From Paenirhizobium naphthalenivorans (GTDB lineage Bacteria > Pseudomonadota > Alphaproteobacteria > Rhizobiales > Rhizobiaceae): DNA of 64,000 nucleotides. Position numbers and translations under genes: made by a program. Of the stretch, positions 1 through 64,000 are shown piece by piece. Positions within the stretch are counted from its first letter, which is position 1. Each line of letters begins with the position of its first letter. The notes beneath the pieces were generated by a model that saw only the letters and a program-made list of their open reading frames with translations, was not told the origin of the DNA and ran no database searches. Where the stretch lies: assembly GCF_007992095.1 (NCBI RefSeq), contig NZ_BJZP01000013.1, forward strand, positions 62,001 through 126,000, given 5' to 3'.

Positions 1-34
1 TTGAACTTGTTCCTATAAGCGGGGCCACGCTATT

Positions 35-919
35 ATGCCGCAGTCAGGCGAAAATCCCACAGCCATGGACCGACTGATCGAGACCCTGGATCTCGAAAAA
101 CTCGAGGAAAACCTGTTTCGCGGCATGAGCCCGCAAAACGGCTGGCAACGCGTGTTCGGCGGCCAGGTTATCGCCCAGGCTCTGATGGCGGCGCAGCGCT
201 GCGTCGACAACGACCGTCGCGTCCATTCGCTCCACGCCTATTTCGTCCGCCCCGGCGACCCCACGGTGCCGATCATCTTTGAGGTCGAACGGACCCGTGA
301 CGGTTCGAGCTTCTCCACCCGTCGCGTCGTCGCCATCCAGCACGGCAAGACCATCTTCGCCATGTCCTGCTCGTTCCAGATCGAAGAGCCCGGCTACGAT
401 CACCAGATGGCGATCCCGGACGTGACCAAGCCCGAAGAGTTGATGGGCGAGAAGGAATTCCGCGAGGTCTTCCTTGCCCAGGCGCCCGACACGGTCAAGC
501 GTTATTGGGGGCGCGAACGCCCCATCGAGATTCGCCCGGTCTCCCTCACCCACTACATCTCGAACGAGAAGCTGGACCCCAGCGCCCATATCTGGGTGCG
601 CACCACCGGTCCAGTGCCGGACGATCACCATTATCAGTATGCCGTCCTCGCCTATCTCTCCGACATGACCCTGCTGGACACATCGCTCTACCCGCACGGA
701 ACCTCGATCTTCAATCCGGAAATCCAGCCCGCGAGTCTCGACCATGCCATGTGGTTCCACCGCCCCTGCCGGCTTGAGGATTGGCTTCTTTATACCCAGG
801 ACAGCCCGAGCGCATCCGGCGCTCGCGGCATGACCCGTGGCAGCATCTATGGCCGGGATGGCACACTGATCGCTTCCGTCGCCCAGGAAGGCCTGATCCG
901 CAAAAGAGCAAACGCCTAA
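35..919 (+). CDS. tesB: Acyl-CoA thioesterase II (TesB family)
   Basis: Hydrolyses acyl-CoA to free fatty acid and CoA in the cytoplasm. The 294-aa product has the double hot-dog layout of TesB and aligns along its length with the E. coli enzyme (286 aa) as I remember it. The catalytic set is visible as Asp210 (in LAYLSDM), Ser234 at the position of the family Thr (QPASLDHAMWFHR), and Gln284 (VAQEGL). The start is uncertain: ATG at 35 is the longest, and ATG at 65 (MDRLIETL) gives 284 aa. Neither has a clear ribosome binding site. It stands alone, followed by the glnK promoter region. Family assignment is firm; the preferred substrate cannot be read from sequence. Confidence 0.93.
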   Translation: MPQSGENPTAMDRLIETLDLEKLEENLFRGMSPQNGWQRVFGGQVIAQALMAAQRCVDNDRRVHSLHAYFVRPGDPTVPIIFEVERTRDGSSFSTRRVVAIQHGKTIFAMSCSFQIEEPGYDHQMAIPDVTKPEELMGEKEFREVFLAQAPDTVKRYWGRERPIEIRPVSLTHYISNEKLDPSAHIWVRTTGPVPDDHHYQYAVLAYLSDMTLLDTSLYPHGTSIFNPEIQPASLDHAMWFHRPCRLEDWLLYTQDSPSASGARGMTRGSIYGRDGTLIASVAQEGLIRKRANA

Positions 920-1021
920 ATCGAGAGCAAAACTGTATTTTTGCTTATTTTTTGTGCGGTCAACCGCCAATCAAATGCCCGTTTATTAGATTGGCTCCGC
1001 ATAGCCTTTATATTTCAATAA

Positions 1022-1483
<462 letters not shown>

Positions 1484-1509
1484 GACGGCTGTTAGGGGAG
1501 TTGTTTCTG

Positions 1510-2871
1510 ATGTCATTTTCTAAGTTTTCTTCCGCTTTCGGGGCCTTGGGCGTGGCCACGGCCGGCGTGCTGACGCCGGTCATCGCCTTTGCCCAGGAAG
1601 CAGCCCCGGCCGCAGCCGAGGCCGTAGCCGCCGCACCCGTGCCGGACAAGGGCGATACCGCCTTCATGTTCCTCTGCACGATCCTCGTTCTGTTCATGCT
1701 GGTTCCGGGCCTCGCGCTGTTCTACGGCGGCCTGGTCCGCGCGAAGAACATGCTCTCGGTTCTGATGCAGTGCACCGTCGCCGGTGCGGCCATCATGCTG
1801 GCCTGGGTCATCTACGGCTATTCCTTCGCCTTCGGCGGCGCGGAAAACGCCTTCTTCGGCGGCACGGCAAAGCTGTTCCTGTCCGGCGTCAACATGGACT
1901 CGACCGCGGCGACCTTCTCCGATGCCGTCATTCCGGAATACATCTTCATGCTGTTCCAGATGACCTTCGCCGCCATCACCCCGGCCCTGATCGTCGGCGC
2001 TTTCGCCGAGCGCATCAAGTTCTCGGCAGCGATCCTTTTCTGCCTGCTGTGGGTCACCTTCGTCTACTTCCCGATCGCCCACATGGTCTGGGATGCCAAC
2101 GGCCTGCTGTTCGGCTGGGGCGCGCTTGACTTCGCCGGTGGTACCGTCGTTCACATCAACGCCGGCGTCGCCGGTCTGATCGGTTCGATCATGGTCGGCA
2201 AGCGTATCGGCTTCGGCAAGGACATGATGGCACCGCACTCCATGACGCTGACTCTCGTCGGCGCAGCCATGCTGTGGGTCGGCTGGTTCGGCTTCAACGC
2301 CGGTTCCAACCTGGAGGCTTCCGGCGGCGCTATGCTCGCGACCGTCAACACCTTCATCGCCACGGCCGCCGCCATCGTATCGTGGGTCGCTGTCGAAACC
2401 TTCACCCGTGGCAAGGCGTCCATGCTCGGCGCCGCTTCCGGCATGATCGCCGGCCTCGTCGCCATCACCCCGGCTGCCGGTATCGCCGGCCCGATGGGCG
2501 CGATCGTCATGGGCCTGCTCGTTTCGCCGCTGTGCTACTTCTTCGTATCGGTGGTGAAGAACAAGTTCGGTTACGATGACACCGCCGACGTCTTCGGCGT
2601 TCACGGCATCGGCGGCCTGTTCGGTGCGCTGGCGACCGGCATCTTCGCCTCCGCGTCGCTCGGCGGCATCGGTTATGCCGAAGGCGTCACCATGGGCGCG
2701 CAGTTCATGATCCAGGTCAAGGCTGTGCTCGTCACCCTCGTCTGGTGCGGCGTCGGCTCGGCCATCCTTTACAAGGTTGTCGATGTCATCGTCGGCCTGC
2801 GCGTTCCGGTCGAAGCCGAGCGCGAAGGTCTCGACCTCGCCTCGCACGGCGAAGCCGCCTACCACTCCTAA
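1510..2871 (+). CDS. amtB: Ammonium transporter (Amt/MEP/Rh family)
   Basis: Inner-membrane channel for ammonium/ammonia. The 453-aa product begins with a probable cleavable signal (residues 1 to about 28, ending VIAFAQ). After an Ala/Pro-rich linker come eleven hydrophobic segments. The family signatures FYGGLVRAKN and FGVHGIGG are present, and the pore histidine pair can be placed in HINAG and GVHGI. ATG 1510 is preceded by AGGGGAG at 1494-1500, which favours it over the in-frame TTG at 1501. It is co-transcribed with glnK, whose product is expected to plug the channel. A strong intrinsic terminator follows at 2939. Confidence 0.97.
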   Translation: MSFSKFSSAFGALGVATAGVLTPVIAFAQEAAPAAAEAVAAAPVPDKGDTAFMFLCTILVLFMLVPGLALFYGGLVRAKNMLSVLMQCTVAGAAIMLAWVIYGYSFAFGGAENAFFGGTAKLFLSGVNMDSTAATFSDAVIPEYIFMLFQMTFAAITPALIVGAFAERIKFSAAILFCLLWVTFVYFPIAHMVWDANGLLFGWGALDFAGGTVVHINAGVAGLIGSIMVGKRIGFGKDMMAPHSMTLTLVGAAMLWVGWFGFNAGSNLEASGGAMLATVNTFIATAAAIVSWVAVETFTRGKASMLGAASGMIAGLVAITPAAGIAGPMGAIVMGLLVSPLCYFFVSVVKNKFGYDDTADVFGVHGIGGLFGALATGIFASASLGGIGYAEGVTMGAQFMIQVKAVLVTLVWCGVGSAILYKVVDVIVGLRVPVEAEREGLDLASHGEAAYHS

Positions 2872-2880
2872 GCGGATCCG

Positions 2881-2902
2881 CCGCGCCGGTTCACCGGCGC
2901 GG
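2881..2902 (+). repeat. 10-bp inverted repeat after amtB
   Basis: CCGCGCCGGT-tc-ACCGGCGCGG, a perfect hairpin 9 bases after the amtB stop and upstream of the main terminator. It has no T-run and may protect the 3' end of the message. Confidence 0.6.
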
Positions 2903-2938
2903 CACCTCCTCCCGTCAGGGCCATTGAGGCTCTTGTTT

Positions 2939-2963
2939 GCCCGGACCCTGTCCGGGCTTTTTT
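2939..2963 (+). terminator. Rho-independent terminator of glnK-amtB
   Basis: GCCCGGAC-cct-GTCCGGGC is an 8-bp perfect stem with a 3-base loop followed by six T. It is the clearest intrinsic terminator in the window. Confidence 0.92.
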
Positions 2964-2995
2964 GTCCGGCCCGCCGGCCCCTTCCCGCGCGCCAT

Positions 2996-3014
2996 GGTTA
3001 ATGCGCCATTAACC
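2996..3014 (+). promoter_or_regulatory. CtrA-type binding site upstream of ftsK
   Basis: GGTTAATG-cgc-CATTAACC is an 8-bp perfect dyad and contains TTAA-N7-TTAAC (2998-3013), the full consensus box of the alphaproteobacterial cell-cycle regulator CtrA. A site here would overlap the -35 of a promoter starting near 3040, which fits translation of ftsK from 3113 rather than 3038. CtrA control of division genes is established in this class; use of this site is inferred. Confidence 0.7.
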
Positions 3015-3112
3015 CCCAACCATGTACTGTACCGATCATGAATGGCCGTGCCGTGGCGCGCGCCGGGTCCACCTCCGGGCCGGAAACATTCACCAGATGG
3101 ACGGGCAGCAAG

Positions 3113-5758
3113 ATGAACAGAGGCAATTCGGCCGCGATCGAGGAACAGTCCACCCGCTTCGCGCTCAGCGCCTTCGTGGTGCGACAGGCGCTGGCGCTTG
3201 TCGGCTTCGCGCTCTTCCTGGGCCTCGTCCTGGCGGTTGCGGCACTCGCCACCTGGAACGTCGCCGATCCGAGCCTGTCCTATGCCACCGCCAATGAGCC
3301 GACCAATATCCTCGGCTATGGCGGTGCCGTCTTCGCCGACATCATGCTGCAATTCTTCGGACTTTCGAGCCTGCTTGCCCTGCTCCCGGTGCTCGCTTGG
3401 TCGCTCGCGCTGATCACCGGCCGGCCGGTGTCGCGTATTCCCGCCCGCCTCGGCGCCTGGGCCGTCGGTTCGATCGTCGCCTCCGCCATGGTCGGTTGCT
3501 TCCCGCCGCCCGCCACATGGCCGATCCCCAACGGCATCGGCGGGGTGTTCGGCGACATGATCCTGCGTTTTCCGGGCCTCTTCATCGGCGCCTATCCAAC
3601 CGGCACTTTCTCCATGGTTCTGGGCGCGATACTCGCCCTTCCGGCCACCTGGCTGCTGCTGTTCGCCGCCGGCCTGATCGGCCGCGACAGCGCGCGCGAG
3701 CCTCGCGCCGACACCGCGCCAGCCGAGCGCAAGAAGGCCTCCACACCCGCCGTCACGGATGACGAGGAAGACGACCGCGAAGGACCGGTCGCGCTCGCGC
3801 TCGGGGTGATGGTCCACACCTGGTACACGATGCGGGCTCGCGCCCGCCGCCTGCTCGGCCTTAAGCCGAAGGAACGTAGCCCTCGCTTCGAGCAGCCTTA
3901 TGATTTCAATGAGGACGAGTTCGGCATGCTCAACGAGCCTGCCCGCCCCAAGGTCCCCGCGCCGCACGAGCGCCGCGAACCTTCGCTCGATGGCGCGCCG
4001 CTCTCCTCTGGCCGGGTTGCCGCGCCCTCGCGCCATATCGTCGCTCCTCCGCCGATCGCCGGCGACATGGATGACGATTTTGACACCGGGCCCTTCGACA
4101 TCGACGACATGCCGCGCCCTGCCGGCATCCTGCCGGACGACGGCCGGACACAAAAGCGTGTCGTCGCCCCCGCAGCCCGCCCGAGGCCCGGCGCCCGCGT
4201 CGAGCGCGATGCCCAGGGCTCGCTGTTACGGCCGGACGGCTTCCAGCTCCCGTCCGTCCATCTGCTTGCCGAACCGAAGGCTGTCGCGCGAGACGCGACG
4301 CTTTCCGCCGACGCGCTCGAACAGAACGCCCGCATGCTGGAGGGCGTGCTGGAGGATTTCGGCGTCAAGGGTGAGATCATCCAGGTCCGTCCCGGCCCGG
4401 TCGTGACCCTCTACGAACTGGAACCGGCGCCCGGCATCAAGTCGTCCCGTGTCATCGGCCTCGCCGACGACATCGCCCGCTCGATGAGCGCGATCGCCGC
4501 CCGCGTCGCCGTCGTCCCAGGCCGCAATGCGATCGGCATAGAGCTGCCCAACCAGCGCCGTGAAACCGTCTACCTGCGCGAACTGATAGGCAGCCAGGAC
4601 TTCGACAGCAACAAGGCCAAGCTCGCCATGGCGCTCGGCAAGACCATCGGTGGCGAACCCGTGATCGCCGACTTGGCCAAGATGCCCCACCTGCTGGTGG
4701 CCGGCACCACCGGCTCGGGCAAGTCGGTCGCCATCAACACCATGATCCTCTCGCTCGTCTACCGGCTGCCGCCGGAGAAGTGCCGCCTGATCATGATCGA
4801 CCCGAAAATGCTCGAACTCTCCGTCTATGATGGCATCCCCCACCTGCTGTCACCGGTGGTCACCGACCCGAAGAAGGCGGTGGTGGCGCTCAAGTGGACC
4901 GTCCGCGAGATGGAGGAGCGCTACAAGAAGATGTCGAAGATCGGCGTGCGCAACATCGACGGCTTCAACAGCCGTGTCGAACAGGCGCTCGCCAAAGGCG
5001 AAGTGCTGACCCGCACAGTCCAGACCGGTTTCGACCGCCAGACCGGCGAGGCGATCTACGAGACCGAGGAATTCGATCTCCAGCCGATCCCCTATATTGT
5101 CGTCATCATCGACGAAATGGCCGACCTGATGATGGTCGCCGGCAAGGACATCGAAGGTGCCGTGCAGCGGCTTGCCCAGATGGCCCGTGCCGCCGGCATC
5201 CATGTCATCATGGCGACCCAGCGCCCGTCAGTCGACGTCATCACCGGCACGATCAAGGCCAACTTCCCGACCCGCATATCCTTCCAGGTGACATCGAAGA
5301 TCGACAGCCGCACGATTCTCGGCGAGCAGGGCGCCGAACAGCTGCTCGGCATGGGCGACATGCTCTATATGGCCGGCGGCGGACGTATTCAGCGCGTTCA
5401 CGGACCCTTCGTCTCCGACACGGAAGTCGAGGAGATCGTCGCCTATCTGAAGACGCAAGGGTCGCCGCAATATCTTGACGCGATCACCGTTGATGAGGAT
5501 GAGGACGAAGACGGCGGCGGTCCGGCCGGCACCTCCAACCTGTCCGAATCCGACGACCCTTACGATCAGGCCGTGGCGATCGTCCTGCGCGACGGCAAGG
5601 CTTCGACCTCCTATGTCCAGCGCCGTCTCGGCATCGGCTACAACCGTGCCGCGTCGCTGATCGAGCGGATGGAGAAAGAGGGCATTATCGGCCCGGCAAA
5701 CCATGCCGGCAAGCGTGAGATCCTCGTACCGACAGAGGCCGACATCATCGAGCGTTAA
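3113..5758 (+). CDS. ftsK: DNA translocase FtsK
   Basis: Septum-anchored hexameric ATPase that pumps chromosome ends across the closing septum and supports dimer resolution. From ATG 3113 it is 881 aa. The N-terminal ~190 residues are hydrophobic with about four membrane spans. A low-complexity Pro/Arg/Asp linker runs to about 370. The motor domain has Walker A GTTGSGKS near residue 530, Walker [12 protein letters not shown] near 663, and [12 protein letters not shown] near 700. The C-terminal gamma winged helix ([19 protein letters not shown]) reads KOPS-type polarity sites. The frame is open from ATG 3038 (906 aa), but that start has no ribosome binding site and sits too close to the CtrA-box promoter. 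Confidence 0.96.
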
Positions 5759-5879
5759 ACCAACAGGCCTGCCGGACGTTGCCCCCGTGCCACGTCGTCT
5801 GACCGCGTCAGCTTTCGCCCGCTCGGCCATGAAGACGCCGTCTTCTTCGGCGATGAGGCATGATATGAAGGAGTTCCGG

Positions 5880-6539
5880 ATGACTGAAGACAATTTCGAA
5901 CGCATGGCGGGCCTTCCGGCTTCTGCGACGCGCCGCCAGTTCGCGGCCGGCGCAGCCGCATGTCTTGCCTTTGCCGCCTCGCCACCGTCAGCGCTTGCCG
6001 CCACCGACCCCAGCGCAGCACAGAAGGTCGCCGACCATTTCTCCTCGGTGAAGACGATGATGGGCGAATTCGTCCAGTTCGGCCCGCGCGGCGAACAGAC
6101 CGGTGGTAAGTTCTTTATCCAGCGTCCCGGCAAGTTGCGCTTTAACTATGAGAAGCCCTCGCCCATGCGCGTGATCGCCGACGGCAAGAACGTCGTCATC
6201 GGTAACGTGAAGCTGAAGACCTGGGACCTCTACCCCCTGTCAAAGACGCCGCTCAGCCTGCTGCTGGCCGACAAGATCGATCTCGGCCACCAGATGGTGC
6301 GCGATGTCAAGGAAGAGGCGGATCTGACCACCATCGTGCTGGGCGACAAGACGATCTTCGGCGATTCGACCATTACCCTGATGTTCGACCCGAAGACCTT
6401 CGACCTGCGGCAGTGGACGATCACCGATGTCCAGGCCAAGGATACGTCCGTCATGATCTTCAACGTGCAGAACGGCGTACAACTCGATCCGAGTGTCTTC
6501 GAGATCCCCTACGCCGATGTGCACGGCCAGAAACGCTAA
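5880..6539 (+). CDS. lolA: LolA-like outer-membrane lipoprotein carrier
   Basis: Periplasmic protein of the LolA/DUF2092-like fold that in E. coli ferries lipoproteins from LolCDE to the outer membrane. The product is 219 aa. The N-terminus has twin Arg followed by a hydrophobic run (TRRQFAAGAAACLAFAA), so export may use Tat. The mature part has the LolA pattern: FVQFGPRG, GGKFFIQRPGKLRFNYE and QWTITDVQ. AAGGAG at 5868-5873 places the start at 5880, with an in-frame ATG at 5865 as the alternative. It lies 121 bases after ftsK on the same strand, a pairing also typical of other proteobacteria, and has its own terminator. Confidence 0.85.
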   Translation: MTEDNFERMAGLPASATRRQFAAGAAACLAFAASPPSALAATDPSAAQKVADHFSSVKTMMGEFVQFGPRGEQTGGKFFIQRPGKLRFNYEKPSPMRVIADGKNVVIGNVKLKTWDLYPLSKTPLSLLLADKIDLGHQMVRDVKEEADLTTIVLGDKTIFGDSTITLMFDPKTFDLRQWTITDVQAKDTSVMIFNVQNGVQLDPSVFEIPYADVHGQKR

Positions 6540-6561
6540 ACACGGGTTCTGCCCTGTGGAG

Positions 6562-6595
6562 AAAAGGCGGCCCTTGTGCCCAAGGGCCGCCTTTT
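6562..6595. terminator. Bidirectional-type terminator after lolA
   Basis: AAAA, then GGCGGCCCTTG-tgcc-CAAGGGCCGCC, then TTTT: an 11-bp perfect stem with a 4-base loop about 25 bases after the lolA stop. Confidence 0.9.
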
Positions 6596-6658
6596 GCTGT
6601 TCAGGCCCGGTGGAATTGCCTAAAGCTGCGAGGCGCGATAGCCGGGAGCAGCCATCAG

Positions 6659-7462
6659 ATGACCCTTTCAATCACCACCTGGAACATCAACTCGGTGCGG
6701 CTTCGCCTGCCGATCGTCGAGGATTTCCTCAAGAGCGCAGCTCCCGACATCCTGTGCTTGCAGGAAATCAAGTGCCAGAACGACGAGTTCCCGGCCGACG
6801 CGCTCAAAGCGCTCGGCTATGACAACATCATCATCCACGGCCAGAAGGGCTATCACGGCGTGGCGATCGCCTCGCGCTTTCCGCTCACTGAAGATCATCG
6901 CCAGGATTTCTGCGGCGTCGGTGATGCCCGTCATATCTCGGCAATCTTCGAATGGGGCGGCCGTCGCATCCGCATCCATAATTTCTATGTACCCGCCGGC
7001 GGCGACGAACCGGACCGCGCGGTCAACCCGAAATTCGGCCACAAGCTCGATTTCATCGGCGAGATGCGCGACCTGAAGGCCGATGCCGAACCCGGCGTCT
7101 CGGCCATCCTCGTCGGCGATCTCAATATCGCCCCGCTGGAAAACGACGTCTGGTCGCACAAGAAGATGCTGAAGATCATCAGCCACACACCGATCGAGAC
7201 CGAGGGCCTGCTCGAGGTCATGCGCGAAGGCGGCTGGATCGACCTGATGCGGGAGCAGGTGCCGGAAGACCAGAAGCTCTACACTTGGTGGAGCTACCGG
7301 GCCAAGGACTGGTCCGGCGTGGACAAGGGCCGCCGGCTCGACCATGTCTGGTCCTCGCCCGACCTGAAGGATAACCTGCGCTCGATCGAAGTGCTGCGCG
7401 AGGCGCGAGGCTGGGACCGCCCATCCGACCACGTCCCTGTGACCGCGCGTTTCTCTCTCTAG
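6659..7462 (+). CDS. xthA: Exodeoxyribonuclease III (AP endonuclease)
   Basis: Base-excision repair enzyme that cleaves 5' to abasic sites and degrades 3' ends of duplex DNA. The 267-aa product opens MTLSITTWNINSVRLRLP and has the exonuclease-endonuclease-phosphatase fold. The metal-binding Glu36 lies in LQEIKCQ, the catalytic GDLNIAP motif is in the middle, and the C-terminal SDHVPV histidine motif is intact. ATG 6659 follows GGGAG at 6644-6648; the upstream open frame (from 6413) overlaps lolA and its terminator and is not used. The stop codon TAG lies at the edge of a palindromic intergenic repeat. Confidence 0.96.
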   Translation: MTLSITTWNINSVRLRLPIVEDFLKSAAPDILCLQEIKCQNDEFPADALKALGYDNIIIHGQKGYHGVAIASRFPLTEDHRQDFCGVGDARHISAIFEWGGRRIRIHNFYVPAGGDEPDRAVNPKFGHKLDFIGEMRDLKADAEPGVSAILVGDLNIAPLENDVWSHKKMLKIISHTPIETEGLLEVMREGGWIDLMREQVPEDQKLYTWWSYRAKDWSGVDKGRRLDHVWSSPDLKDNLRSIEVLREARGWDRPSDHVPVTARFSL

Positions 7463-7563
7463 AGTAATTCCAGCAGAAGTGCGTAGCGGTTTTGCGTCCG
7501 GAATTGCGTAAAAACAAATAGATAGAGCATCGCGGGCGACTCGGTTTCGCCGGTGATGCTCTA
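7462..7563 (+). repeat. Rhizobial palindromic intergenic repeat, copy 1
   Basis: About 102 bases made of two parts: a left part containing AGCGGTTTTGCGTCCGGAA and a right hairpin TAGAGCATC (7523-7531) ... GATGCTCTA (7555-7563). A close copy in the opposite orientation lies at 9375-9476, and most positions agree. It lies between convergent genes xthA and the cyclic-nucleotide-domain gene and probably also ends transcription. Confidence 0.85.
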
Positions 7564-7571
7564 GGAAATCG

Positions 7572-8027
7572 CTATTCGAAGCGCCCGGCCATAGCCGCGG
7601 CACCGTCGATCAGGCTGGCGAGCGCCGCGCGGATGCGGCCCTCGATCACCACCGCCATGTCCGGATATTCCTCCAGCAAGCGATGGAACAGCGCCCGCGT
7701 GATGCGGATAACGTCGGCATCCTCGGAGGCGACCGCCGTGTACTTGCGCTCGACCATGGTGACCAGCGCCAGTTCCGACAGCATGACGCCCCGTCCGACA
7801 ACACCCTCGCTCTTCGGCTTGCCGCCGCGTCCCAGCGTTGACAACTCGAATTCGCCCCGTGCCACCACATAGGCGCATTCGGCCGGAGATTTCTCGCGAA
7901 ACAGCGCCTGCCCCTTGGCGACGGGCCGGTGCTCGGCACCGAAGGCGATCAGCCGCAGCTGATCCGAGGAGAGCCCGGCAAACAACGGCACCTTGGCCAG
8001 AAGGTCTATATCGTCGGCGAGTGCCAT
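7572..8027 (-). CDS. Cyclic nucleotide-binding domain protein
   Basis: The 151-aa product is essentially one cNMP-binding beta-roll (Crp-type sensor domain): LAKVPLFAGLSSDQLRLIAFG at the start, the central GEFELS strand, and a phosphate-cassette-like segment VMLSELALVTMVERKYTAVA. There is no helix-turn-helix, so it is not a Crp regulator by itself. The residues that bind cAMP in Crp (Glu-Leu and Arg-Thr/Ser) are only partly matched (SELAL, RKYTA), so the ligand is uncertain. It ends within 10 bases of the palindromic repeat and lies 15 bases downstream of a response regulator gene, so the two are probably co-transcribed and may act in one signalling pathway. Confidence 0.85.
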   Translation of the reverse strand: MALADDIDLLAKVPLFAGLSSDQLRLIAFGAEHRPVAKGQALFREKSPAECAYVVARGEFELSTLGRGGKPKSEGVVGRGVMLSELALVTMVERKYTAVASEDADVIRITRALFHRLLEEYPDMAVVIEGRIRAALASLIDGAAAMAGRFE

Positions 8028-8042
8028 GGAAAACTCCGGTCG

Positions 8043-8726
8043 TCAGGGAACGATCTTGTAGCCGCCGTTCTCGGTGACCAGGATCTCGGCATTGGACGGA
8101 TCGCGCTCGATCTTCTGCCTGAGGCGATAGACATGGGTCTCGAGCGTATGCGTCGTCACCCCGGAATTATAGCCCCAGACCTCCTCGAGCAAGACATCGC
8201 GCGTCACCACCGTCTGGCCGGCGCGATAAAGATAGCGGATGATCGCCGCCTCTTTCTCCGTCAGTCGGATCTTCTTGCCATCCTCGGTGGTGAGGAGCTT
8301 CTGGCTCGGTTTGAACAGATAGGGCCCGACGCCGAAGGTCGCGTCCTCGCTCTGCTCATGCTGGCGCAATTGTGCGCGAATGCGCGCGAGCAGCACGGCA
8401 AAGCGGAACGGTTTGGTGACATAGTCGTTAGCGCCGGCCTCCAGACCGAGGATGGTGTCGGCATCGGTATCATGACCGGTCAGCATGATCACCGGCGCCC
8501 TGAAACCGCCCTTGCGCAGAAGTTTCACCGCCTCGCGCCCGTCCATGTCGGGCAGGCCCACATCCATGATCAGCAGATCGACCTGGCCGCTGCGCGCGGC
8601 CTGCATACCCTCGGCCGCATTGTCCGCCTCGGTGAGGGTGAATTCGTCGTAGAGCGAGAGCTGTTCGACCAGCGTCTCGCGCAGATCGTTGTCATCGTCT
8701 ACCAGCAGAATGGTCCGCACCGTCAT
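8043..8726 (-). CDS. OmpR/PhoB-type two-component response regulator
   Basis: The 227-aa product has an N-terminal receiver (acidic pair DDD at 10-12, phospho-acceptor Asp55 in LLIMDVGLPD, Thr in MLTGHD, Lys in VTKPFRF) and a C-terminal winged helix (LTEKEAAIIRYLYRAG ... TLETHVYRLRQKIE). It binds DNA when phosphorylated. No histidine kinase is next to it, so its partner lies elsewhere. It is transcribed divergently from a predicted L,D-transpeptidase gene, which recalls the alphaproteobacterial CenR-type envelope regulators. That link is inference, so I give no symbol. Confidence 0.93.
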   Translation of the reverse strand: MTVRTILLVDDDNDLRETLVEQLSLYDEFTLTEADNAAEGMQAARSGQVDLLIMDVGLPDMDGREAVKLLRKGGFRAPVIMLTGHDTDADTILGLEAGANDYVTKPFRFAVLLARIRAQLRQHEQSEDATFGVGPYLFKPSQKLLTTEDGKKIRLTEKEAAIIRYLYRAGQTVVTRDVLLEEVWGYNSGVTTHTLETHVYRLRQKIERDPSNAEILVTENGGYKIVP

Positions 8727-8783
8727 ATGATCTTCCTGTTTGCGTTCGTGCCGTTCGTCTTGGCGTGCCGGTTCGAAGTGCTA

Positions 8784-8801
8784 TGAATACACCGATATTC
8801 A
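8784..8801. promoter_or_regulatory. Inverted repeat in divergent promoter region
   Basis: TGAATA-caccga-TATTCA, a perfect 6-bp dyad in the 93-base gap between the response regulator and the L,D-transpeptidase-like gene. It could be a regulator site; no binding protein can be named from sequence. Confidence 0.35.
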
Positions 8802-8819
8802 CAGGCAAGGCAAAATCTC

Positions 8820-9377
8820 GTGACCCGACGACGAAAAACAAGGGGCGAAACGCGCAAAACCGGCAAACAGATCATCGTCAGGCCGGCCCCGGGGAACCCG
8901 ACGCAAGGTATCCTGCAATACGGTCCCTTGCGCCTGCGCGCGGCACTGGGCCGCTCCGGCGTCACCGGCCTCAAGCGCGAAGGCGACGGCGCCACCCCGC
9001 GCGCTGCCATGCGCCTGCTCTTTGGCTATCGCCGTGGCGAGCGCATGGGCGCGCTGCCGACGGCCCTGCCTGTCAAACGCATCCGCAAGACCATGCTCTG
9101 GTGCGATGCCCCCGGCCACCCGGCCTATAACCGCCCGGTCACCACCCCCTTCGCCGCCAGCCACGAGAAACTGCTGCGCGACGACCACCTCTATGACGTT
9201 TGCATCGTTCTCGACTGGAACATCCTTTCCCGCCGGCGCGGCTGCGGCTCGGCGATCTTCTTTCACCTCGCCCGGCCGGGCTATACGCCGACCGAGGGCT
9301 GCGTCGCGCTTTCCCCCGCCGACATGCGCCGTCTGCTGCCCTTCCTCAACGATCGTACCGTGCTGCGGGTATTCTAG
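8820..9377 (+). CDS. L,D-transpeptidase family (YkuD-like) protein
   Basis: The 185-aa product matches the short YkuD/ErfK-like family that makes 3-3 peptidoglycan cross-links or trims the wall. Visible signatures are the N-terminal RFGKTALRC-like region (here PLRLRAALGRSGV), the central DHLYDVCIVLDWN, and the catalytic motif FHLARPGYTPTEGCVALS, with His before and the nucleophile Cys after. Translation appears to start at GTG 8820. No signal peptide or membrane anchor is seen (the N-terminus is MTRRRKTRGETRK), which is unusual for a wall enzyme. The TAG stop is embedded in a palindromic repeat. It is divergent from the response regulator, suggesting regulation by it. Confidence 0.8.
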   Translation: MTRRRKTRGETRKTGKQIIVRPAPGNPTQGILQYGPLRLRAALGRSGVTGLKREGDGATPRAAMRLLFGYRRGERMGALPTALPVKRIRKTMLWCDAPGHPAYNRPVTTPFAASHEKLLRDDHLYDVCIVLDWNILSRRRGCGSAIFFHLARPGYTPTEGCVALSPADMRRLLPFLNDRTVLRVF

Positions 9378-9476
9378 AGCATCGCCGGCAAAAACCGAGC
9401 CGCCTCCGATGCTCTATCTGTCTGTTTTACGCACTTCCGGACGCAAAACCGCTACACGTTTTTGCTGGAATTGCTC
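9375..9476 (-). repeat. Rhizobial palindromic intergenic repeat, copy 2
   Basis: This is an inverted copy of the element at 7462-7563. The hairpin TAGAGCATCG (9375-9384) and CGATGCTCTA (9407-9416) is followed by the shared segment that reads AGCGGTTTTGCGTCCGGAA on the minus strand. It lies between the convergent L,D-transpeptidase-like and SixA-like genes. The first three bases are the stop codon of the former. Confidence 0.85.
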
Positions 9477-9516
9477 CAGGTTCCGCGGACACGGACCACA
9501 TCTTGCCCGGCCCGCC

Positions 9517-10068
9517 TCAGCCGAGCATCCGCGGCGTGACGAAGCGCTCCAGAAAGCCCGCGCCCGCGCCGACTTTCCCCCAGTCGTCGAGACCGAAGTC
9601 GATCACCGCAAGTCCCGCTGTCGGATATTTCTCGCCAATCTCTCGTCGTTGCGACTTTTCACCCGCCCCCGACAGCAGCAGCGCCAGATCCTGCGTGCCC
9701 GGATTGTGCGCCAGGATCAGCACGGTAGGGAAAATCGCCTCCACGCGGCGCAGAACACCGAGCATATCCTCGGCGCTTGCCGCGTAGAGTCCAGGCTCCT
9801 GCCGCACCTTGGGCGTCCGAGGAAGACACTCGCCGACCAGAGCCCAGGTCTCCCGCGTGCGTCGCGCGGACGAGACCAGCGCCAGATCGGGAACAAGCCC
9901 CTCGCGCGCCAGATAGTCGCCGACCATTGACGCGGACGCGCGCCCTCGGGCGTTGAGCGGCCGCTCCTCATCCGCCACGCCGTCCGGCCAGGCCGATTTC
10001 GCATGGCGCAATAGCAAAAGCCGCAGCCCTTGGCGTTTTGCCGGTCTATCCGCCTGGCTCGATGCCAT
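9517..10068 (-). CDS. sixA: SixA-like histidine phosphatase
   Basis: The 183-aa product belongs to the histidine phosphatase (phosphoglycerate mutase-like) superfamily, SixA branch. The catalytic RHG-type motif is LLLRHAKSAW with His22, and the second catalytic His is in LILAHNPGTQDLALLL. The Arg in SSARRTRETW completes the phosphate pocket. E. coli SixA dephosphorylates phospho-His in phosphorelay or PTSNtr proteins; whether this one does is inferred from family only. No partner gene is adjacent. It is transcribed alone, towards the repeat element. Confidence 0.85.
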   Translation of the reverse strand: MASSQADRPAKRQGLRLLLLRHAKSAWPDGVADEERPLNARGRASASMVGDYLAREGLVPDLALVSSARRTRETWALVGECLPRTPKVRQEPGLYAASAEDMLGVLRRVEAIFPTVLILAHNPGTQDLALLLSGAGEKSQRREIGEKYPTAGLAVIDFGLDDWGKVGAGAGFLERFVTPRMLG

Positions 10069-10146
10069 CGTCGCCGCCTCCCTGGGGAAAATGATTCACA
10101 TGAAACATAGGCTTAGCCAGCGCATGCCGCACGCGCCCGCGCCATT

Positions 10147-10977
10147 CTAGAGGCTGACGCAGATCGCGCCAACCGCGACGATGAGACAGGCTATGAACCG
10201 CCGCAGCGTGAAGCGCTCGCCAAGGAAAAGCGCGCCGATCAATACGGCGAAAACCACGCTCGTCTCACGCACCGCCGTCACCAGCCCCGCCGGCGCATAG
10301 GCATAGGCAATGACGACCAGACCATAGGCCATGAGCGCCACCACCCCGCCGCCCACCGCCTTCCAGGTCACGGGCGAGCGCACGTCGATGACAAGGCCGC
10401 GCCGCGCGACCGCATAGGTCGCAGCGAGCATCAAGCCGTAGAGGAAAAGCACCCACATGGCATAGGCGGACGGCTGCTCGACCATGTGTACGCCGCGCGA
10501 ATCGACTGTCGAATAGCAGGCGATGATCAGCCCGGTAAGCAGTGCATAGGCAAGCGAGGAATTCGCCGCCCGCGTCTTGCCGAGCGACAGGCTCATGATC
10601 CCGGCCGCCACCAGCACGACACCAAGCGTCTGATAGACCCCGAGAATCTGGCCGAAGAACAGGAAACCGCCAAGCGTCACCAGAAGCGGCACCGTGCCAC
10701 GCACGATCGGATAGACCTGACCGAGTTCGCCATGGCGATAGGCGGCGACGAGGAACAGACTATAGCCCACCTGCAAGCCCGACGAGAGCAATATGTAGAA
10801 CCAGGCCGCCGATCCCGGCAGGGGAAAATAGGCGATGAAGGGAACGGCGATCGCGGTGCCGGCCAGCCCCATCACCGTTACCGACCACAACCGGTCGGCG
10901 CCATTGCGCAGGAAGGCGTTCCAGCTCGCATGTAGGATGGCCGCGACCAGCGCCAGCCCAACGGCGATCGCACTCAC
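10147..10977 (-). CDS. EamA/DMT-family permease
   Basis: A 276-aa hydrophobic protein with about ten predicted membrane spans in two EamA repeats (drug/metabolite transporter superfamily). The second repeat ends with SVVFAVLIGALFLGERFTLR and a final helix. GTG at 10977 starts just before the first span (AIAVGLALVAAILHASWNAF). The frame is open further upstream to 11106, but that extension is basic and polar, unlike the family. Such proteins export amino acids, nucleotide sugars or other metabolites; the substrate cannot be predicted. It lies downstream of and convergent with nothing, between sixA and leuC, all on the minus strand. Confidence 0.82.
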   Translation of the reverse strand: MSAIAVGLALVAAILHASWNAFLRNGADRLWSVTVMGLAGTAIAVPFIAYFPLPGSAAWFYILLSSGLQVGYSLFLVAAYRHGELGQVYPIVRGTVPLLVTLGGFLFFGQILGVYQTLGVVLVAAGIMSLSLGKTRAANSSLAYALLTGLIIACYSTVDSRGVHMVEQPSAYAMWVLFLYGLMLAATYAVARRGLVIDVRSPVTWKAVGGGVVALMAYGLVVIAYAYAPAGLVTAVRETSVVFAVLIGALFLGERFTLRRFIACLIVAVGAICVSL

Positions 10978-11149
10978 GGCCACCCCGCCAGTAATCCGGG
11001 TGACGGCAAAGCGGAGAATTTCGGAAGCGGCCGAAGCATCGGAGGAGGGGCGCCATATGACAGTTTTGTGACGAGGCGACGATAGCCGCTTTCCGCCGCT
11101 TTGCAATGCCCGCTCTCCGCTTCATCCAGAGATGGCGAGGCGGCAACGG

Positions 11150-11180
11150 AAAAGGCCGCCCGCATCGCTGCGGGCGGCCC
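11150..11180 (-). terminator. Terminator of leuC
   Basis: Perfect 10-bp stem GGCCGCCCGC / GCGGGCGGCC (11154-11163 and 11170-11179) with a 6-base loop. On the minus strand it is followed by TTTT. It lies about 30 bases past the leuC stop. Confidence 0.9.
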
Positions 11181-11206
11181 CGTTCAAAACATGGACGGGC
11201 GAAAGG

Positions 11207-12616
11207 TTATTTCCAGTCGCGAATGTCGACGAAGTGGCCAGCAACGGCGGCGGCAGCGGCCATCGCTGGCGAGACCAGGTGCGTGCGACCCTTGTAGCCC
11301 TGACGACCTTCAAAATTGCGGTTCGAGGTTGAGGCGCAGCGTTCACCCGGTTTCAGCCGGTCGTCGTTCATCGCAAGGCACATCGAGCAACCCGGCTCGC
11401 GCCATTCAAAACCGGCATCCTTGAAGATCTTGTCGAGCCCCTCGGCTTCCGCCTGTTCCTTGACCAGACCCGAGCCCGGAACGACCATGGCCGAAACGGT
11501 CGGCGCGACGTGGCGGCCTTCCAGCACCTTGGCGGCGGCGCGCAGGTCCTCGATGCGGCCATTGGTGCAAGAGCCGATGAACACGCGGTCGATGGCGATG
11601 TCGGTCATCTTGGTGCCGGGCTTCAGGCCCATGTAGTCGAGCGCCCGCCACTTCGATGTGCGCTTGTTCTCGTCCTGGATGTCGTCCGGGTTGGGAACGA
11701 CGCCTTGGATCGACACGACGTCCTCCGGCGAGGACCCCCAGGAAACGATCGGAGGCAGGTTGGCGGCGTCGAGCACAACAACCTTGTCGAAATGCGCGCC
11801 CTCGTCCGTATGCAGCGTCTTCCAGTATGCAACGGCCTGATCCCAGGCCTCGCCCTTCGGCGCCCGCGGCTTGCCCTTGATGTATTCGAAGGTCTTTTCG
11901 TCCGGCGCAATCAGGCCGGCTCGGGCGCCGCCCTCGATCGTCATGTTGCAAACCGTCATGCGTCCTTCCATCGACAGCGAGCGGATCGCCTCACCGGCGA
12001 ATTCGATGACGTGGCCGGTGCCGCCGGCGGTGCCGATCTCGCCGATGATGGCGAGAATGATGTCCTTGGCGGTGACGCCTTCCGGCAGCTGGCCGTCGAC
12101 GCGCACCAGCATGTTCTTCGCCTTCGACTGGATCAGCGTCTGGGTGGCCAGAACGTGCTCCACTTCAGACGTGCCGATACCGTGCGCCAGAGCGCCAAAC
12201 GCGCCATGGGTCGAGGTGTGGCTGTCGCCGCAAACAATGGTCATGCCCGGCAAGGTGAAACCCTGTTCCGGCCCGACGATGTGGACGATGCCCTGACGCT
12301 TGTCGTTCTCGGAATAATATTCCACGCCGAACTCGGCGGCGTTATGCGCCAGCGCCTCGACCTGGATGCGGCTTTCCTCGTTCTTGATGCCGGTGTGGCG
12401 ATCCGGCGTGGTTGGCACGTTATGGTCGACGACGGCGAGCGTCTTCTGCGGCGCATGCACCGTACGGTGCGCCATGCGCAGACCTTCGAAGGCCTGCGGG
12501 CTCGTCACCTCATGCACGAGATGACGGTCGATGTAGAGAAGACAGGTGCCGTCGTCCTGGCGGTCGACCAGGTGGTCGTCGAAAATCTTGTCGTAGAGGG
12601 TACGGGGTGCGCTCAT
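11207..12616 (-). CDS. leuC: 3-isopropylmalate dehydratase, large subunit
   Basis: With LeuD it isomerises 2- to 3-isopropylmalate in leucine synthesis. The 469-aa product is an aconitase-family protein. The [4Fe-4S] cysteines are seen in FIGSCTNGR and in PGCSMCLAM, and [13 protein letters not shown] is intact. The length matches the family (about 466-470). leuD is not next to it, as is usual in rhizobia where leuC and leuD are separated. It has its own strong terminator, so it is probably a single-gene unit. A small ORF with a strong ribosome binding site lies upstream on the same strand. Confidence 0.97.
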
Positions 12617-12687
12617 GGCTGAAGATCCGTCTGAGTGTGAAAATGGAATTCGGGCAGGACGCCGTCAAGCGACGCCAATGACAGCGC

Positions 12688-12804
12688 TTAGCCTAGAAAG
12701 CTGATGAGCGCCCCGGAGACGCGCGCGAAAAAACGTGCCGGCAGACGCTTATGATCCTGCAGCACGATGAACTGGTTCGCGAGGCATCCGAATTTCGATC
12801 CCAT
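12688..12804 (-). CDS. Small ORF, 38 aa, strong ribosome binding site
   Basis: An open frame of 38 codons begins MGSKFGCLANQF and ends GALISFLG. AGAGGAG sits 6 bases before the ATG, one of the best Shine-Dalgarno matches in the window. The peptide is basic in the middle (DHKRLPARFFARV) and ends in a short hydrophobic stretch. I do not recognise it. It lies 71 bases upstream of leuC on the same strand, so it could be its own gene, a short membrane-associated peptide, or a translated leader. It has no Leu-codon run, so it is not a classical leucine attenuator. The 230 bases upstream of it to 13034 hold no gene I can support. Confidence 0.5.
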   Translation of the reverse strand: MGSKFGCLANQFIVLQDHKRLPARFFARVSGALISFLG

Positions 12805-13034
12805 AGCCGGCTCCTCTAGCATTTCCCGCCGACATCGGCAACCGACTCATGCGCCGACTGTCAGAGACGTGAACCAACCTGAAGGCGCCTGAGGAAAGCT
12901 GTCGGGACAAGCCACAACCGGAAAATACCGGATTTCGCGCAGTCTCCTCAAGGAAGGCTGACGCTCGCATGCGCAAGTTTAGCGCTAGCCTCGGCTGACA
13001 TGTTTCGCAGCAAACACAAGAATCGTGAATAGCC

Positions 13035-14051
13035 ATGCTGTCAATTTGCATCCCCAGCAACCGCCCTTACGCCTCCAGCCGACTGGCGCTGGAAAGCGCC
13101 CTGATTTACGCCGAGAAAACCGGCGCAAGGGTCATTATTGCCGACAATTCCGGCGATCCGGAGAAGCGCGCCCGTTTTGAAGGCGCCTCGCCCTGCCTTA
13201 CCTATCTCGACACCTCCGGCTATTCAGCCCTCGACAATGGACTGGCTGCCTTCGAAAAAGCAGACACGCCTTTTCTCATGCCCATGGGCGATGACGATGT
13301 GCTGCATCTCCATCCGGGGCAAGAACGACTCCGTCTCGACAGCCTGGCAGATGACGTCATCGCAGTCCGCCCGTCGACGCTGCTCTGGACCGCAACCGAC
13401 GGGGTAGTGACGGTCAAGCAGTTCACCCTTGATGAGACGGATGCCGGCGACCGCATCATCGCCTACAATCGATCCGCGCAAGGCGACAACACGCTCTACT
13501 ACAGCATCTGGCGCTCGGCCCCCTTCACGCATGTGTGGCGCATGCTTCGTGACCACCATCCAACCCGCGGTGCTTATTGCGACTGGGCGCTTGTTTTGTC
13601 TCTCGTCGCAACGGGCCGAGTCGTCCATGACCCGGCGACACTCTATCGTTACGACCTCGGCCGCTGGCGCGATGAGTCCAGCATTCTGGCGACCAAGCTG
13701 TCGCTCTACCGCGACGTCGGGCTCCCCGCCGAGGCCAGTATGCGTCATACGCAAATCCTGCGCTTCGCCGATATCCACGGTTTCCTGCAGTCGCAGTCCC
13801 TTCCGTTAACGCAGCCGCAGCGGACTCGCGCACTGCAGGTCAATGCGCGTTTCGGCATCACCTCCTTTTGCGCGGCCGTGCAACGGGAACCCTCGTCCTT
13901 CCACGAAGCAGCACGGGTGTTCGCCAATGGCGATCCGCAACGCTACCTCACGCCTGACGCCTGTTTCGACGATGCGATCCCCGTTCTTGAGGCCCTGAAG
14001 GAGGGGCTCGGCGCAAGCTATCTTGACTTCCGCAAGGCTGCGGCCGCCTGA
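13035..14051 (+). CDS. Glycosyltransferase-like protein (GT-A fold, family 2 type)
   Basis: A 338-aa product that starts MLSICIPSNRPYASSRLALE, the typical first strand of GT2-type enzymes, followed by ARVIIADNSGDPEKR and an acidic metal-site motif MGDDDVL (Asp86-88). The second half carries few conserved features beyond a possible acceptor region (RGAYCDWALVLSLVATGR). No signal peptide or membrane span is seen, so it would act in the cytoplasm on a nucleotide sugar. No polysaccharide genes are nearby, so it is an orphan of unknown acceptor. The start codon lacks a clear ribosome binding site. Confidence 0.65.
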   Translation: MLSICIPSNRPYASSRLALESALIYAEKTGARVIIADNSGDPEKRARFEGASPCLTYLDTSGYSALDNGLAAFEKADTPFLMPMGDDDVLHLHPGQERLRLDSLADDVIAVRPSTLLWTATDGVVTVKQFTLDETDAGDRIIAYNRSAQGDNTLYYSIWRSAPFTHVWRMLRDHHPTRGAYCDWALVLSLVATGRVVHDPATLYRYDLGRWRDESSILATKLSLYRDVGLPAEASMRHTQILRFADIHGFLQSQSLPLTQPQRTRALQVNARFGITSFCAAVQREPSSFHEAARVFANGDPQRYLTPDACFDDAIPVLEALKEGLGASYLDFRKAAAA

Positions 14052-14075
14052 CTCGACGACCAGCCCGCTTGCACG

Positions 14076-14897
14076 TCAGCCTGCTGTCCGTTCCCGCATC
14101 CGTTTCTCCACTCGCCGCAGAGCCAGCGAAAGGCCGATAGTGAGAATCAGATAAACATAGCTGACGATCGAATAGGTCTCGAAAAAGCGGAATGATCCAG
14201 CCGCATAGACCTTGGCCATCTGCGTGATATCGGCGACCCCAAGCACCGAAACAAGCGAGGAATCCTTGACCATCGAGATGAAATCGTTGGAGAGCGGCGG
14301 AAAGATCGTCCGGATCGCCTGGGGAAAGACGATCAGCCGGAAGCGCTGGTAGCGATTGAGCCCAAGCGACATGGCCGCCTCGATCTGCCCCCTGTCGACA
14401 GCCTGGAATCCGGCGCGGAAAATCTCGGCGATGAAAGCCGAATAGGCGATCATCAGGGCAATGATCGCCCGCCACATCAACGATAGGTCGCGCACCACCA
14501 TCGGCTCCAGCCAGTCGGCGGCGATCAGCGGTGAAACCACAAGATTATAGAGCGCGACCAGTCCCGGAGCGCCGACGAAGGCGATGTAGAACAGCAGCAC
14601 CAGGATCGGGATGCCGCGGATCACCTCAACGTAGAAGCGCGCGGCCTGGCGCAGCACGACGTTGTTCGACATGCCGAGGAGCGCAATGGAAAGCCCGAGC
14701 ACCATCGCCAAGGCGAAGGCGACGAGTGTGACGAATATGGTGACGAACACGCCCTTGCCGACGACCATGAAGACCTGGGCGTAAACATCATTGACCGCAA
14801 TGACGATGGCCAGCGCGATACCGATTGCCACCAGACCATAGAGCCAAAAGGGTCGCTCGCCCTTGTCATCACGGGACGGAAGCGTCTGGAACCCCAT
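14076..14897 (-). CDS. Polar amino-acid ABC transporter permease
   Basis: The 273-aa product is a HisM/GlnP-type inner-membrane permease with about six spans. The EAA loop that contacts the ATPase is clear (EAAMSLGLNRYQRFRLIVFPQA region near residue 175-195). It is downstream of its likely binding protein (34-base gap, same strand). Only one permease gene is present and no ATPase gene follows, so it probably homodimerises and borrows an ATPase encoded elsewhere. Substrate is likely a polar amino acid; the exact one is not predictable. Confidence 0.9.
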   Translation of the reverse strand: MGFQTLPSRDDKGERPFWLYGLVAIGIALAIVIAVNDVYAQVFMVVGKGVFVTIFVTLVAFALAMVLGLSIALLGMSNNVVLRQAARFYVEVIRGIPILVLLFYIAFVGAPGLVALYNLVVSPLIAADWLEPMVVRDLSLMWRAIIALMIAYSAFIAEIFRAGFQAVDRGQIEAAMSLGLNRYQRFRLIVFPQAIRTIFPPLSNDFISMVKDSSLVSVLGVADITQMAKVYAAGSFRFFETYSIVSYVYLILTIGLSLALRRVEKRMRERTAG

Positions 14898-14931
14898 TAG
14901 CGAGGCGCCCGAACGTCAAGGCAGGGCAGGT

Positions 14932-15729
14932 TCATTCGCCCATCTTGTAGTCGAGGAACCACTTCTTATCGAGCGCCGCGATGGTCCCATCGGCCTTGAG
15001 CGCGGCGAGCGCCGCGTTGACCGGCTGGACGAGGTCAGACCCCTTGGGAAAGATGAAACCGAAGTCTTCCGAGCCGAGCGCACCGCCAACCACCTTGAGG
15101 CCGCCGTTCGAGGCATCAACATAGCCCTTGGCCGCCACGCTGTCGGTGAGTACCAGATCGACGTCACCGGCTTTCAGGGCCTGCACAGTCGCACCGAAGG
15201 TCTCGAACAGCTTGATGCGCGGGTTGTCTTCCTTGCCGTCGAGGATCTCGTAGACGGCGGTGTAGAACGGCGAGGTCCCGGGCTGCGCGGCGATCAGCGC
15301 ATCGTCCACCGCCGCGAAACTCTTGGCGTCGGAAAAGCGGCTCTCGTCACCGCGCACCAGCATGAACTGCTCGGAACGCATGTAGGGATCGGAGAAGTCG
15401 ACCTTTTCCTTGCGCTCATCCTTGATGGTGATGCCGGTCATGCCGATGTTGTACTGATTGTCGGAGACCGCCTGGATCATCGCGTCCCACGAGGTGTTCT
15501 GGTATTCGACCTTGAAGTTCAGCCGCTTGGCGATCTCGTTCATCGCGTCATATTCCCAGCCGATCGCCTGACCCGACTTCGGATCGATGAATTGCAGCGG
15601 CGGATAGGCGTTTTCCGTCACCACCACCACGGTCTTTCCACCGAGATCCGGCAGGTCGGCGGAAAACGCGGAGAGCGGCGCAAGCGCGAGGACGGCAAGC
15701 CCGGCAAGAATGGTGCGGCGAAGCGACAT
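14932..15729 (-). CDS. Amino-acid ABC transporter, periplasmic binding protein
   Basis: The 265-aa product has a cleavable signal peptide (MSLRRTILAGLAVLALAPLSAFSA region) and the family 3 solute-binding fold (SBP_bac_3). Motifs include YPPLQFIDPKSGQAIGWEYD, WDAMIQAVSDNQYNIGMTG and DPYMRSEQFMLVRGDES. The Arg/Asp pair that grips the amino-acid alpha groups in this family can be placed but not verified here. It is the first gene of a two-gene unit with the permease downstream. A 190-base region with two hairpins lies upstream. Confidence 0.92.
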   Translation of the reverse strand: MSLRRTILAGLAVLALAPLSAFSADLPDLGGKTVVVVTENAYPPLQFIDPKSGQAIGWEYDAMNEIAKRLNFKVEYQNTSWDAMIQAVSDNQYNIGMTGITIKDERKEKVDFSDPYMRSEQFMLVRGDESRFSDAKSFAAVDDALIAAQPGTSPFYTAVYEILDGKEDNPRIKLFETFGATVQALKAGDVDLVLTDSVAAKGYVDASNGGLKVVGGALGSEDFGFIFPKGSDLVQPVNAALAALKADGTIAALDKKWFLDYKMGE

Positions 15730-15846
15730 ATGGGTCTCCCTGATTGGCAGTTGAGACTGTCACAGTTCGTTTGCGCCTTGCAAGAGCGTCGCTTGTCGCT
15801 GTTTCGCCGTGGCATGAAAACCCGTTTCGGATTTGACCCCGAACGC

Positions 15847-15862
15847 AAGGCACTTGTGCCTT
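15847..15862. repeat. Inverted repeat AAGGCAC-tt-GTGCCTT
   Basis: A 7-bp perfect dyad with a 2-base centre in the gap between the amino-acid binding-protein gene and the ABC ATPase gene. It could be an operator-like or RNA hairpin; its role is unknown. Confidence 0.5.
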
Positions 15863-15873
15863 CGGACACCTTC

Positions 15874-15922
15874 GACAGGTCCGGCAAGGATGGGCACCGT
15901 ACCGCCGATTGCCGGACCTGTC
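15874..15922. terminator. 14-bp perfect hairpin overlapping an ABC ATPase stop codon
   Basis: GACAGGTCCGGCAA (15874-15887) pairs exactly with TTGCCGGACCTGTC (15909-15922), with a 21-base loop. The right arm covers the last two bases of the ATPase stop codon. It probably ends or stabilises the FecBCD message, but no T-run follows. Confidence 0.6.
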
Positions 15923-16706
15923 ATGACGGATCGTCGGCGTGTGTTCCGACGGGATGGAATGGCGCAATCGGCAGGATCACCGGCCGCGCCGCGCTGCAGG
16001 TTAGGAATTCGGCCTCGACGCCGTAAACGGTGCGCAGGGCTGCGGGCGTCACGACGTCGTCGAAGCGGCCGGCACCGGCAAGTCCGCCACGCGTGAGCAG
16101 CGCCACGCTGTCGGCATGACGGGCGGCCAGATTGAGGTCATGGATGGCGATCATCACCAGCGCGCCTGTGCGCGCCACATAGACCCTGAGCAGGGCGAAA
16201 ACCTGCATCTGGTGCGCGAGGTCGAGCGCGCTCGTTGCCTCATCGAGCAGCAGGAGTCTGGGCTCACGCAACAGCCGCTGAGCCAGCAGCACCAGCTGCT
16301 GCTGGCCGCCCGACAGTGTATGGATGGCCCGTGAGGCAAGATCGGCAATGCCGAAGGAGGCCAGGATCCGGCCGGCGGCGGCAAGCGCCTCCTGGTCGAC
16401 CCGCCAGCCGAGACGCTCGTGCCGACCGAGCAGCACCACCTCGAGCACGCTGAGCTGCGCGCGCACCTGCGCATGCTGCGGCATGTACCCGACGGCGCGC
16501 GGGTCTATAGCCTGCCCGTTAAAGGTAATCCGGCCGCGGTGGGCGACAAGCCCGGCCACGGCACCGAGCAGGGTGGACTTGCCGGCGCCGTTCGGACCGA
16601 CCAGACCGACGACCTGGCCCGCGCCAAAACGCAGGTCAACGCCTTGCATGACCACATGGCGCCCGAAGCGGATCGAGACTTTGTCGAGGACGAGTCCGTC
16701 GCTCAT
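15921..16706 (-). CDS. FecE-type ABC transporter ATPase
   Basis: A 261-aa ATPase of the iron-siderophore/heme/cobalamin importer class. Walker A GPNGAGKST is at residues 37-45, the signature LSGGQQQLVLLAQRLL near 135, Walker B LLLLDEATSALD next to it, and the switch His in AIHDLNLAARH. Its start overlaps the upstream permease stop by 4 bases, so translation is coupled. The C-terminal ~40 residues (FLTCSAARPVILPIAPFHPVG) are an extension beyond the core. It is the last gene of a FecBCD operon transcribed from about 18.9 kb. Confidence 0.9.
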   Translation of the reverse strand: MSDGLVLDKVSIRFGRHVVMQGVDLRFGAGQVVGLVGPNGAGKSTLLGAVAGLVAHRGRITFNGQAIDPRAVGYMPQHAQVRAQLSVLEVVLLGRHERLGWRVDQEALAAAGRILASFGIADLASRAIHTLSGGQQQLVLLAQRLLREPRLLLLDEATSALDLAHQMQVFALLRVYVARTGALVMIAIHDLNLAARHADSVALLTRGGLAGAGRFDDVVTPAALRTVYGVEAEFLTCSAARPVILPIAPFHPVGTHADDPS

Positions 16707-17770
16707 GCGACACCTCCCTTGCGTCCGCTGGCGAAGATGACCGCAAACAGCATCGGAATGCCGGCGATCGCCGTGACGATACCGACGGGGACAACAGCGG
16801 CCGGCGAGATGAACTTGCCCAGCACCGAGGCGCCGACAAGGATGATGGCGCCGATGACAGCCGAGAGCGGCAGGGCGAAGCGATGGTCCTCACCGGCCGC
16901 CATGCGGCAAACATGGGGCGCGATCAACCCGACGAAGCCGATCGTGCCGACGAAGGAGACGGCGGCGGCCGTCAAAAGCGCCACCAGCAGGAAGGTCTGC
17001 CGGCGCATGCGTTCCACCGACAGGCCAAGACTGCGGGCATTGGCGTCGCCGAGCTTGAGAACCGTCAGCGCCCAACAATTGCGCGCAACGAACGGCAGGC
17101 AGCCAAGGAAGATGGCACCGCTGACCGCGACACTGGTCCAGGTCGCCTTGAGCAGGCTGCCGAACAGCCAGAAGACGATCTGTTGCAACACCTCCGGCGA
17201 GGCCAGAAACTGCAAGAGGGATTGCAGCGATTGGAAAAAGAAGGAGACGGCAATGCCGCCGAGAACCAGGATCTCGGGCGAGGCGCCGCGCAGCCGGGCG
17301 ATCGCATAGACGATGCCACAGGCGAAGAGCGTCATGGCGAAGGCGGCGATCGGCACGACGAGGTAGCCGGGAAGCGCCAGCGCGCCGCCGAACATGATCG
17401 CAAGGGCTGCGCCAAAGCCTGCGGCGGCGGAAAAGCCGAGGGTGAAGGGACTGGCCAACGGGTTGTCGAGAATGGTCTGCATCTGCAATCCGGCCAGTCC
17501 GAGGCAGGCGCCGACCACGACGCCCATCACCGTTTGCGGCATACGCAATTGCCAGAGAATGGTCGCGATCATCCGGTCCTCGCCGGCGGGACCAGCAAGC
17601 AGCCCGTTCCACACGTCGGACAGCGGCATGCCGGACGGTCCGGTGGTCAGATCGAACAACATCAGCACGACAAGGATCGCAACGGCGAGCCACAGGCCCG
17701 CCGTTTTGCGCAGTGAGGCACGGCGATAATCGCCGCGCATCTCCTCGACTTCGGCACTTGCCAGGCTCAT
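16703..17770 (-). CDS. FecCD-family ABC transporter permease
   Basis: The 355-aa product has about ten membrane spans and FecCD/BtuC family motifs: PQTVMGVVVGACLGLAGLQMQT, NPLASPFTLGFSAAAGFGAAL, and the ATPase-contact region GTIGFVGLIAPHVCRM. It is a single permease gene, so it most likely works as a homodimer, as BtuC does. It overlaps both neighbours by 4 bases (binding protein upstream, ATPase downstream). The family imports ferric siderophores, heme, cobalamin or molybdate; nothing in the permease decides between them. Confidence 0.92.
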   Translation of the reverse strand: MSLASAEVEEMRGDYRRASLRKTAGLWLAVAILVVLMLFDLTTGPSGMPLSDVWNGLLAGPAGEDRMIATILWQLRMPQTVMGVVVGACLGLAGLQMQTILDNPLASPFTLGFSAAAGFGAALAIMFGGALALPGYLVVPIAAFAMTLFACGIVYAIARLRGASPEILVLGGIAVSFFFQSLQSLLQFLASPEVLQQIVFWLFGSLLKATWTSVAVSGAIFLGCLPFVARNCWALTVLKLGDANARSLGLSVERMRRQTFLLVALLTAAAVSFVGTIGFVGLIAPHVCRMAAGEDHRFALPLSAVIGAIILVGASVLGKFISPAAVVPVGIVTAIAGIPMLFAVIFASGRKGGVA

Positions 17771-18870
17771 TGCCCGTTGACCTGGTAGGGCAGAACGAAG
17801 ACGCCATCCGCCTTTATCGGCAGCCAGGCTTCATAATAGTCGCGAATGTTCTGCGCCGGGTCGACATCCTTGAACGCCTCGGGGTAGAGCTGCTTGGCGA
17901 TGTACTGGGCGTAAACATAGTCCGACAGTGTGCGGGAACCGCCGTGATAGATGGCGTGCACGCCGCCCTCCTTCACCGCCGCCAGATCCGCCCAGCCGGG
18001 ACGCCCCAGATAGGCGCCCATGCGCTCGCGCGTCAGCTTGGCGTCTGCGCCGAAGCCGACCTGCACCGATTGCGGCTTGTTCAGCCATTCCGAACCTGCC
18101 AGGAAGACGAGGTTCGGCTGCTGCGCCAGCACGTATTCGGGGCTGAGTGGCCCCCAGTTGCCGATCTGGCCCTTGGCGATATTGTGCCCGCCAAGCTTGT
18201 CGATCAGGGCACCCCACATGCTGTCGCCATAGGAATTGCCGACCTCGCCGGGGCCCTTCTGTGCCAGTTCGACATAGACCTTCCTGGTCGTCGGGCCGGC
18301 GGCCTTGATGCGCGCGTCGATGTCCGCGATGGCCGCCTCATAATTGCGGGCGAGCTTCTCGGCACGTTCCGACGACCCCATGACTTTGCCAAGCACTTCG
18401 GTCGACAGCACGTGCTTCGCCACCGTCTGGGCATTGTAGTCGAGCGTGACGACCGGAATGCCGGCCGCCTCGATCTGCTGCACCCCTTCGCCAAGCGCGT
18501 CATAGGACCAGGCCGCGAGGATCACCAGATCGGGCCTGGCAGCGATCACCTTCTCAACCGAGAAGGTCCCGTCCTCGGTATTGCCGACATCGGGGATCGC
18601 GGCGAGCTTCGGCAGGGCCTTTTCGTAGGCCGAAAACTGGTTCGGTCGCCAGTCCTTCCAGGTCGACAGCGACAGGGCCACGACCTTGTCGAGGGCATCA
18701 GGTCCGACAACCGCGAGGAAATCCTCATAGTAGAAGCCGAGCACGACGCGCTCGGCCGGCTTGGCGAGGGTGACGGTGCGGCCCTTGACGTCGGTGACCG
18801 TAATGTCGGCGAGAGCCTGTGTGGCCAAGGCCATCAACGCGACGGTCGTAGAGATCAGCAGTCTTTTCAT
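17767..18870 (-). CDS. FecB/BtuF-type periplasmic binding protein
   Basis: The 367-aa product begins MKRLLISTTVALMALATQA, a good signal peptide, and has the helical-backbone fold of iron-chelate and B12 binding proteins: ITVTDVKGRTVTLAKPAERVV at the start and VEKVIAARPDLVILAAWS in lobe 1. The frame is open to 18984, but the signal peptide fixes the start at 18870. It is Trp- and Tyr-rich in the probable ligand cleft (WKDWRPNQFSAYE). Substrate is not known: iron chelate, heme and molybdate are all possible. It lies 121 bases downstream of a Crp/Fnr-type regulator gene on the same strand. Confidence 0.88.
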   Translation of the reverse strand: MKRLLISTTVALMALATQALADITVTDVKGRTVTLAKPAERVVLGFYYEDFLAVVGPDALDKVVALSLSTWKDWRPNQFSAYEKALPKLAAIPDVGNTEDGTFSVEKVIAARPDLVILAAWSYDALGEGVQQIEAAGIPVVTLDYNAQTVAKHVLSTEVLGKVMGSSERAEKLARNYEAAIADIDARIKAAGPTTRKVYVELAQKGPGEVGNSYGDSMWGALIDKLGGHNIAKGQIGNWGPLSPEYVLAQQPNLVFLAGSEWLNKPQSVQVGFGADAKLTRERMGAYLGRPGWADLAAVKEGGVHAIYHGGSRTLSDYVYAQYIAKQLYPEAFKDVDPAQNIRDYYEAWLPIKADGVFVLPYQVNGQ

Positions 18871-18991
18871 GGTGTTTCCTCTCTTCTTTGTTGTGAGGCC
18901 GCCCATTGGCGACCCGTCCCTTTTCCGGCTTGACACCCGTTGAACGGAGCACCGACCTGCCGGGCTCCCAGTCATGGTCGTCATGGCTTCC

Positions 18992-19681
18992 TCATGCCTG
19001 GTTGGTGTTGTCGATCGCCCGGCTGCCGGCGGCGATTTCGGCCAGCGTCGCCGGCTGCAGCAGGGTCACGATTTCGGGATGGTTGAAATCGATCAGACCC
19101 GCCTTCTTGATCCGGGTGAAGCAGCGACTGACGGTCTCAACCGTCAGTCCGAGCCAGTCGGCCAGATCGCCGCGCGTCGGGTGAAGGTTGAAACAGATGG
19201 TGTTCCGCTTGCAGCCCCTCGATGGGCGAAGGAATTGATCGGCGAGGTCGAGGATGGCGGAGGCCACCCTTTCCGGCGCCGTCTTTCGTCCAAGAAGCGT
19301 CGCATGGGCTTGTGCCCGCAGCACCATTTCCTCAAGGCCGCGTTCCAGCTCCGCGTGATCGACGCTGTCGATGGCTTCGAGCGTCACATAGCTCAGCGTT
19401 TCGGCCGAACAGCGGTTGCGCTCTCCAACGCCGATCCCCACCATTCGACCTGGCCCGATCATGTCGATGATCTGGCGCCGCCCGTCTGACAGCGACTGCG
19501 AAAGCGCGACGCAACCTTCGACCACACGATACTGTGGCGCGCGCGCGTAGCCCTCGAGGAAGAGAGTGCTTCGTGGAGACAGTCTCAGAACGGTCGGGGA
19601 ATGATGCGTTGGCGCAGGCTCAACAAGTAGCTGTGACGGCAGCGCGCGCACGTTCGCTGCCTTTAAAGAGAATTGTAGCAT
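18992..19681 (-). CDS. Crp/Fnr-family transcription regulator
   Basis: A 229-aa product with a degenerate cNMP-type sensor domain and a C-terminal HTH (HPTRGDLADWLGLTVETVSRCFTRIKKAG) of the Fnr/FixK type. The N-terminal cysteine cluster that holds the Fe-S cluster in Fnr is absent; the cysteines present lie elsewhere. It is therefore closer to FixK-like or other Fnr subfamilies. Its signal is unknown. It is upstream of and co-oriented with the FecBCD-type importer, which is its most likely target. Confidence 0.88.
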   Translation of the reverse strand: MLQFSLKAANVRALPSQLLVEPAPTHHSPTVLRLSPRSTLFLEGYARAPQYRVVEGCVALSQSLSDGRRQIIDMIGPGRMVGIGVGERNRCSAETLSYVTLEAIDSVDHAELERGLEEMVLRAQAHATLLGRKTAPERVASAILDLADQFLRPSRGCKRNTICFNLHPTRGDLADWLGLTVETVSRCFTRIKKAGLIDFNHPEIVTLLQPATLAEIAAGSRAIDNTNQA

Positions 19682-19783
19682 GACGATATCCGGCGTTCAG
19701 GCCGGCTTCGCATGCTCGATGCGCCTCACCGGCCCTGGTCAACGATTCCGGACACAGGCGGACATCCGCACACGTGACCGGGC

Positions 19784-20176
19784 TCAGACAAAAACCGGAA
19801 GAGGAGGCGCCCTTGGTGCCGCATTGGGAGGAAAGACGTGCCGGTGAAACGCCTCGAAGCGCGGCGGCAAAAGTGCGGCCACGACAATCGCAAGACGAAC
19901 GCCCGCCACATCGACAGGCGTCGGCGTCAACACGGACGACGAGATCAGACAGGCGTCACAATGACTGGTACCGGAATGATTCTTGCCGTCCTCGCCCTCT
20001 CCCCCAAGGCAAAGCTCGGGCAAGCTGCCATCCGGCAGGGTCAGCGCGGCGATCTCGGCGGGAGACAGGTTCGGCGGACCGAAAGCGGGGGGGCGGTGGG
20101 AAAGGCCGACGGCGATGAGCGCGATCACGCACAAGGTGCGCGTCACAGCCTGCCATATCGTCATTCCACGTCGCAT
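19784..20176 (-). CDS. DUF2946-like exported protein
   Basis: A 130-aa product with an N-terminal hydrophobic segment (VTRTLCVIALIAVGLS) and a central region LPELCLGGEGEDG ... SHCDACLIS with a CxxC pair and nearby His. This layout matches DUF2946, a small family often found near copper or TonB-dependent metal uptake genes. AGGGGA precedes ATG 20176; the frame extends to 20248 without a better start. It lies 100 bases upstream of the Crp/Fnr gene on the same strand and may belong with the metal/chelate importer. A metal-related role is inference. Confidence 0.6.
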   Translation of the reverse strand: MRRGMTIWQAVTRTLCVIALIAVGLSHRPPAFGPPNLSPAEIAALTLPDGSLPELCLGGEGEDGKNHSGTSHCDACLISSSVLTPTPVDVAGVRLAIVVAALLPPRFEAFHRHVFPPNAAPRAPPLPVFV

Positions 20177-20274
20177 CGTTTCCCCTCGGTCCGCTGTGAG
20201 ATTTATCAGTAGGCCCGAAATCGCGCAAGGGATCAGCACCCGTCGCATCGCCGCAGCGACTGCCGCCGGGAAAC

Positions 20275-20301
20275 AAAAAAGGCGGCCCGAGGACCGCCTT
20301 T
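20275..20301 (-). terminator. Terminator of rplS
   Basis: On the minus strand a GGCGG...CCGCC hairpin (20281-20298) is followed by TTTTTT, about 25 bases after the rplS stop. Confidence 0.85.
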
Positions 20302-20324
20302 CTCAAATCCCTTGAAGGGAGATC

Positions 20325-20867
20325 TTATTCTGCGGAGCCTTCGGCTGCGGCTGCGGCGGCAGCTTCTGCTGCGGCCTTTGCTTCAGCGGCTTCGGCTGCT
20401 GCCTTTTCGGCGGCGAGAGCCTGTGCTGCTGCAACCTTTTCAGCTTCCAGACGTGCCTTTTCCTGGGCAACGGCGGCGCGCTCGGCGTCGTTCAGCTTGC
20501 GGGCGCGGGTGCCGGTGTTCTCGACGATACGAGCCGACTTGCCGCGACGATCGCGCAGGTAGTAGAGCTTGGCGCGACGGACCTTACCGCGACGAACGAT
20601 CTCGACGCTTTCGACCATCGGCGAGTAAACCGGGAATACGCGCTCGACGCCTTCGCCGTAGGAGATTTTGCGAACCGTAAAGCTCTCGTTGATGCCGGCG
20701 CCGGAACGGGCGATGCAAACGCCCTCATAGGCCTGCACGCGGGTACGGTTGCCTTCCTTGACGGTGACGTTGACGCGGAGCGTGTCGCCGGCCGAGAAGT
20801 CGGGGAGCTTGCGCTTGGCTTCGATCTTGGCGGCCTGTTCGGCATCCAGCTGCTGAATGATGTTCAT
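20325..20867 (-). CDS. rplS: 50S ribosomal protein L19
   Basis: Ribosomal protein at the 30S-50S interface. The 180-aa product has the complete L19 core in residues 1-120 ([52 protein letters not shown]). After that comes a ~55-residue tail very rich in Ala, Glu and Lys that should form a long charged helix. Bacterial L19 is normally 115-130 aa, so the tail is an extension common in rhizobia. It is separated from trmD by an oppositely oriented TSUP gene. Confidence 0.97.
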
Positions 20868-21125
20868 GTCTAACCTCTATTTCTTCTAAAACAGCCAGAG
20901 CGCTCGTATATCCTTCGGTCAAAGCCTCCGGATTTTGCCTTTTCAGGCGGGAGCGGATACGCATGCTCTTTGTTTGTGGCAGACGGGCTTGGCCCATTTC
21001 CGACGCGGCCAATACACCAAAGCCCGGTGTTTGTCATCCCTTGCCACGCATTTTTCTCCAATCGCTGCCATTGCGATCGGGGCGTCGAACGAATAACCGT
21101 TCTCCACCACGGAGAAAAGCCGAAC

Positions 21126-21872
21126 ATGTCGATCGCCACCATCGCCCTGCTGTTTATCGCCGGCTTCTTCTCCGGCGTCATCAATGCGATTGCCGGTGGC
21201 GGCACGTTCCTGACCTTCGGCGCGATGACGCTGGCCGGTCTGCCACCGATCGCCGCCAACGCCACCTCGTCGATCACCCAATTCCCCGGCTACATCACCT
21301 CGACGCTGGCCTACCGCCGTGAATTTGCCGGCCTTTGGAAGAGCACCTTGATCCTCGCACTGGTCTCGGCCATCGGCGCACTGGGGGGCGCGCTGTTCCT
21401 GATCTCGCTGTCCAACCCGGCCTTCCGCGCCATGGTGCCCTGGTTGCTGCTCGCCGCCACCGCCGTCTTCGCCGCCGGACCGAAGCTTCGCCCGAAACAT
21501 GCCAGCGCAAGCCACCCGGCAACCCCGCTCGGTCTTGCGCTGCAGGCCGTCACTTCCTTCTACGGCGGCTTCTTCGGTGCCGGCATGGGCATCATGATGC
21601 TCGCCTCGCTGGGGCTCGCGAGCGGCGGCGACTACCATCGCCTCAATGCGCTGAAAAATTTCCTGTCGATCGTGATCGCCGCCGTCGCCATCGTGGTCTT
21701 CTCGACCGCCGGCGCGGTCTCCTGGCTGCATGCGGCCATCATGGTGCCGGCCGTGGCACTCGGCGGGTATGCCGGCGTGAGCCTCGCCAAGAGGGTGCCC
21801 CAGTCTGTCCTGCGCTGGCTCGTGGTCGCGGCCGGCGTCGGCCTTGCCATCTATTATTTCGTTACCGGCTGA
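21126..21872 (+). CDS. TSUP-family permease (TauE/SafE)
   Basis: A 248-aa membrane protein with about eight spans and the two half-repeats of the sulfite exporter TauE/SafE family (AGFFSGVINAIAGGGTFLTFGAM near the N-terminus and SFYGGFFGAGMGIMMLASLGLA in the second half). Members export sulfite, sulfoacetate or other small organic sulfur or carboxylate anions; the substrate here is unknown. Translation starts at ATG 21126, the first Met before the first span. It is the only plus-strand gene between rplS and trmD and interrupts the usual rimM-trmD-rplS order. Confidence 0.85.
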   Translation: MSIATIALLFIAGFFSGVINAIAGGGTFLTFGAMTLAGLPPIAANATSSITQFPGYITSTLAYRREFAGLWKSTLILALVSAIGALGGALFLISLSNPAFRAMVPWLLLAATAVFAAGPKLRPKHASASHPATPLGLALQAVTSFYGGFFGAGMGIMMLASLGLASGGDYHRLNALKNFLSIVIAAVAIVVFSTAGAVSWLHAAIMVPAVALGGYAGVSLAKRVPQSVLRWLVVAAGVGLAIYYFVTG

Positions 21873-21879
21873 ACCGGCA

Positions 21880-22572
21880 TCACTTACCGGCCTTCGCCTT
21901 CGGCAAAAGATCCGGCCGCCGCTCGGCAGTCAGCTTCAGCGCCTCGTCGTGACGCCAGGCTTCGATCACCGCGTGATTGCCCGACGTCAGGACGGCCGGG
22001 ATCTCCCGGCCCTCGAACACCTGCGGACGGGTATAGTGCGGATGCTCCAGGAGCCCGCCCTCGAAACTCTCGTGCACGCCGGACAACTGGTTGCCCATCA
22101 CCCCCGGCAGGATGCGCACCACCGCGTCGAGCAGTATCAACGCCGCAGGCTCGCCGCCGGAAAGAATATAGTCGCCGATGGAGACTTCCTCGAGGTGGCG
22201 CGCCTCGATCACCCGCTGGTCGATCCCCTCGAACCGGCCGCAGACGATGACAACCCCCTCGCCTTCGGCAAGTTCGCGTACTCTTTTCTGGGTCAGCGGC
22301 CGGCCACGCGGACTCATCAACAGCCGCGGCCGGCCATCATCGGCGATCGAATCGATCGCACGGGCCAGAACGTCGGGCTTCAGCACCATGCCAGCGCCGC
22401 CGCCTGACGGCGTATCGTCGACGCTTCTATGTTTGTCGAGCGCAAAGTCGCGGATCTGCACGGCGTCGAGCGACCAGTCGCCACGTTCAAGCGCACGGCC
22501 GGCCAGCGCCTGACCGAGATGGCCGGGAAACATGTCCGGATAAAGCGTCAGCACTGAGGCCTTGAAAGTCAT
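21880..22572 (-). CDS. trmD: tRNA (guanine37-N1)-methyltransferase
   Basis: Methylates G37 of tRNAs with a SAM cofactor, preventing +1 frameshifts. The 230-aa product has the trefoil-knot SPOUT fold: [17 protein letters not shown] at the start, [30 protein letters not shown] and the [21 protein letters not shown] cofactor loop. The frame is open to 22644 but ATG 22572 is the family start. It lies 7 bases downstream of rimM on the same strand, in the conserved rpsP-rimM-trmD order. Confidence 0.97.
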
Positions 22573-22579
22573 GGGGCCG

Positions 22580-23152
22580 TCACTCGCCCTTGTTCGGCTG
22601 GCCCTTACCCGCGCCATAGGGTTTATCCTCGTCCAGGTCCACAAGCCCTGCGGCGATCGGATCGATCAGCATCTTGCCGGCTTCGAGATCGATCTCCAGC
22701 ACGGAGGCTTCGGAGAAGGGAATCAGCACCGGTCGCTTTCCCGGACCCTTCAGTTCCAGCAGGTCGCCCGCGCCGAAATCATAGACACCGGTCACTGCGC
22801 CATAGGAATTGCCCTCGGCGTCTTCCACCGCCAGACCTTCCAGGTCGGCATAATAGAACTCGTCCTCGTCGAGATCCTCGTCAGGCAGCGCGTCACGCTC
22901 GACAAAAAGCTCCAGCCCGTTGAGAGCCTCGGCCGCGTTGCGGTCGTTGATGCCGCGAAACCGGACGACGACGACATTCTTCGCCTCGCGGAGGTCGAGG
23001 ATCTCGAACACCCGCCCGTCCATGCTGCGCAGATTGCCATATTCGCCAAGCGACAGCGGATCGGCAGTGAAGGTCTTGACCCGCACTTCGCCGCGCAGCC
23101 CCTGCGCCGCGCCGATCACGGCCATCAGGATGGGATTTTCGAGTTTCGTCAT
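22580..23152 (-). CDS. rimM: 16S rRNA processing protein RimM
   Basis: Ribosome assembly factor that binds S19 and helps mature the 30S head. The 190-aa product has an N-terminal RimM domain ([17 protein letters not shown]) and a C-terminal PRC barrel ([19 protein letters not shown] ... [14 protein letters not shown]). It ends in a short polar tail. It lies between rpsP and trmD on the minus strand. Confidence 0.97.
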
Positions 23153-23222
23153 CGTTTCGGTCTGTTCCGGTCGGGCAATCTGGTCCTCGCCTCTTTTACG
23201 GCGAAGCGGGGAGAATGAAAAC

Positions 23223-23257
23223 GGAAAACGGGCGGCAGGAGACCCACCGCCCGTCGA
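23223..23257 (-). terminator. Possible terminator or attenuator between rpsP and rimM
   Basis: CGGGCGG (23229-23235) pairs with CCGCCCG (23247-23253); on the minus strand TTTTCCGTTTTC follows. It lies about 28 bases past the rpsP stop and could reduce read-through into rimM-trmD. Confidence 0.6.
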
Positions 23258-23280
23258 TCCGTACGAAAAAGCCGGTCGGC

Positions 23281-23655
23281 TTATTCCGCGGCAGCTTCGG
23301 CAGCGGCAGCGGCCAGTTCAGCGGCCTTCATTTCCTTTTCCTTGATGCGCTCAAGGGCCTTCTTGCCCGGCTTTCCCTTTTCCGGGTTGCTGCGAACGTC
23401 GCGCTGGGCGATGCCGGCTTCAGCCAGGAACTTCAGGACGCGGTCGGTCGGCTGTGCGCCCTTGGCGAGCCATTCGTTGATGCGCTCGGCATTCAGCTCG
23501 ACGCGCTTTTCGTCGTCCTTGCCAAGCATCGGGTTCCACGAACCGACCTTTTCCAGGAAGCGGCCGTCGCGCGGCGAACGGGCGTCGGCGACGACGATCT
23601 GGTAGTAGGGGCGCTTCTTGGAACCACCGCGGGCGAGACGAATCTTGAGGGACAT
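23281..23655 (-). CDS. rpsP: 30S ribosomal protein S16
   Basis: Small-subunit assembly protein. The first ~85 of 124 residues match S16 ([54 protein letters not shown]). The remaining ~35 residues are Lys/Glu then Ala-rich ([12 protein letters not shown]), like the tail on L19. Standard S16 is 80-90 aa, so this is an extended rhizobial version. It is preceded by three tandem hairpin repeats and followed by rimM. Confidence 0.97.
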
Positions 23656-23679
23656 GGGTTTACTCCTTGGTTTTTGTTA

Positions 23680-23759
23680 GGGCCGCCTTCCAGCGGTCCG
23701 GGGTCTGGTCGGGCCGCCCTTGGGCGGTCCGGGTTGGTCGGGATCGCCGTCAGGCGGTC
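23680..23759 (-). repeat. Three tandem GC-rich hairpin repeats upstream of rpsP
   Basis: Three imperfect units, at 23680-23710, 23711-23739 and 23740-23759, each start GGGCCGCC or GGGATCGCC and contain GCGGTC about ten bases on. Each can fold as a short stem on the transcript. The last overlaps the end of the chorismate mutase gene. They occupy the whole 94-base gap between that gene and rpsP. Confidence 0.6.
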
Positions 23760-24070
23760 TTTTCGTTTGCGCCGCCGCGTTCGGCGGCAATGGCTTCATG
23801 ATGCCGGATGACTTCCTTGATGATGAAGTTCAGGAACTTCTCGGCGAAATCCGGGTCCAGATGCGCGTCATTGGCAAGCCGCCGCAGACGTTCGATCTGG
23901 TATTCCTCGCGCGTCGGGTCAGCCGGCGGCAGTTCGTATTTGGCCTTGAGAACCCCGACCGCCTTGGTGCAGCGGAAGCGTTCGGCCAGCATGTGGACCA
24001 GCGCCGCGTCGATATTGTCGATCGACTGGCGATAGCCGGAAAGCTGTTCCTTGACGGACTGGTCGGCCAT
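23750..24070 (-). CDS. Chorismate mutase (AroQ type)
   Basis: Converts chorismate to prephenate for Phe and Tyr synthesis. The 106-aa all-helical product has AroQ signatures: the first helix with YRQSIDNIDAALVHMLAERF, CTKAVGVLKAK with the active-site Lys, and REEYQIERLRRLA ... FAEKFLNFIIKEVIRHHE. It is monofunctional: no prephenate dehydratase domain follows. ATG 24070 gives the family length, although the frame is open into ffh. It lies 10 bases downstream of ffh and upstream of rpsP, an arrangement I know from Rhizobiales. Confidence 0.92.
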   Translation of the reverse strand: MADQSVKEQLSGYRQSIDNIDAALVHMLAERFRCTKAVGVLKAKYELPPADPTREEYQIERLRRLANDAHLDPDFAEKFLNFIIKEVIRHHEAIAAERGGANEKTA

Positions 24071-24080
24071 AGCAGCTCCC

Positions 24081-25643
24081 TCACTTCTTCTTCGGCAGGC
24101 CCGGCAGACCGCCGAGACCGGGGAGTTTCGGGCCACCAAGACCAGGCAGACCGCCGCCCATACCGGGCAGGCCACCCATGCCACCGAGGCCCGCCGGCGG
24201 CTTGATACCTGCGGCTTCAGCCTGCTTGGCCAGCGCTTCGAGCTGCTTCGGGTCCATGCCCGACAGATCCGGCATGCCACCCATGCCGCCAAGACCCATC
24301 TTGCCGGCGAGGCCGCCCATCATCTGCTTCATCATGCCGCCCTTCTTGCCACCCATCATTTTCATCATATCGGCCATCTGACGGTGCATCTTGAGAAGCT
24401 TGTTGATCTCGGCGGCGTCCGTGCCGGAACCGGCGGCGATACGCTTTTTGCGGGAATGCTTGAGGATGTCGGGATTGGTGCGCTCGGCCTTGGTCATCGA
24501 CGAGATGATGGCGAGCTGGCGACCGAACAGCTTGTCGTTCAGGCCGGCGGCGGCCATCTTATCCTTCATGCCGGACATGCCGGGCATCAGGCCCATTATG
24601 CTACCCATGCCGCCCATTTTCTGCATCTGCTTGAGCTGTTCGGCGAGATCGTCGAGGTCGAACTTGCCCTTGGCCATCTTGGCGGCCATGGCGGCCGCCT
24701 TCTCGCTGTCGATATTCTCCGCCGCCTTCTCGACCAGGCTGACGATGTCGCCCATGCCGAGGATGCGGTCGGCGATGCGCCGCGGATGGAACTCCTCGAG
24801 TTCCGTCATCTTCTCGCCGACACCGATCAGCTTGATCGGCTTGCCGGTGACGGCGCGCATCGAAAGAGCAGCACCGCCGCGGCCGTCGCCGTCCATACGG
24901 GTCAGGACCAGACCGGTGATGCCGACGCGCTCGTCGAAATTGCGCGCCAGGTTGACGGCGTCCTGACCGGTCAGGCTGTCGGCAACGAGCAGAATCTCGT
25001 GCGGCTTCGACTTGGCCTTGATCTCGGCCATTTCGACCATCAACGGCTCGTCGATATGGGTACGGCCGGCGGTGTCGAGAATGACGACGTCATGGCCGCC
25101 GAGCTTGGCAGCCTGCACGGCGCGCGAGGCGATGTCGGTCGGCGACTGGCCGGCGATGATCGGCAGAACGTCGATGCCGGTCTGGACGCCGAGCTGTCGC
25201 AGCTGTTCCTGGGCGGCCGGACGACGCGTGTCGAGCGAGGCCATCAGGACCTTCTTCTTCTCGCGATCGGTCAGCCGTTTGGCGATCTTGCCGGTGGTGG
25301 TCGTCTTGCCCGAGCCCTGCAGGCCGACCATCATGATGACGACCGGGGCCGCGGCATTGAGGTCGACGCCGACGCCCTCGGTGCCCAGCATGTCGACGAG
25401 TTCGTCATGGACGATCTTGACGACCATCTGGCCGGGCTTGATCGATTTCAGAACGGCGGCGCCGACAGCCTTTTCCCGAACCCGGTCGGTGAAACCACGC
25501 ACGACCTCAAGCGCGACGTCGGCTTCCAGCAGCGCGCGACGCACCTCGCGCAGCGCGGCGGAAACATCGGCTTCCGACAATGCGCCACGGCCGGTCAGTC
25601 CATTCAGGATGGAACCAAGGCGGTCCTGGAGGTTTTCAAACAT
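24081..25643 (-). CDS. ffh: Signal recognition particle protein Ffh (SRP54)
   Basis: GTPase that, with 4.5S RNA, binds signal sequences on the ribosome and delivers them to FtsY. The 520-aa product has an N domain (MFENLQDRLGSILNGLTGRG), a G domain with Walker A GLQGSGKTTT near residue 107, DTRRPAAQEQL, DTAGRTH and TRMDGDGRGGAAL, and a Met-rich M domain from about 310 (LKQMQKMGGMGSIMGLMPGM). The last ~65 residues are a low-complexity Gly/Leu/Pro/Met tail ending in Lys-Lys-Lys, beyond the usual ~455 aa. ATG 25643 is the conserved start. Confidence 0.97.
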   Translation of the reverse strand: MFENLQDRLGSILNGLTGRGALSEADVSAALREVRRALLEADVALEVVRGFTDRVREKAVGAAVLKSIKPGQMVVKIVHDELVDMLGTEGVGVDLNAAAPVVIMMVGLQGSGKTTTTGKIAKRLTDREKKKVLMASLDTRRPAAQEQLRQLGVQTGIDVLPIIAGQSPTDIASRAVQAAKLGGHDVVILDTAGRTHIDEPLMVEMAEIKAKSKPHEILLVADSLTGQDAVNLARNFDERVGITGLVLTRMDGDGRGGAALSMRAVTGKPIKLIGVGEKMTELEEFHPRRIADRILGMGDIVSLVEKAAENIDSEKAAAMAAKMAKGKFDLDDLAEQLKQMQKMGGMGSIMGLMPGMSGMKDKMAAAGLNDKLFGRQLAIISSMTKAERTNPDILKHSRKKRIAAGSGTDAAEINKLLKMHRQMADMMKMMGGKKGGMMKQMMGGLAGKMGLGGMGGMPDLSGMDPKQLEALAKQAEAAGIKPPAGLGGMGGLPGMGGGLPGLGGPKLPGLGGLPGLPKKK

Positions 25644-25953
25644 CGGCTCTTCCTTATCGTTTCGGATCTCCGAAACGTCGGTCTTTCCCGCGCTGAAAAC
25701 AAGACGCAAAGCCAAAATGCACCCGAGGGCGCATCGCGCTGTCGGGTGTTGACCTCCGGGATCTCTTTATACCTTTACGGGTCCCGGTCGGCGGCTCGGA
25801 GTCGTGTCTCGTCGCAGATTTAAGGGCGATAAACAGGAAAGACCCGGAAAAGTCAAGGCAGACCGGGAAATTCGCCGGATCGCGCGCCTGCGGTCTTCCC
25901 AATCCGTGTTCGAGGCCCCAGATCTAGAACACCCGTAACAGCTACTGGCCCCG

Positions 25954-26955
25954 ATGTCCGCAAAACCCGCCAATCCCTATTACACCGGCCCGGTCTCCGA
26001 CCATTTCGACGGCAAGCGCTTCTTCAACCCGGAAGGCGTCGAGCCTGGCGGCGTGCGCGACCTGATCAAATGGCGCACCAACGGCCAGCGCGCCCGCTGG
26101 CCCAAGCGTGTGAACCATGCCACCGGCCCGGCAAGCCCGAAAGACCGCATCGGTGGTGAGGACCTGCGCGTCACCATGGTCGGCCATGCGACGCTGCTGA
26201 TCCAGGTCGCCGGCCTCAATATCCTCACCGACCCGGTCTGGTCGAAACGGGTGAGCCCCTTTTCCTTCGCCGGGCCGAAGCGGGTGATCGAGCCGGGCAT
26301 AGCCTTCGACGACCTGCCGCCAATCGACATCGTCCTTGTCACCCACAACCACTACGACCATCTGGACCTCGCAACCCTCGCCCGCCTCGAAGCCGAGCAC
26401 GCCCCCCACATCATCACCCCGCTCGGCAATGACACGATCATCCACCGGGCACTGCCCGATGCAAAAATCTCCGCCGTCGACTGGGGTGACCGGCTCGACT
26501 ACTGGGACGACGTCACCATCGACGCCGAACCCTGCCATCACTGGTCGGCGCGCGGCCTGCGCGACCGCCGTATGGCGCTCTGGGCTGCCTTCGTCATCAC
26601 GACGCCGGCAGGCAAGATCTACCACATCGGCGACACCGGCTTCCACGACGGCGTGAACTATCGCGCCGCTGCTGAAAAGCACGGCTCCTTCCGCCTCGCC
26701 GGCCTGCCGATCGGCGCCTACGAACCACGCTGGTTCATGAAAGGCCAGCACCAGAATCCGGCCGAGGCCGTCGCGGGCTTTGGCCTTTGCAAGGCCTCCC
26801 ATGCCGTCGGCCATCACTTTGGCACCTTCCAGCTCACCGACGAGGCGATCGAGGCCCCGGTGGCGGACCTCGCCGAGGCCCTTTCCGCCGCGCGAATCGA
26901 CCCGGGCCGCTTCAGACCGCTGCGCCCCGGCGAGGCCTTCGACGTGCCGGAGTGA
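25954..26955 (+). CDS. MBL-fold metallo-hydrolase (NAPE-PLD/UlaG-like)
   Basis: A 333-aa cytoplasmic protein of the metallo-beta-lactamase superfamily. The metal site motif HxHxDH is THNHYDHLD near residue 130. Further ligands are in EPCHHWSARG, HIGDTGFHDG and GHHFGTF. The N-terminal DHFDGKRFFNP segment and overall length match the NAPE-PLD-like branch, which cleaves phosphodiesters, rather than beta-lactamases. The natural substrate is not known. It stands alone and is divergent from ffh. Confidence 0.88.
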   Translation: MSAKPANPYYTGPVSDHFDGKRFFNPEGVEPGGVRDLIKWRTNGQRARWPKRVNHATGPASPKDRIGGEDLRVTMVGHATLLIQVAGLNILTDPVWSKRVSPFSFAGPKRVIEPGIAFDDLPPIDIVLVTHNHYDHLDLATLARLEAEHAPHIITPLGNDTIIHRALPDAKISAVDWGDRLDYWDDVTIDAEPCHHWSARGLRDRRMALWAAFVITTPAGKIYHIGDTGFHDGVNYRAAAEKHGSFRLAGLPIGAYEPRWFMKGQHQNPAEAVAGFGLCKASHAVGHHFGTFQLTDEAIEAPVADLAEALSAARIDPGRFRPLRPGEAFDVPE

Positions 26956-27832
26956 TGCCGCGCCTTCCCGGATTATGGGGAAGAAAAAACAGCGCGACGA
27001 AACGAAATGCGACCGGACACCTTTCATCAAAACATTGATATTTCTGTCTATTCATGAGAAAGAAAAAAATCTCCGACACGTTCTTTTTTCCCCGCGCGTC
27101 CCCGCCTGCGGCGGTTCTGTTATTCTTCCACTCGTCCCGTTATCGGATACACCGGCCCTGCGTCACCGGCGAGACGGGATCGGCGCTTTCGGCCTGCCCC
27201 TTGGACGCAGGGAAAGGCGAAAGGCGCCGTGGAATGATCCTGGCCCGGCGTCGAAACACCACGTGGGTTCTGGGTTCGCGATGTCGGTTTCGTCCGAAAC
27301 TGCGAGCCTTTATCGAATGAGGGATCGGCGACTGACCGGCCGCTCTTGCCTTCGCGAATGGATTGGCAGGGCGGAACGAACCCGACGGCCGGGGCGACAA
27401 CGCCCTCAGAGCTCCCGTCGGCGTTTCGGAAAAACCGGTCTTTCGGAGTGCCCGGGCAGCGAAAGCGCAACAAGAAGAATAAGCCCGCGAGCACCTCTCT
27501 GAAAAGATGCCATCATCCCGAACATAGGAGCAGGCCACGGAGGCAGACCGCCGAACGGGGTGCCGAAAGGTGCCATATAAAACTTACTTACGCGGCAGCT
27601 TCGGCGCCCCGTCCGCTCAAGTCTGACTTGGGCAAGGTAAGGAAATGGTGCGGCACCGGAGGGCGAAGGCCCGGCCGGCGTTTCGGCCTGGGCGAAAGGC
27701 CGGCGATGCGCCGACCCCCTTGAGGGGGAAGATCGAACCTGGCCCGCGTGTCCCCACATCGACAAAGGCCATGCACTGGTAATTTCCGGCGGTTTCCGCC
27801 ATATAAGCCCAGAGATGTCGAGGAATGGTCAG
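26956..27832. other. 877-bp gap without a supported gene
   Basis: No open frame here has both a start signal and family features. The left part (26990-27100) is A/T-rich for this genome. It holds a short hairpin CCGCC-tgc-GGCGG at 27102-27114 with a T-rich 3' flank, and a palindrome CAAGTC-t-GACTTG at 27618-27630. A compact hairpin-rich block at 27672-27735 includes CCCCCT-tg-AGGGGG and the near-perfect pair GCCGGCgTTTCG ... CGAAAgGCCGGC. The block resembles rhizobial intergenic repeat DNA. Confidence 0.5.
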
Positions 27833-28741
27833 ATGGCAGCAATGGTCGAATTCGCGAAGATGAACGGGCTTGGCAACAAGATCCTCGTCGTCGACATGCG
27901 CGGCCGCAAGGACAAGGTGACGCCGCAGGCCGCGATCGCGCTCGCCGCCGATCCGATGACGGCCTTCGACCAGATCATGGCTGTCCACGATCCGAAGGTC
28001 GACGGAACCGACGCCTGGATCGACATCATCAACTGCGACGGCACGCTCGCCCAGGCCTGCGGCAACGGCACGCGCTGCGTCGTCCAGGCATTGTCCGCCG
28101 AGACCGGCCGCAAGATCTTCACCTTCCAGACACTTGCCGGCATTCTCAACGCCGTCGAACACGAGGACGGCATGATCTCGGTCGACATGGGCAATCCGGT
28201 GTTCGACTGGGACCGCATACCGCTTGCGGAAGAGTTCCATGACACCAGCCGCATCGAGCTTCAGATCGGCCCGATCGACGCGCCGATCCTGCACTCCCCT
28301 TCGGTCGCCTCCATGGGCAATCCGCACGCGATCTTCTGGGTCGACCGTGACCCGATGAGCTTCGAGCTCGAGCGTTTCGGCCCGCTTCTGGAGAACCATC
28401 CGATGTTCCCGGAAAAGGCCAATATCACGCTGGCCCAGGTGACCGGCAAGGACACACTTCGCACCCGCACTTGGGAGCGCGGCGCGGGCCTGACGCTCGC
28501 CTGCGGTTCGGCCGCTTGCGCCGCCGGCGTCTCGGCCGCCCGCACCGGGCGCACCGGCCGCAAGGTGACGATCGACGTCGCCTCCAGCCCGAGCCGACAA
28601 CCGCTTCTGATCGAGTGGCGCGAACACAATAACCGCGTCGTCATGACGGGCCCGGCCGAATGGGAATGGTCCGGCCATCTTGATCCAGAGACCGGCGCCT
28701 TCTCCCGCGACACCACCGAGGCGGGGGCCTCGGCCTCGTGA
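27833..28741 (+). CDS. dapF: Diaminopimelate epimerase
   Basis: Interconverts LL- and meso-diaminopimelate for lysine and peptidoglycan synthesis. The 302-aa product has the two-lobed DapF fold with both catalytic cysteines: [11 protein letters not shown] near residue 75 and [12 protein letters not shown] near 224. The N-terminal [15 protein letters not shown] and the MGNPHAIFW motif are intact. ATG 27833 has GAGGAA at 27820-27825; ATG at 27815 and 27842 are alternatives. Its last 4 bases overlap the next gene. It functions in the same pathway as asd, which lies 27 kb away in this window. Confidence 0.96.
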
Positions 28742-30012
28742 GCGACATCGACGTCATCACCTTCGGCTGCCGGCTCAATACCTACGAATCCGAAGTGATG
28801 AAAGCCGAGGCGGCAAAAGCCGGGCTCGACAAGGCTATTCTTGTCAACACCTGCGCCGTCACGGGTGAAGCCGTCCGCCAGGCCCGACAGGCGATCCGCC
28901 GCGCCCGGCGCGAGAACCCTGAGGCCCGCATCATCGTCACCGGCTGCGCCGCTCAGACTGATGCGGAGAGCTTTGCCGCCATGCCGGAAGTCGATGCCGT
29001 GCTCGGCAACGAGGAAAAGCTCAAGGCGGAGCACTATCGCGCGCTTCCCGATTTCGGCGTCGCGGCCGAAGAAAAGCTGCGTGTCAACGACATCATGAGC
29101 GTGACGGAAACCGCCCCGCAGCTCGTCGGCCATATCGACGGCCATGTCCGCGCATTCCTGCAGGTGCAGAACGGCTGCGACCATCGCTGCACCTTCTGCA
29201 TTATCCCCTTCGGTCGCGGCAATTCGCGGTCCGTGCCGATGGGCGCGGTCGTCGAGCAGGCCCGCAAGCTCGTCGCCAACGGCTATCGCGAAGTGGTGCT
29301 GACCGGCGTCGACGCCACCAGCTATGGCGCCGACCTGCCCGGCCAGCCGACGCTCGGCCTGCTCGCCAAGACCCTGCTGAAACAGGTTCCGGAAATCGCC
29401 CGGCTACGCCTCTCCTCGATCGACGGCATAGAGGCCGACCGCCACCTGTTCGACCTGATCGCCGATGAACCGCGCTTCATGCCGCATCTGCACCTGTCGC
29501 TGCAACACGGCGACGATCTGATCCTGAAGCGCATGAAGCGTCGCCATTCCCGCTCCGATGCCATCACCTTTGCCGAACAGGTCCGCCGCCTGCGCCCCGA
29601 GATCAGTTTCGGTGCCGACATGATCGCCGGCTTCCCGACCGAGACGGAAGAGATGGCGGAAAATTCCGCCAGCCTCGCAGAAGAAATCGGCATCGCCCAA
29701 CTGCACGTCTTCCCTTACAGCCCGCGCCCCGGCACGCCCGCCGCCCGCATGCCGCAGCTCGACCGCCGCCTCGTCAAGGAGCGCGCCGCACGGCTGCGCC
29801 AGACGGCAGAGCGGCTCCAGACACAGCATCTCGCCTCGATGGTCGGCACACGCCAGACGATCCTTGTCGAAATGACCGGGATGGCCCATACGGAAAACTT
29901 CACGCTCGTCGCCGCGCCCGGCCTTTCGCCACGCAGCCTGACGGCGGTGATGATCACCGGCCACAATGGCCGGCATCTCGACATGCAACCGGCGACCGCC
30001 TCGGCCGCCTGA
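28738..30012 (+). CDS. mtaB: tRNA t6A37 methylthiotransferase MtaB
   Basis: Radical-SAM enzyme that adds a methylthio group to t6A37 of tRNAs reading ANN codons. The 424-aa product has the N-terminal UPF0004 domain with three Cys ([26 protein letters not shown]), the radical-SAM CxxxCxxC motif ([17 protein letters not shown], near residue 150), and a C-terminal TRAM-like region ([17 protein letters not shown]). Translation starts at GTG 28738, overlapping the dapF stop by 4 bases. The absence of a longer C-terminal tail and the dapF linkage favour MtaB over MiaB or RimO. Confidence 0.92.
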
Positions 30013-30029
30013 CAGAACGGACAGCTTCC

Positions 30030-31388
30030 ATGGCGCTCGGCTTCATCAAGAAAGTCTTCACCTTCGGCAAGAACAAGCCGGCTGAAGAAGCCCCGGTCGA
30101 GGCGGAGGATTTCGCCAGCGTCCTTGACGCAGCTGGACAGCTGAATGCCGACGAGCCGGTCGAGGCATTGCCTGAAGCGACCGACCCGATCACCCCGGAG
30201 GTGATCGAAACCGCCGGCGGTCCGGCCGAGGATGAACCGTCGGCCGAACTCGTCATCGAGGCGGAAACCGAGCCTGCGGCACCGGCCGAGACAATGGCGG
30301 TCGAGGAAGTTCAGGAGGCTGGCGAAAGCCACCGTCATCCGCAGCCGGAACAGCCGGCCGACGTCACCCATGGCACGCTCGAGCAGGATGACGATGACAC
30401 GGTGACGCTGCCCAAAGGCTTCGCCACCGCATCCACGCTGGAGCCCGAACCGGAAGCGCCGGCGGTCCGCATCTCCTGGTTCCAGCGCCTGCGCCAGGGT
30501 CTTGCCCGCACCTCCTCGCAGCTGACCGGCCAGATCGCCGCGCTCTTCACCAAGCGCAAACTGGACGAGGATACGCTCGACGAGCTGGAGGACCTGCTGA
30601 TCCAGGCCGACCTTGGCGTCGAGACCGCCATGCGCATCACGGGTGCTCTCTCGTCCGAGCGTTATGGCAAGGACGTGAGCGGCGAAGACGTCGCCGCCAT
30701 CATGGCCAGCGAAATCACCAAGGTCCTGAAGCCGGTGGCCAAGCCCCTCGCGCTCGACCTCTCCCACAAGCCGCACGTCATCCTGGTGGTCGGCGTCAAC
30801 GGCACCGGCAAGACGACCACGATCGGCAAGCTCGCTGCCAAGCTCTCAGGTTCCGGCCTCAAGGTCATGCTGGCGGCCGGCGACACCTTCCGCGCCGCGG
30901 CGATCGAACAGCTGAAGATCTGGGCCGACCGCACCGGTTCGACCTTCATCGGCACCAAGCTCGGCGCCGATGCCGCCGGCCTCGCTTACGACGCCTTCGA
31001 GAAGGCCAGGGCCGAGAAGTCGGACGTTCTGATCATCGACACCGCCGGACGACTGCAGAACAAGACGGAGCTGATGGCGGAACTGGAAAAGATCGTCCGC
31101 GTGCTCGGCAAGCTCGACCCGGATGCGCCGCACACGGTCTTGCAGACGCTCGACGCCACCACCGGCCAGAACGCCATGAACCAGGTCGAGATCTTTCGCA
31201 ACATCGCCGGCGTCAACGGTCTGATCATGACCAAGCTCGACGGCACGGCACGCGGCGGCATCCTTGTCGCCATCGCTGCCAAGCATAAGCTGCCGGTCTA
31301 TTTCATCGGCGTGGGCGAGGGCGTCGACGATCTCGAGCCCTTCGAGGCCGAGGATTTCGCCACCGCCATCGCCGGCCTGCCCCATTGA
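30030..31388 (+). CDS. ftsY: Signal recognition particle receptor FtsY
   Basis: Membrane-associated GTPase that receives the SRP-ribosome complex. The 452-aa product has a long acidic N-terminal region (to about residue 150, rich in Glu, Ala and Pro) as in E. coli FtsY, then the N domain ([15 protein letters not shown] ... [13 protein letters not shown]) and the G domain with Walker [11 protein letters not shown] near 255, [20 protein letters not shown] and [10 protein letters not shown]. It is the receptor for the Ffh encoded at 24-25.6 kb. It lies 18 bases after mtaB and is followed by yciB. Confidence 0.96.
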
Positions 31389-31429
31389 GCCCCAAGTCGC
31401 ATCGCACTACGGAATTGAAAGACGAACCG

Positions 31430-32092
31430 ATGAGCAATATCGAAAGCGATACCAAGCCGACCGCCGAGGAGCGCCATCACCCCCTGCTCAAGGTGGCGCT
31501 TGAGATCGGACCGCTACTGGTCTTCTTCTTCGGCAATCTGCGCGGCGAATGGCTGGCCAAGACCTTTCCGACCCTGACCGCCGTCGGTGGGCCGCTGTTC
31601 ATCGCCACCGCCCTTTTCATGGTGGCGACGGTCATTTCGCTGATCGTCTCGAAGATCATCTTCAAACACCTGCCGATCATGCCCTTCGTCTCGGGCGTCG
31701 TCGTCATGGTCTTCGGCTCGCTGTCGATCTGGCTACAGGACGAGACCTTCATCAAGATGAAGCCGACCATCGTCAACGCGCTGTTCGGCGTGGTGCTGCT
31801 CGGTGGATTGTTCTTCGGCAAATCGCTGCTCGGCTATGTGTTCAACGCCGCCTTCCAGCTCGACACCGAGGGCTGGAAGAAGCTGACGCTGCGCTGGGGT
31901 CTGTTCTTTCTCTTCCTCGCCGTCCTCAATGAGGCCGTGTGGCGCAACTTTTCCGACGCCGTCTGGGTCAATTTCAAGGTCTGGGGCACCATGCCGATCA
32001 CCATTCTCTTCACCCTCGCCCAGATGCCGCTGATCATGCACCACTCACTCGACGCCGAGAGAAAGGTGGAGAGCGGGGACAAGGCCGAATGA
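31430..32092 (+). CDS. yciB: Inner membrane-spanning protein YciB (IspZ/septation protein A)
   Basis: A 220-aa inner-membrane protein with about five or six spans. It carries the YciB hallmark segments [18 protein letters not shown] and [16 protein letters not shown], and a central block [29 protein letters not shown]. Family members affect septation and envelope integrity and interact with division and elongation proteins; the exact biochemical role is not settled. ATG 31430 is chosen because the frame's earlier start (31385) overlaps ftsY. Its stop overlaps the next start by 4 bases. Confidence 0.94.
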
Positions 32093-32682
32093 GCGTCGCG
32101 CCCGTGTCTCTTGCCGCCGACAAACGCGCGACGCGCTTCTGGCTTGTGGCCGCCGCCAGCCTCCTCGTCGTTCAGGTACTGTCCCTCGCATTGATGGGCC
32201 GCGTCCCGATCTGCGAATGCGGCTACGTCAAGCTGTTCGAGCCGGGCGTCAACACCGCCGGCAATTCGCAGCACATTTCCGACTGGTACACACCGTCGCA
32301 CATCATCCACGGCTTCCTGTTCTATTTCGCCGCCACGATGCTGCTGCGCCGGGCCTCGTTCGGCGCCAGGCTGACGCTCGCCGTGCTGGTCGAAATGGCG
32401 TGGGAACTGCTGGAAAACTCGCCGATCATCATCGAGCGCTACCGCACGGCCACCATGGCGATCGGCTATCAGGGCGACAGCATTCTCAATTCGGCGATGG
32501 ATACGGTGGCGATGGCGCTCGGCTTCCTCTTCGCATCCCGCGCTCCGGTGTGGCTGACGATTGCGCTCGCCATCGGCTTCGAGATCGTGACCGCCCTCGT
32601 CATCCGCGACAACCTCACCCTCAACGTGCTGATGCTGGTCTGGCCGGTCGAGGCGATCAAGGCATGGCAGGCCGCGCTCTGA
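32089..32682 (+). CDS. DUF2585 (UPF0314) membrane protein
   Basis: A 197-aa polytopic protein (about five hydrophobic segments) of the alphaproteobacterial UPF0314/DUF2585 family. Recognisable parts are [36 protein letters not shown] and [18 protein letters not shown]. No biochemical function is known. ATGA overlap with yciB indicates translational coupling, so it may share the envelope/division context of yciB. The Cys pair in PICECGY and the acidic EMAWELLEN patch inside a hydrophobic protein look like possible functional residues, but this is inference. Confidence 0.9.
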
Positions 32683-32693
32683 GCGCTTATGCC

Positions 32694-33293
32694 TCAGGAG
32701 CCGGCAAGCGCCTTTTCAATCGCCGGATAAAGACCGTTCTCCAGCGACTGCGGATCAAACGGGCCAACCTTCTTGTAGAGGATCGTGCCGTCCGCCGCGA
32801 CGAGATAGCTTTCTGGAATGCCGTAGACGCCCCAGTCGATCGCAGCCTTGCCGTTCGGATCTACGCCGATCGCGGCATAGGGATTGCCGAGCTCGCCGAG
32901 AAACCGCAGAGCATTCTCGTTCTTGTCCTTGTAGTTGATCCCGACAACGGTGATGCGCGGATCCTTTGACAGTTCCTTGAGGATCGGGTGTTCCTGTCGG
33001 CAGGGCACACACCAGGAGGCAAAGACATTGACGAGCGTCAGCTTGCCGGCGATCGCGGCGGACGTCAGTGGCACCGTGCTCGATCCATCCAGCCCCGGCA
33101 TGGCCAGCACCGGCGCCTTCAGGCCGATCAACGCCGAAGGCAGGTCGGACACGTTCTTGCCGTTGACATCCTGCTCATAGAGCATCTTGCCGGCGATCCC
33201 GGCGAAGATGGTGAACAGCGCGAGCGGAATGATGGCGACCAGATAACGTCCCACGCCGCGGCGGGCCTCGCCTTTCGATTTGATCTCGCTCAT
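32694..33293 (-). CDS. ccmG: Thiol:disulfide interchange protein CcmG (DsbE/CycY)
   Basis: Periplasmic, membrane-anchored thioredoxin that reduces the apocytochrome c CXXCH motif before heme attachment. The 199-aa product has an N-terminal membrane anchor (residues 17-37) and the active site WCVPC with Cys95 and Cys98, followed by EHPILKELSKD. The acidic groove motif (YGIPESYLVAADG) that distinguishes CcmG is present. Its ATG overlaps the ccmD stop by 4 bases. It is the last gene of the ccmABCDG unit. Confidence 0.94.
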   Translation of the reverse strand: MSEIKSKGEARRGVGRYLVAIIPLALFTIFAGIAGKMLYEQDVNGKNVSDLPSALIGLKAPVLAMPGLDGSSTVPLTSAAIAGKLTLVNVFASWCVPCRQEHPILKELSKDPRITVVGINYKDKNENALRFLGELGNPYAAIGVDPNGKAAIDWGVYGIPESYLVAADGTILYKKVGPFDPQSLENGLYPAIEKALAGS

Positions 33294-33463
33294 TCGCCAG
33301 CCCCGGATGCGGGCGGCGCCGAACGACGGCGGATGCCAGCCGCTTCGAGCGCCTTGAGTTCCGTCTGACGGGCCCGGCCGTCGAGCCAGACCCAGGCAAT
33401 AAGCGCCAGGACGATGAGCCCGCTAACGCCATAGGAAAGGTAGATGTAAAAAGCGTGGCTCAC
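33290..33463 (-). CDS. ccmD: Heme exporter protein CcmD
   Basis: A 57-aa protein. It begins at GTG 33463 (MSHAFYIYLSYGV), has one membrane span (GLIVLALIAWVWL) and a basic, Ala/Arg-rich C-terminus. That is the CcmD pattern: a small single-span partner that helps release holo-CcmE from the CcmABC complex. The start overlaps the ccmC stop (GTGA) and the stop overlaps the ccmG start (ATGA), so the three genes are translationally coupled. Assignment rests on size, topology, the HAFYI...SYG segment and position. Confidence 0.9.
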   Translation of the reverse strand: MSHAFYIYLSYGVSGLIVLALIAWVWLDGRARQTELKALEAAGIRRRSAPPASGAGE

Positions 33464-34227
33464 GCGGAAACCTCCCGGCCGGCCAGACGGGCCGCCAGGC
33501 GGCGCTGCGTGGCGATCCGGCGGCGCCAGATCTCGTTGCGCATGGCCATCAGATGCAGCGTGAAGAACAGCAGCGTAAACGCGATCGCCATGACCAGCAG
33601 AGGCCAGAGGAATTCAGGATCGATGGTCGGGCCATCCAACCGCATGACGCTGGCCGGTTGGTGCAGCGTATTCCACCACTCGACCGAGAACTTGATGATC
33701 GGAATATTGACGAAGCCGACCAGAATCAGGACGGAACTGAGACGGGCCGCCTTGGGGGCGTCGTCCATGGCGCGGTTAAGCGCAATCAGGCCGAGATACA
33801 TGAGAAACAGCACGAAGACCGAGGTCAGCCGCGCATCCCAGACCCACCAGGTACCCCACATCGGCTTACCCCAGAGGGAGCCGGTGATCAGCGCGATCAG
33901 CGTGAAGGCGGCGCCGAGCGGCGCTGCGGCCTTGTGGCTGACATCGGCCAGCGGATGGCGCCAGACCAGTGTGCCGATCGCCGAGATCGCCATGACCGAA
34001 TAGCACATCATCGATAGCCAGGCGGCCGGCACATGCACATACATGATGCGCACCGTCTCGCCCTGCTGGTAATCGCCCTCAGTGGTGAAGCTCATATAGA
34101 GCCCGACAGCAAACAGAAGTGCGGTCAGGCCAGCCAGCCACGGCAGGATACGGGCAGTGAGCGCCAGGAACCGGGTCGGGTTGGCTAGCTCGCTGAACTT
34201 TGAAAGGGCAAGGCTCATGGTGTTCAT
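33460..34227 (-). CDS. ccmC: Heme ABC transporter permease CcmC
   Basis: Binds heme at the periplasmic face and passes it to CcmE during cytochrome c maturation. The 255-aa product has six membrane spans and the tryptophan-rich WWD motif (GKPMWGTWWVWDARLTS) near the centre. External His residues and the IMYVHVPAAWLSM segment match CcmC. ATG at 34227 or 34218 may be used. It is upstream of ccmD and downstream of ccmB in a run of overlapping minus-strand genes. Confidence 0.95.
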   Translation of the reverse strand: MNTMSLALSKFSELANPTRFLALTARILPWLAGLTALLFAVGLYMSFTTEGDYQQGETVRIMYVHVPAAWLSMMCYSVMAISAIGTLVWRHPLADVSHKAAAPLGAAFTLIALITGSLWGKPMWGTWWVWDARLTSVFVLFLMYLGLIALNRAMDDAPKAARLSSVLILVGFVNIPIIKFSVEWWNTLHQPASVMRLDGPTIDPEFLWPLLVMAIAFTLLFFTLHLMAMRNEIWRRRIATQRRLAARLAGREVSA

Positions 34228-34272
34228 GGAATGCTTCTAACCTGAGAGCCGTTTATCTGCAATTGATACCGG

Positions 34273-34932
34273 TCAATCCGAGGCACTGCGCAGCGCCAAT
34301 GCCGCGGCAAGCGGCCCGATGACGGCGAAGAACAGGGTGATGGCGATTAAAAACAGGAATGGCGGCAGAAAGGGGGCAGGATCCTCAACGGCGGCGTAGG
34401 ATGCGCTGACCCCGAAGATCAGCACGGGGATGGCGAGTGGCAAGACGAGAATGGAGACCAGAAGCCCGCCGCGCGGCAAGGCGACGGCGACCGCGGCACC
34501 TGCGGCTCCAATGAAGGTGATGGCCGGCGATCCGACGAGAAGGGTCAGCATGACCGCGCCGATCGCCACTTCGTTCATGTTCATAAAGAGGCCGAGCAGC
34601 GGCGAGGCGATCACCAGCGGCAGGCTGGTTGCCACCCAATGCGCCAGACATTTGACGAAGACGGTCAGCACCAGCGGCGTTTCCTGCATCAGAATGAGGT
34701 CCAGCGACCCATCGTCGCGCTCGGCCTGAAACAGCCGGTCGAGGCCCAGGAGGGCAGCCAGAAGCGCACCGATCCAGACGATCGCCGGACCGATTCGCGA
34801 CAGCAGGTTGAGATCAGGTCCGACCCCGAAAGGGATGACAGCAACCACGGTCATGAAGAACAGTACACCGATCAGCGCGCCGCCGCCGGCACGCACCGAG
34901 AGTTTCAGGTCACGAAGGAAAAGCGACATCAT
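34273..34932 (-). CDS. ccmB: Heme exporter permease CcmB
   Basis: Membrane subunit of the CcmAB ABC complex. The 219-aa product has six hydrophobic spans and CcmB landmarks: LRDLKLSVRAGGG at the start, FFMTVVAVIPFGVGPD, and DDGSLDLILMQETPL. It overlaps ccmA by 4 bases. A 45-base gap separates it from ccmC. Confidence 0.94.
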   Translation of the reverse strand: MMSLFLRDLKLSVRAGGGALIGVLFFMTVVAVIPFGVGPDLNLLSRIGPAIVWIGALLAALLGLDRLFQAERDDGSLDLILMQETPLVLTVFVKCLAHWVATSLPLVIASPLLGLFMNMNEVAIGAVMLTLLVGSPAITFIGAAGAAVAVALPRGGLLVSILVLPLAIPVLIFGVSASYAAVEDPAPFLPPFLFLIAITLFFAVIGPLAAALALRSASD

Positions 34933-35576
34933 GCCATTTCCTCCATCTCGCGATACTCAAACCCCTTCATCACCAGGGTCTTGGCGTCATTGAGACCGAG
35001 CGGCTGGTGGGTGGCGGCGATCACGATGCCGCCTTTCGAAAGATGCGTATGCACCAGGCCGGCGAACATCTGGTCGGCGCTGGCGTCGAGGGCCGCGGTC
35101 GGCTCGTCGAGGATCCATACCGGACGATGGGCGACGAGAAGCTTGGCCATGGCGAATCGGCGCTGCTGCCCGGCCGAGAGATAGCCGAAGGGAAGATGGG
35201 TAATACCACCCAGCCCCACGGTTTCCGCCGCCTCATCGATCGAAAGGCTGACACCGCCTTGTACGTCGCCAAGGAAATCGCGCCAGAAGGTCAGATTTTC
35301 GACAACGGTCAGTTCCTGTTTCATGGCATTGCGGTGGCCGAGATAGTGGCTGACCTCGCGGGCCGGGCGGCTCTCGCGGCCGTCGCCGAACACCGCTTCG
35401 ACGCGCCCCGCTTCGGGCCGGAGCAAGCCGGCGACGACACGCAGAAGCGTCGACTTGCCGGAACCGTTCCGCCCGATCAGAACAAGTGCCTCGCCTGCCG
35501 CCAGCGTGAAGGAAACGCCTGAAAAAATAAGGTCTTCGCCGCGCCGAGCGGCGAGGTCTTCGGCGATCAGCCGCAT
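34929..35576 (-). CDS. ccmA: Heme exporter ATPase CcmA
   Basis: ABC ATPase that powers release of holo-CcmE in cytochrome c maturation. The 215-aa product has Walker A GRNGSGKST (residues 36-44), signature LSAGQQRRFAMAKLL, Walker B VWILDEPTAALD and switch His in AATHQPLGL. The LSAGQ variant of the signature is normal for CcmA. It is first in the ccmABCDG unit and divergent from acnA, with a shared 275-base control region. Confidence 0.94.
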   Translation of the reverse strand: MRLIAEDLAARRGEDLIFSGVSFTLAAGEALVLIGRNGSGKSTLLRVVAGLLRPEAGRVEAVFGDGRESRPAREVSHYLGHRNAMKQELTVVENLTFWRDFLGDVQGGVSLSIDEAAETVGLGGITHLPFGYLSAGQQRRFAMAKLLVAHRPVWILDEPTAALDASADQMFAGLVHTHLSKGGIVIAATHQPLGLNDAKTLVMKGFEYREMEEMA

Positions 35577-35655
35577 GCAATTCGCTTTCCGGCAACCATC
35601 CGGTCACCCTTCGAAAAAATTGTCGAAATTCGCCATTCGTTGGTCTGGCACCTCT

Positions 35656-35674
35656 CTTAGAAATTATCTATAAG
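35656..35674. promoter_or_regulatory. A/T-rich imperfect palindrome upstream of acnA
   Basis: CTTAGAAATTATCTATAAG has near-symmetric ends and resembles the Irr iron-control element (TTAGAA-N-TTCTAA type) of rhizobia. acnA is a known Irr target in Bradyrhizobium; here the match is partial, so this is only a candidate. It could alternatively be a -10 region of either divergent gene. Confidence 0.3.
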
Positions 35675-35851
35675 ACCTGCAACCACGCCAGCGACCGGCG
35701 TGAAATTCATCCTTGTGCCGAACTTGATGATTGCAAAAGCAATTTTTCACGGGCGGACAGCGGAAATGGTCGTACCCGCATCCTGATGTGCATGAAGTGC
35801 ATAGGCGTCCGCACGAACGTGTAGGCTATCAGTATAAGCGGGGTTCTAACC

Positions 35852-38545
35852 TTGTCCAAATCCATCGACAGCTTCAATTGTCGTTCGACTCTTTCCGTCA
35901 ACGGCAAAGACTATGTCTATTACAGCCTTCCCAAGGCCGAGGCCAACGGCCTGACGGGCGTATCGAAGCTCCCCTACTCGATGAAGGTTCTGCTCGAGAA
36001 CCTGCTTCGCAACGAAGACGGCCGTACGGTAACCAAGAAGGACATCGAGGCGATCGCCGCCTGGCTCGTCGACAAGGGCACCGCTGAAGCGGAAATTGCC
36101 TATCGCCCGGCCCGTGTGCTGATGCAGGACTTCACCGGCGTTCCCGCCGTTGTCGATCTGGCCGCGATGCGCGATGCCATGGTGAACCTTGGTGGCGATC
36201 CGGAAAAGATCAATCCGCTGGTCCCGGTCGATCTCGTCATCGACCACTCGGTCATCGTAGACGAATTCGGCACGCCGCAGGCCTTCGCCCACAACGTCGA
36301 ACACGAATACCAGCGCAACGGCGAGCGCTATCGGTTCCTCAAGTGGGGCCAGCAGGCGTTCAAGAATTTCCGCGTTGTTCCTCCGGGCACCGGCATCTGT
36401 CATCAGGTGAACCTCGAATACCTCGGCCAGACTGTCTGGACGAAGGAAGAAGACGGCGAAACCGTCGCTTATCCGGACACCTGCGTCGGCACCGACTCCC
36501 ATACGACCATGATCAATGGTCTGGGCGTTCTCGGTTGGGGCGTTGGCGGGATCGAGGCTGAAGCTGCCATGCTCGGCCAGCCGGTTTCCATGCTGCTGCC
36601 GGAAGTCATCGGCTTCAAGCTGACCGGCAAGGTCAAGGAAGGCGTCACCGCAACCGACCTCGTTCTGACTGTCGTTCAGATGCTGCGCAAGAAGGGTGTT
36701 GTCTCCAAGTTCGTCGAGTTCTTTGGCCCCGGCCTTGATTCGATGTCGCTTGCCGACCGCGCCACCATCGGCAACATGGGTCCGGAATATGGCGCGACCT
36801 GCGGCTTCTTCCCGGTCGATGGCGAAACCATCAACTATCTCAACATGTCGGGCCGCACGAAGGACCGTATTGCCCTCGTCGAAGCCTATTCCAAGGCTCA
36901 GGGTATGTGGCGCGAAGGCGACGGTTCCGACCTGGTCTTCACCGACACGCTGGAACTCGATCTCGGCGATGTTGTGCCATCCATGGCCGGCCCGAAGCGT
37001 CCAGAAGGTCGTCTGCCGCTCGAAACCATCGCTCCGAACTTCGCCACCGCTCTTGAGAACGACTACAAGAAGCCGGGTCAGATCGACACGCGTTACGCCG
37101 TCGAAGGCACCGATTATGACCTCGGCCATGGCGACGTCTGCATCGCCGCCATCACGTCGTGCACCAACACCTCGAACCCGAGCGTCCTGATCGCTGCCGG
37201 CCTTCTCGCCCGCAACGCCGCCGCCAAGGGCCTGAAGTCCAAGCCGTGGGTCAAGACCTCGCTGGCTCCGGGATCGCAGGTCGTCGGCGAATACCTCGCC
37301 AAGTCCGGCCTGCAGGCCGAACTCGACAAGCTCGGCTTCAACCTCGTCGGCTACGGCTGCACGACCTGCATCGGCAACTCCGGCCCGCTGCCGGCGCCGA
37401 TCTCGAAGACGATCAACGACAAGGGCCTGATCACCGCAGGCGTTCTGTCGGGCAACCGCAACTTCGAAGGCCGCATCTCGCCTGACGTTCAGGCCAACTA
37501 TCTGGCTTCGCCACCGCTCGTCGTCGCTTACGCGCTGGCTGGCTCGGTACAGAAGGACCTGACCAAGGAACCGCTCGGCGAAGACCAGAATGGCAACCCG
37601 GTCTACCTCAAGGACATCTGGCCGACCTCGCACGAGATCCAGGAATTCATCCTGAAATACGTCACCCGCGAGCTTTACGAGAGCAAGTATGCCGACGTGT
37701 TCAAGGGCGACGAAAACTGGCAGGCCGTGCAGGTCCCTCCGGGCCAGACCTACGCATGGGACAACAAGTCGACCTATGTGCAGAACCCGCCCTATTTCGT
37801 CGGCATGGGCAAGACGGGCTCTGGCGTGAGCAACATCGTCAACGCCCGTGTCCTCGGCCTGTTCGGAGACAAGATCACCACCGACCACATCTCCCCGGCT
37901 GGTTCGATCAAGGCGGCGTCTCCGGCCGGTGCCTACCTGTTGGAAAATGGCGTCGGCGTCGCCGACTTCAACCAATACGGCACGCGTCGTGGTAACCACG
38001 AAGTGATGATGCGCGGCACGTTTGCCAATATCCGCATCCGCAACCACATGCTCGGCCCGAACGGCAAGGAAGGTGGCTACACCATCCACTATCCGTCGAA
38101 GGAGGAAATGTCGATCTACGACGCGGCCATGAAGTACAAGGCCGAGGGCGTTCCGCTCGTCATCTTCGCCGGCGTCGAATACGGCAATGGCTCGTCGCGT
38201 GACTGGGCCGCAAAGGGCACCAACCTGCTCGGCGTTCGCGCCGTGATCGCCCAGTCCTTCGAGCGCATCCACCGCTCGAACCTGGTCGGCATGGGCGTCA
38301 TCCCCTTCTGCTTCGAGGAAGGCACCACCTGGGCCTCGCTCAACCTGAAGGGCGACGAGACCGTGACGATCGAAGGCCTCGACGGCGAGATCAAGCCGCG
38401 TGAGAAGAAGACCGCCAAGATCACCTATGCCGACGGTTCGGTGAAGGAGATCCCGCTGGTATGCCGCATCGACACGCTTGACGAAGTCACCTACGTCAAC
38501 AACGGCGGGATCCTGCAGACGGTTCTGCGCGACCTCGCCGCTTGA
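35852..38545 (+). CDS. acnA: Aconitate hydratase A
   Basis: TCA-cycle enzyme that isomerises citrate and isocitrate; its apo-form can bind RNA in the IRP1-like family. The 897-aa product has the [4Fe-4S] cysteines in [11 protein letters not shown] (near residue 436) and [12 protein letters not shown] (near 502-505), the active-site segments [21 protein letters not shown], and the swivel domain with [16 protein letters not shown]. It reads from TTG 35852 ([14 protein letters not shown]), which agrees with other rhizobial AcnA N-termini. A strong terminator follows. Confidence 0.96.
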
Positions 38546-38570
38546 TCAAGCGGACGGACAAATGAAGATC

Positions 38571-38602
38571 AGGGCCGCCGGACACTCCCGGCGGCCCTTT
38601 TT
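38571..38602 (+). terminator. Terminator of acnA
   Basis: GGGCCGCCGG-acactc-CCGGCGGCCC, a perfect 10-bp stem followed by TTTTT, 26 bases after the stop codon. Confidence 0.93.
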
Positions 38603-38753
38603 CATGACAGGCCAACCGCAGTGTTGACGCGAGCCTCACCCCATCGTGACTTTGACAGGCACTACGGACGGGCTATTTCATTAGGCGATACAGAAATCGA
38701 TCCGAAGGTTTGCGCAGCGAGCGCCCTCGGCTCTCGTTGAACGGGTTTGCTCC

Positions 38754-39503
38754 ATGATCTCGAGGATACTCTCCGGTCTGGCTTTGAGCTGCACCATCAC
38801 CTTGGCATCCGGCGCCGGCGCCACGGACGCCACAGTGCCCAAAGGCGTGGTCGAGCTGTTCACCTCGCAAGGTTGCAGTTCCTGCCCACCTGCCGACAAG
38901 GCGCTAGAGACCCTGGTGCGTAAGGGCGGCATTGTCGCGCTCTCCTATCATGTGGACTATTGGAACTATCTTGGTTGGGCGGACACGCTAGCCTCTCCGG
39001 AAAACACCGCTCGCCAATATGCCTACGCCCGCAGCCTCGGACGCACGGGGGTTTATACACCGCAGGCCCTAGTCAACGGCCGCGACCATCTCAAGGGCAC
39101 AGATCTCGGCATGATCGAGAGAAAGCTGGACGCTCTGCGCGCCCAGGGCGACGGCCTGACCGTACCGATCAGCGCCAATCGCCGTGGCGACGAACTGTCC
39201 ATCACGGTTGGCGCAGGAAAGGGCAGGGCCGAGGTGGTGATCGTCTATTTTCGCCAGCATCAGACGGTCGAGGTGACGAAAGGCGAGAACACCGGCAAGA
39301 CGATCGATTATGTCAACAGCGTCAGCGATGTGCAATCGGTTGCCATGTGGAACGGAGCGGCGCTTGATCTGACCCTGCCAGCGAAAAAGATCGGCACGGA
39401 TGGGGTCGATGGATGCGCCATTCTTTTGCAATCGACCGGACCGCATGGTGAACCGGCGGCAATCCTCGGCGCCACTGTCTTGACCACTGCAACGAAATTG
39501 TGA
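38754..39503 (+). CDS. DUF1223 thioredoxin-like exported protein
   Basis: The 249-aa product has a signal peptide (MISRILSGLALSCTITLASG) and the DUF1223 fold: VVELFTSQGCSSCPPADKAL with Cys41 and Cys44 (CxxC), then SYHVDYWNYLGWADTLASPENTARQ. The family is thioredoxin-like and secreted, but no reaction is established. It probably has a redox role in the periplasm, inferred from CSSC. It follows acnA but has its own gap and terminator upstream, so it is likely a separate unit. Confidence 0.88.
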   Translation: MISRILSGLALSCTITLASGAGATDATVPKGVVELFTSQGCSSCPPADKALETLVRKGGIVALSYHVDYWNYLGWADTLASPENTARQYAYARSLGRTGVYTPQALVNGRDHLKGTDLGMIERKLDALRAQGDGLTVPISANRRGDELSITVGAGKGRAEVVIVYFRQHQTVEVTKGENTGKTIDYVNSVSDVQSVAMWNGAALDLTLPAKKIGTDGVDGCAILLQSTGPHGEPAAILGATVLTTATKL

Positions 39504-39818
39504 GTCTGGGTGGGTCCGACCTGAAACATTGGGGGGCTGGGGGTAAGGGGTCAATGCACCAGACCGGACCCTCTTGGCATGCTCTTCGCAAGCCAAGAAA
39601 TCCCAATCTCCCGCGAAAATTGGGCGCTGTTTTGTCCAAATTACGGCGTTTCGGCTAAATTGGAGATTGTGACGTTAAGCAGTTTATCTAACACGGCTTT
39701 TCTTTTTTGCTCATCAGGCGCCAGCCTTTGATCTCCGCGAAGTTCTCTCTCTGTTCTTGCCAAATCGCGCATTGTCAGGCAAACCGGGGATCATAGCGAC
39801 CAAGGAAGCCTTCGGCGG
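39504..39818. other. 315-bp gap without a supported gene
   Basis: The region between the DUF1223 gene and the helicase gene has no open frame with a start signal or family match, and no strong hairpin. It should contain the helicase promoter. I see AAGGAAG at 39804-39810 as the ribosome binding site for the next gene. Confidence 0.5.
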
Positions 39819-41882
39819 ATGAACCCAGCACATCTCGAAACGCTGAACGAGCGGCAGCGCAGCGCCGTCGTGCACGGCATCGGGTCAGACGCCGAAAACG
39901 TGAACCGACCGCTGTTGATCATCGCGGGTGCCGGATCGGGCAAGACCAATACGCTGGCGCACCGCGTCGCGCACCTGATCGTCAACGGCGTCGATCCACG
40001 CCGCATCCTGCTGATGACCTTCTCCCGCCGTGCCGCGAGCGAAATGAGCCGCCGCGTCGAGCGCATCTGCAGAAAGGTACTCGGCAACGATGCCGGTGTG
40101 CTGACCGATGCCCTGACCTGGGCCGGGACCTTCCACGGCATCGGCGCACGCATCTTGCGCGACTACGCCTACGAGATCGGCCTCGATCCCGGCTTCACCA
40201 TCCACGACCGCGAGGATTCCGCCGACCTGATGAACCTGATGCGGCACGATCTCGGCCTGTCGAAGATGGAAAGTCGTTTTCCGACCAAGGGCACCTGCCT
40301 TGCCATCTATTCGCGGACGGTGAACTCGGAGACACCGCTTGGTGAGGTGCTGCGGCAAGCCTATCCTTGGTGCGCCACCTGGGAGAAAGAACTGAAGGCG
40401 CTGTTTTCCGCCTACGTCGAGGCGAAACAAGCGCAGAACGTGCTCGATTACGACGACCTTCTGCTCTACTGGGCGCAGACGGTCGGAGATCCGGAACTCG
40501 CGGCCGAAATCGGCGGACGCTTCGACCATGTGCTGGTCGACGAATACCAGGACACCAACCGGCTGCAATCCTCGATCCTGATGGCGATGAAGCCGGGCGG
40601 GTGCGGACTGACGGTGGTTGGCGACGATGCCCAGTCGATCTATTCTTTCCGCGCTGCGACGATCCGCAACATCCTCGACTTCCCAGCAAGCTTCGACCCG
40701 CCTGCCGACATCATCACGCTCGACCGCAATTACCGCTCGACCCAACCGATCCTCGCCGCCGCCAATGGCGTGATCGACCTCGCGCGCGAGCGCTTCACCA
40801 AGAACCTCTGGACAGAACGACAATCGGAGGACCGCCCACGGCTGGTCACGGTGCGGGACGAGGCCGAGCAGGCGAACTATATCGTCGAGCAGATCCTGGA
40901 GAACCGCGAACGGGGCCTCACCCTGAAGGACCAGGCGGTGCTGTTCCGCACGTCCAGCCATTCCGGCCCACTGGAAATCGAGCTGACCCGGCGCAACATC
41001 CCTTTCGTCAAGTTCGGCGGGCTGAAATTTCTCGACGCCGCGCATGTCAAGGATCTACTGGCGGCGCTGCGCTTCGCCCAGAACCCGCGCGACAAGGTGG
41101 CTGGCTTCCGCTTGATGCAACTGCTACCAGGCGTCGGCCCGCAGACGGCGTCAAAGATCCTCGACGCCATCGCCGCCGATCCGCACCCGCTGGCCGCACT
41201 GGCCGAAATCCCGCCTCCGCCGCGCACCGGTGACGACTGGGGCAAGTTCGTCGATATGCTGTCCGAAATGGGCCGGGGCGGATGGCCGGGCGAGATCGAG
41301 ATCGCGCGGCTGTGGTACGAGCCGCATCTCGACCGCCTCCACGACGACGCCGAGACCCGCAAGGCCGATTTGCTCCAGCTCGGCCAGATCGCATCCGGCT
41401 ACGGCTCGCGCGAGCGCTTCCTTACGGAACTGACACTTGACCCGCCGGATGCCACCAGCGACCAGGCGGGCGTGCCGCTGCTTGACGAGGACTATCTGAT
41501 CCTCTCCACCATCCATTCTGCCAAGGGGCAGGAATGGAAATCGGTCTTCATGCTGAATTGTGTCGATGGCTGCATTCCCTCCGATCTTTCGGTCGGGACA
41601 ACCGCAGAGATCGAGGAGGAACGACGCCTGCTCTACGTGGCGATGACGCGGGCCAAAGACAGCCTGCATCTGACCGTTCCACAGCGCTTCTTCACCTACG
41701 GCCAGAACGCGCAAGGGGACCGGCATGTCTATGCCGCGCGCACCCGCTTCATTCCGGCGACCCTGTTGCAGTTTTTCGAAACAGCCACATGGCCGGTGGC
41801 GCAACCATCGGCGCCGGGCACGCGAGACGCCCGGCAGATCCGTCTGGATGTCGGTGCCCGCATGCGCGGCATGTGGAACTGA
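39819..41882 (+). CDS. UvrD/Rep-type ATP-dependent DNA helicase
   Basis: A 687-aa superfamily 1A 3'-5' helicase. Motif Q/I: NERQRSAVV and Walker A GAGSGKTNT (37-45). Motif II DEYQDTNR is near residue 242, motif III GDDAQSIYSFRAA, motif IV LDRNYRSTQPIL, motif V STIHSAKGQEW and motif VI VAMTRAKDSLHL. It differs from canonical UvrD (about 720 aa): it lacks the long C-terminal region, and the 2B part is compact. It may be a second, accessory UvrD-like enzyme, as many rhizobia have. AAGGAAG precedes ATG 39819. It stands alone and faces the sugar cluster convergently. Confidence 0.9.
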   Translation: MNPAHLETLNERQRSAVVHGIGSDAENVNRPLLIIAGAGSGKTNTLAHRVAHLIVNGVDPRRILLMTFSRRAASEMSRRVERICRKVLGNDAGVLTDALTWAGTFHGIGARILRDYAYEIGLDPGFTIHDREDSADLMNLMRHDLGLSKMESRFPTKGTCLAIYSRTVNSETPLGEVLRQAYPWCATWEKELKALFSAYVEAKQAQNVLDYDDLLLYWAQTVGDPELAAEIGGRFDHVLVDEYQDTNRLQSSILMAMKPGGCGLTVVGDDAQSIYSFRAATIRNILDFPASFDPPADIITLDRNYRSTQPILAAANGVIDLARERFTKNLWTERQSEDRPRLVTVRDEAEQANYIVEQILENRERGLTLKDQAVLFRTSSHSGPLEIELTRRNIPFVKFGGLKFLDAAHVKDLLAALRFAQNPRDKVAGFRLMQLLPGVGPQTASKILDAIAADPHPLAALAEIPPPPRTGDDWGKFVDMLSEMGRGGWPGEIEIARLWYEPHLDRLHDDAETRKADLLQLGQIASGYGSRERFLTELTLDPPDATSDQAGVPLLDEDYLILSTIHSAKGQEWKSVFMLNCVDGCIPSDLSVGTTAEIEEERRLLYVAMTRAKDSLHLTVPQRFFTYGQNAQGDRHVYAARTRFIPATLLQFFETATWPVAQPSAPGTRDARQIRLDVGARMRGMWN

Positions 41883-41927
41883 ACGGGGCGTCACCGCGCG
41901 ACAGCCCGTTTGAGCATGAGGTGAAAT

Positions 41928-42566
41928 TCAGACCGATACGGCGGTGTCGTAGGCGGCAACGGTCCGCTCTGCCTTTTCGGAGACGGCCGCCGCGCTATCG
42001 CCCGGCTTGTAGAGGCTGGAGCCAAGGCCGAAGCAGGTGACGCCAACCTTGAGATAAGCGGCGAAGTCGGTCTGCGACACGCCGCCCACGGCACCGATCG
42101 GCAAGCCTGGCGGCAGGATGGCGCGGATAGCGTTGATACCCTGAGGACCGAGCACGCTTGCGGGGAAGAACTTGAGCGCCCCCGCCCCCGCCTTGGCCGC
42201 CCGCAACGCCTCGGTCGCGGTAAAGACGCCCGGCATGGTGACCATGCCATGCTGGACAGCGCGCTGAATGACAGCCGGCTCGACATTGGGCGTCACCAGG
42301 AGATCGCCGCCAACGTCCCTTAGCCGGTCGACCTGTTCAACCTCGAGCACGGTGCCGGCACCGATCAGGCAGGATGGTGGCGCGAGACGCCGCGCCTTCT
42401 CGATCGAGGCAAAGGGCTCCGGCGAATTGAGAGGTACCTCAATCGCTTCAAATCCGGCTTCCACCAGCGCATCGACCACGCCCTCGATCTCCTCAGGCCC
42501 GATGCCGCGCAAGATGGCGACGAGATTACGCTTGAGCATCGGCCAGCCGACGGAGGAATGGTTCAT
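41928..42566 (-). CDS. dgoA: 2-dehydro-3-deoxy-6-phosphogalactonate aldolase
   Basis: Cleaves KDPGal to pyruvate and glyceraldehyde 3-phosphate, the last step of the De Ley-Doudoroff galactose route. The 212-aa class I aldolase has the Schiff-base Lys in LKFFPAS (Lys132), the general-base Glu in AIEVPLNSP, and phosphate-binding GAVGGVSQ. It belongs to the KDPG/KDPGal aldolase family; linkage to a dgoK-type kinase and a galactose dehydrogenase favours the galactonate substrate. Its ATG overlaps the kinase stop by 4 bases. Confidence 0.92.
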   Translation of the reverse strand: MNHSSVGWPMLKRNLVAILRGIGPEEIEGVVDALVEAGFEAIEVPLNSPEPFASIEKARRLAPPSCLIGAGTVLEVEQVDRLRDVGGDLLVTPNVEPAVIQRAVQHGMVTMPGVFTATEALRAAKAGAGALKFFPASVLGPQGINAIRAILPPGLPIGAVGGVSQTDFAAYLKVGVTCFGLGSSLYKPGDSAAAVSEKAERTVAAYDTAVSV

Positions 42567-43498
42567 GGCGCGAACTCCGCGAAACGATGGGGAAAGAGAG
42601 CCTTGGCTGCGGCAAACAGGCCCGAACGGACCAGTTCGCCGCCGTCGAGCGATACGGGCTCGGCGCCGGCGAGAATGAGCGCCGCAGCATAAAGCTCGGT
42701 CAGCGCGCCGCTGCCGATCAATTGCACACGCCGGCTTTCGTCGAGTCGAGACCGCATGGCGGCGATTTCGGCGCCAAGCAGCAGCCCGGAGAGGCGCGAA
42801 GCGGCGCTCGATTCGTCGGCGCCCGAGAGAAGAGCCTGTGCCCGGATCGAGAACAGGCGGGTGGTCAGACTGAAATCGGTGGAAAGAGCTTCCTCCACCG
42901 CCTGGCGGAAGGCGGGGTGCCCAGCTGCGGCGCGGCCCTCGCCGATCGACAGGCGCAAAATTGATTGCCGGCTAACCAGTTGGAACAACTCACCCGTCAT
43001 GACAGTGGTAAAGCGGCTGATCCGGCCGCCTTCCAACGATACCCATTTCGAATGGGTGCCGGGCAGGCAGAACAGGGCGTCACAAAGTCCGCCCGCGACG
43101 GCACCGAGAAGCTGGGTCTCTTCGCCGCGCATCACGTCTTCCGCACCCGCGCTGCGCTGGCAAACACCGGGCAGAATGCGAACGTCACGCCCAATGCCGG
43201 GCGCGCATACGGCTTTACGATAAAGGTCGATCAGACCCGCCGGTGCTTCGGCATAGGGGGCCTCGACCCAGCCAGCGCGCGCGCCAGCCATGCCAGCGAC
43301 GACCACCGGCAGGTCGGGACCGGCGCCGAGCGCGGCAAGATGTGCCTCCAGAACGCCAGCGAAACGATCTGACGTCAGGGTCCCCATGCCTTCCGGAGAA
43401 TGGCGGTCACCGAGCACGCCAGCTGCGGCATCGACCAACCAAACGCGCAGATTGCTCGTTCCCCAGTCGACCAGTGCCACCGCAGCTTGCGTGCTCAT
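42563..43498 (-). CDS. dgoK: 2-dehydro-3-deoxygalactonokinase
   Basis: Phosphorylates 2-dehydro-3-deoxygalactonate to KDPGal for DgoA. The 311-aa product has an actin-like ATPase fold, with the phosphate-1 motif AVALVDWGTSNLRVWLVD at the N-terminus, VVAGMAGARAGWVEAPY in the middle, and FCLPGTHSKWVSLEGGRI as the acid/substrate region. ATG 43498 (MSTQAAVA) gives the family length (about 290-310); the longer frame to 43750 overlaps the aldehyde dehydrogenase. It lies between the dehydrogenase and dgoA in one minus-strand unit. Confidence 0.93.
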   Translation of the reverse strand: MSTQAAVALVDWGTSNLRVWLVDAAAGVLGDRHSPEGMGTLTSDRFAGVLEAHLAALGAGPDLPVVVAGMAGARAGWVEAPYAEAPAGLIDLYRKAVCAPGIGRDVRILPGVCQRSAGAEDVMRGEETQLLGAVAGGLCDALFCLPGTHSKWVSLEGGRISRFTTVMTGELFQLVSRQSILRLSIGEGRAAAGHPAFRQAVEEALSTDFSLTTRLFSIRAQALLSGADESSAASRLSGLLLGAEIAAMRSRLDESRRVQLIGSGALTELYAAALILAGAEPVSLDGGELVRSGLFAAAKALFPHRFAEFAP

Positions 43499-43511
43499 GC
43501 CGGAACGGTCC

Positions 43512-45026
43512 TTAACGCAGGTCTGCCGGGAGCAAGGCCACCGGGATGTCCTGATAGCAGACCGGTCGCAGGAAGCGACGAATGGCCATCGTGCCGACCG
43601 AGGTCGCGCCGAAGTTGGTGGAAGCCGGGTAGGGGCCGCCGTGTACCATGGAATCAGCAACTTCGACGCCGGTCGGGAAGCCGTTGGCGAGCAAGCGGCC
43701 AGCCTTGCGTTCGAGGATCGGCAGGAGCTTGGCGCCAAGCGCCTCGTCACCGGCTTCGAGATGAAGTGACGCCGTCAGCTGGCCTTCGAGGCTGCGAGCG
43801 ACCGCCAGCATTTCATCCGTGTCCGAGACCGTGACGATCATGCCGAGCGGGCCGAACACTTCCTCGCCCAACGCGTAGTTGGAGAGCCATTCCTTGCCTG
43901 TCGTGGCAAACAGGTAGGGCGTCGCATTGCGCAGATCGCAGGTCGAGGTGAGAACCGAACGGACACCTTCGACCGAAGCGATCTTTGTCGCACCCTTGCG
44001 ATAGGCATCGGCAATGCCCTCGGTGAGCATGATCTGCGGGGCAACAGTGGAGAGCGCCTCCTCGGCGGTCTTGGCGAAAGCGTCGGCGGTCTCGCCTGCG
44101 ATCACGACGACAACACCCGGATTGGTGCAGAATTGACCGGCGCCCATGGTGAGTGAACCAACCCAGCCTTTAGCGATTGCCGCGCCGCGCGCAGCCATGG
44201 CTTCCGGCAGCAGGAACATCGGATTGACCGCGCCGAGTTCGCCGAAGAAGGGGATGGGCTCAGGACGCTGGGCGCAGAGGTCAAACAGAGCCCGGCCGCC
44301 GCCTAGTGAACCGGTAAAGCCGATCGCCTTGATCAGCGGATGCTGGACAAGCGCGGTGCCGACTTCACGACGGCCGCCCTGGACCAGCGAGAAGACGCCC
44401 GGATGAACACCGCAACGCTTGATAGCGGCATCAATCGCGGCCGCAATGATTTCCGCCGTTCCCGGATGTGCCTCGTGGCCCTTGACCACGACCGGGCAAC
44501 CCGCAGCCAGCGCCGAGGCCGTGTCGCCGCCGGCGGTCGAGAAGGCCAGCGGAAAATTGGAGGCACCGAACACGCCGACCGGGCCGATCGGCCGCTGCAT
44601 CAGCTTGAGGTCCGGCCGAGGCAACGGCTGGCGATCCGGCAAGGCCGGATCATGGCGGCGATCGAGATAATCGCCCTTGAGGATATGCGAGGCAAACAGG
44701 CGCAACTGACCGACGGTGCGGCCGCGCTCGCCAACAAGGCGCGCCTTGGGAAGGCCAGTCTCGCCGGAACCGATTTCGGTGATGTCGTCGCCGCGCGCGT
44801 CGATTTCCTCTGCGATGGCTTCAAGGAACGCGGCGCGTTCTTCGCGGCTGGAATAGCCGTAGCTTTCGAAAGCCTCTTCCGCGGCACGCACGGCCGCATC
44901 TACCAGATCCGCCGAACCGAGGGAGAAATTCCGCACCGGACCTTCCGCGGGCGAAGATGAGAAAGTCTCGCTGCCCGCCACCCAACGGCCGGCGATCAGA
45001 TGCTTTCCGGTAAATTCATAAGCCAT
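43512..45026 (-). CDS. 2-oxoglutarate semialdehyde (NADP) dehydrogenase
   Basis: A 504-aa aldehyde dehydrogenase of the KGSADH/ketoglutaric semialdehyde branch. The catalytic Cys is in GAGQFCTNPG (near residue 298), the Glu in FGELGAVNP and the cofactor motif in VGVFGASNFPLAF. In the non-phosphorylating L-arabinose (or D-xylose) pathway, this enzyme makes 2-oxoglutarate. It lies in a sugar-acid cluster downstream of a sugar 1-dehydrogenase. Substrate is inferred from the context and from the branch-specific motifs; other aldehydes are possible. Confidence 0.82.
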   Translation of the reverse strand: MAYEFTGKHLIAGRWVAGSETFSSSPAEGPVRNFSLGSADLVDAAVRAAEEAFESYGYSSREERAAFLEAIAEEIDARGDDITEIGSGETGLPKARLVGERGRTVGQLRLFASHILKGDYLDRRHDPALPDRQPLPRPDLKLMQRPIGPVGVFGASNFPLAFSTAGGDTASALAAGCPVVVKGHEAHPGTAEIIAAAIDAAIKRCGVHPGVFSLVQGGRREVGTALVQHPLIKAIGFTGSLGGGRALFDLCAQRPEPIPFFGELGAVNPMFLLPEAMAARGAAIAKGWVGSLTMGAGQFCTNPGVVVVIAGETADAFAKTAEEALSTVAPQIMLTEGIADAYRKGATKIASVEGVRSVLTSTCDLRNATPYLFATTGKEWLSNYALGEEVFGPLGMIVTVSDTDEMLAVARSLEGQLTASLHLEAGDEALGAKLLPILERKAGRLLANGFPTGVEVADSMVHGGPYPASTNFGATSVGTMAIRRFLRPVCYQDIPVALLPADLR

Positions 45027-45047
45027 GGCAAATATCCCTATTGTCTA

Positions 45048-45977
45048 TCAGTCTTCGAAGGCCTCGACCTCGAGGCGCTCTCCGCACAGGAAGGCGTCCG
45101 CCACCAGGCGGAGCGGCTGGAAATCGACGTCGCTCTCGCGCGCCCGGATGAGCGTTGCGAAGCGTTCGTAGATACCGGCATATTCGCGGTCGGGTCCAGC
45201 CGACTTTTCAATACCGTCAATAAACAGTTCGGCACCGCCGCTGGAAAGGCGCAACGTGCTCTGATCGGTCTGCACGGTGATGTCCCAGGTCTGTGGACCT
45301 TCCTGGCGCCAGTCGAACTCGGCAACGATCGGCGCGCCGGAAAACGTGCGCATGGCGATCTCGGCGGCAATGGGCTGCCTGCGGTTGGCCGGAAAGGAAA
45401 GACGGGCGTTTTCGACGAGAATCCGGCCCGGCACGATGGCAGTCAGGATCGAAAGCGCATTGATGCCGGGATCGAAGACGCCAAATCCGCCCGGCTCCCA
45501 GATCCACGCCTGACCAGGATGCCAGCGACGCACATCTTCCTTCCATACGATCGATATGGAGCGGATCGCCCGGCCGGCAAGCCATGTCTTCGCCGGCTCA
45601 ACACCGAGCGCAAAGCGTGAGTGCCAGGTGGCGAACAGCGTAACGCCGGCCTTGGCGGCAAGCTCGGCCAGCGCCTCGGCCTCGCCAAGCGTGGTCGCCG
45701 GTGGCTTCTCCATCAGCACGTCATGGCCGGCGGCGATCGCCTTTCTGGCCATGTCGAAGCGAACCTCTGGCGGCGTGCACAGCGAGACCGCACGGATAGC
45801 CGGACGGCTGGCGAGGAAAGCATCGAAATCCTCGTGGTTTTCGATGCCCTCGACCTTGCCGTGGCGGCTGACCGCCGCCTTCAGGTCGAAATCGGCACCT
45901 GCGGCAACCGAAGGAATATGCTGGTCGCGAGCGATCTTGCCGATACCGACGAGGGCAAGTGAAATGCGGTCTGTCAT
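45048..45977 (-). CDS. Aldose 1-dehydrogenase (L-arabinose/D-galactose), Gfo/Idh/MocA family
   Basis: Oxidises the sugar at C1 to the aldonolactone with NAD(P). The 309-aa product has a Rossmann start (MTDRISLALVGIGKIARDQHI), the EKPPATTLGEAEAL motif and WHSRFALGVEPAKTWL with the catalytic-site region. The segment VWKEDVRRWHPGQAWIWEPG is very close to the Azospirillum AraA L-arabinose dehydrogenase as I remember it. The frame is open to 46166 but ATG 45977 is the family start. The gene is the first step for both sugars in the cluster; no lactonase gene is next to it. Confidence 0.88.
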   Translation of the reverse strand: MTDRISLALVGIGKIARDQHIPSVAAGADFDLKAAVSRHGKVEGIENHEDFDAFLASRPAIRAVSLCTPPEVRFDMARKAIAAGHDVLMEKPPATTLGEAEALAELAAKAGVTLFATWHSRFALGVEPAKTWLAGRAIRSISIVWKEDVRRWHPGQAWIWEPGGFGVFDPGINALSILTAIVPGRILVENARLSFPANRRQPIAAEIAMRTFSGAPIVAEFDWRQEGPQTWDITVQTDQSTLRLSSGGAELFIDGIEKSAGPDREYAGIYERFATLIRARESDVDFQPLRLVADAFLCGERLEVEAFED

Positions 45978-45987
45978 GGCCGGTCCC

Positions 45988-47733
45988 TCAGTGCGAATCC
46001 TTGCCGACGGCCGAACCGCGACACCCCTTGAGGAAGTCGAAGTCGGCGCCGGTATCGGCCCCTTCGACATGGTCGTGGAACATGCGGGCATAGCCGCTGG
46101 CCGGCGGCTCGACCGGCGGGCGCCAGGCAGCAAGCCGGCGCTGCAGTTCCTCGTCGGGAATGTCAAGGTGGATCCGACGATTGGCGACGTCGACCTCGAT
46201 CATGTCACCGTTGCGAACCACCGCAAGCGGGCCGCCGACAGCGGCTTCCGGCGAGGTATGGAGCAGAACCGTACCATAGGCCGTGCCGGACATGCGGGCG
46301 TCGGAGATGCGAACCATGTCGGTAATGCCCTTGCGCAGCACCTTGGGCGGCAGCCCCATGTTGCCGACCTCGGCCATGCCCGGATAACCCTTCGGACCAC
46401 AGTATTTCATGACCATGACGCAGGTCTCGTCAATGTCAAGGTTCTCGTCATTGATCTTCGCCTTGTAGTCGTCGATGTCCTCGAACACCACGGCGCGGCC
46501 GCGATGCTGCATAAGGTGCGGCGAGGCGGCCGACGGCTTCAGCACGCAGCCTTTCGGCGCCAGATTGCCCTTGAGCACGGCGATGCCACCCTGCTGGGTG
46601 AGGGCGCGCTCGACCGGACGGATGACATCGTCGTTCCAGTTGCGGACATCCTTGACCTCATCCCAGATCGGACCGCCCGAGACGGTCAAGGCATCCTTGT
46701 TCAGCTTTCCGGCCTCGCCGAGCATCTTCAGCACCACCGACAGGCCACCGGCGTAGAAGAACTCCTCCATCAGATACTCGCCGGACGGCATGAGGTTGAC
46801 GACGGTCGGGACGTCGCGACCACAGCGGTCCCAGTCTGCCAGCGTCAGGTCGACACCGAGACGGCCAGCGATCGCCAACAGGTGGACGACGGCATTGGTC
46901 GAACCGCCGATCGCGCCATTGGTGCGGATAGCGTTTTCAAACGCCGCCTTGGTCAGGATGTCGGAGGGCTTCAAGTCGTCCTTGACCATCTGTACGATGC
47001 GGCGGCCGGTCAATTGCGCCATGACGCGCCGGCGGCTGTCGACGGCCGGGATAGCGGCATTGCCGGAAAGCGTCATGCCGAGCGATTCGACCATGGAAGC
47101 CATGGTCGAGGCGGTGCCCATGGTGTTGCAGGTACCGGTCGAGCGCGACATCGAGGCTTCGGCCTCAAGAAACTCCTCCTGCGTCATCTCGCCGGCCTTC
47201 ACGGCTTCGGAGAACTTCCACAGATGCGTGCCCGAGCCGACCCGTTCGCCACGGAAATAGCCGTTGAGCATCGGACCGCCGGAGACCATGATCGCCGGCA
47301 AGTCGACAGAGGCAGCTCCCATCAAAAGCGAGGGCGTGGTCTTGTCACAGCCTACGAGGAGGACGACGCCGTCAATCGGCTGGCCGCGAATGGCCTCCTC
47401 GACCGCGAGCGCCGCCAGGTTGCGGTACATCATCGCTGTCGGACGGTAGGTGTTTTCCGATGCCGAAAAGACCGGGACCTCGACTGGAAAACCGCCGGCC
47501 TCCCAGATGCCGGCCTTCACCTTTTCCGCCAGCTCGCGCAGGTGGCCGTTGCACGGCGTCAGGTCCGACCAGGTGTTCATGATGCCGATCACCGGGCGTC
47601 CGTCGAACAGGTCATGCGGGTGGCCCTGGTTCTTCAACCAGCCGCGATGGTAGATATTATCGCGAGTATTGCCGCCGTACCATTCCTGGGATCGCAGCTT
47701 GCGGGGCCAAATTGCCGGTTTGAAAGCGCTCAT
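45988..47733 (-). CDS. L-arabonate (pentonate/galactonate) dehydratase, IlvD/EDD family
   Basis: Removes water from an aldonic acid to give a 2-keto-3-deoxy acid. The 581-aa product is a Fe-S dehydratase of the IlvD/Edd superfamily. Cluster cysteines are visible in LTPCNGHLREL, LVGCDKTTPS and TGTCNTMGTAS. It is close in length and sequence style to the Rhizobium L-arabonate dehydratase, which also accepts D-fuconate and D-galactonate. It is too unlike housekeeping IlvD to be a valine-pathway enzyme. It lies 11 bases upstream of the sugar dehydrogenase. Confidence 0.9.
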   Translation of the reverse strand: MSAFKPAIWPRKLRSQEWYGGNTRDNIYHRGWLKNQGHPHDLFDGRPVIGIMNTWSDLTPCNGHLRELAEKVKAGIWEAGGFPVEVPVFSASENTYRPTAMMYRNLAALAVEEAIRGQPIDGVVLLVGCDKTTPSLLMGAASVDLPAIMVSGGPMLNGYFRGERVGSGTHLWKFSEAVKAGEMTQEEFLEAEASMSRSTGTCNTMGTASTMASMVESLGMTLSGNAAIPAVDSRRRVMAQLTGRRIVQMVKDDLKPSDILTKAAFENAIRTNGAIGGSTNAVVHLLAIAGRLGVDLTLADWDRCGRDVPTVVNLMPSGEYLMEEFFYAGGLSVVLKMLGEAGKLNKDALTVSGGPIWDEVKDVRNWNDDVIRPVERALTQQGGIAVLKGNLAPKGCVLKPSAASPHLMQHRGRAVVFEDIDDYKAKINDENLDIDETCVMVMKYCGPKGYPGMAEVGNMGLPPKVLRKGITDMVRISDARMSGTAYGTVLLHTSPEAAVGGPLAVVRNGDMIEVDVANRRIHLDIPDEELQRRLAAWRPPVEPPASGYARMFHDHVEGADTGADFDFLKGCRGSAVGKDSH

Positions 47734-47784
47734 GGCTGTTCTCTGTCTCTTTGCTAGCGACTTGGCGCCGCGCGGCGCCAATGT

Positions 47785-48750
47785 TCAAAGCATGGTTACG
47801 TCAGGGTTTCCGGCGCCTGCACGCGCCAGGGGATTGGTCAGCGGCAAGCCGAACGCACCGGCCTGAACCTCGAACACATCGCCCTCCTCGGCCCGGATGC
47901 CATCGGCGAACGACAGGGTCGCCGTGCCGAACATATGGACATGCAGGTCGCCCGGCTGGCGAAAGAGGTCGTACTTGAAATGGTGGTATTCGAGATTGGC
48001 GATCGTGTGGGACATATTGTCCTCGCCCGACAGGAAGGGTTTTTCCCAGATCACCTTGCCACCGCGCAGGATGCGCGAGGTGCCCTCGACATGCGCCGGC
48101 AGCGGCCCGACCAGAAGCTCCGGACCGAACGAGGCCGGTCGCAGTTTGGAATGGGCGAGGTAGAGATAGTTGATCTTCTCGGTGACGTGATCGGAAAACT
48201 CGTTGGCGATCGAGAAGCCAAGGCGGAAAGGCGTCCCGTCCTTGCCGATCAGGTAGAAGCCGGCGATTTCCGGCTCTTCGCCACCGTCGAGCGCGAAGGA
48301 AGGCGAGACGAGAGGCTCGCCAGGCGCCACGGCATTGACGCCGGTTCCCTTGTAAAACCATTCCGGCTGGACGCCCGTCTCGCCGGCATTGGGCTTACCG
48401 CCCTCAAGGCCCATGCGGAACATCTTCATCGAATCGCTCATGCCGGCGGTATAGGCATGCATGCTGTCGCGAGCCGAGGCAGAACCGGTATGGGTGAGCC
48501 CCGTACCGGTCAGGAACATGTGCGCCGCATCAGGATGGCGAACGGGGCAATCGAGCTTGCCGGTTGCGGCAAGCTGGCCCAGGTCGACCATTTCACCTTC
48601 ACCGCGCCCGGCAATGCATGCGGCGATGGACATGCCGGCCTCGATGGACGACTTGGCCAGATCATAGGTGGAGGCGAAGCCTGGAACCAGGCGCGCGGTT
48701 TCCCCCTGGCGGCAGATCACACCGCCATCCTTCAATTGCGAGAGATGCAT
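47785..48750 (-). CDS. gguC: GguC family (AraD1-like) protein
   Basis: A 321-aa protein of the fumarylacetoacetate hydrolase-like fold, AraD1/GguC subgroup. It begins MHLSQLKDGGVICRQGETAR. It lies between the dehydratase and the GguB permease. In Agrobacterium gguC is in the same operon as chvE-gguA-gguB. Its reaction is not firmly known: it may act on 2-keto-3-deoxy-pentonate, converting it towards 2-oxoglutarate semialdehyde. The frame is open to 48960, but ATG 48750 is the conserved start. Gene order makes the name secure; the reaction is inferred. Confidence 0.88.
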   Translation of the reverse strand: MHLSQLKDGGVICRQGETARLVPGFASTYDLAKSSIEAGMSIAACIAGRGEGEMVDLGQLAATGKLDCPVRHPDAAHMFLTGTGLTHTGSASARDSMHAYTAGMSDSMKMFRMGLEGGKPNAGETGVQPEWFYKGTGVNAVAPGEPLVSPSFALDGGEEPEIAGFYLIGKDGTPFRLGFSIANEFSDHVTEKINYLYLAHSKLRPASFGPELLVGPLPAHVEGTSRILRGGKVIWEKPFLSGEDNMSHTIANLEYHHFKYDLFRQPGDLHVHMFGTATLSFADGIRAEEGDVFEVQAGAFGLPLTNPLARAGAGNPDVTML

Positions 48751-48761
48751 TTCTCTTAACC

Positions 48762-49973
48762 TCAGACTGCTTTGTTCTTGTTGTAGACGTCGAAGAAAAC
48801 GGCCGCGAGCAGGACCAGTCCCTTGATCAACTGCTGGTAGTCGATGCCGATACCCATGATCGACATGCCGTTGTTCATCACGCCCATGATGAAGGCGCCG
48901 ATGACCGCACCGATGATGCGACCGACGCCGCCGGACGCCGAGGCACCACCGATAAAGCAAGCCGCGATAACATCAAGCTCGAAGCCGACACCAGCCTTCG
49001 GCGTGGCCGAGTTGAGGCGGGCGGCGATGATCATGCCGGCAAGCGCGGCAAGCACACCCATGTTGACGAATGTATAGAAGGTGAGCCGCTCGGTGTTGAT
49101 GCCGGAGAGCTTGGCCGCCTTCTCATTGCCGCCCATGGCGTAAATGCGCCGGCCGAGCGTCGAGCGTGTCGTGATGAAAGTGTAGAAGGCGATCAGGACG
49201 CCCATGATGACGAGCACATTGGGCAGGCCGCGATAGGTTGAGAGCTGGAAACCGAGGAAGATCGCGACCACGCTGATCACCGCCATCTGCCCGGCGAAGA
49301 AGACGAAGGGCTCGTTCGGGGTCCCATGCAGCTCGTTGAGCCGGCGGTTCTTAAGGCCCGAGTAGATCGCCCAGCCGACCAGCGCGAGGACGGCGACGAG
49401 CGCCACATAGTTCTTGACGACGCTTGTTGCCGGATCGGTGAAGGACAGGAAATCCGGAATGAAGCCGGTCGACAGAAGCTGGAATTCCTTCGGGAACGGA
49501 CCGATCGGCCGGCCCTGCAGCACGACATAGGTGAGTCCGCGGAAGACCAGCATGCCGGCGAGCGTGACGATGAAGGACGGGATTTTCTGATAGGCGACCC
49601 AATAGCCCTGGGCGGCGCCCATGGCGGCCCCCATCATCAGGCAAAGCGGCACGACGATCGAGAAATGCCAACCCCATTTGACCAGCATGATCGCCGATAT
49701 GCCGCCGGTAAAGGCGACGATCGAACCGACCGAGAGGTCGATATGACCGGCGACGATGATCAGCAGCATGCCGAGCGCCATAATAATGATGAACGAGTTC
49801 TGCAGCACCAGATTGGTGATGTTGACCGGCTTGAACAGAACGCCGCCGGTCAGGAACTGGAACAGCAGCATGATGACGACGAGCGCGAGCAGAAGCCCGT
49901 ATTCGCGGATATTCTTGCGCAGATAGTCGCTGACGGAAACATTCGGGGTTTCTGTGCGGGTATCGATTGCCAT
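48762..49973 (-). CDS. gguB: Multiple monosaccharide ABC permease GguB
   Basis: Inner-membrane channel of the ChvE sugar importer. The 403-aa product has about ten membrane spans and RbsC/MglC-type motifs, such as LIIVAGHIDLSVGSIVAFTGG and GGASASGGVGRIIGAVIGAFIMG. An N-terminal cytoplasmic segment precedes the first span (EYGLLLALVVIMLLFQFL). Its ATG overlaps the gguA stop by one base. It imports galactose, arabinose, glucose and related aldoses by analogy to Agrobacterium. Confidence 0.94.
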   Translation of the reverse strand: MAIDTRTETPNVSVSDYLRKNIREYGLLLALVVIMLLFQFLTGGVLFKPVNITNLVLQNSFIIIMALGMLLIIVAGHIDLSVGSIVAFTGGISAIMLVKWGWHFSIVVPLCLMMGAAMGAAQGYWVAYQKIPSFIVTLAGMLVFRGLTYVVLQGRPIGPFPKEFQLLSTGFIPDFLSFTDPATSVVKNYVALVAVLALVGWAIYSGLKNRRLNELHGTPNEPFVFFAGQMAVISVVAIFLGFQLSTYRGLPNVLVIMGVLIAFYTFITTRSTLGRRIYAMGGNEKAAKLSGINTERLTFYTFVNMGVLAALAGMIIAARLNSATPKAGVGFELDVIAACFIGGASASGGVGRIIGAVIGAFIMGVMNNGMSIMGIGIDYQQLIKGLVLLAAVFFDVYNKNKAV

Positions 49974-51508
49974 TAGTATTTCTCCCCCGAGCGCATGATG
50001 GCACGCATGATGGACTCCTGGCTCGCCTCTCCCTTCGGGAGCTCGGCGACGATCCGGCCTTCGTTCATCACGTAGATCCGGTCACAGGTTCCAAGCAGTT
50101 CGGGCATTTCCGACGAGATCATCAGAATGCCCTTACCTTCTGCGGCAAGCTGGTTGATGATGGTATAGATTTCGAATTTCGCCCCGACGTCGATGCCGCG
50201 TGTCGGCTCGTCGAGGATAAGCACTTCCGGATCGGTGAACAGCCATTTGGACAGCACAACCTTCTGCTGATTGCCGCCGGAGAGGTTGACGGTTTCCTGG
50301 TAGATCGAGTGCGAGCGGATCCGAAGCTTGGAGCGGTATTCGGAAGCAACCTTCGCTTCCAAGCGCTCGTCGATGAAGCCATGCTGCGACACGCCTTCGA
50401 GATTGGCCAGCGTTGTGTTGTGCATGATGTTGTTGTTCAGCACCAGGCCGAGATGCTTGCGATCCTCGGTCACATAGGCGAGACCGGCGCCGATCGCCTT
50501 CGGGATCGTGCTGACATCGACCGGCTTGCCGTGCATGAGGACCTGACCGATGATCTTGTGCCCCCAGGATTTGCCGAACAGGCTCATCGCGGTTTCTGTC
50601 CGCCCCGCGCCCATCAGGCCGGCGATGCCGACGACCTCACCAGAGCGGACGGTGAAATTCACATCATGCAGGAACTGTCGGTCACGATGGTTCTGGTGGA
50701 AGACGTTCCAGTTCCTTACCTCCAGCAGGGTCTCGCCGATCTTCGGCTCGCGCGGCGGATAGCGATCCTCCATAGCGCGCCCGACCATGCCGCTGATGAT
50801 GCGGTCCTCGCCGATCTCCTGGGTGTGACAGTCGAGCGTCTCAACCGTGCCGCCGTCGCGCAGAATGGTGATCTGGTCGGCCACCTTGCGGATCTCATTG
50901 AGCTTGTGGGAAATGATGATCGAGGTCATGCCCTGCTTGCGGAATTCCATCAGCAGCGTGAGCAGCGCGTCGGAATCCGTTTCGTTGAGCGAGGCGGTCG
51001 GCTCGTCGAGGATGAGAAGGCGGACCTTCTTCGACAACGCCTTGGCGATCTCCACCAGCTGCTGCTTGCCCACCCCGATGTCGGTGATGAGCGTCGAGGG
51101 CGAATCCTTGAGGCCCACCTTGGCGAGCAACTCCTGAGTGCGGGCAAAAGTCGCCGGCCAGTTGATCACACCATTGCTGGCAATCTCGTTTCCGAGAAAG
51201 ATGTTCTCGGCGATCGACAGAAGCGGCACCAGCGCCAGCTCCTGATGAATGATGATAATGCCGAGCTCCTCGCTGTCGGAAATGGTCGAAAAGCGGCGGA
51301 CCTTCCCGTCGAAATGAATCTCGCCATCGTAGGTACCGGCAGGATAGACGCCGGAAAGCACCTTCATCAGGGTCGATTTGCCGGCACCGTTTTCGCCGAC
51401 CAATGCGTGAATCTCGCCTTCGCGCACCTTGAAGGAGACATCGTCCAGGGCTTTGACACCCGGAAAAGTCTTGGTGATGCCGCGCATCTCGAGAATAATA
51501 TTGTCCAT
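49973..51508 (-). CDS. gguA: Multiple monosaccharide ABC ATPase GguA
   Basis: The 511-aa product carries two fused ATPase domains as in MglA/RbsA. The first has Walker [10 protein letters not shown] near residue 38, signature region [14 protein letters not shown] and Walker [15 protein letters not shown]. The second has a degenerate Walker A region ([12 protein letters not shown]) but a good signature [14 protein letters not shown] and Walker [13 protein letters not shown]. Such asymmetric pairs are normal in sugar importers. It follows chvE after a 113-base gap with a hairpin and is coupled to gguB. Confidence 0.95.
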
Positions 51509-51582
51509 GTGCAGAATTCCGGCGCGGCACGGCGACTTCCGTCAAGCCGGCGGGCGCAAGCTCCCTAAATGCTACGGGAAGA

Positions 51583-51606
51583 GGGTCCGCGACAGATCGC
51601 GGACCC
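51583..51606 (-). terminator. Hairpin between chvE and gguA
   Basis: GGGTCCGCGA-caga-TCGCGGACCC is a perfect 10-bp stem 15 bases past the chvE stop, without a T-run. It likely stabilises the chvE message or partly stops transcription, giving more binding protein than transporter. Confidence 0.7.
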
Positions 51607-51621
51607 ATGTCGATCAGAGGA

Positions 51622-52692
51622 TCAGTTGTCGATCTGCTCGGCAGTGTAATAGCCGGAGGAGACCATGACGTCCTTGATGTTGGCCTTGTCCACGGCAACC
51701 GGCTTCAGCAGGTAGGACGGAACGACCTTGACACCATTGTTGTAGGTCTTGGTGTCGTTCACTTCCGGCTCCTTGCCGTTCATGACGGCTTCGACCATCG
51801 AAACGGCGACTTTGGCCAGCTCACGGGTGTCCTTGAACACGGTCGAATACTGCTCGTCGGCGAGAATCGACTTGACCGAGGGAAGCTCGGCGTCCTGACC
51901 GGTGACGACCGGCATCACCATATCGCCCGAACCATAGCCAACGCCCTTCAGAGCCGACAGGATGCCGATCGACAGGCCATCATAGGGCGACAGTACGCCG
52001 TTGACCTTGGCATCGGTGTAGGTCGAGGACAGAAGGTTTTCCATGCGCGCCTGGGCGACAGTGCCGTCCCAACGCAGCGTGCCGACCTGTTCCATGCCTT
52101 CCTGTCCAGACTTTACGACGATTTCGCCGCTGTCGATCATCGGCTGCAGAACCGACATTGCGCCATCATAGAAGAAGAAGGCGTTATTGTCGTCCGGAGA
52201 ACCGCCGAACAGTTCGACGTTCCACGGCTTGGTGTCGCCAAACTTGGCCTTGAGACCGTCGACCAGGCTGGTGGCCTGAAGCACGCCGACCTGGAAGTTG
52301 TCGAAGGTGGCATAATAGTCGACATTGCCGCTGTCGCGGATCAGGCGGTCATAGGCGATGACCTTGACGCCGGCATCGGCCGCCTTCTGCAAAATATCCG
52401 ACAGCGTCGTGCCGTCGATGGCGCCGATTACGAGCACCTTGGCGCCCTTGGTCACCATGTTCTCGATCTGGGCAAGCTGGTTCGGGATATCGTCATCGGC
52501 GAACTGCAGGTCCGGCTCATAGCCAGCGTCCTTGAACAGCTTTTCCATGGTCTCGCCGTCCGAGATCCAGCGCGTCGACGTCTTGGTCGGCATCGAGATG
52601 CCGGCAACGCCCTTGGTTTCAGCAATAGCCTGCGACGCGAACACCGAAATGCCCAGCGCGACGGACGCAATTAGAGTGGTGATTTTCTTCAC
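51622..52692 (-). CDS. chvE: Periplasmic sugar-binding protein ChvE
   Basis: Binds galactose, arabinose, glucose and related aldoses. It feeds GguAB, mediates sugar chemotaxis and, in Agrobacterium tumefaciens, amplifies VirA signalling. The 356-aa product starts at GTG 52692 with GGAGG 6 bases before it. It has a signal peptide ([19 protein letters not shown]) and the family 1 sugar-binding fold: [35 protein letters not shown] and [19 protein letters not shown] are close to ChvE. It is the first gene of the importer operon and divergent from gbpR. Confidence 0.95.
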
Positions 52693-52773
52693 GGAAGTCC
52701 TCCCTGGCTGATCGTCCGGCTCCAGCTCCGTCTGGCAACCGTACAGTGCAAGAACCGGCGACGGCATAGGCCT

Positions 52774-52793
52774 CGCCTGATCCGAGGCGAGTC
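52774..52793. promoter_or_regulatory. Inverted repeat upstream of chvE
   Basis: CTCGCCT-gatccg-AGGCGAG, a 7-bp perfect dyad about 80 bases before the chvE start. It lies inside the likely 5' untranslated region or operator. Confidence 0.45.
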
Positions 52794-52814
52794 TTAGCGC
52801 CGGGAATATACCGA

Positions 52815-52831
52815 TCAAATGAATAATTTGA
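52815..52831. promoter_or_regulatory. Candidate GbpR operator
   Basis: TCAAAT-gaata-ATTTGA is a perfect 6-bp dyad in the 152-base divergent region between chvE and gbpR, 14 bases before the gbpR start. The LysR family binds interrupted dyads of about this size. On the minus strand a possible -35 (TTGATC) overlaps it. GbpR control of chvE is known in Agrobacterium; this exact site is a prediction. Confidence 0.55.
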
Positions 52832-52835
52832 CTTT

Positions 52836-52859
52836 CTGCATACCATGTTCGATATGCAG
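52836..52859. promoter_or_regulatory. Inverted repeat over the gbpR start codon
   Basis: CTGCATA-N10-TATGCAG, a perfect 7-bp dyad that spans the gbpR ATG (52845). It could be a second GbpR half-site pair or an autoregulatory or translational hairpin. Confidence 0.4.
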
Positions 52860-53804
52860 AAAATGTCAGAGATCCTCGCCAGCCGCCTTCTGCCCAAGCA
52901 TTTTAGCCTCATTCGTGCGGTGGTTGAATATCATCAACTCAGTCTTGCGGCCAATGCGCTGGCGATGACACAGCCGGCCGCCTCCCGAATGCTGGCCGAC
53001 ATCGAGCGTCACGTCGGCGCAGCCGTCTTCGTGCGCACACCGAAGGGCATGGAGCCCACAGCAATCGGCCGTGCTCTGGCGCGACGGGCGGAAAACCTAC
53101 TAGAGGAGATCCGCGAAGCGACACGCGAGGTGGAGGCGATCCGGCGCGGGCTGACAGGCAGTGTGCGCGTCGGTGCTGTCACCGGTGGGGCTGTCGGTTA
53201 TGTCGTGCCAGCAATCAAGGCACTGAAGATCGAGGCCGAAACCGCCGACATTCATGTCGATGTCGCGCCAAGCGACACATTGATCGCCGAGCTTCTGGCC
53301 GGCCAGCTCGACTTCGTGCTCGGCCGGATTCCGACCGGGATCGACGCGCGTCAGTTCACCATTTCCGGCATGCTGGAGGAGACTGTGGACATTCTTGTGC
53401 ACCAGAGCCACCCGCTGGCCAATGCCGAACGGCTGACCATGGCCGACCTGGTCCACTTCCCCTGGGTTATGCAGGCGCCTGGCGCACCGGTGCGCCAGGC
53501 GCTGGAGCAGGTGTTCATTGCCGAAGGGGCGCCGATCCCTTCCAACATCGTCAATACCACCTCTCTGCTGGTGATGATCGCCATGCTGGCCGCCTCGAAT
53601 GCGATCGCACCTTTCTCACGCGAGGTTTCCGACCTGCTATGCCGCCAAACCACGGGTTCCGGCCTGACCCAGCTTGACATACGCCAGCCGATCTCGGTCG
53701 CCCCCTACCATCTGATCAGCCTGGCCGGAAAGAGAATGAGCCCGATCGCCGTCCGCATGCGCGACCTGGTAATCGGCGAGTTTGAAAGCCGTCGGCGCAG
53801 CTGA
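52845..53804 (+). CDS. gbpR: LysR-family regulator GbpR
   Basis: Activator or repressor of the galactose-binding-protein gene chvE, responding to arabinose, galactose and similar sugars. The 319-aa product has an N-terminal winged HTH ([43 protein letters not shown] segment) and a periplasmic-binding-like effector domain starting with [26 protein letters not shown]. It is divergent from chvE, exactly as in Agrobacterium. A second ATG lies 9 bases on (52854). Its dyads overlap its own start, so autoregulation is likely. Confidence 0.93.
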
Positions 53805-53999
53805 CAAGAAAGCACCAAGCATCACCCGCTACTGCCGAACCCCACACCTTTCCAGCCACTGTTTTCGGCGCTGTCTCCATCGTGGGCTCAGCACAGGTGA
53901 CACCGTTTATCGCCCGAACGGGTCACCGAGGCTTGCAATTTGGGCCTCTTGAGGCAGACTGTCATCCATCCGTCACGAAGGTGAAGTGGTGAATCATAG

Positions 54000-54398
54000 A
54001 TGAGCGATCAGCCGGATATAGGTTCCGACAATAGCGGCAGTCACGATCACAACGGCGCATCGGTCGTCGACATGCGCGAATACCGCCAGACCCGCGACCC
54101 ACTGCCCATTACATTCCATCGCCGCGAGCTGGACGCCATATTGTGGATCTACGGGCGCATGGTGGGGGAAGGGCTTTGGCGCGACTATGCCATCGATCAC
54201 CTCAAGGACAAGGCTGTGTTCTCGGTGTTCAAGCGCTCGGGCGAATATCCGCTCTACCGTATCGAAAAGAACCCGAAACTGGCAGCCAGACAGGGCGCCT
54301 TCGCGGTGATCGGCGCTGATGGCCGTGTTCTCAAGCGCGGACACGAACTGAAACAGGTGCTGAAGGTGTTCGATCGTACGCTGAAGCTGGTCGAATAA
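54000..54398 (+). CDS. DUF2794 family protein
   Basis: A 132-aa cytoplasmic protein of an alphaproteobacterial family of unknown function. The core ITFHRRELDAILWIYGRMVGEGLWRDYAIDHLKDKAVFSVF is highly characteristic, followed by EYPLYRIEKNPKLAARQG and the end KQVLKVFDRTLKLVE. No cofactor or catalytic motif can be assigned. It sits between gbpR and a GNAT gene and is convergent with the latter. Confidence 0.9.
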   Translation: MSDQPDIGSDNSGSHDHNGASVVDMREYRQTRDPLPITFHRRELDAILWIYGRMVGEGLWRDYAIDHLKDKAVFSVFKRSGEYPLYRIEKNPKLAARQGAFAVIGADGRVLKRGHELKQVLKVFDRTLKLVE

Positions 54399-54410
54399 CG
54401 GCTGAAACGT

Positions 54411-54968
54411 TTAGCCGGCAAAGAGAGTACCCGGATAGCTATACGGATCCGGGTCGGACGTATCGCCTTCGCCGAGTGCGGTTTGCATGAATACGGTGTC
54501 GAGCCATTGGCCAAGTTTGAAGCCGGTACCGTTCAGCGTTCCCGCCATACGGAAACCCAGGGCCCGGTGCACGGCGATCGAGGCAAGGCTCGCCCCGCCG
54601 ATAACGGCCACCATTTGCCGGAATCCGAGATCGGTCGCGCGCCGGACCAGCTCCTCGAGCAAGGTCCTGCCGATCCCCCTGCCGCGCGCTTCAGGCGCGA
54701 GATAGATCGAATCCTCGACGAGCCAGCGATAGGCCGGACGGGTGCGAAAGGCCGAGGCATAGGCGTAACCCAAGATCTGGTTCGATGGGTCGACCGCCAC
54801 GATATAGGGATAGCCCTGCCCCGTGATCGCCTCGAAGCGCTTCTGCATTTCGCTTTCATCCGGCGCGACGAGCTCATAGCTTGCCGTCCCTGTCGCAACC
54901 GCGTCGGCATAGATGCGCGCGATGGCGGCGATGTCCGCCAAGCAGGCATTTCGAAGCGTTATTGTCAT
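54411..54968 (-). CDS. GNAT N-acetyltransferase (phosphinothricin-type)
   Basis: A 185-aa acetyl-CoA-dependent acetyltransferase. Motif A for CoA pyrophosphate is ARGRGIGRTLLEEL, with VEDSIYLAPEA upstream and SIAVHRALGFRMAGTL after it, the pattern of the Pat/Bar-like and methionine sulfoximine acetyltransferases. The likely substrates are amino-acid analogues such as methionine sulfone, but this is only a family expectation. ATG 54968 is chosen; an in-frame ATG lies at 54998. Confidence 0.87.
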   Translation of the reverse strand: MTITLRNACLADIAAIARIYADAVATGTASYELVAPDESEMQKRFEAITGQGYPYIVAVDPSNQILGYAYASAFRTRPAYRWLVEDSIYLAPEARGRGIGRTLLEELVRRATDLGFRQMVAVIGGASLASIAVHRALGFRMAGTLNGTGFKLGQWLDTVFMQTALGEGDTSDPDPYSYPGTLFAG

Positions 54969-55140
54969 GGATTCACCGGAAGGCTGAGGATACGACAACT
55001 ACTATTTTTCACAGGCGTATCGCCATTTCAACTGAGGGTCCACCAACTCGCATGCGAACCGCTGACGGGAAAGGCCCGGCACCTTGACGCACAACCCGCC
55101 GAACCAACGAGCGGACGAACCGGCGAGGGCCGGCTTTTGC

Positions 55141-55168
55141 TTGACTCTCGGCGAAAACCTTTTAATAG
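55141..55168 (+). promoter_or_regulatory. Probable promoter of the asd leader
   Basis: TTGACT at 55141-55146 and TAATAG at 55163-55168 (16-base spacing) form a housekeeping-type promoter. Transcription would begin near 55175, giving a leader of about 245 bases before the asd start. Confidence 0.5.
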
Positions 55169-55192
55169 CTCGGCCGGAATAGGGATTCACTC

Positions 55193-55312
55193 ATGCATTC
55201 TTTCTGCTCGCACATCGCAGACAGATCGAGCCTGGTGCACAGCGCCGGGAACGCCTTGCGTTACTCCCTTTCATTCACGACCACGGCCAAAACGACGACG
55301 AAAACCGTCTGA
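55193..55312 (+). CDS. Thr/Lys-rich 39-aa leader peptide upstream of asd
   Basis: An open frame of 39 codons starts at ATG 55193, with AGGGA at 55181-55185, 7 bases upstream. The final twelve residues before Val-stop read TTTAKTTTKTV with the preceding F: seven Thr and two Lys codons, all within 33 bases. The remainder (MHSFCSHIADRSSLVHSAG) is unremarkable. Thr and Lys are end products of the pathway whose second enzyme is encoded by asd. A cluster of end-product codons followed by hairpins is the layout of peptide-leader attenuators (thr, his, trp, leu). I know of no description of one for rhizobial asd. Whether it is translated is inferred from sequence only. Confidence 0.6.
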   Translation: MHSFCSHIADRSSLVHSAGNALRYSLSFTTTAKTTTKTV

Positions 55313-55402
55313 CGTCTCTGGCCACCGCTCTCTCCCCGGCACGGCCGGGGACAAGGAAGACGCGCTCGAAGCGCGGCTCCCCCCTCACAGCCCGAGGAGA
55401 GA
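55313..55402 (+). promoter_or_regulatory. Stacked hairpins between leader peptide and asd (possible attenuator)
   Basis: An 8-bp stem TCCCCGGC-acg-GCCGGGGA occupies 55333-55351, followed by CGCGC-tcgaa-GCGCG at 55361-55375. CTCTCTCC at 55328-55335 can instead pair with GGAGAGA at 55396-55402 or AGAGAG at 55408-55413, the purine-rich ribosome binding region of asd. CGGCC in the leader-peptide coding part (55284-55288) can pair with GGCCG (55343-55347). These are competing structures; no T-run follows the strong stem, so control could be translational rather than by termination. Confidence 0.5.
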
Positions 55403-55420
55403 CAGAAAGAGAGCAATTTA

Positions 55421-56452
55421 ATGGGTTTCAAGATCGCAATCGTAGGCGCCACCGGCAACGTCGGGCGCGAAATGCTCAACATCCTCGCCGAGCGCGGTTT
55501 TCCGGCCGACGAGGTGGTCGCACTGGCTTCGGCCCGCTCCCAGGGCACGGAAGTTTCCTTCGGCGACAAGGTGCTCAAGGTCCAGAATCTCGAGAACTAT
55601 GATTTCTCCGACACTGACATCTGCCTGATGTCGGCCGGTGGCACCATTTCGCAGAAGTGGTCACCGAAGATCGGCGCCAAGGGTTGTGTCGTCATCGACA
55701 ACTCGTCCGCCTGGCGCTACGACGCCGACGTTCCGCTGATCGTTCCGGAAGTGAACCCGGACGCCATCGTCGACTTCAAGAAGCGCAATATCATTGCCAA
55801 CCCGAACTGCTCGACCGCCCAGCTCGTCGTCGCGCTGAAGCCGCTGCATGATGCCGCCAAGATCAAGCGTATCGTGGTGTCGACCTACCAGTCCGTTTCC
55901 GGCGCCGGCAAGGAAGGCATGGACGAACTGTTCTCGCAGACCCGCGCCGTCTTCGTCGCCGACCCGATCGAGGCCAAGAAGTTCACCAAGCGCATCGCCT
56001 TCAACGTCATCCCCCACATCGACGTCTTCATGGAAGACGGCTACACGAAGGAAGAGTGGAAGGTCTTGGCCGAAACCAAGAAGATGCTCGACCCGAAGAT
56101 CAAGGTGACCTGCACCGCGGTTCGCGTGCCGGTCTTCATCGGCCATTCGGAATCGGTCAATATCGAATTCGAGAATGAAATCAGCGCCGACCAGGCCCGT
56201 GACATCCTGCGTGAAGCACCGGGTTGCCTGGTGATCGACAAGCACGAAAACGGCGGCTACATCACCCCGGTCGAATGCGCCGGCGAGGATGCCACCTTCA
56301 TCTCGCGTATCCGCGAGGACGCAACGGTCGAAAACGGCCTCAACCTGTGGATCGTCTCCGACAACCTGCGCAAGGGCGCGGCTCTCAACGCCATCCAGAT
56401 AGCCGAGCTGCTGGTCAATCGCGGTCTGATCAAGCCCAAGAAGGTCGCCTGA
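55421..56452 (+). CDS. asd: Aspartate-semialdehyde dehydrogenase
   Basis: Reduces aspartyl phosphate to aspartate semialdehyde, the branch point to Lys/diaminopimelate, Thr, Met and Ile. The 343-aa product has the NADP-binding start [19 protein letters not shown], the catalytic Cys near residue 130 in [17 protein letters not shown], and [13 protein letters not shown]-type segment [13 protein letters not shown]. The conserved His/Gly-rich end with [20 protein letters not shown] is intact. The start at 55421 follows a purine-rich region (AGAGAG at 55408). A 245-base leader with a Thr/Lys peptide precedes it. A 13-bp hairpin follows it. Confidence 0.97.
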
Positions 56453-56462
56453 TCCGTCCTTC

Positions 56463-56497
56463 GCAGGCCCCCGGCATCAGTGACGCCGGGGGCCTGC
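56463..56497 (+). terminator. Hairpin terminator of asd
   Basis: GCAGGCCCCCGGC-N9-GCCGGGGGCCTGC is a perfect 13-bp stem beginning 11 bases after the stop. It lacks a strong T-run but is very stable. Confidence 0.75.
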
Positions 56498-56625
56498 CGA
56501 ATTTCATCATATCGTGATCGGCGAGAACGCGAAACAAGCGCCGAAACACTTGAAGCAAGCGTGACAGAATCAGCGTCCGCTGGCATGTTGCGACCAAATC
56601 AAAGCGCAAAGATAAGAGGCAATAA

Positions 56626-57447
56626 ATGCGACTGTCCAAGTTCCTGTCGGCGGCCTTTCTCACGGCGACCATGGTCTCGACCGCAACGGGTGCTGCTCAG
56701 GCGGCGCAATGCGGCAAGACATCCGCCGGTTTCGATGCCTGGAAACAGGAATTCAAGGCGGAGGCGGCAGCCCGCGGCATTAACCCAAGGCTGCTCGACA
56801 AAGTCATGGCCAACGTTTCCTATAACAATGCGACGATCCGCGCCGATCGCGGCCAGAAGAGCTTCAAGCTTTCCTTTGACCAGTTCATGCAAAAGCGCGG
56901 AGGCACCACGATCATTTCGCGCGGCAAGAGCATGAAAAAGGGTAATGCCGCATTGTTCGCCAGGATCGAGCAGCGTTATGGCGTGCCGGCCGGGCCGCTC
57001 ATCGCAATCTGGGGCATGGAGACCGGCTTCGGTTCCTACATGGGCAATGAGCACACTCTCTCGGCAGTGGCGACACTCGCCTATGACTGCCGCCGCTCGG
57101 ATTATTTCACCGACCAGTTTTATGCGGCGCTACAACTCGCCGGCAACGGCACGCTGGCGATAACGGCTCGCGGAGCGGCCCATGGCGAAGTCGGCCAGAC
57201 ACAGTTCCTGCCACGCAATGTCGCAAGGTTCGGCGTGGACGGCGACGGGGATGGCAGGATCGACCTCGTCCGCTCGCGCGCCGATGCGCTCGCCTCGACC
57301 GCCAACTTCCTGCGCGGCAACGGCTGGCGTGCTGGCGCCGGCTATCAGCCTGGCCAAGCCAATTACGGGGCTCTCCAGCAGTGGAACGCAGCAACCGTGT
57401 ATCAGAAAGCGATCGCCTATATCGGCGCACGCATCGACGGGGAATAA
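56626..57447 (+). CDS. Lytic murein transglycosylase (MltB/GH103)
   Basis: Cleaves peptidoglycan glycan chains to 1,6-anhydro-muropeptides in the periplasm. The 273-aa product has a signal peptide (ending about residue 27, GAAQAAQC) and the GH103 fold: IAIWGMETGFGSYMGN with catalytic Glu132, AITARGAAHGEVGQTQFLP, and the calcium-binding loop GVDGDGDGRIDLV. No lipobox is obvious, so it is soluble rather than lipid-anchored. It is a separate unit after asd and convergent with the carbonic anhydrase gene. Confidence 0.9.
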   Translation: MRLSKFLSAAFLTATMVSTATGAAQAAQCGKTSAGFDAWKQEFKAEAAARGINPRLLDKVMANVSYNNATIRADRGQKSFKLSFDQFMQKRGGTTIISRGKSMKKGNAALFARIEQRYGVPAGPLIAIWGMETGFGSYMGNEHTLSAVATLAYDCRRSDYFTDQFYAALQLAGNGTLAITARGAAHGEVGQTQFLPRNVARFGVDGDGDGRIDLVRSRADALASTANFLRGNGWRAGAGYQPGQANYGALQQWNAATVYQKAIAYIGARIDGE

Positions 57448-57467
57448 GACATTTCCGACAGAGCCAG

Positions 57468-57488
57468 GGAAGGCCGCTCAGGCCTTCC
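57468..57488. terminator. Hairpin between mltB-type gene and carbonic anhydrase gene
   Basis: GGAAGGCC-gctca-GGCCTTCC, an 8-bp perfect stem 20 bases after the transglycosylase stop, in a convergent gap. No T-run on either strand. Confidence 0.55.
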
Positions 57489-57565
57489 GCCTCGCACGTC
57501 GTTGTTTGGCCATCAGCGCGTCAACTTCGCTGTCAGGCGCCACACCGGTTTCGGCCAATCTCCGG

Positions 57566-58207
57566 TCACGCTTCGAGACGGACGAAATCCTTGCTTTGGG
57601 GATCCATCACCCACAATTCGCCGTTGGCGATGTCGAACCAAGCGCCGTGGATCTGTATTTTGCCACGTTCCTCAAGGATTTTGACGCAAGGGAAAGTCCG
57701 CAGATTGGCAATGGAATTGCGAATCGAGATGCGCTCCAGCGCCGTCTGACGCTCAGTTGTCGTCATCACCGAATTGCCCTGGATCTGTTCAGCAGCGGTT
57801 CTGACCAGCCCCATCCATTTTCCGATGAAATCCCCGGGCGACAGCGGCTCCGCATTGGGATCGAGCGCAGCACCGATGCCACCGCAACGACCATGCCCCA
57901 TGACGATGATGTCCTTGACGCGCAGTGCCTGAACGGCGAACTCGAGGGCAGCGGAGGTCGAATGGTATTGGCCGTCGGGTTCGTAGGGCGGCACCATGTT
58001 CGCGACATTACGAACGACGAACAGTTCGCCTGGCCCCGCATCGAAGATCGTCTCCGGCGCCGCGCGGCTGTCGCAGCAGGCGATGACCAGCGTATGCGGC
58101 TTCTGCCCTTGATCCGCGAGCACGCGATAGCGTTCTCGTTCGGCGACATAGCGACCGCTCATGAAGTTGCGATAACCGTTGAGTAGGGTGGTCGGGAAGC
58201 TCTTCAT
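57566..58207 (-). CDS. Beta-class carbonic anhydrase
   Basis: Interconverts CO2 and bicarbonate. The 213-aa product has the beta-class zinc site: Cys44, Asp46 and Arg48 in IACCDSRAAPETIF, and His105 and Cys108 in MGHGRCGG. The FVVRNVANMVPPYE segment is also conserved. No signal peptide is seen, so it is cytoplasmic. It supplies bicarbonate for carboxylases. It is a single gene, convergent with the transglycosylase. Confidence 0.95.
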   Translation of the reverse strand: MKSFPTTLLNGYRNFMSGRYVAERERYRVLADQGQKPHTLVIACCDSRAAPETIFDAGPGELFVVRNVANMVPPYEPDGQYHSTSAALEFAVQALRVKDIIVMGHGRCGGIGAALDPNAEPLSPGDFIGKWMGLVRTAAEQIQGNSVMTTTERQTALERISIRNSIANLRTFPCVKILEERGKIQIHGAWFDIANGELWVMDPQSKDFVRLEA

Positions 58208-58288
58208 GCTTCTCGATTAGCCTGCGCCGGGCGAGATGGCAACAGTGTGGTGCGGGCTTCAAACGCAATGCGGCAATGCGGTTTGCGC

Positions 58289-59167
58289 TCAGCTCCGTTT
58301 CGGCCGGCGAGCGGGATGCATCAAGTGACGCATCTGTACCAGCGCCATGGGGGTGGCAAGACTGGAAACATCACTTTCCAGCGTGAGTTCATCGCCACCG
58401 CGTTTGGCGGTGCGAGCCAGGATCTCGAAGACACTCGCCGTCGTCAGTTGCACGGCCCGTTCCTCCGGCACCCCAGCCAGCAAACGGGCCAGAAGCAGCG
58501 CCGATGTTAGATCGCCAAGGCCGTTGGGAGCATCGTCGATCAATCTGTGTTCGGCGAGCAGGGCATGTTTGCCGCTGAGATAAAGATTGCCGGTGCTACC
58601 CGCCATCATCGGCACAGCCGAGGTGACCAGCATGCGTGCTGGCCCGAGTGACAGAGCCGCTTCCATAATCTCGGCATTGGTCGACAATTTGCCGCCGACA
58701 AGCCACTCCAGCTCGTAGCGATTCGGGGTGGCGACGGAAGCGAGCGGGATCAGCTCGTCGCGAATCGCCACCGCGGTCTCTTCGCGAAGATAGAGGCCAC
58801 CGACATCGCCCATCACCGGATCGCACACGTAGAGCAGCTCAGGATCGCGGGCGCGCAAAGCCCGGACCAGGCGCGCGACGGCGCGCGGTTGGGCGGCATT
58901 GCCGAAATAGCCGGTCAGAACGGCCTTGACCTCGCCGAGCCATGGCGCCCGAATAAGATCGTCGACCACATGATCGAAGTCGCTTTCGTTGAAGGTGAGC
59001 CGGGTCGATGGACCGTGCCCCGGGTGCCAAGGCAGCACCAGCGTCGGTAGCGCCCAGACCGGAAAACCCAGACTTTCGAGCGCGAAGACGGCGGCCCTAT
59101 TGCCGACTGATCCGCGCACGACGTGACTCGAAATGACGATGACCGCGCCCGGTGCCTGTTCTGTCAT
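58289..59167 (-). CDS. pdxY: Pyridoxal kinase
   Basis: Phosphorylates pyridoxal to pyridoxal 5'-phosphate in the B6 salvage pathway. The 292-aa product belongs to the PfkB/ribokinase-like group. Visible segments are VIVISSHVVRGSVGNRAAVFALESLG, VLTGYFGNAAQPRAV, LLYVCDPVMGDVGGLYL, and the anion hole with the catalytic Asp in APNGLGDLTSALLLARLL. PdxY is preferred over PdxK on gene context and length. It is divergent from the glutamate dehydrogenase gene. Confidence 0.9.
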   Translation of the reverse strand: MTEQAPGAVIVISSHVVRGSVGNRAAVFALESLGFPVWALPTLVLPWHPGHGPSTRLTFNESDFDHVVDDLIRAPWLGEVKAVLTGYFGNAAQPRAVARLVRALRARDPELLYVCDPVMGDVGGLYLREETAVAIRDELIPLASVATPNRYELEWLVGGKLSTNAEIMEAALSLGPARMLVTSAVPMMAGSTGNLYLSGKHALLAEHRLIDDAPNGLGDLTSALLLARLLAGVPEERAVQLTTASVFEILARTAKRGGDELTLESDVSSLATPMALVQMRHLMHPARRPKRS

Positions 59168-59280
59168 GACCTAAGATCCATGTTTGTACCCTTGTTGATC
59201 AGGCATATGGTCGGCAACTGTCAATCTCCACATCCAAGTTATCGCCTATCGGATCACCTCAAATTTTAATGGGATCCGAA

Positions 59281-59306
59281 AAGACATACATGTCTTGGCA
59301 AGACAT
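59281..59306. promoter_or_regulatory. Palindrome and direct repeat upstream of the glutamate dehydrogenase gene
   Basis: AAGACAT-ac-ATGTCTT (59281-59296) is a perfect 7-bp dyad, and the same AAGACAT recurs at 59300-59306, 19 bases (about two helix turns) downstream. It lies in the divergent control region with pdxY, about 50 bases before the start codon. The binding protein is unknown. Confidence 0.5.
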
Positions 59307-59355
59307 TCCATTGTACAACCGTGCAACATGCGAATGACATTGGAGGGAGTGAACA

Positions 59356-62300
59356 ATGGTCGCGAGCAGGAAGCCACGGCGAGAACAGCAGTTTGAAAGC
59401 GCTCGGCGCATCGCAATCGCGAACGGCGAGCCTTTCATCGACCCGGGGACCCTGTTCAGCCGCGCCGCCAATGACGATCTCGACCTTTACACGCCGGAAA
59501 TGCTTGCCCTTTCGGCAGTTCACGCGGCGACTGACATCGCCGCCTGGAACGGCGAGACGCCGCGTATCGCAATCAAGACTGTACCCGAGGTAGCACCGGG
59601 GGGAACACCCGTCAGCATTCTGTCGATCGTCGATCGCAACAAGGCATTTCTTTATGATTCCGTCATGAGCGAGGTGACCAGCGTCCATCGCGAGATCTCA
59701 ATGGCCATCCATCCGATCCTGGTGCTTGCGCCCGGCGGGGAAATTGCCCTGTGTGCGCCCGAACTTGAGGTCGAGAGTACCGCCCGGGTCAGCTACATGC
59801 AGATCCATCTCGCGCCGCTCAGCGCCGAGCAATCCAAGGCGCTTCAGGAGAACCTTGCAAATGTGCTGGCCAAGGTGAAATTGGCCTACACGGACTGGAA
59901 GCCGATGCTGTCCCTGCTCGACTCGGCAATTCAGGAATTGTCCACTACCGTCGCCGGACGCCGGAAGGCGGATCGCGATGAGGCGCTCGCCTTCCTCGAC
60001 TGGCTGCGCAAGGATAATTTCACCTTCCTCGGCATGCGCGAATACATCTATTCCGGCGAAGGCGCGGACGCCAAGGTGGAACGCAGCCTCGGCCAGGGCC
60101 TCGGCATCCTGTCCGATCCAGACGTTCTGGTGCTGCGCCAGGGCAAGAACGCCGTCACCACGACGCCGGAAATCCTCGCGTTCCTGCAAGGGCCGGACTT
60201 CCTGATTGTCACCAAGGCCAATGTGAAATCGGTCGTCCACCGTCGCGCCTATATGGACTATGTCGGCGTCAAGCGGTTCGGAGCGGATGGAAAGGTGGTC
60301 GGCGAGCTGCGTATCGTCGGCCTTTTCACCGCCACCGCCTATACGCGCTCAGTCAACCAAATCCCGCTTTTGCGAGCCAAAGTCGACAAGGTGATCAGCC
60401 ATTTCGATTTCGATCCACAGAGCCATTCCGGCCGAATCCTGGAAAACACGCTGGAATCCTATCCACGCGACGACCTGTTTCAGATCGACACGGACTTGCT
60501 GGCGAAGTTCTGCGAGCAGATCAACGATCTTGCCGAGCGCCCGCGCGTACGGGTGCTGCCCCGCATCGACCAGTTCGACCGTTTCGTGTCGCTGATCGTC
60601 TACGTCCCGCGCGAGGACTACAACTCCATCGTCCGTGAAAAGATCGGCCATTATTTCAGGACGGTCTATAACGGCCATGTCTCGGCCTATTACCCGGCTT
60701 TCCCTGAAGGCGGCGTCGCACGCGTCCACATCATCATCGGCCGGTCAGAGGGCAAGACGCCGCGCATCGCACAAGGCAAGCTCGAAGAGGCCGTGCGGGA
60801 GATCACGGCGCGCTGGGATGACCGCTTCGCCACGCTTGCCGGTGCCGAAGCGCCGCGCCTTTCCGTCACCCAGGCCTACCAGGAAGCCTTCAGCGCGGAA
60901 GACGCGGTCAAGGACCTGCGCCATATTCAGTCTTGCCGAGACGGAGCCCCTATCTCGATCGCTTTCCACGAAGTCGAGGGTGAGGAGGGGCCGCTTCTTT
61001 ATCTGAAGATCTTCCATACTGGCGCGCATCTGCCGCTCTCGCGCCGCGTGCCGCTTCTCGAAAACCTCGGCTTCAACGTCATCAGCGAGCGTACCTTCGA
61101 CATCGGCATCAACGAGGAGACCGACCAGGAAGGCCTCGTCGTGCTACACGACATGGAACTGCAGGTTCAGGGCGGCGGCACGTTCGATGTCGCGACCCAA
61201 AGTCGAACGCTTGAAGAAGCCTTCGTGCTGGCCTTCACCGGTACACTGGACAACGACGCCTTCAACCGGCTGGTCTTGACCGCCGGCGTCACGGCGCGCC
61301 AGGCAACCGTGCTGCGCGCCTATGCCGCCCATCTGCGCCAGTGTGGTTTCGTCTACTCGCCGCGCCACATCGCCGATACGCTCTACAAATATCCCGCTAT
61401 CGCGGCGACCATCCTCGCCCTGTTCGAGCGGACCTTCGATCCGAAGCTTTCCGACAAGGCACGCCAGCGCAAGCTGGCTGATGCCCGCGCAGAGCTCGAA
61501 ATGGCACTGTCCTCGGTTCCGAGCCTTGATGAGGACCGGATCCTGCGACGTTATATCAATTCCGTCGATGCAACACTGCGCACCAATTACTTCCAGCAGA
61601 CCTATGCCACCGGGCAGCGCCCCATGCTGGCCTTCAAGTTTGATCCGCATCGCCTCGAAGGCCTGCCGGAGCCGCGCCCCTTCCGTGAGATCTTCGTCTA
61701 TGGCGTGGAAGTGGAAGGCGTCCACCTGCGCTTTGGCAAGGTGGCACGCGGCGGTCTGCGTTGGTCGGATCGCGCCCAGGACTACCGCACCGAAGTGCTC
61801 GGTCTCGTCAAGGCACAGCAAGTAAAGAACGCGGTCATCGTTCCGGTCGGCGCCAAGGGCGGGTTCTTCCCCAAGCAACTGCCGGTCGGCGGCAGCCGCG
61901 ATGCCTGGATCGCAGCCGGCACGGAAGCCTACAAGACCTACATCACAACCATGCTGTCGATCACCGACAACATCGAGGGCGGCAAGATCGTGCCGCCGGT
62001 CGACACGATCCGGCTGGATGACGACGACCCCTATTTCGTCGTAGCCGCCGACAAGGGCACGGCGACCTTCTCCGACACGGCAAACGGCTTGGCACAGGCC
62101 GCCGGTTTCTGGCTCGACGATGCCTTCGCCTCCGGCGGTTCGGCCGGTTACGACCACAAGAAGATGGGCATCACCGCACGCGGCGCCTGGGAAGCGGTCA
62201 AGCGCCATTTCCGCGAGATGAACATCGACATCCAGACCACACCGTTTTCCGTTGCCGGGGTCGGCGACATGTCAGGCGACGTTTTCGGCAACGGCATGTT

Positions 62301-64000
62301 GCTGTCGGAAAAGATTCGCCTGATCGCCGCCTTCGACCATCGAGACATTTTTATCGATCCGGATCCCGACACGGCCGTCTCCTTCGCCGAGCGCAAGCGC
62401 ATGTTCGCCCTGCCGCGCTCAAGCTGGCAGGATTACGACAAGGCGCTGCTGTCGACGGGCGGCATGATCATTTCCCGCGCGGAGAAGTCAATCACGCTGA
62501 CACCGCAAGCCGCCACCGCCATCGGCCTCGACAAGACGGTGGCGACACCGTTCGACATCATTAATGCGATCCTTAAGGCCCAGGTGGACCTTTTGTGGTT
62601 CGGCGGCATCGGCACCTATATCAAAGCCACCGAAGAAACCGACGCCGAGGTCGGTGACCGCGCCAACGACGCGATCCGCATAACGGGCGGAGAGGTCCGC
62701 GCCAAGGTGATCGGTGAAGGTGCCAATCTGGGCGTCACCCAGAAGGGGCGCATCGCCTTTGCATTGGCCGGCGGGCAGCTGAATTCCGATGCGATCGACA
62801 ATTCGGCCGGCGTCAATTCCTCCGACGTCGAGGTCAATATCAAGATCGCCCTGTCGCCGGCGCTTGCCGACAAGCGGTTGACCCGCGACAAGCGTGACAA
62901 GCTGCTGGCCGAAATGACTGACGAGGTGGCGGCGCTGGTCCTGCGCAACAATTACCTGCAGACGCTGGCGATCTCGCTGACGGAGCGAAAGGGCGCCGTC
63001 AATCGCGAGGAACTCGGCCGTCTGATGAACTACCTCGAATCGCTCGGCCGATTGAACCGCAAGGTGGAGGTCCTGCCAGGCGACGCGGCGTTCGCCGAGC
63101 GCTACGCCTCCGGCAAGCCATTAACACGGCCGGAGATCGGCATTCTGCTTTCCTATGCCAAGATCGTGCTGTTCGATCAGCTGGTGGCATCAGATCTGCC
63201 GGACGATCCCTATTGCGAAAGCGCACTGACCAACTATTTCCCCGCCCGAATGAGGAAGACTTTCGCTTCGGACATTGCCGCGCATCGTCTGCATCGCGAG
63301 ATCATCGCGACGGTACTGGCAAACCATGTGATCAATCGTGGCGGCCCAGGCTTCATCACCGCGATCGGCGATGCCACCGGGGCGCTACCGCCGGAAATCG
63401 TCAAGGCTGCCCTCATCACGCGGGACGGCCTTCAGCTTCCGGCGATCTGGGACAAGATCGATGCCCTCGACGCGCAGATCCCAGGCGAGACACAAAACAG
63501 TCTGTACGCGATGGTGGGTCGCGTCTATGCCGGCGTCACCCGCCTTCTGGTCGAGACAGGCACGGCTGGCGGCAACCTTTCAGAGGCGCTGGCGCGGCTG
63601 AAGAGCGCGGTCAAGGCCGCAAGGCAGGCCTTCGGGTCAGCCCTTCCTGACAACCTGCGCGTCATGCTCCAGCGTGAAGTCGCGGAACTGGTGCAAGCGG
63701 GTGCCCCCGCTGATCTGGCCGAGGAGGTGGTCGCCATGCTGACGCTGCAACTCGTGCCGGAGGTGATGCAGATCGCTGGCCGCACCGGGGCACCGCTGGC
63801 GCGGGTGATCGAGGGCTATTTCACCGTCTCCGACGTGTTTCGCGTCGATCGGATTCTCGTGGCAGGCAACCGCATCGTCAGCAGCGACCACTATGAAAGC
63901 CTTGCCCTTGGCCGCAGCCTCGACCAGATCGCCGCGGCGCGGCGCAACATGGTCGTCTCCGCTTTTGCCCATCATGGCGCCGAAAAACAGCCGGTCCGCG
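59356..64000 (+). CDS. NAD-specific glutamate dehydrogenase (large, GDH180 type), truncated at window edge
   Basis: Oxidatively deaminates glutamate to 2-oxoglutarate and ammonia, linking amino-acid catabolism to the TCA cycle. The visible 1,548 codons are most of the roughly 1,600-aa enzyme of this class. The N-terminal ACT-like region (residues 1-600) includes QAYQEAFSAEDAVKDLRHIQ. The dehydrogenase core has the hallmark ARGGLRWSDRAQDYRTEVLGL near 797, KNAVIVPVGAKGGFF and GGIGTYIKA. The frame shows no stop to the right edge. GGAGGGA lies 8 bases before ATG 59356. It is regulated from a 188-base divergent region with pdxY. Confidence 0.95.
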   Translation, partial: MVASRKPRREQQFESARRIAIANGEPFIDPGTLFSRAANDDLDLYTPEMLALSAVHAATDIAAWNGETPRIAIKTVPEVAPGGTPVSILSIVDRNKAFLYDSVMSEVTSVHREISMAIHPILVLAPGGEIALCAPELEVESTARVSYMQIHLAPLSAEQSKALQENLANVLAKVKLAYTDWKPMLSLLDSAIQELSTTVAGRRKADRDEALAFLDWLRKDNFTFLGMREYIYSGEGADAKVERSLGQGLGILSDPDVLVLRQGKNAVTTTPEILAFLQGPDFLIVTKANVKSVVHRRAYMDYVGVKRFGADGKVVGELRIVGLFTATAYTRSVNQIPLLRAKVDKVISHFDFDPQSHSGRILENTLESYPRDDLFQIDTDLLAKFCEQINDLAERPRVRVLPRIDQFDRFVSLIVYVPREDYNSIVREKIGHYFRTVYNGHVSAYYPAFPEGGVARVHIIIGRSEGKTPRIAQGKLEEAVREITARWDDRFATLAGAEAPRLSVTQAYQEAFSAEDAVKDLRHIQSCRDGAPISIAFHEVEGEEGPLLYLKIFHTGAHLPLSRRVPLLENLGFNVISERTFDIGINEETDQEGLVVLHDMELQVQGGGTFDVATQSRTLEEAFVLAFTGTLDNDAFNRLVLTAGVTARQATVLRAYAAHLRQCGFVYSPRHIADTLYKYPAIAATILALFERTFDPKLSDKARQRKLADARAELEMALSSVPSLDEDRILRRYINSVDATLRTNYFQQTYATGQRPMLAFKFDPHRLEGLPEPRPFREIFVYGVEVEGVHLRFGKVARGGLRWSDRAQDYRTEVLGLVKAQQVKNAVIVPVGAKGGFFPKQLPVGGSRDAWIAAGTEAYKTYITTMLSITDNIEGGKIVPPVDTIRLDDDDPYFVVAADKGTATFSDTANGLAQAAGFWLDDAFASGGSAGYDHKKMGITARGAWEAVKRHFREMNIDIQTTPFSVAGVGDMSGDVFGNGMLLSEKIRLIAAFDHRDIFIDPDPDTAVSFAERKRMFALPRSSWQDYDKALLSTGGMIISRAEKSITLTPQAATAIGLDKTVATPFDIINAILKAQVDLLWFGGIGTYIKATEETDAEVGDRANDAIRITGGEVRAKVIGEGANLGVTQKGRIAFALAGGQLNSDAIDNSAGVNSSDVEVNIKIALSPALADKRLTRDKRDKLLAEMTDEVAALVLRNNYLQTLAISLTERKGAVNREELGRLMNYLESLGRLNRKVEVLPGDAAFAERYASGKPLTRPEIGILLSYAKIVLFDQLVASDLPDDPYCESALTNYFPARMRKTFASDIAAHRLHREIIATVLANHVINRGGPGFITAIGDATGALPPEIVKAALITRDGLQLPAIWDKIDALDAQIPGETQNSLYAMVGRVYAGVTRLLVETGTAGGNLSEALARLKSAVKAARQAFGSALPDNLRVMLQREVAELVQAGAPADLAEEVVAMLTLQLVPEVMQIAGRTGAPLARVIEGYFTVSDVFRVDRILVAGNRIVSSDHYESLALGRSLDQIAAARRNMVVSAFAHHGAEKQPVR

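Follow-up and report, generated by a model that had tools for sequence, protein, structure and literature searches.

Does the short reading frame in front of asd in Paenirhizobium naphthalenivorans, with its end rich in threonine and lysine codons, control the gene behind it, and by what kind of RNA switch? In the window, that is, the whole stretch of 64,000 nucleotides that was analysed, asd occupies positions 55421-56452, on the forward strand like the other features of the locus. Of 397 genomes from the order, 389 gave an Asd match to this ORF of 343 amino acids, and we take it to be the gene of aspartate-semialdehyde dehydrogenase, a name that comes from the preliminary description of this DNA and from knowledge of the family. 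Upstream of it lies a 39-codon leader ORF (55193-55312) that encodes MHSFCSHIADRSSLVHSAGNALRYSLSFTTTAKTTTKTV and closes with the stop codon TGA (55310-55312). The peptide ends in TTTAKTTTKTV, and we confirmed in the sequence that seven Thr and two Lys stand among its last eleven residues, as had been described; these control codons, which are found in the relatives too, span 55277-55306. The ribosome-binding site reported ahead of the frame is present as AGGGA at 55181-55185. A promoter-like element (55141-55168) had also been spotted by eye, with TTGACT (55141-55146) and TAATAG (55163-55168) separated by a 16-nt gap, and transcription probably starts at about 55175. This element was borne out in part: CTTGAC and the AAAA that follows it are invariant in all 35 aligned members of the genus, but TTGACT/TAATAG is absent from the list of a generic promoter scan. 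Directly 3' of asd, a strong inverted repeat can be seen by eye at 56464-56496 (CAGGCCCCCGGC / GCCGGGGGCCTG), which is possibly the end of the transcript.

The leader ORF stands out from the other short frames of the window. Of the 773 short ORFs (12-90 amino acids, both strands), it is the only one with at least 7 Thr/Lys in any 12 residues. By the same rule (7 in 12), 153 of the order's 182 distinct upstream regions have a Thr/Lys-rich ORF before asd, whereas there was none among their 182 reverse complements and a single one among 910 dinucleotide shuffles; the 182 regions are those kept after removing L035, which has no asd start, regions with less than 300 nt upstream and regions with identical 250-nt ends. 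Consistent with what had been proposed, the Thr/Lys run is thus unlike random coding. A DNA search with positions 55141-55720 matched 58 of 60 genomes, its own genome counted in, where the query found a single place. The alignment of the genus (n=35) shows hardly any variation in three places, namely the control codons, the pyrimidine tract plus hairpin 2, and the ribosome-binding region of asd, and the N-terminal half of the leader peptide drifts. Among the best 80 of 589 relatives, which include Rhizobium, Agrobacterium, Sinorhizobium, Neorhizobium, Shinella, Brucella/Ochrobactrum, Mesorhizobium, Hoeflea and Roseibium, 79 have a short ORF upstream of asd in which Thr and Lys make up 5 or more of the final 16 residues; the lone exception without a Thr/Lys ORF is L129. 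Conservation of the frame and its Thr/Lys run had been set as a test beforehand, and both survived it. Of the 25 families sampled in the order Hyphomicrobiales (Rhizobiales), several of them represented by one sample, 17 have the leader, and in the other 8 no leader was detected at a threshold of 7. These comparisons of sequence indicate that the leader is real and order-wide.

Outside the order, the leader was present in 2 of 40 genomes fetched from the 133 genomes of the same class with an Asd match. These two, L208 and L214, have ORFs ending in TTKTKTGITV and TTTKKTKTVA before asd, which could reflect either transfer or an older origin. A leuB motif was found in 15 of 38 leaderless members of the class versus 1 of the 153 leader-bearing and 2 of the 29 leaderless members of the order. 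This pattern is no more than suggestive of an ancestral state without the leader, in which leuB and asd formed an operon. We also searched near the hom, dapA, aspartate kinase and thrC matches of the same genome, where no leader with 7 in 12 was found; at a thrC match of L249 that falls below its cut-off there are two short ORFs with 6 in 12. A contig titled Arenimonas sp. (L052, JAIBEK010000042.1), presumably a gammaproteobacterium by that name, carries an asd that is 97% identical and a leader peptide that is the same as that of the rhizobial L002; this bin is probably mislabelled or contaminated.

The preliminary description knew of no leader for a rhizobial asd, and here it needs correction. 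SEP5 of S. meliloti is a translated small protein that excerpts of PMC10117765 call "possibly a leader peptide" and "conserved only in Sinorhizobium"; its frame, in the 5'-UTR of an asd-type gene, holds six Thr and three Lys codons towards the 3' end. In our set, three loci from Sinorhizobium species other than S. meliloti (L090, L099 and L101) have a frame that ends in KTTAKTTTKTV before asd, which is also six Thr and three Lys, and we therefore take SEP5, going by those excerpts, to be the same element and an apparent ortholog that supports the ORF call. On the sequence comparisons above, "conserved only in Sinorhizobium", as the excerpts word it, is too narrow. The excerpts give no RNA structure or mechanism for SEP5 (PMC10117765), whereas here an order-wide leader with covarying helices is described; judged against them, the peptide is not wholly new and the RNA switch is the new part. 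Our searches of the open-access literature turned up no other description of an asd leader, and passages of PMC1273637 and PMC4117421 do not mention one.

Next, we studied the codon content of the leader in 47 different codon strings from Rhizobiaceae-type leaders and in 67 diverse representatives. The latter, with a 6-mer Jaccard index of at most 0.35, were drawn from 167 sequences with a Thr/Lys score of at least 7, a stop-to-ATG distance of 75-160 and no N. In the codon strings, Thr and Lys are equally frequent at codon -11, with 20 each, and nearly so at codon -9, with 20 Thr and 21 Lys; the stop is TGA in 45 and TAA in 2. The best 12-codon windows of the representatives hold 432 Thr and 164 Lys, with all four Thr codons present, and families differ in how Thr and Lys are ordered and spaced. 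Because Thr and Lys replace each other, all four Thr codons are used and the order varies, codon sensing is a better fit than a fixed arrest motif, and a run of codons for the end products of the pathway appears to have been kept by selection. Only 36 of the 67 representatives showed an SD-like 4-mer ahead of an in-frame start, which makes translation of the leader elsewhere in the order less certain than in the window. The lysine control codons, both in the window (55289-55303) and order-wide, are mostly the rarer synonym AAA: the leader lysines of the 67 representatives count 139 AAA versus 25 AAG, and the 36 long ORFs of the window 412 AAG versus 82 AAA. Seven loci, mostly of Agrobacterium (L062, L073, L084, L085, L089, L091 and L094), have the leader end SIRITAKTTIKTV, in which Ile codons stand beside those for Thr and Lys; Ile is made from Thr.

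To describe the RNA, we folded 91 distinct Rhizobiaceae-type sequences with RNAalifold, and the consensus contained a hairpin 1 around the stop codon, a hairpin 2, and the pairing of GCTCTCT (55327-55333) with AGAGAGC (55408-55414). Hairpin 1 (55285-55323) joins region 1 to region 2 and is closed by GGCC/GGCC around the stop; region 2 is GUCUCUGGCC (55314-55323). Hairpin 2 (55333-55351) is the GC hairpin TCCCCGGC-ACG-GCCGGGGA, which had been placed right after the stop; it does have 8 bp, but it starts 21 nt past the stop. Its 3' arm is region 3, GGCCGGGGAC (55343-55352), with which region 2 can form 10 of 10 pairs in competition with hairpin 2. The second hairpin of the preliminary description is our hairpin 3, CGCGCT-CGA-AGCGCG (55361-55375), which is variable in sequence and was listed by a generic scan on the other strand. 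GCTCTCT is the putative anti-Shine-Dalgarno (anti-SD) tract, and AGAGAGC, or region 4, coincides with the asd ribosome-binding site in the genus alignment and the consensus fold; a second purine stretch, GGAGAGA (55396-55402), is also able to pair with the tract. Pyrimidine tracts behind both hairpins had been proposed to pair with this site. The pairing appears in the consensus fold, but the tract CTCTCTCC (55328-55335) lies 5' of the GC hairpin and overlaps it. A minimum-energy fold of the single sequence pairs the leader start with the asd SD, and was dropped because the leader start is not conserved in relatives.

Since the helix arms are nearly invariant among the Rhizobiaceae-type sequences, the pairings were tested across the 67 representatives by comparing the complementarity within each species with that between species. 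Four preselected pairs gave a signal (n=67): the segment 0 to +14 after the stop against +28 to +56 (2:3), with z -8.8; the leader end against the stop region, with z -4.5; the 5' zone of hairpin 2 against the SD zone, with z -3.8; and the anti-SD zone against the SD, with z -3.2. Two unrelated control pairs gave z -1.2 and -0.8 (n=67). We then scanned 825 window pairs, with z computed from 12 derangements and a pooled deviation and relatedness among the 67 handled through the control pairs only. The pair (0..13):(32..45), that is 2:3, ranked first with z -13.8, and its neighbours reached -11.6 and -11.1. The anti-SD zone (16..29) against ATG-28..-15, the SD zone, gave z -7.8, with a further value of -6.3; hairpin 3 gave z -7.6, the leader end against the stop region (1:2) z -5.9, with -4.7 and -4.0 also recorded for hairpin 1, and hairpin 2 z -5.5 and -5.4. 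Altogether 35 pairs fell below -4 and 5 lay above +4; one of the 35, with z -631, was an artefact of the program and was ignored. Some signals lie outside the model, namely the control-codon zone against region 3 (z -6.3 and -5.2) and the leader end against ATG-32..-20 (z -5.1).

The 3' arm of hairpin 2 covaries both with the segment after the stop and with its own 5' arm, from which we conclude that these helices are mutually exclusive. The exclusivity follows from the coordinates of the windows, and the helices concerned would involve the control codons and the stop region. In one of the states the asd SD is predicted to be sequestered, going by the consensus pairing and the z of -7.8; a wide anti-SD window set against a wide SD window gave a z of -0.6 (n=67, not significant). 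The alternative folds and the anti-SD pairing of the preliminary description are supported by covariation, but the pairing is more specific than it was drawn there: the GC hairpin's 3' arm has a rival partner in the segment after the stop.

Taken as a whole, the evidence makes it probable, in our judgement, that the asd leader is a Thr/Lys-sensing translational attenuator which acts kinetically on the nascent RNA with the asd SD as its output; the leader ORF, the Thr/Lys run and the helices are read from sequence and the nascent fold from computation, and to that extent the original interpretation is supported. With amino acids plentiful, the ribosome would reach the stop and cover region 2 (~+1 to +11), as the footprint of a terminating ribosome would, and hairpin 2 would form; the anti-SD tract beyond the ribosome would then pair with the asd SD, and asd translation would be low. 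With Thr or Lys scarce, a ribosome stalled on the control codons would break hairpin 1 and leave region 2 free to pair with the 3' arm of hairpin 2 (2:3), so that the anti-SD tract would lie inside a loop, the SD would be open and asd would be translated. In an untranslated leader, region 1 would pair with region 2, 2:3 would not form and asd would be off. The switch would therefore be a kinetic one on nascent RNA, similar to that of trp, with an SD in place of the terminator as output. We infer the stalling on starvation, the direction of control and the kinetic persistence of 2:3.

Folding calculations were used to follow the response to ribosome position. At full-length equilibrium, with the RNA of the 91 Rhizobiaceae-type sequences cut at the stall positions, SD openness barely shifted (0.45-0.49), and it rose from 0.48 to ~0.60 only on loss or occlusion of the anti-SD tract at ~+15 to +20. 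An equilibrium model in which the stall opens the SD was thus unsupported, and for this reason we examined nascent-RNA states. On nascent RNA with region 2 free, the probability of 2:3 exceeded 0.5 in 53 of the 67 representatives, compared with 31 when untranslated and 7 at full length. In the window, with region 2 free, 2:3 kept a probability of 0.91-1.00 until the transcript end reached ATG-20 and had dropped to 0.03 at ATG-10; with a ribosome at the stop, or without any ribosome, it was 0.00 at every transcript end. The probability of 2:3 on untranslated nascent RNA was 0.09-0.25 up to ATG-20 in the 11 Rhizobiaceae-type representatives and 0.41-0.52 in the 56 of other types. The species' own region 2 mattered, as 2:3 exceeded 0.5 in 79% of 67 cases with it, in 35% of 536 with a shuffled one and in 39% of 536 with that of another species. 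When 2:3 was imposed on the leader of the window, the SD became more open (0.71, up from 0.53) at a cost of 5.5 kcal/mol (mean cost of forced 2:3, 6.9 kcal/mol). Across the 67 representatives, forced 2:3 left the SD more open in 26 and less open in 18, and the purine zone before the SD more open in 41 and less open in 10; among the 11 of Rhizobiaceae type the SD opened in 10. These computations suggest a preference for 2:3 on nascent RNA that is clear in the Rhizobiaceae type and weaker elsewhere, and they make a kinetic switch plausible, best in Rhizobiaceae.

Other explanations start from the same observations. Some of the folding results point to a coupling by masking: on reaching the last part of the leader, a ribosome would hide the anti-SD tract and so expose the asd SD, and flow through the leader would raise asd. 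The rise in SD openness of the Rhizobiaceae-type sequences came from occlusion at ~+15 to +20 only, and in the 56 representatives of other types, where the tract is nearer the stop, the SD is most open with the ribosome at the stop (0.60 versus 0.50 stalled), contrary to the model favoured here. A ribosome stalled on the last Thr codon, though, would reach only to about +4, short of the Rhizobiaceae tract, and this coupling gives no role to 2:3, the strongest of the covarying helices; we regard it as rather improbable. Far more doubtful is an action of the leader peptide itself, by arrest or in trans. A leader peptide of S. meliloti, peTrpL, is reported to have a function in trans (PMC7298713); here, the differences among families in how Thr and Lys are arranged and spaced, and an N-terminus that is not conserved, tell against it. 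That the frame is a chance product, or that a pure RNA element merely resembles a frame, we consider next to impossible: although the Rhizobiaceae DNA is almost invariant here, the contrast of the 7-in-12 counts with their reverse-complement and shuffled controls, the synonymous and Thr/Lys-exchanging changes and the translation of SEP5 reported in excerpts of PMC10117765 all speak for a translated frame.

The level of control is where transcription attenuation competes with the translational attenuator, the position of the ribosome deciding in that case whether RNA polymerase stops before asd, at a Rho-dependent or an unrecognised terminator. The trp, his and thr leaders work in this way, hairpin 3 covaries, and Rho needs no T-run; in L120, moreover, T's that can be seen by eye after hairpin 3 form a stretch that is partly paired in the stem and is not counted by the terminator rule. 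Against it, our scan rule found no intrinsic terminator in any of the 67 representatives or 151 distinct leaders. The same rule found 19 in 1340 shuffles, and as only ~1 in 67 is thus expected, this result is to be read as absence and not as avoidance. The most 3' of the covarying helices falls, besides, on the SD zone. Without a terminator that meets the rule and with the last covarying helix on the SD zone, a translational output is the simplest reading, and attenuation of transcription seems unlikely to us. The preliminary description had noted that no T-run follows the main stem, as is the case, and had suspected translational control, which fits the terminator counts and the covariation of the anti-SD pairing.

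Compared with known systems, the proposed translational attenuator resembles thrL, trpL and hisL: a leader ORF carries codons for the end products, the helices 1:2, 2:3 and 3:4 exclude one another, region 1 contains the control codons, and the stop lies next to region 2. It departs from them in that its last helix holds the SD and no terminator meets the rule, that two amino acids of a branched pathway are involved, and that the target is asd. With leaders of the ermC type, rtpLP of B. subtilis and the cysteine-codon uORFs of mycobacteria it would share the principle that the position of a ribosome on a short ORF sets a downstream SD; the cues, phyla and folds are others, and the likeness is one of logic.

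An additional hairpin, P0 (55231-55249, ~64-82 nt before the end of the stop), was detected within the leader coding region of Rhizobiaceae-type leaders. In 43 representatives of this type its own-versus-cross z is -9.9, 78.9% of the cells are paired versus 31-46% for slid versions, and its covariation of 0.250 (0.170 shuffled) was reached by none of 500 shuffles. The number of pairs with double changes was not above that of the shuffles (121 of 500), and a scan of the same kind in 60 leaders of other types gave nothing below z -4. P0 lies in the variable N-terminal coding part, where the coding sequence drifts and the RNA fold is kept. A second covarying pair stands near the leader start in the Rhizobiaceae-type sequences (~55198-55223; z -7.3 between the windows at -115 and -100 relative to the stop). 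We infer that P0 acts as a polymerase pause in Rhizobiaceae leaders. The fullest form of our reading is a three-way attenuator like that of trp, kinetic, with the asd SD as output, two end products sensed and a P0 pause in Rhizobiaceae, that was already present in an ancestor shared by most Hyphomicrobiales families; we advance it tentatively, at somewhat less than an even chance of being right in full.

Asd makes the branch-point precursor of Thr, Lys, Met and the diaminopimelate of the cell wall. If the attenuator is real, a ribosome-based sensor of two amino acids at the Asd step would explain how the pathway is set across much of the order, the leader being seen in rhizobia, Agrobacterium, relatives of Brucella and Roseibium, and it would be a natural example of trp-type logic applied to translation instead of termination. 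A short remark on a small protein of Sinorhizobium would thereby become a testable, order-wide RNA switch with base-by-base predictions.

Finally, we searched positions 55100-55480 with the covariance models of Rfam. No family reached its gathering score, and the two matches up to E = 10 were far below it. One of these, the Brucella sRNA CI414 (E = 8), was not reproduced in the Brucella and Ochrobactrum loci and was taken as chance. Lysine riboswitches and the streptococcal asd motif, which are cis elements of the same pathway, had no match at gathering score here. The sole match of the window at that score is the ffh sRNA (RF01793, 68.1 bits), at 25712-25763 on the reverse strand.
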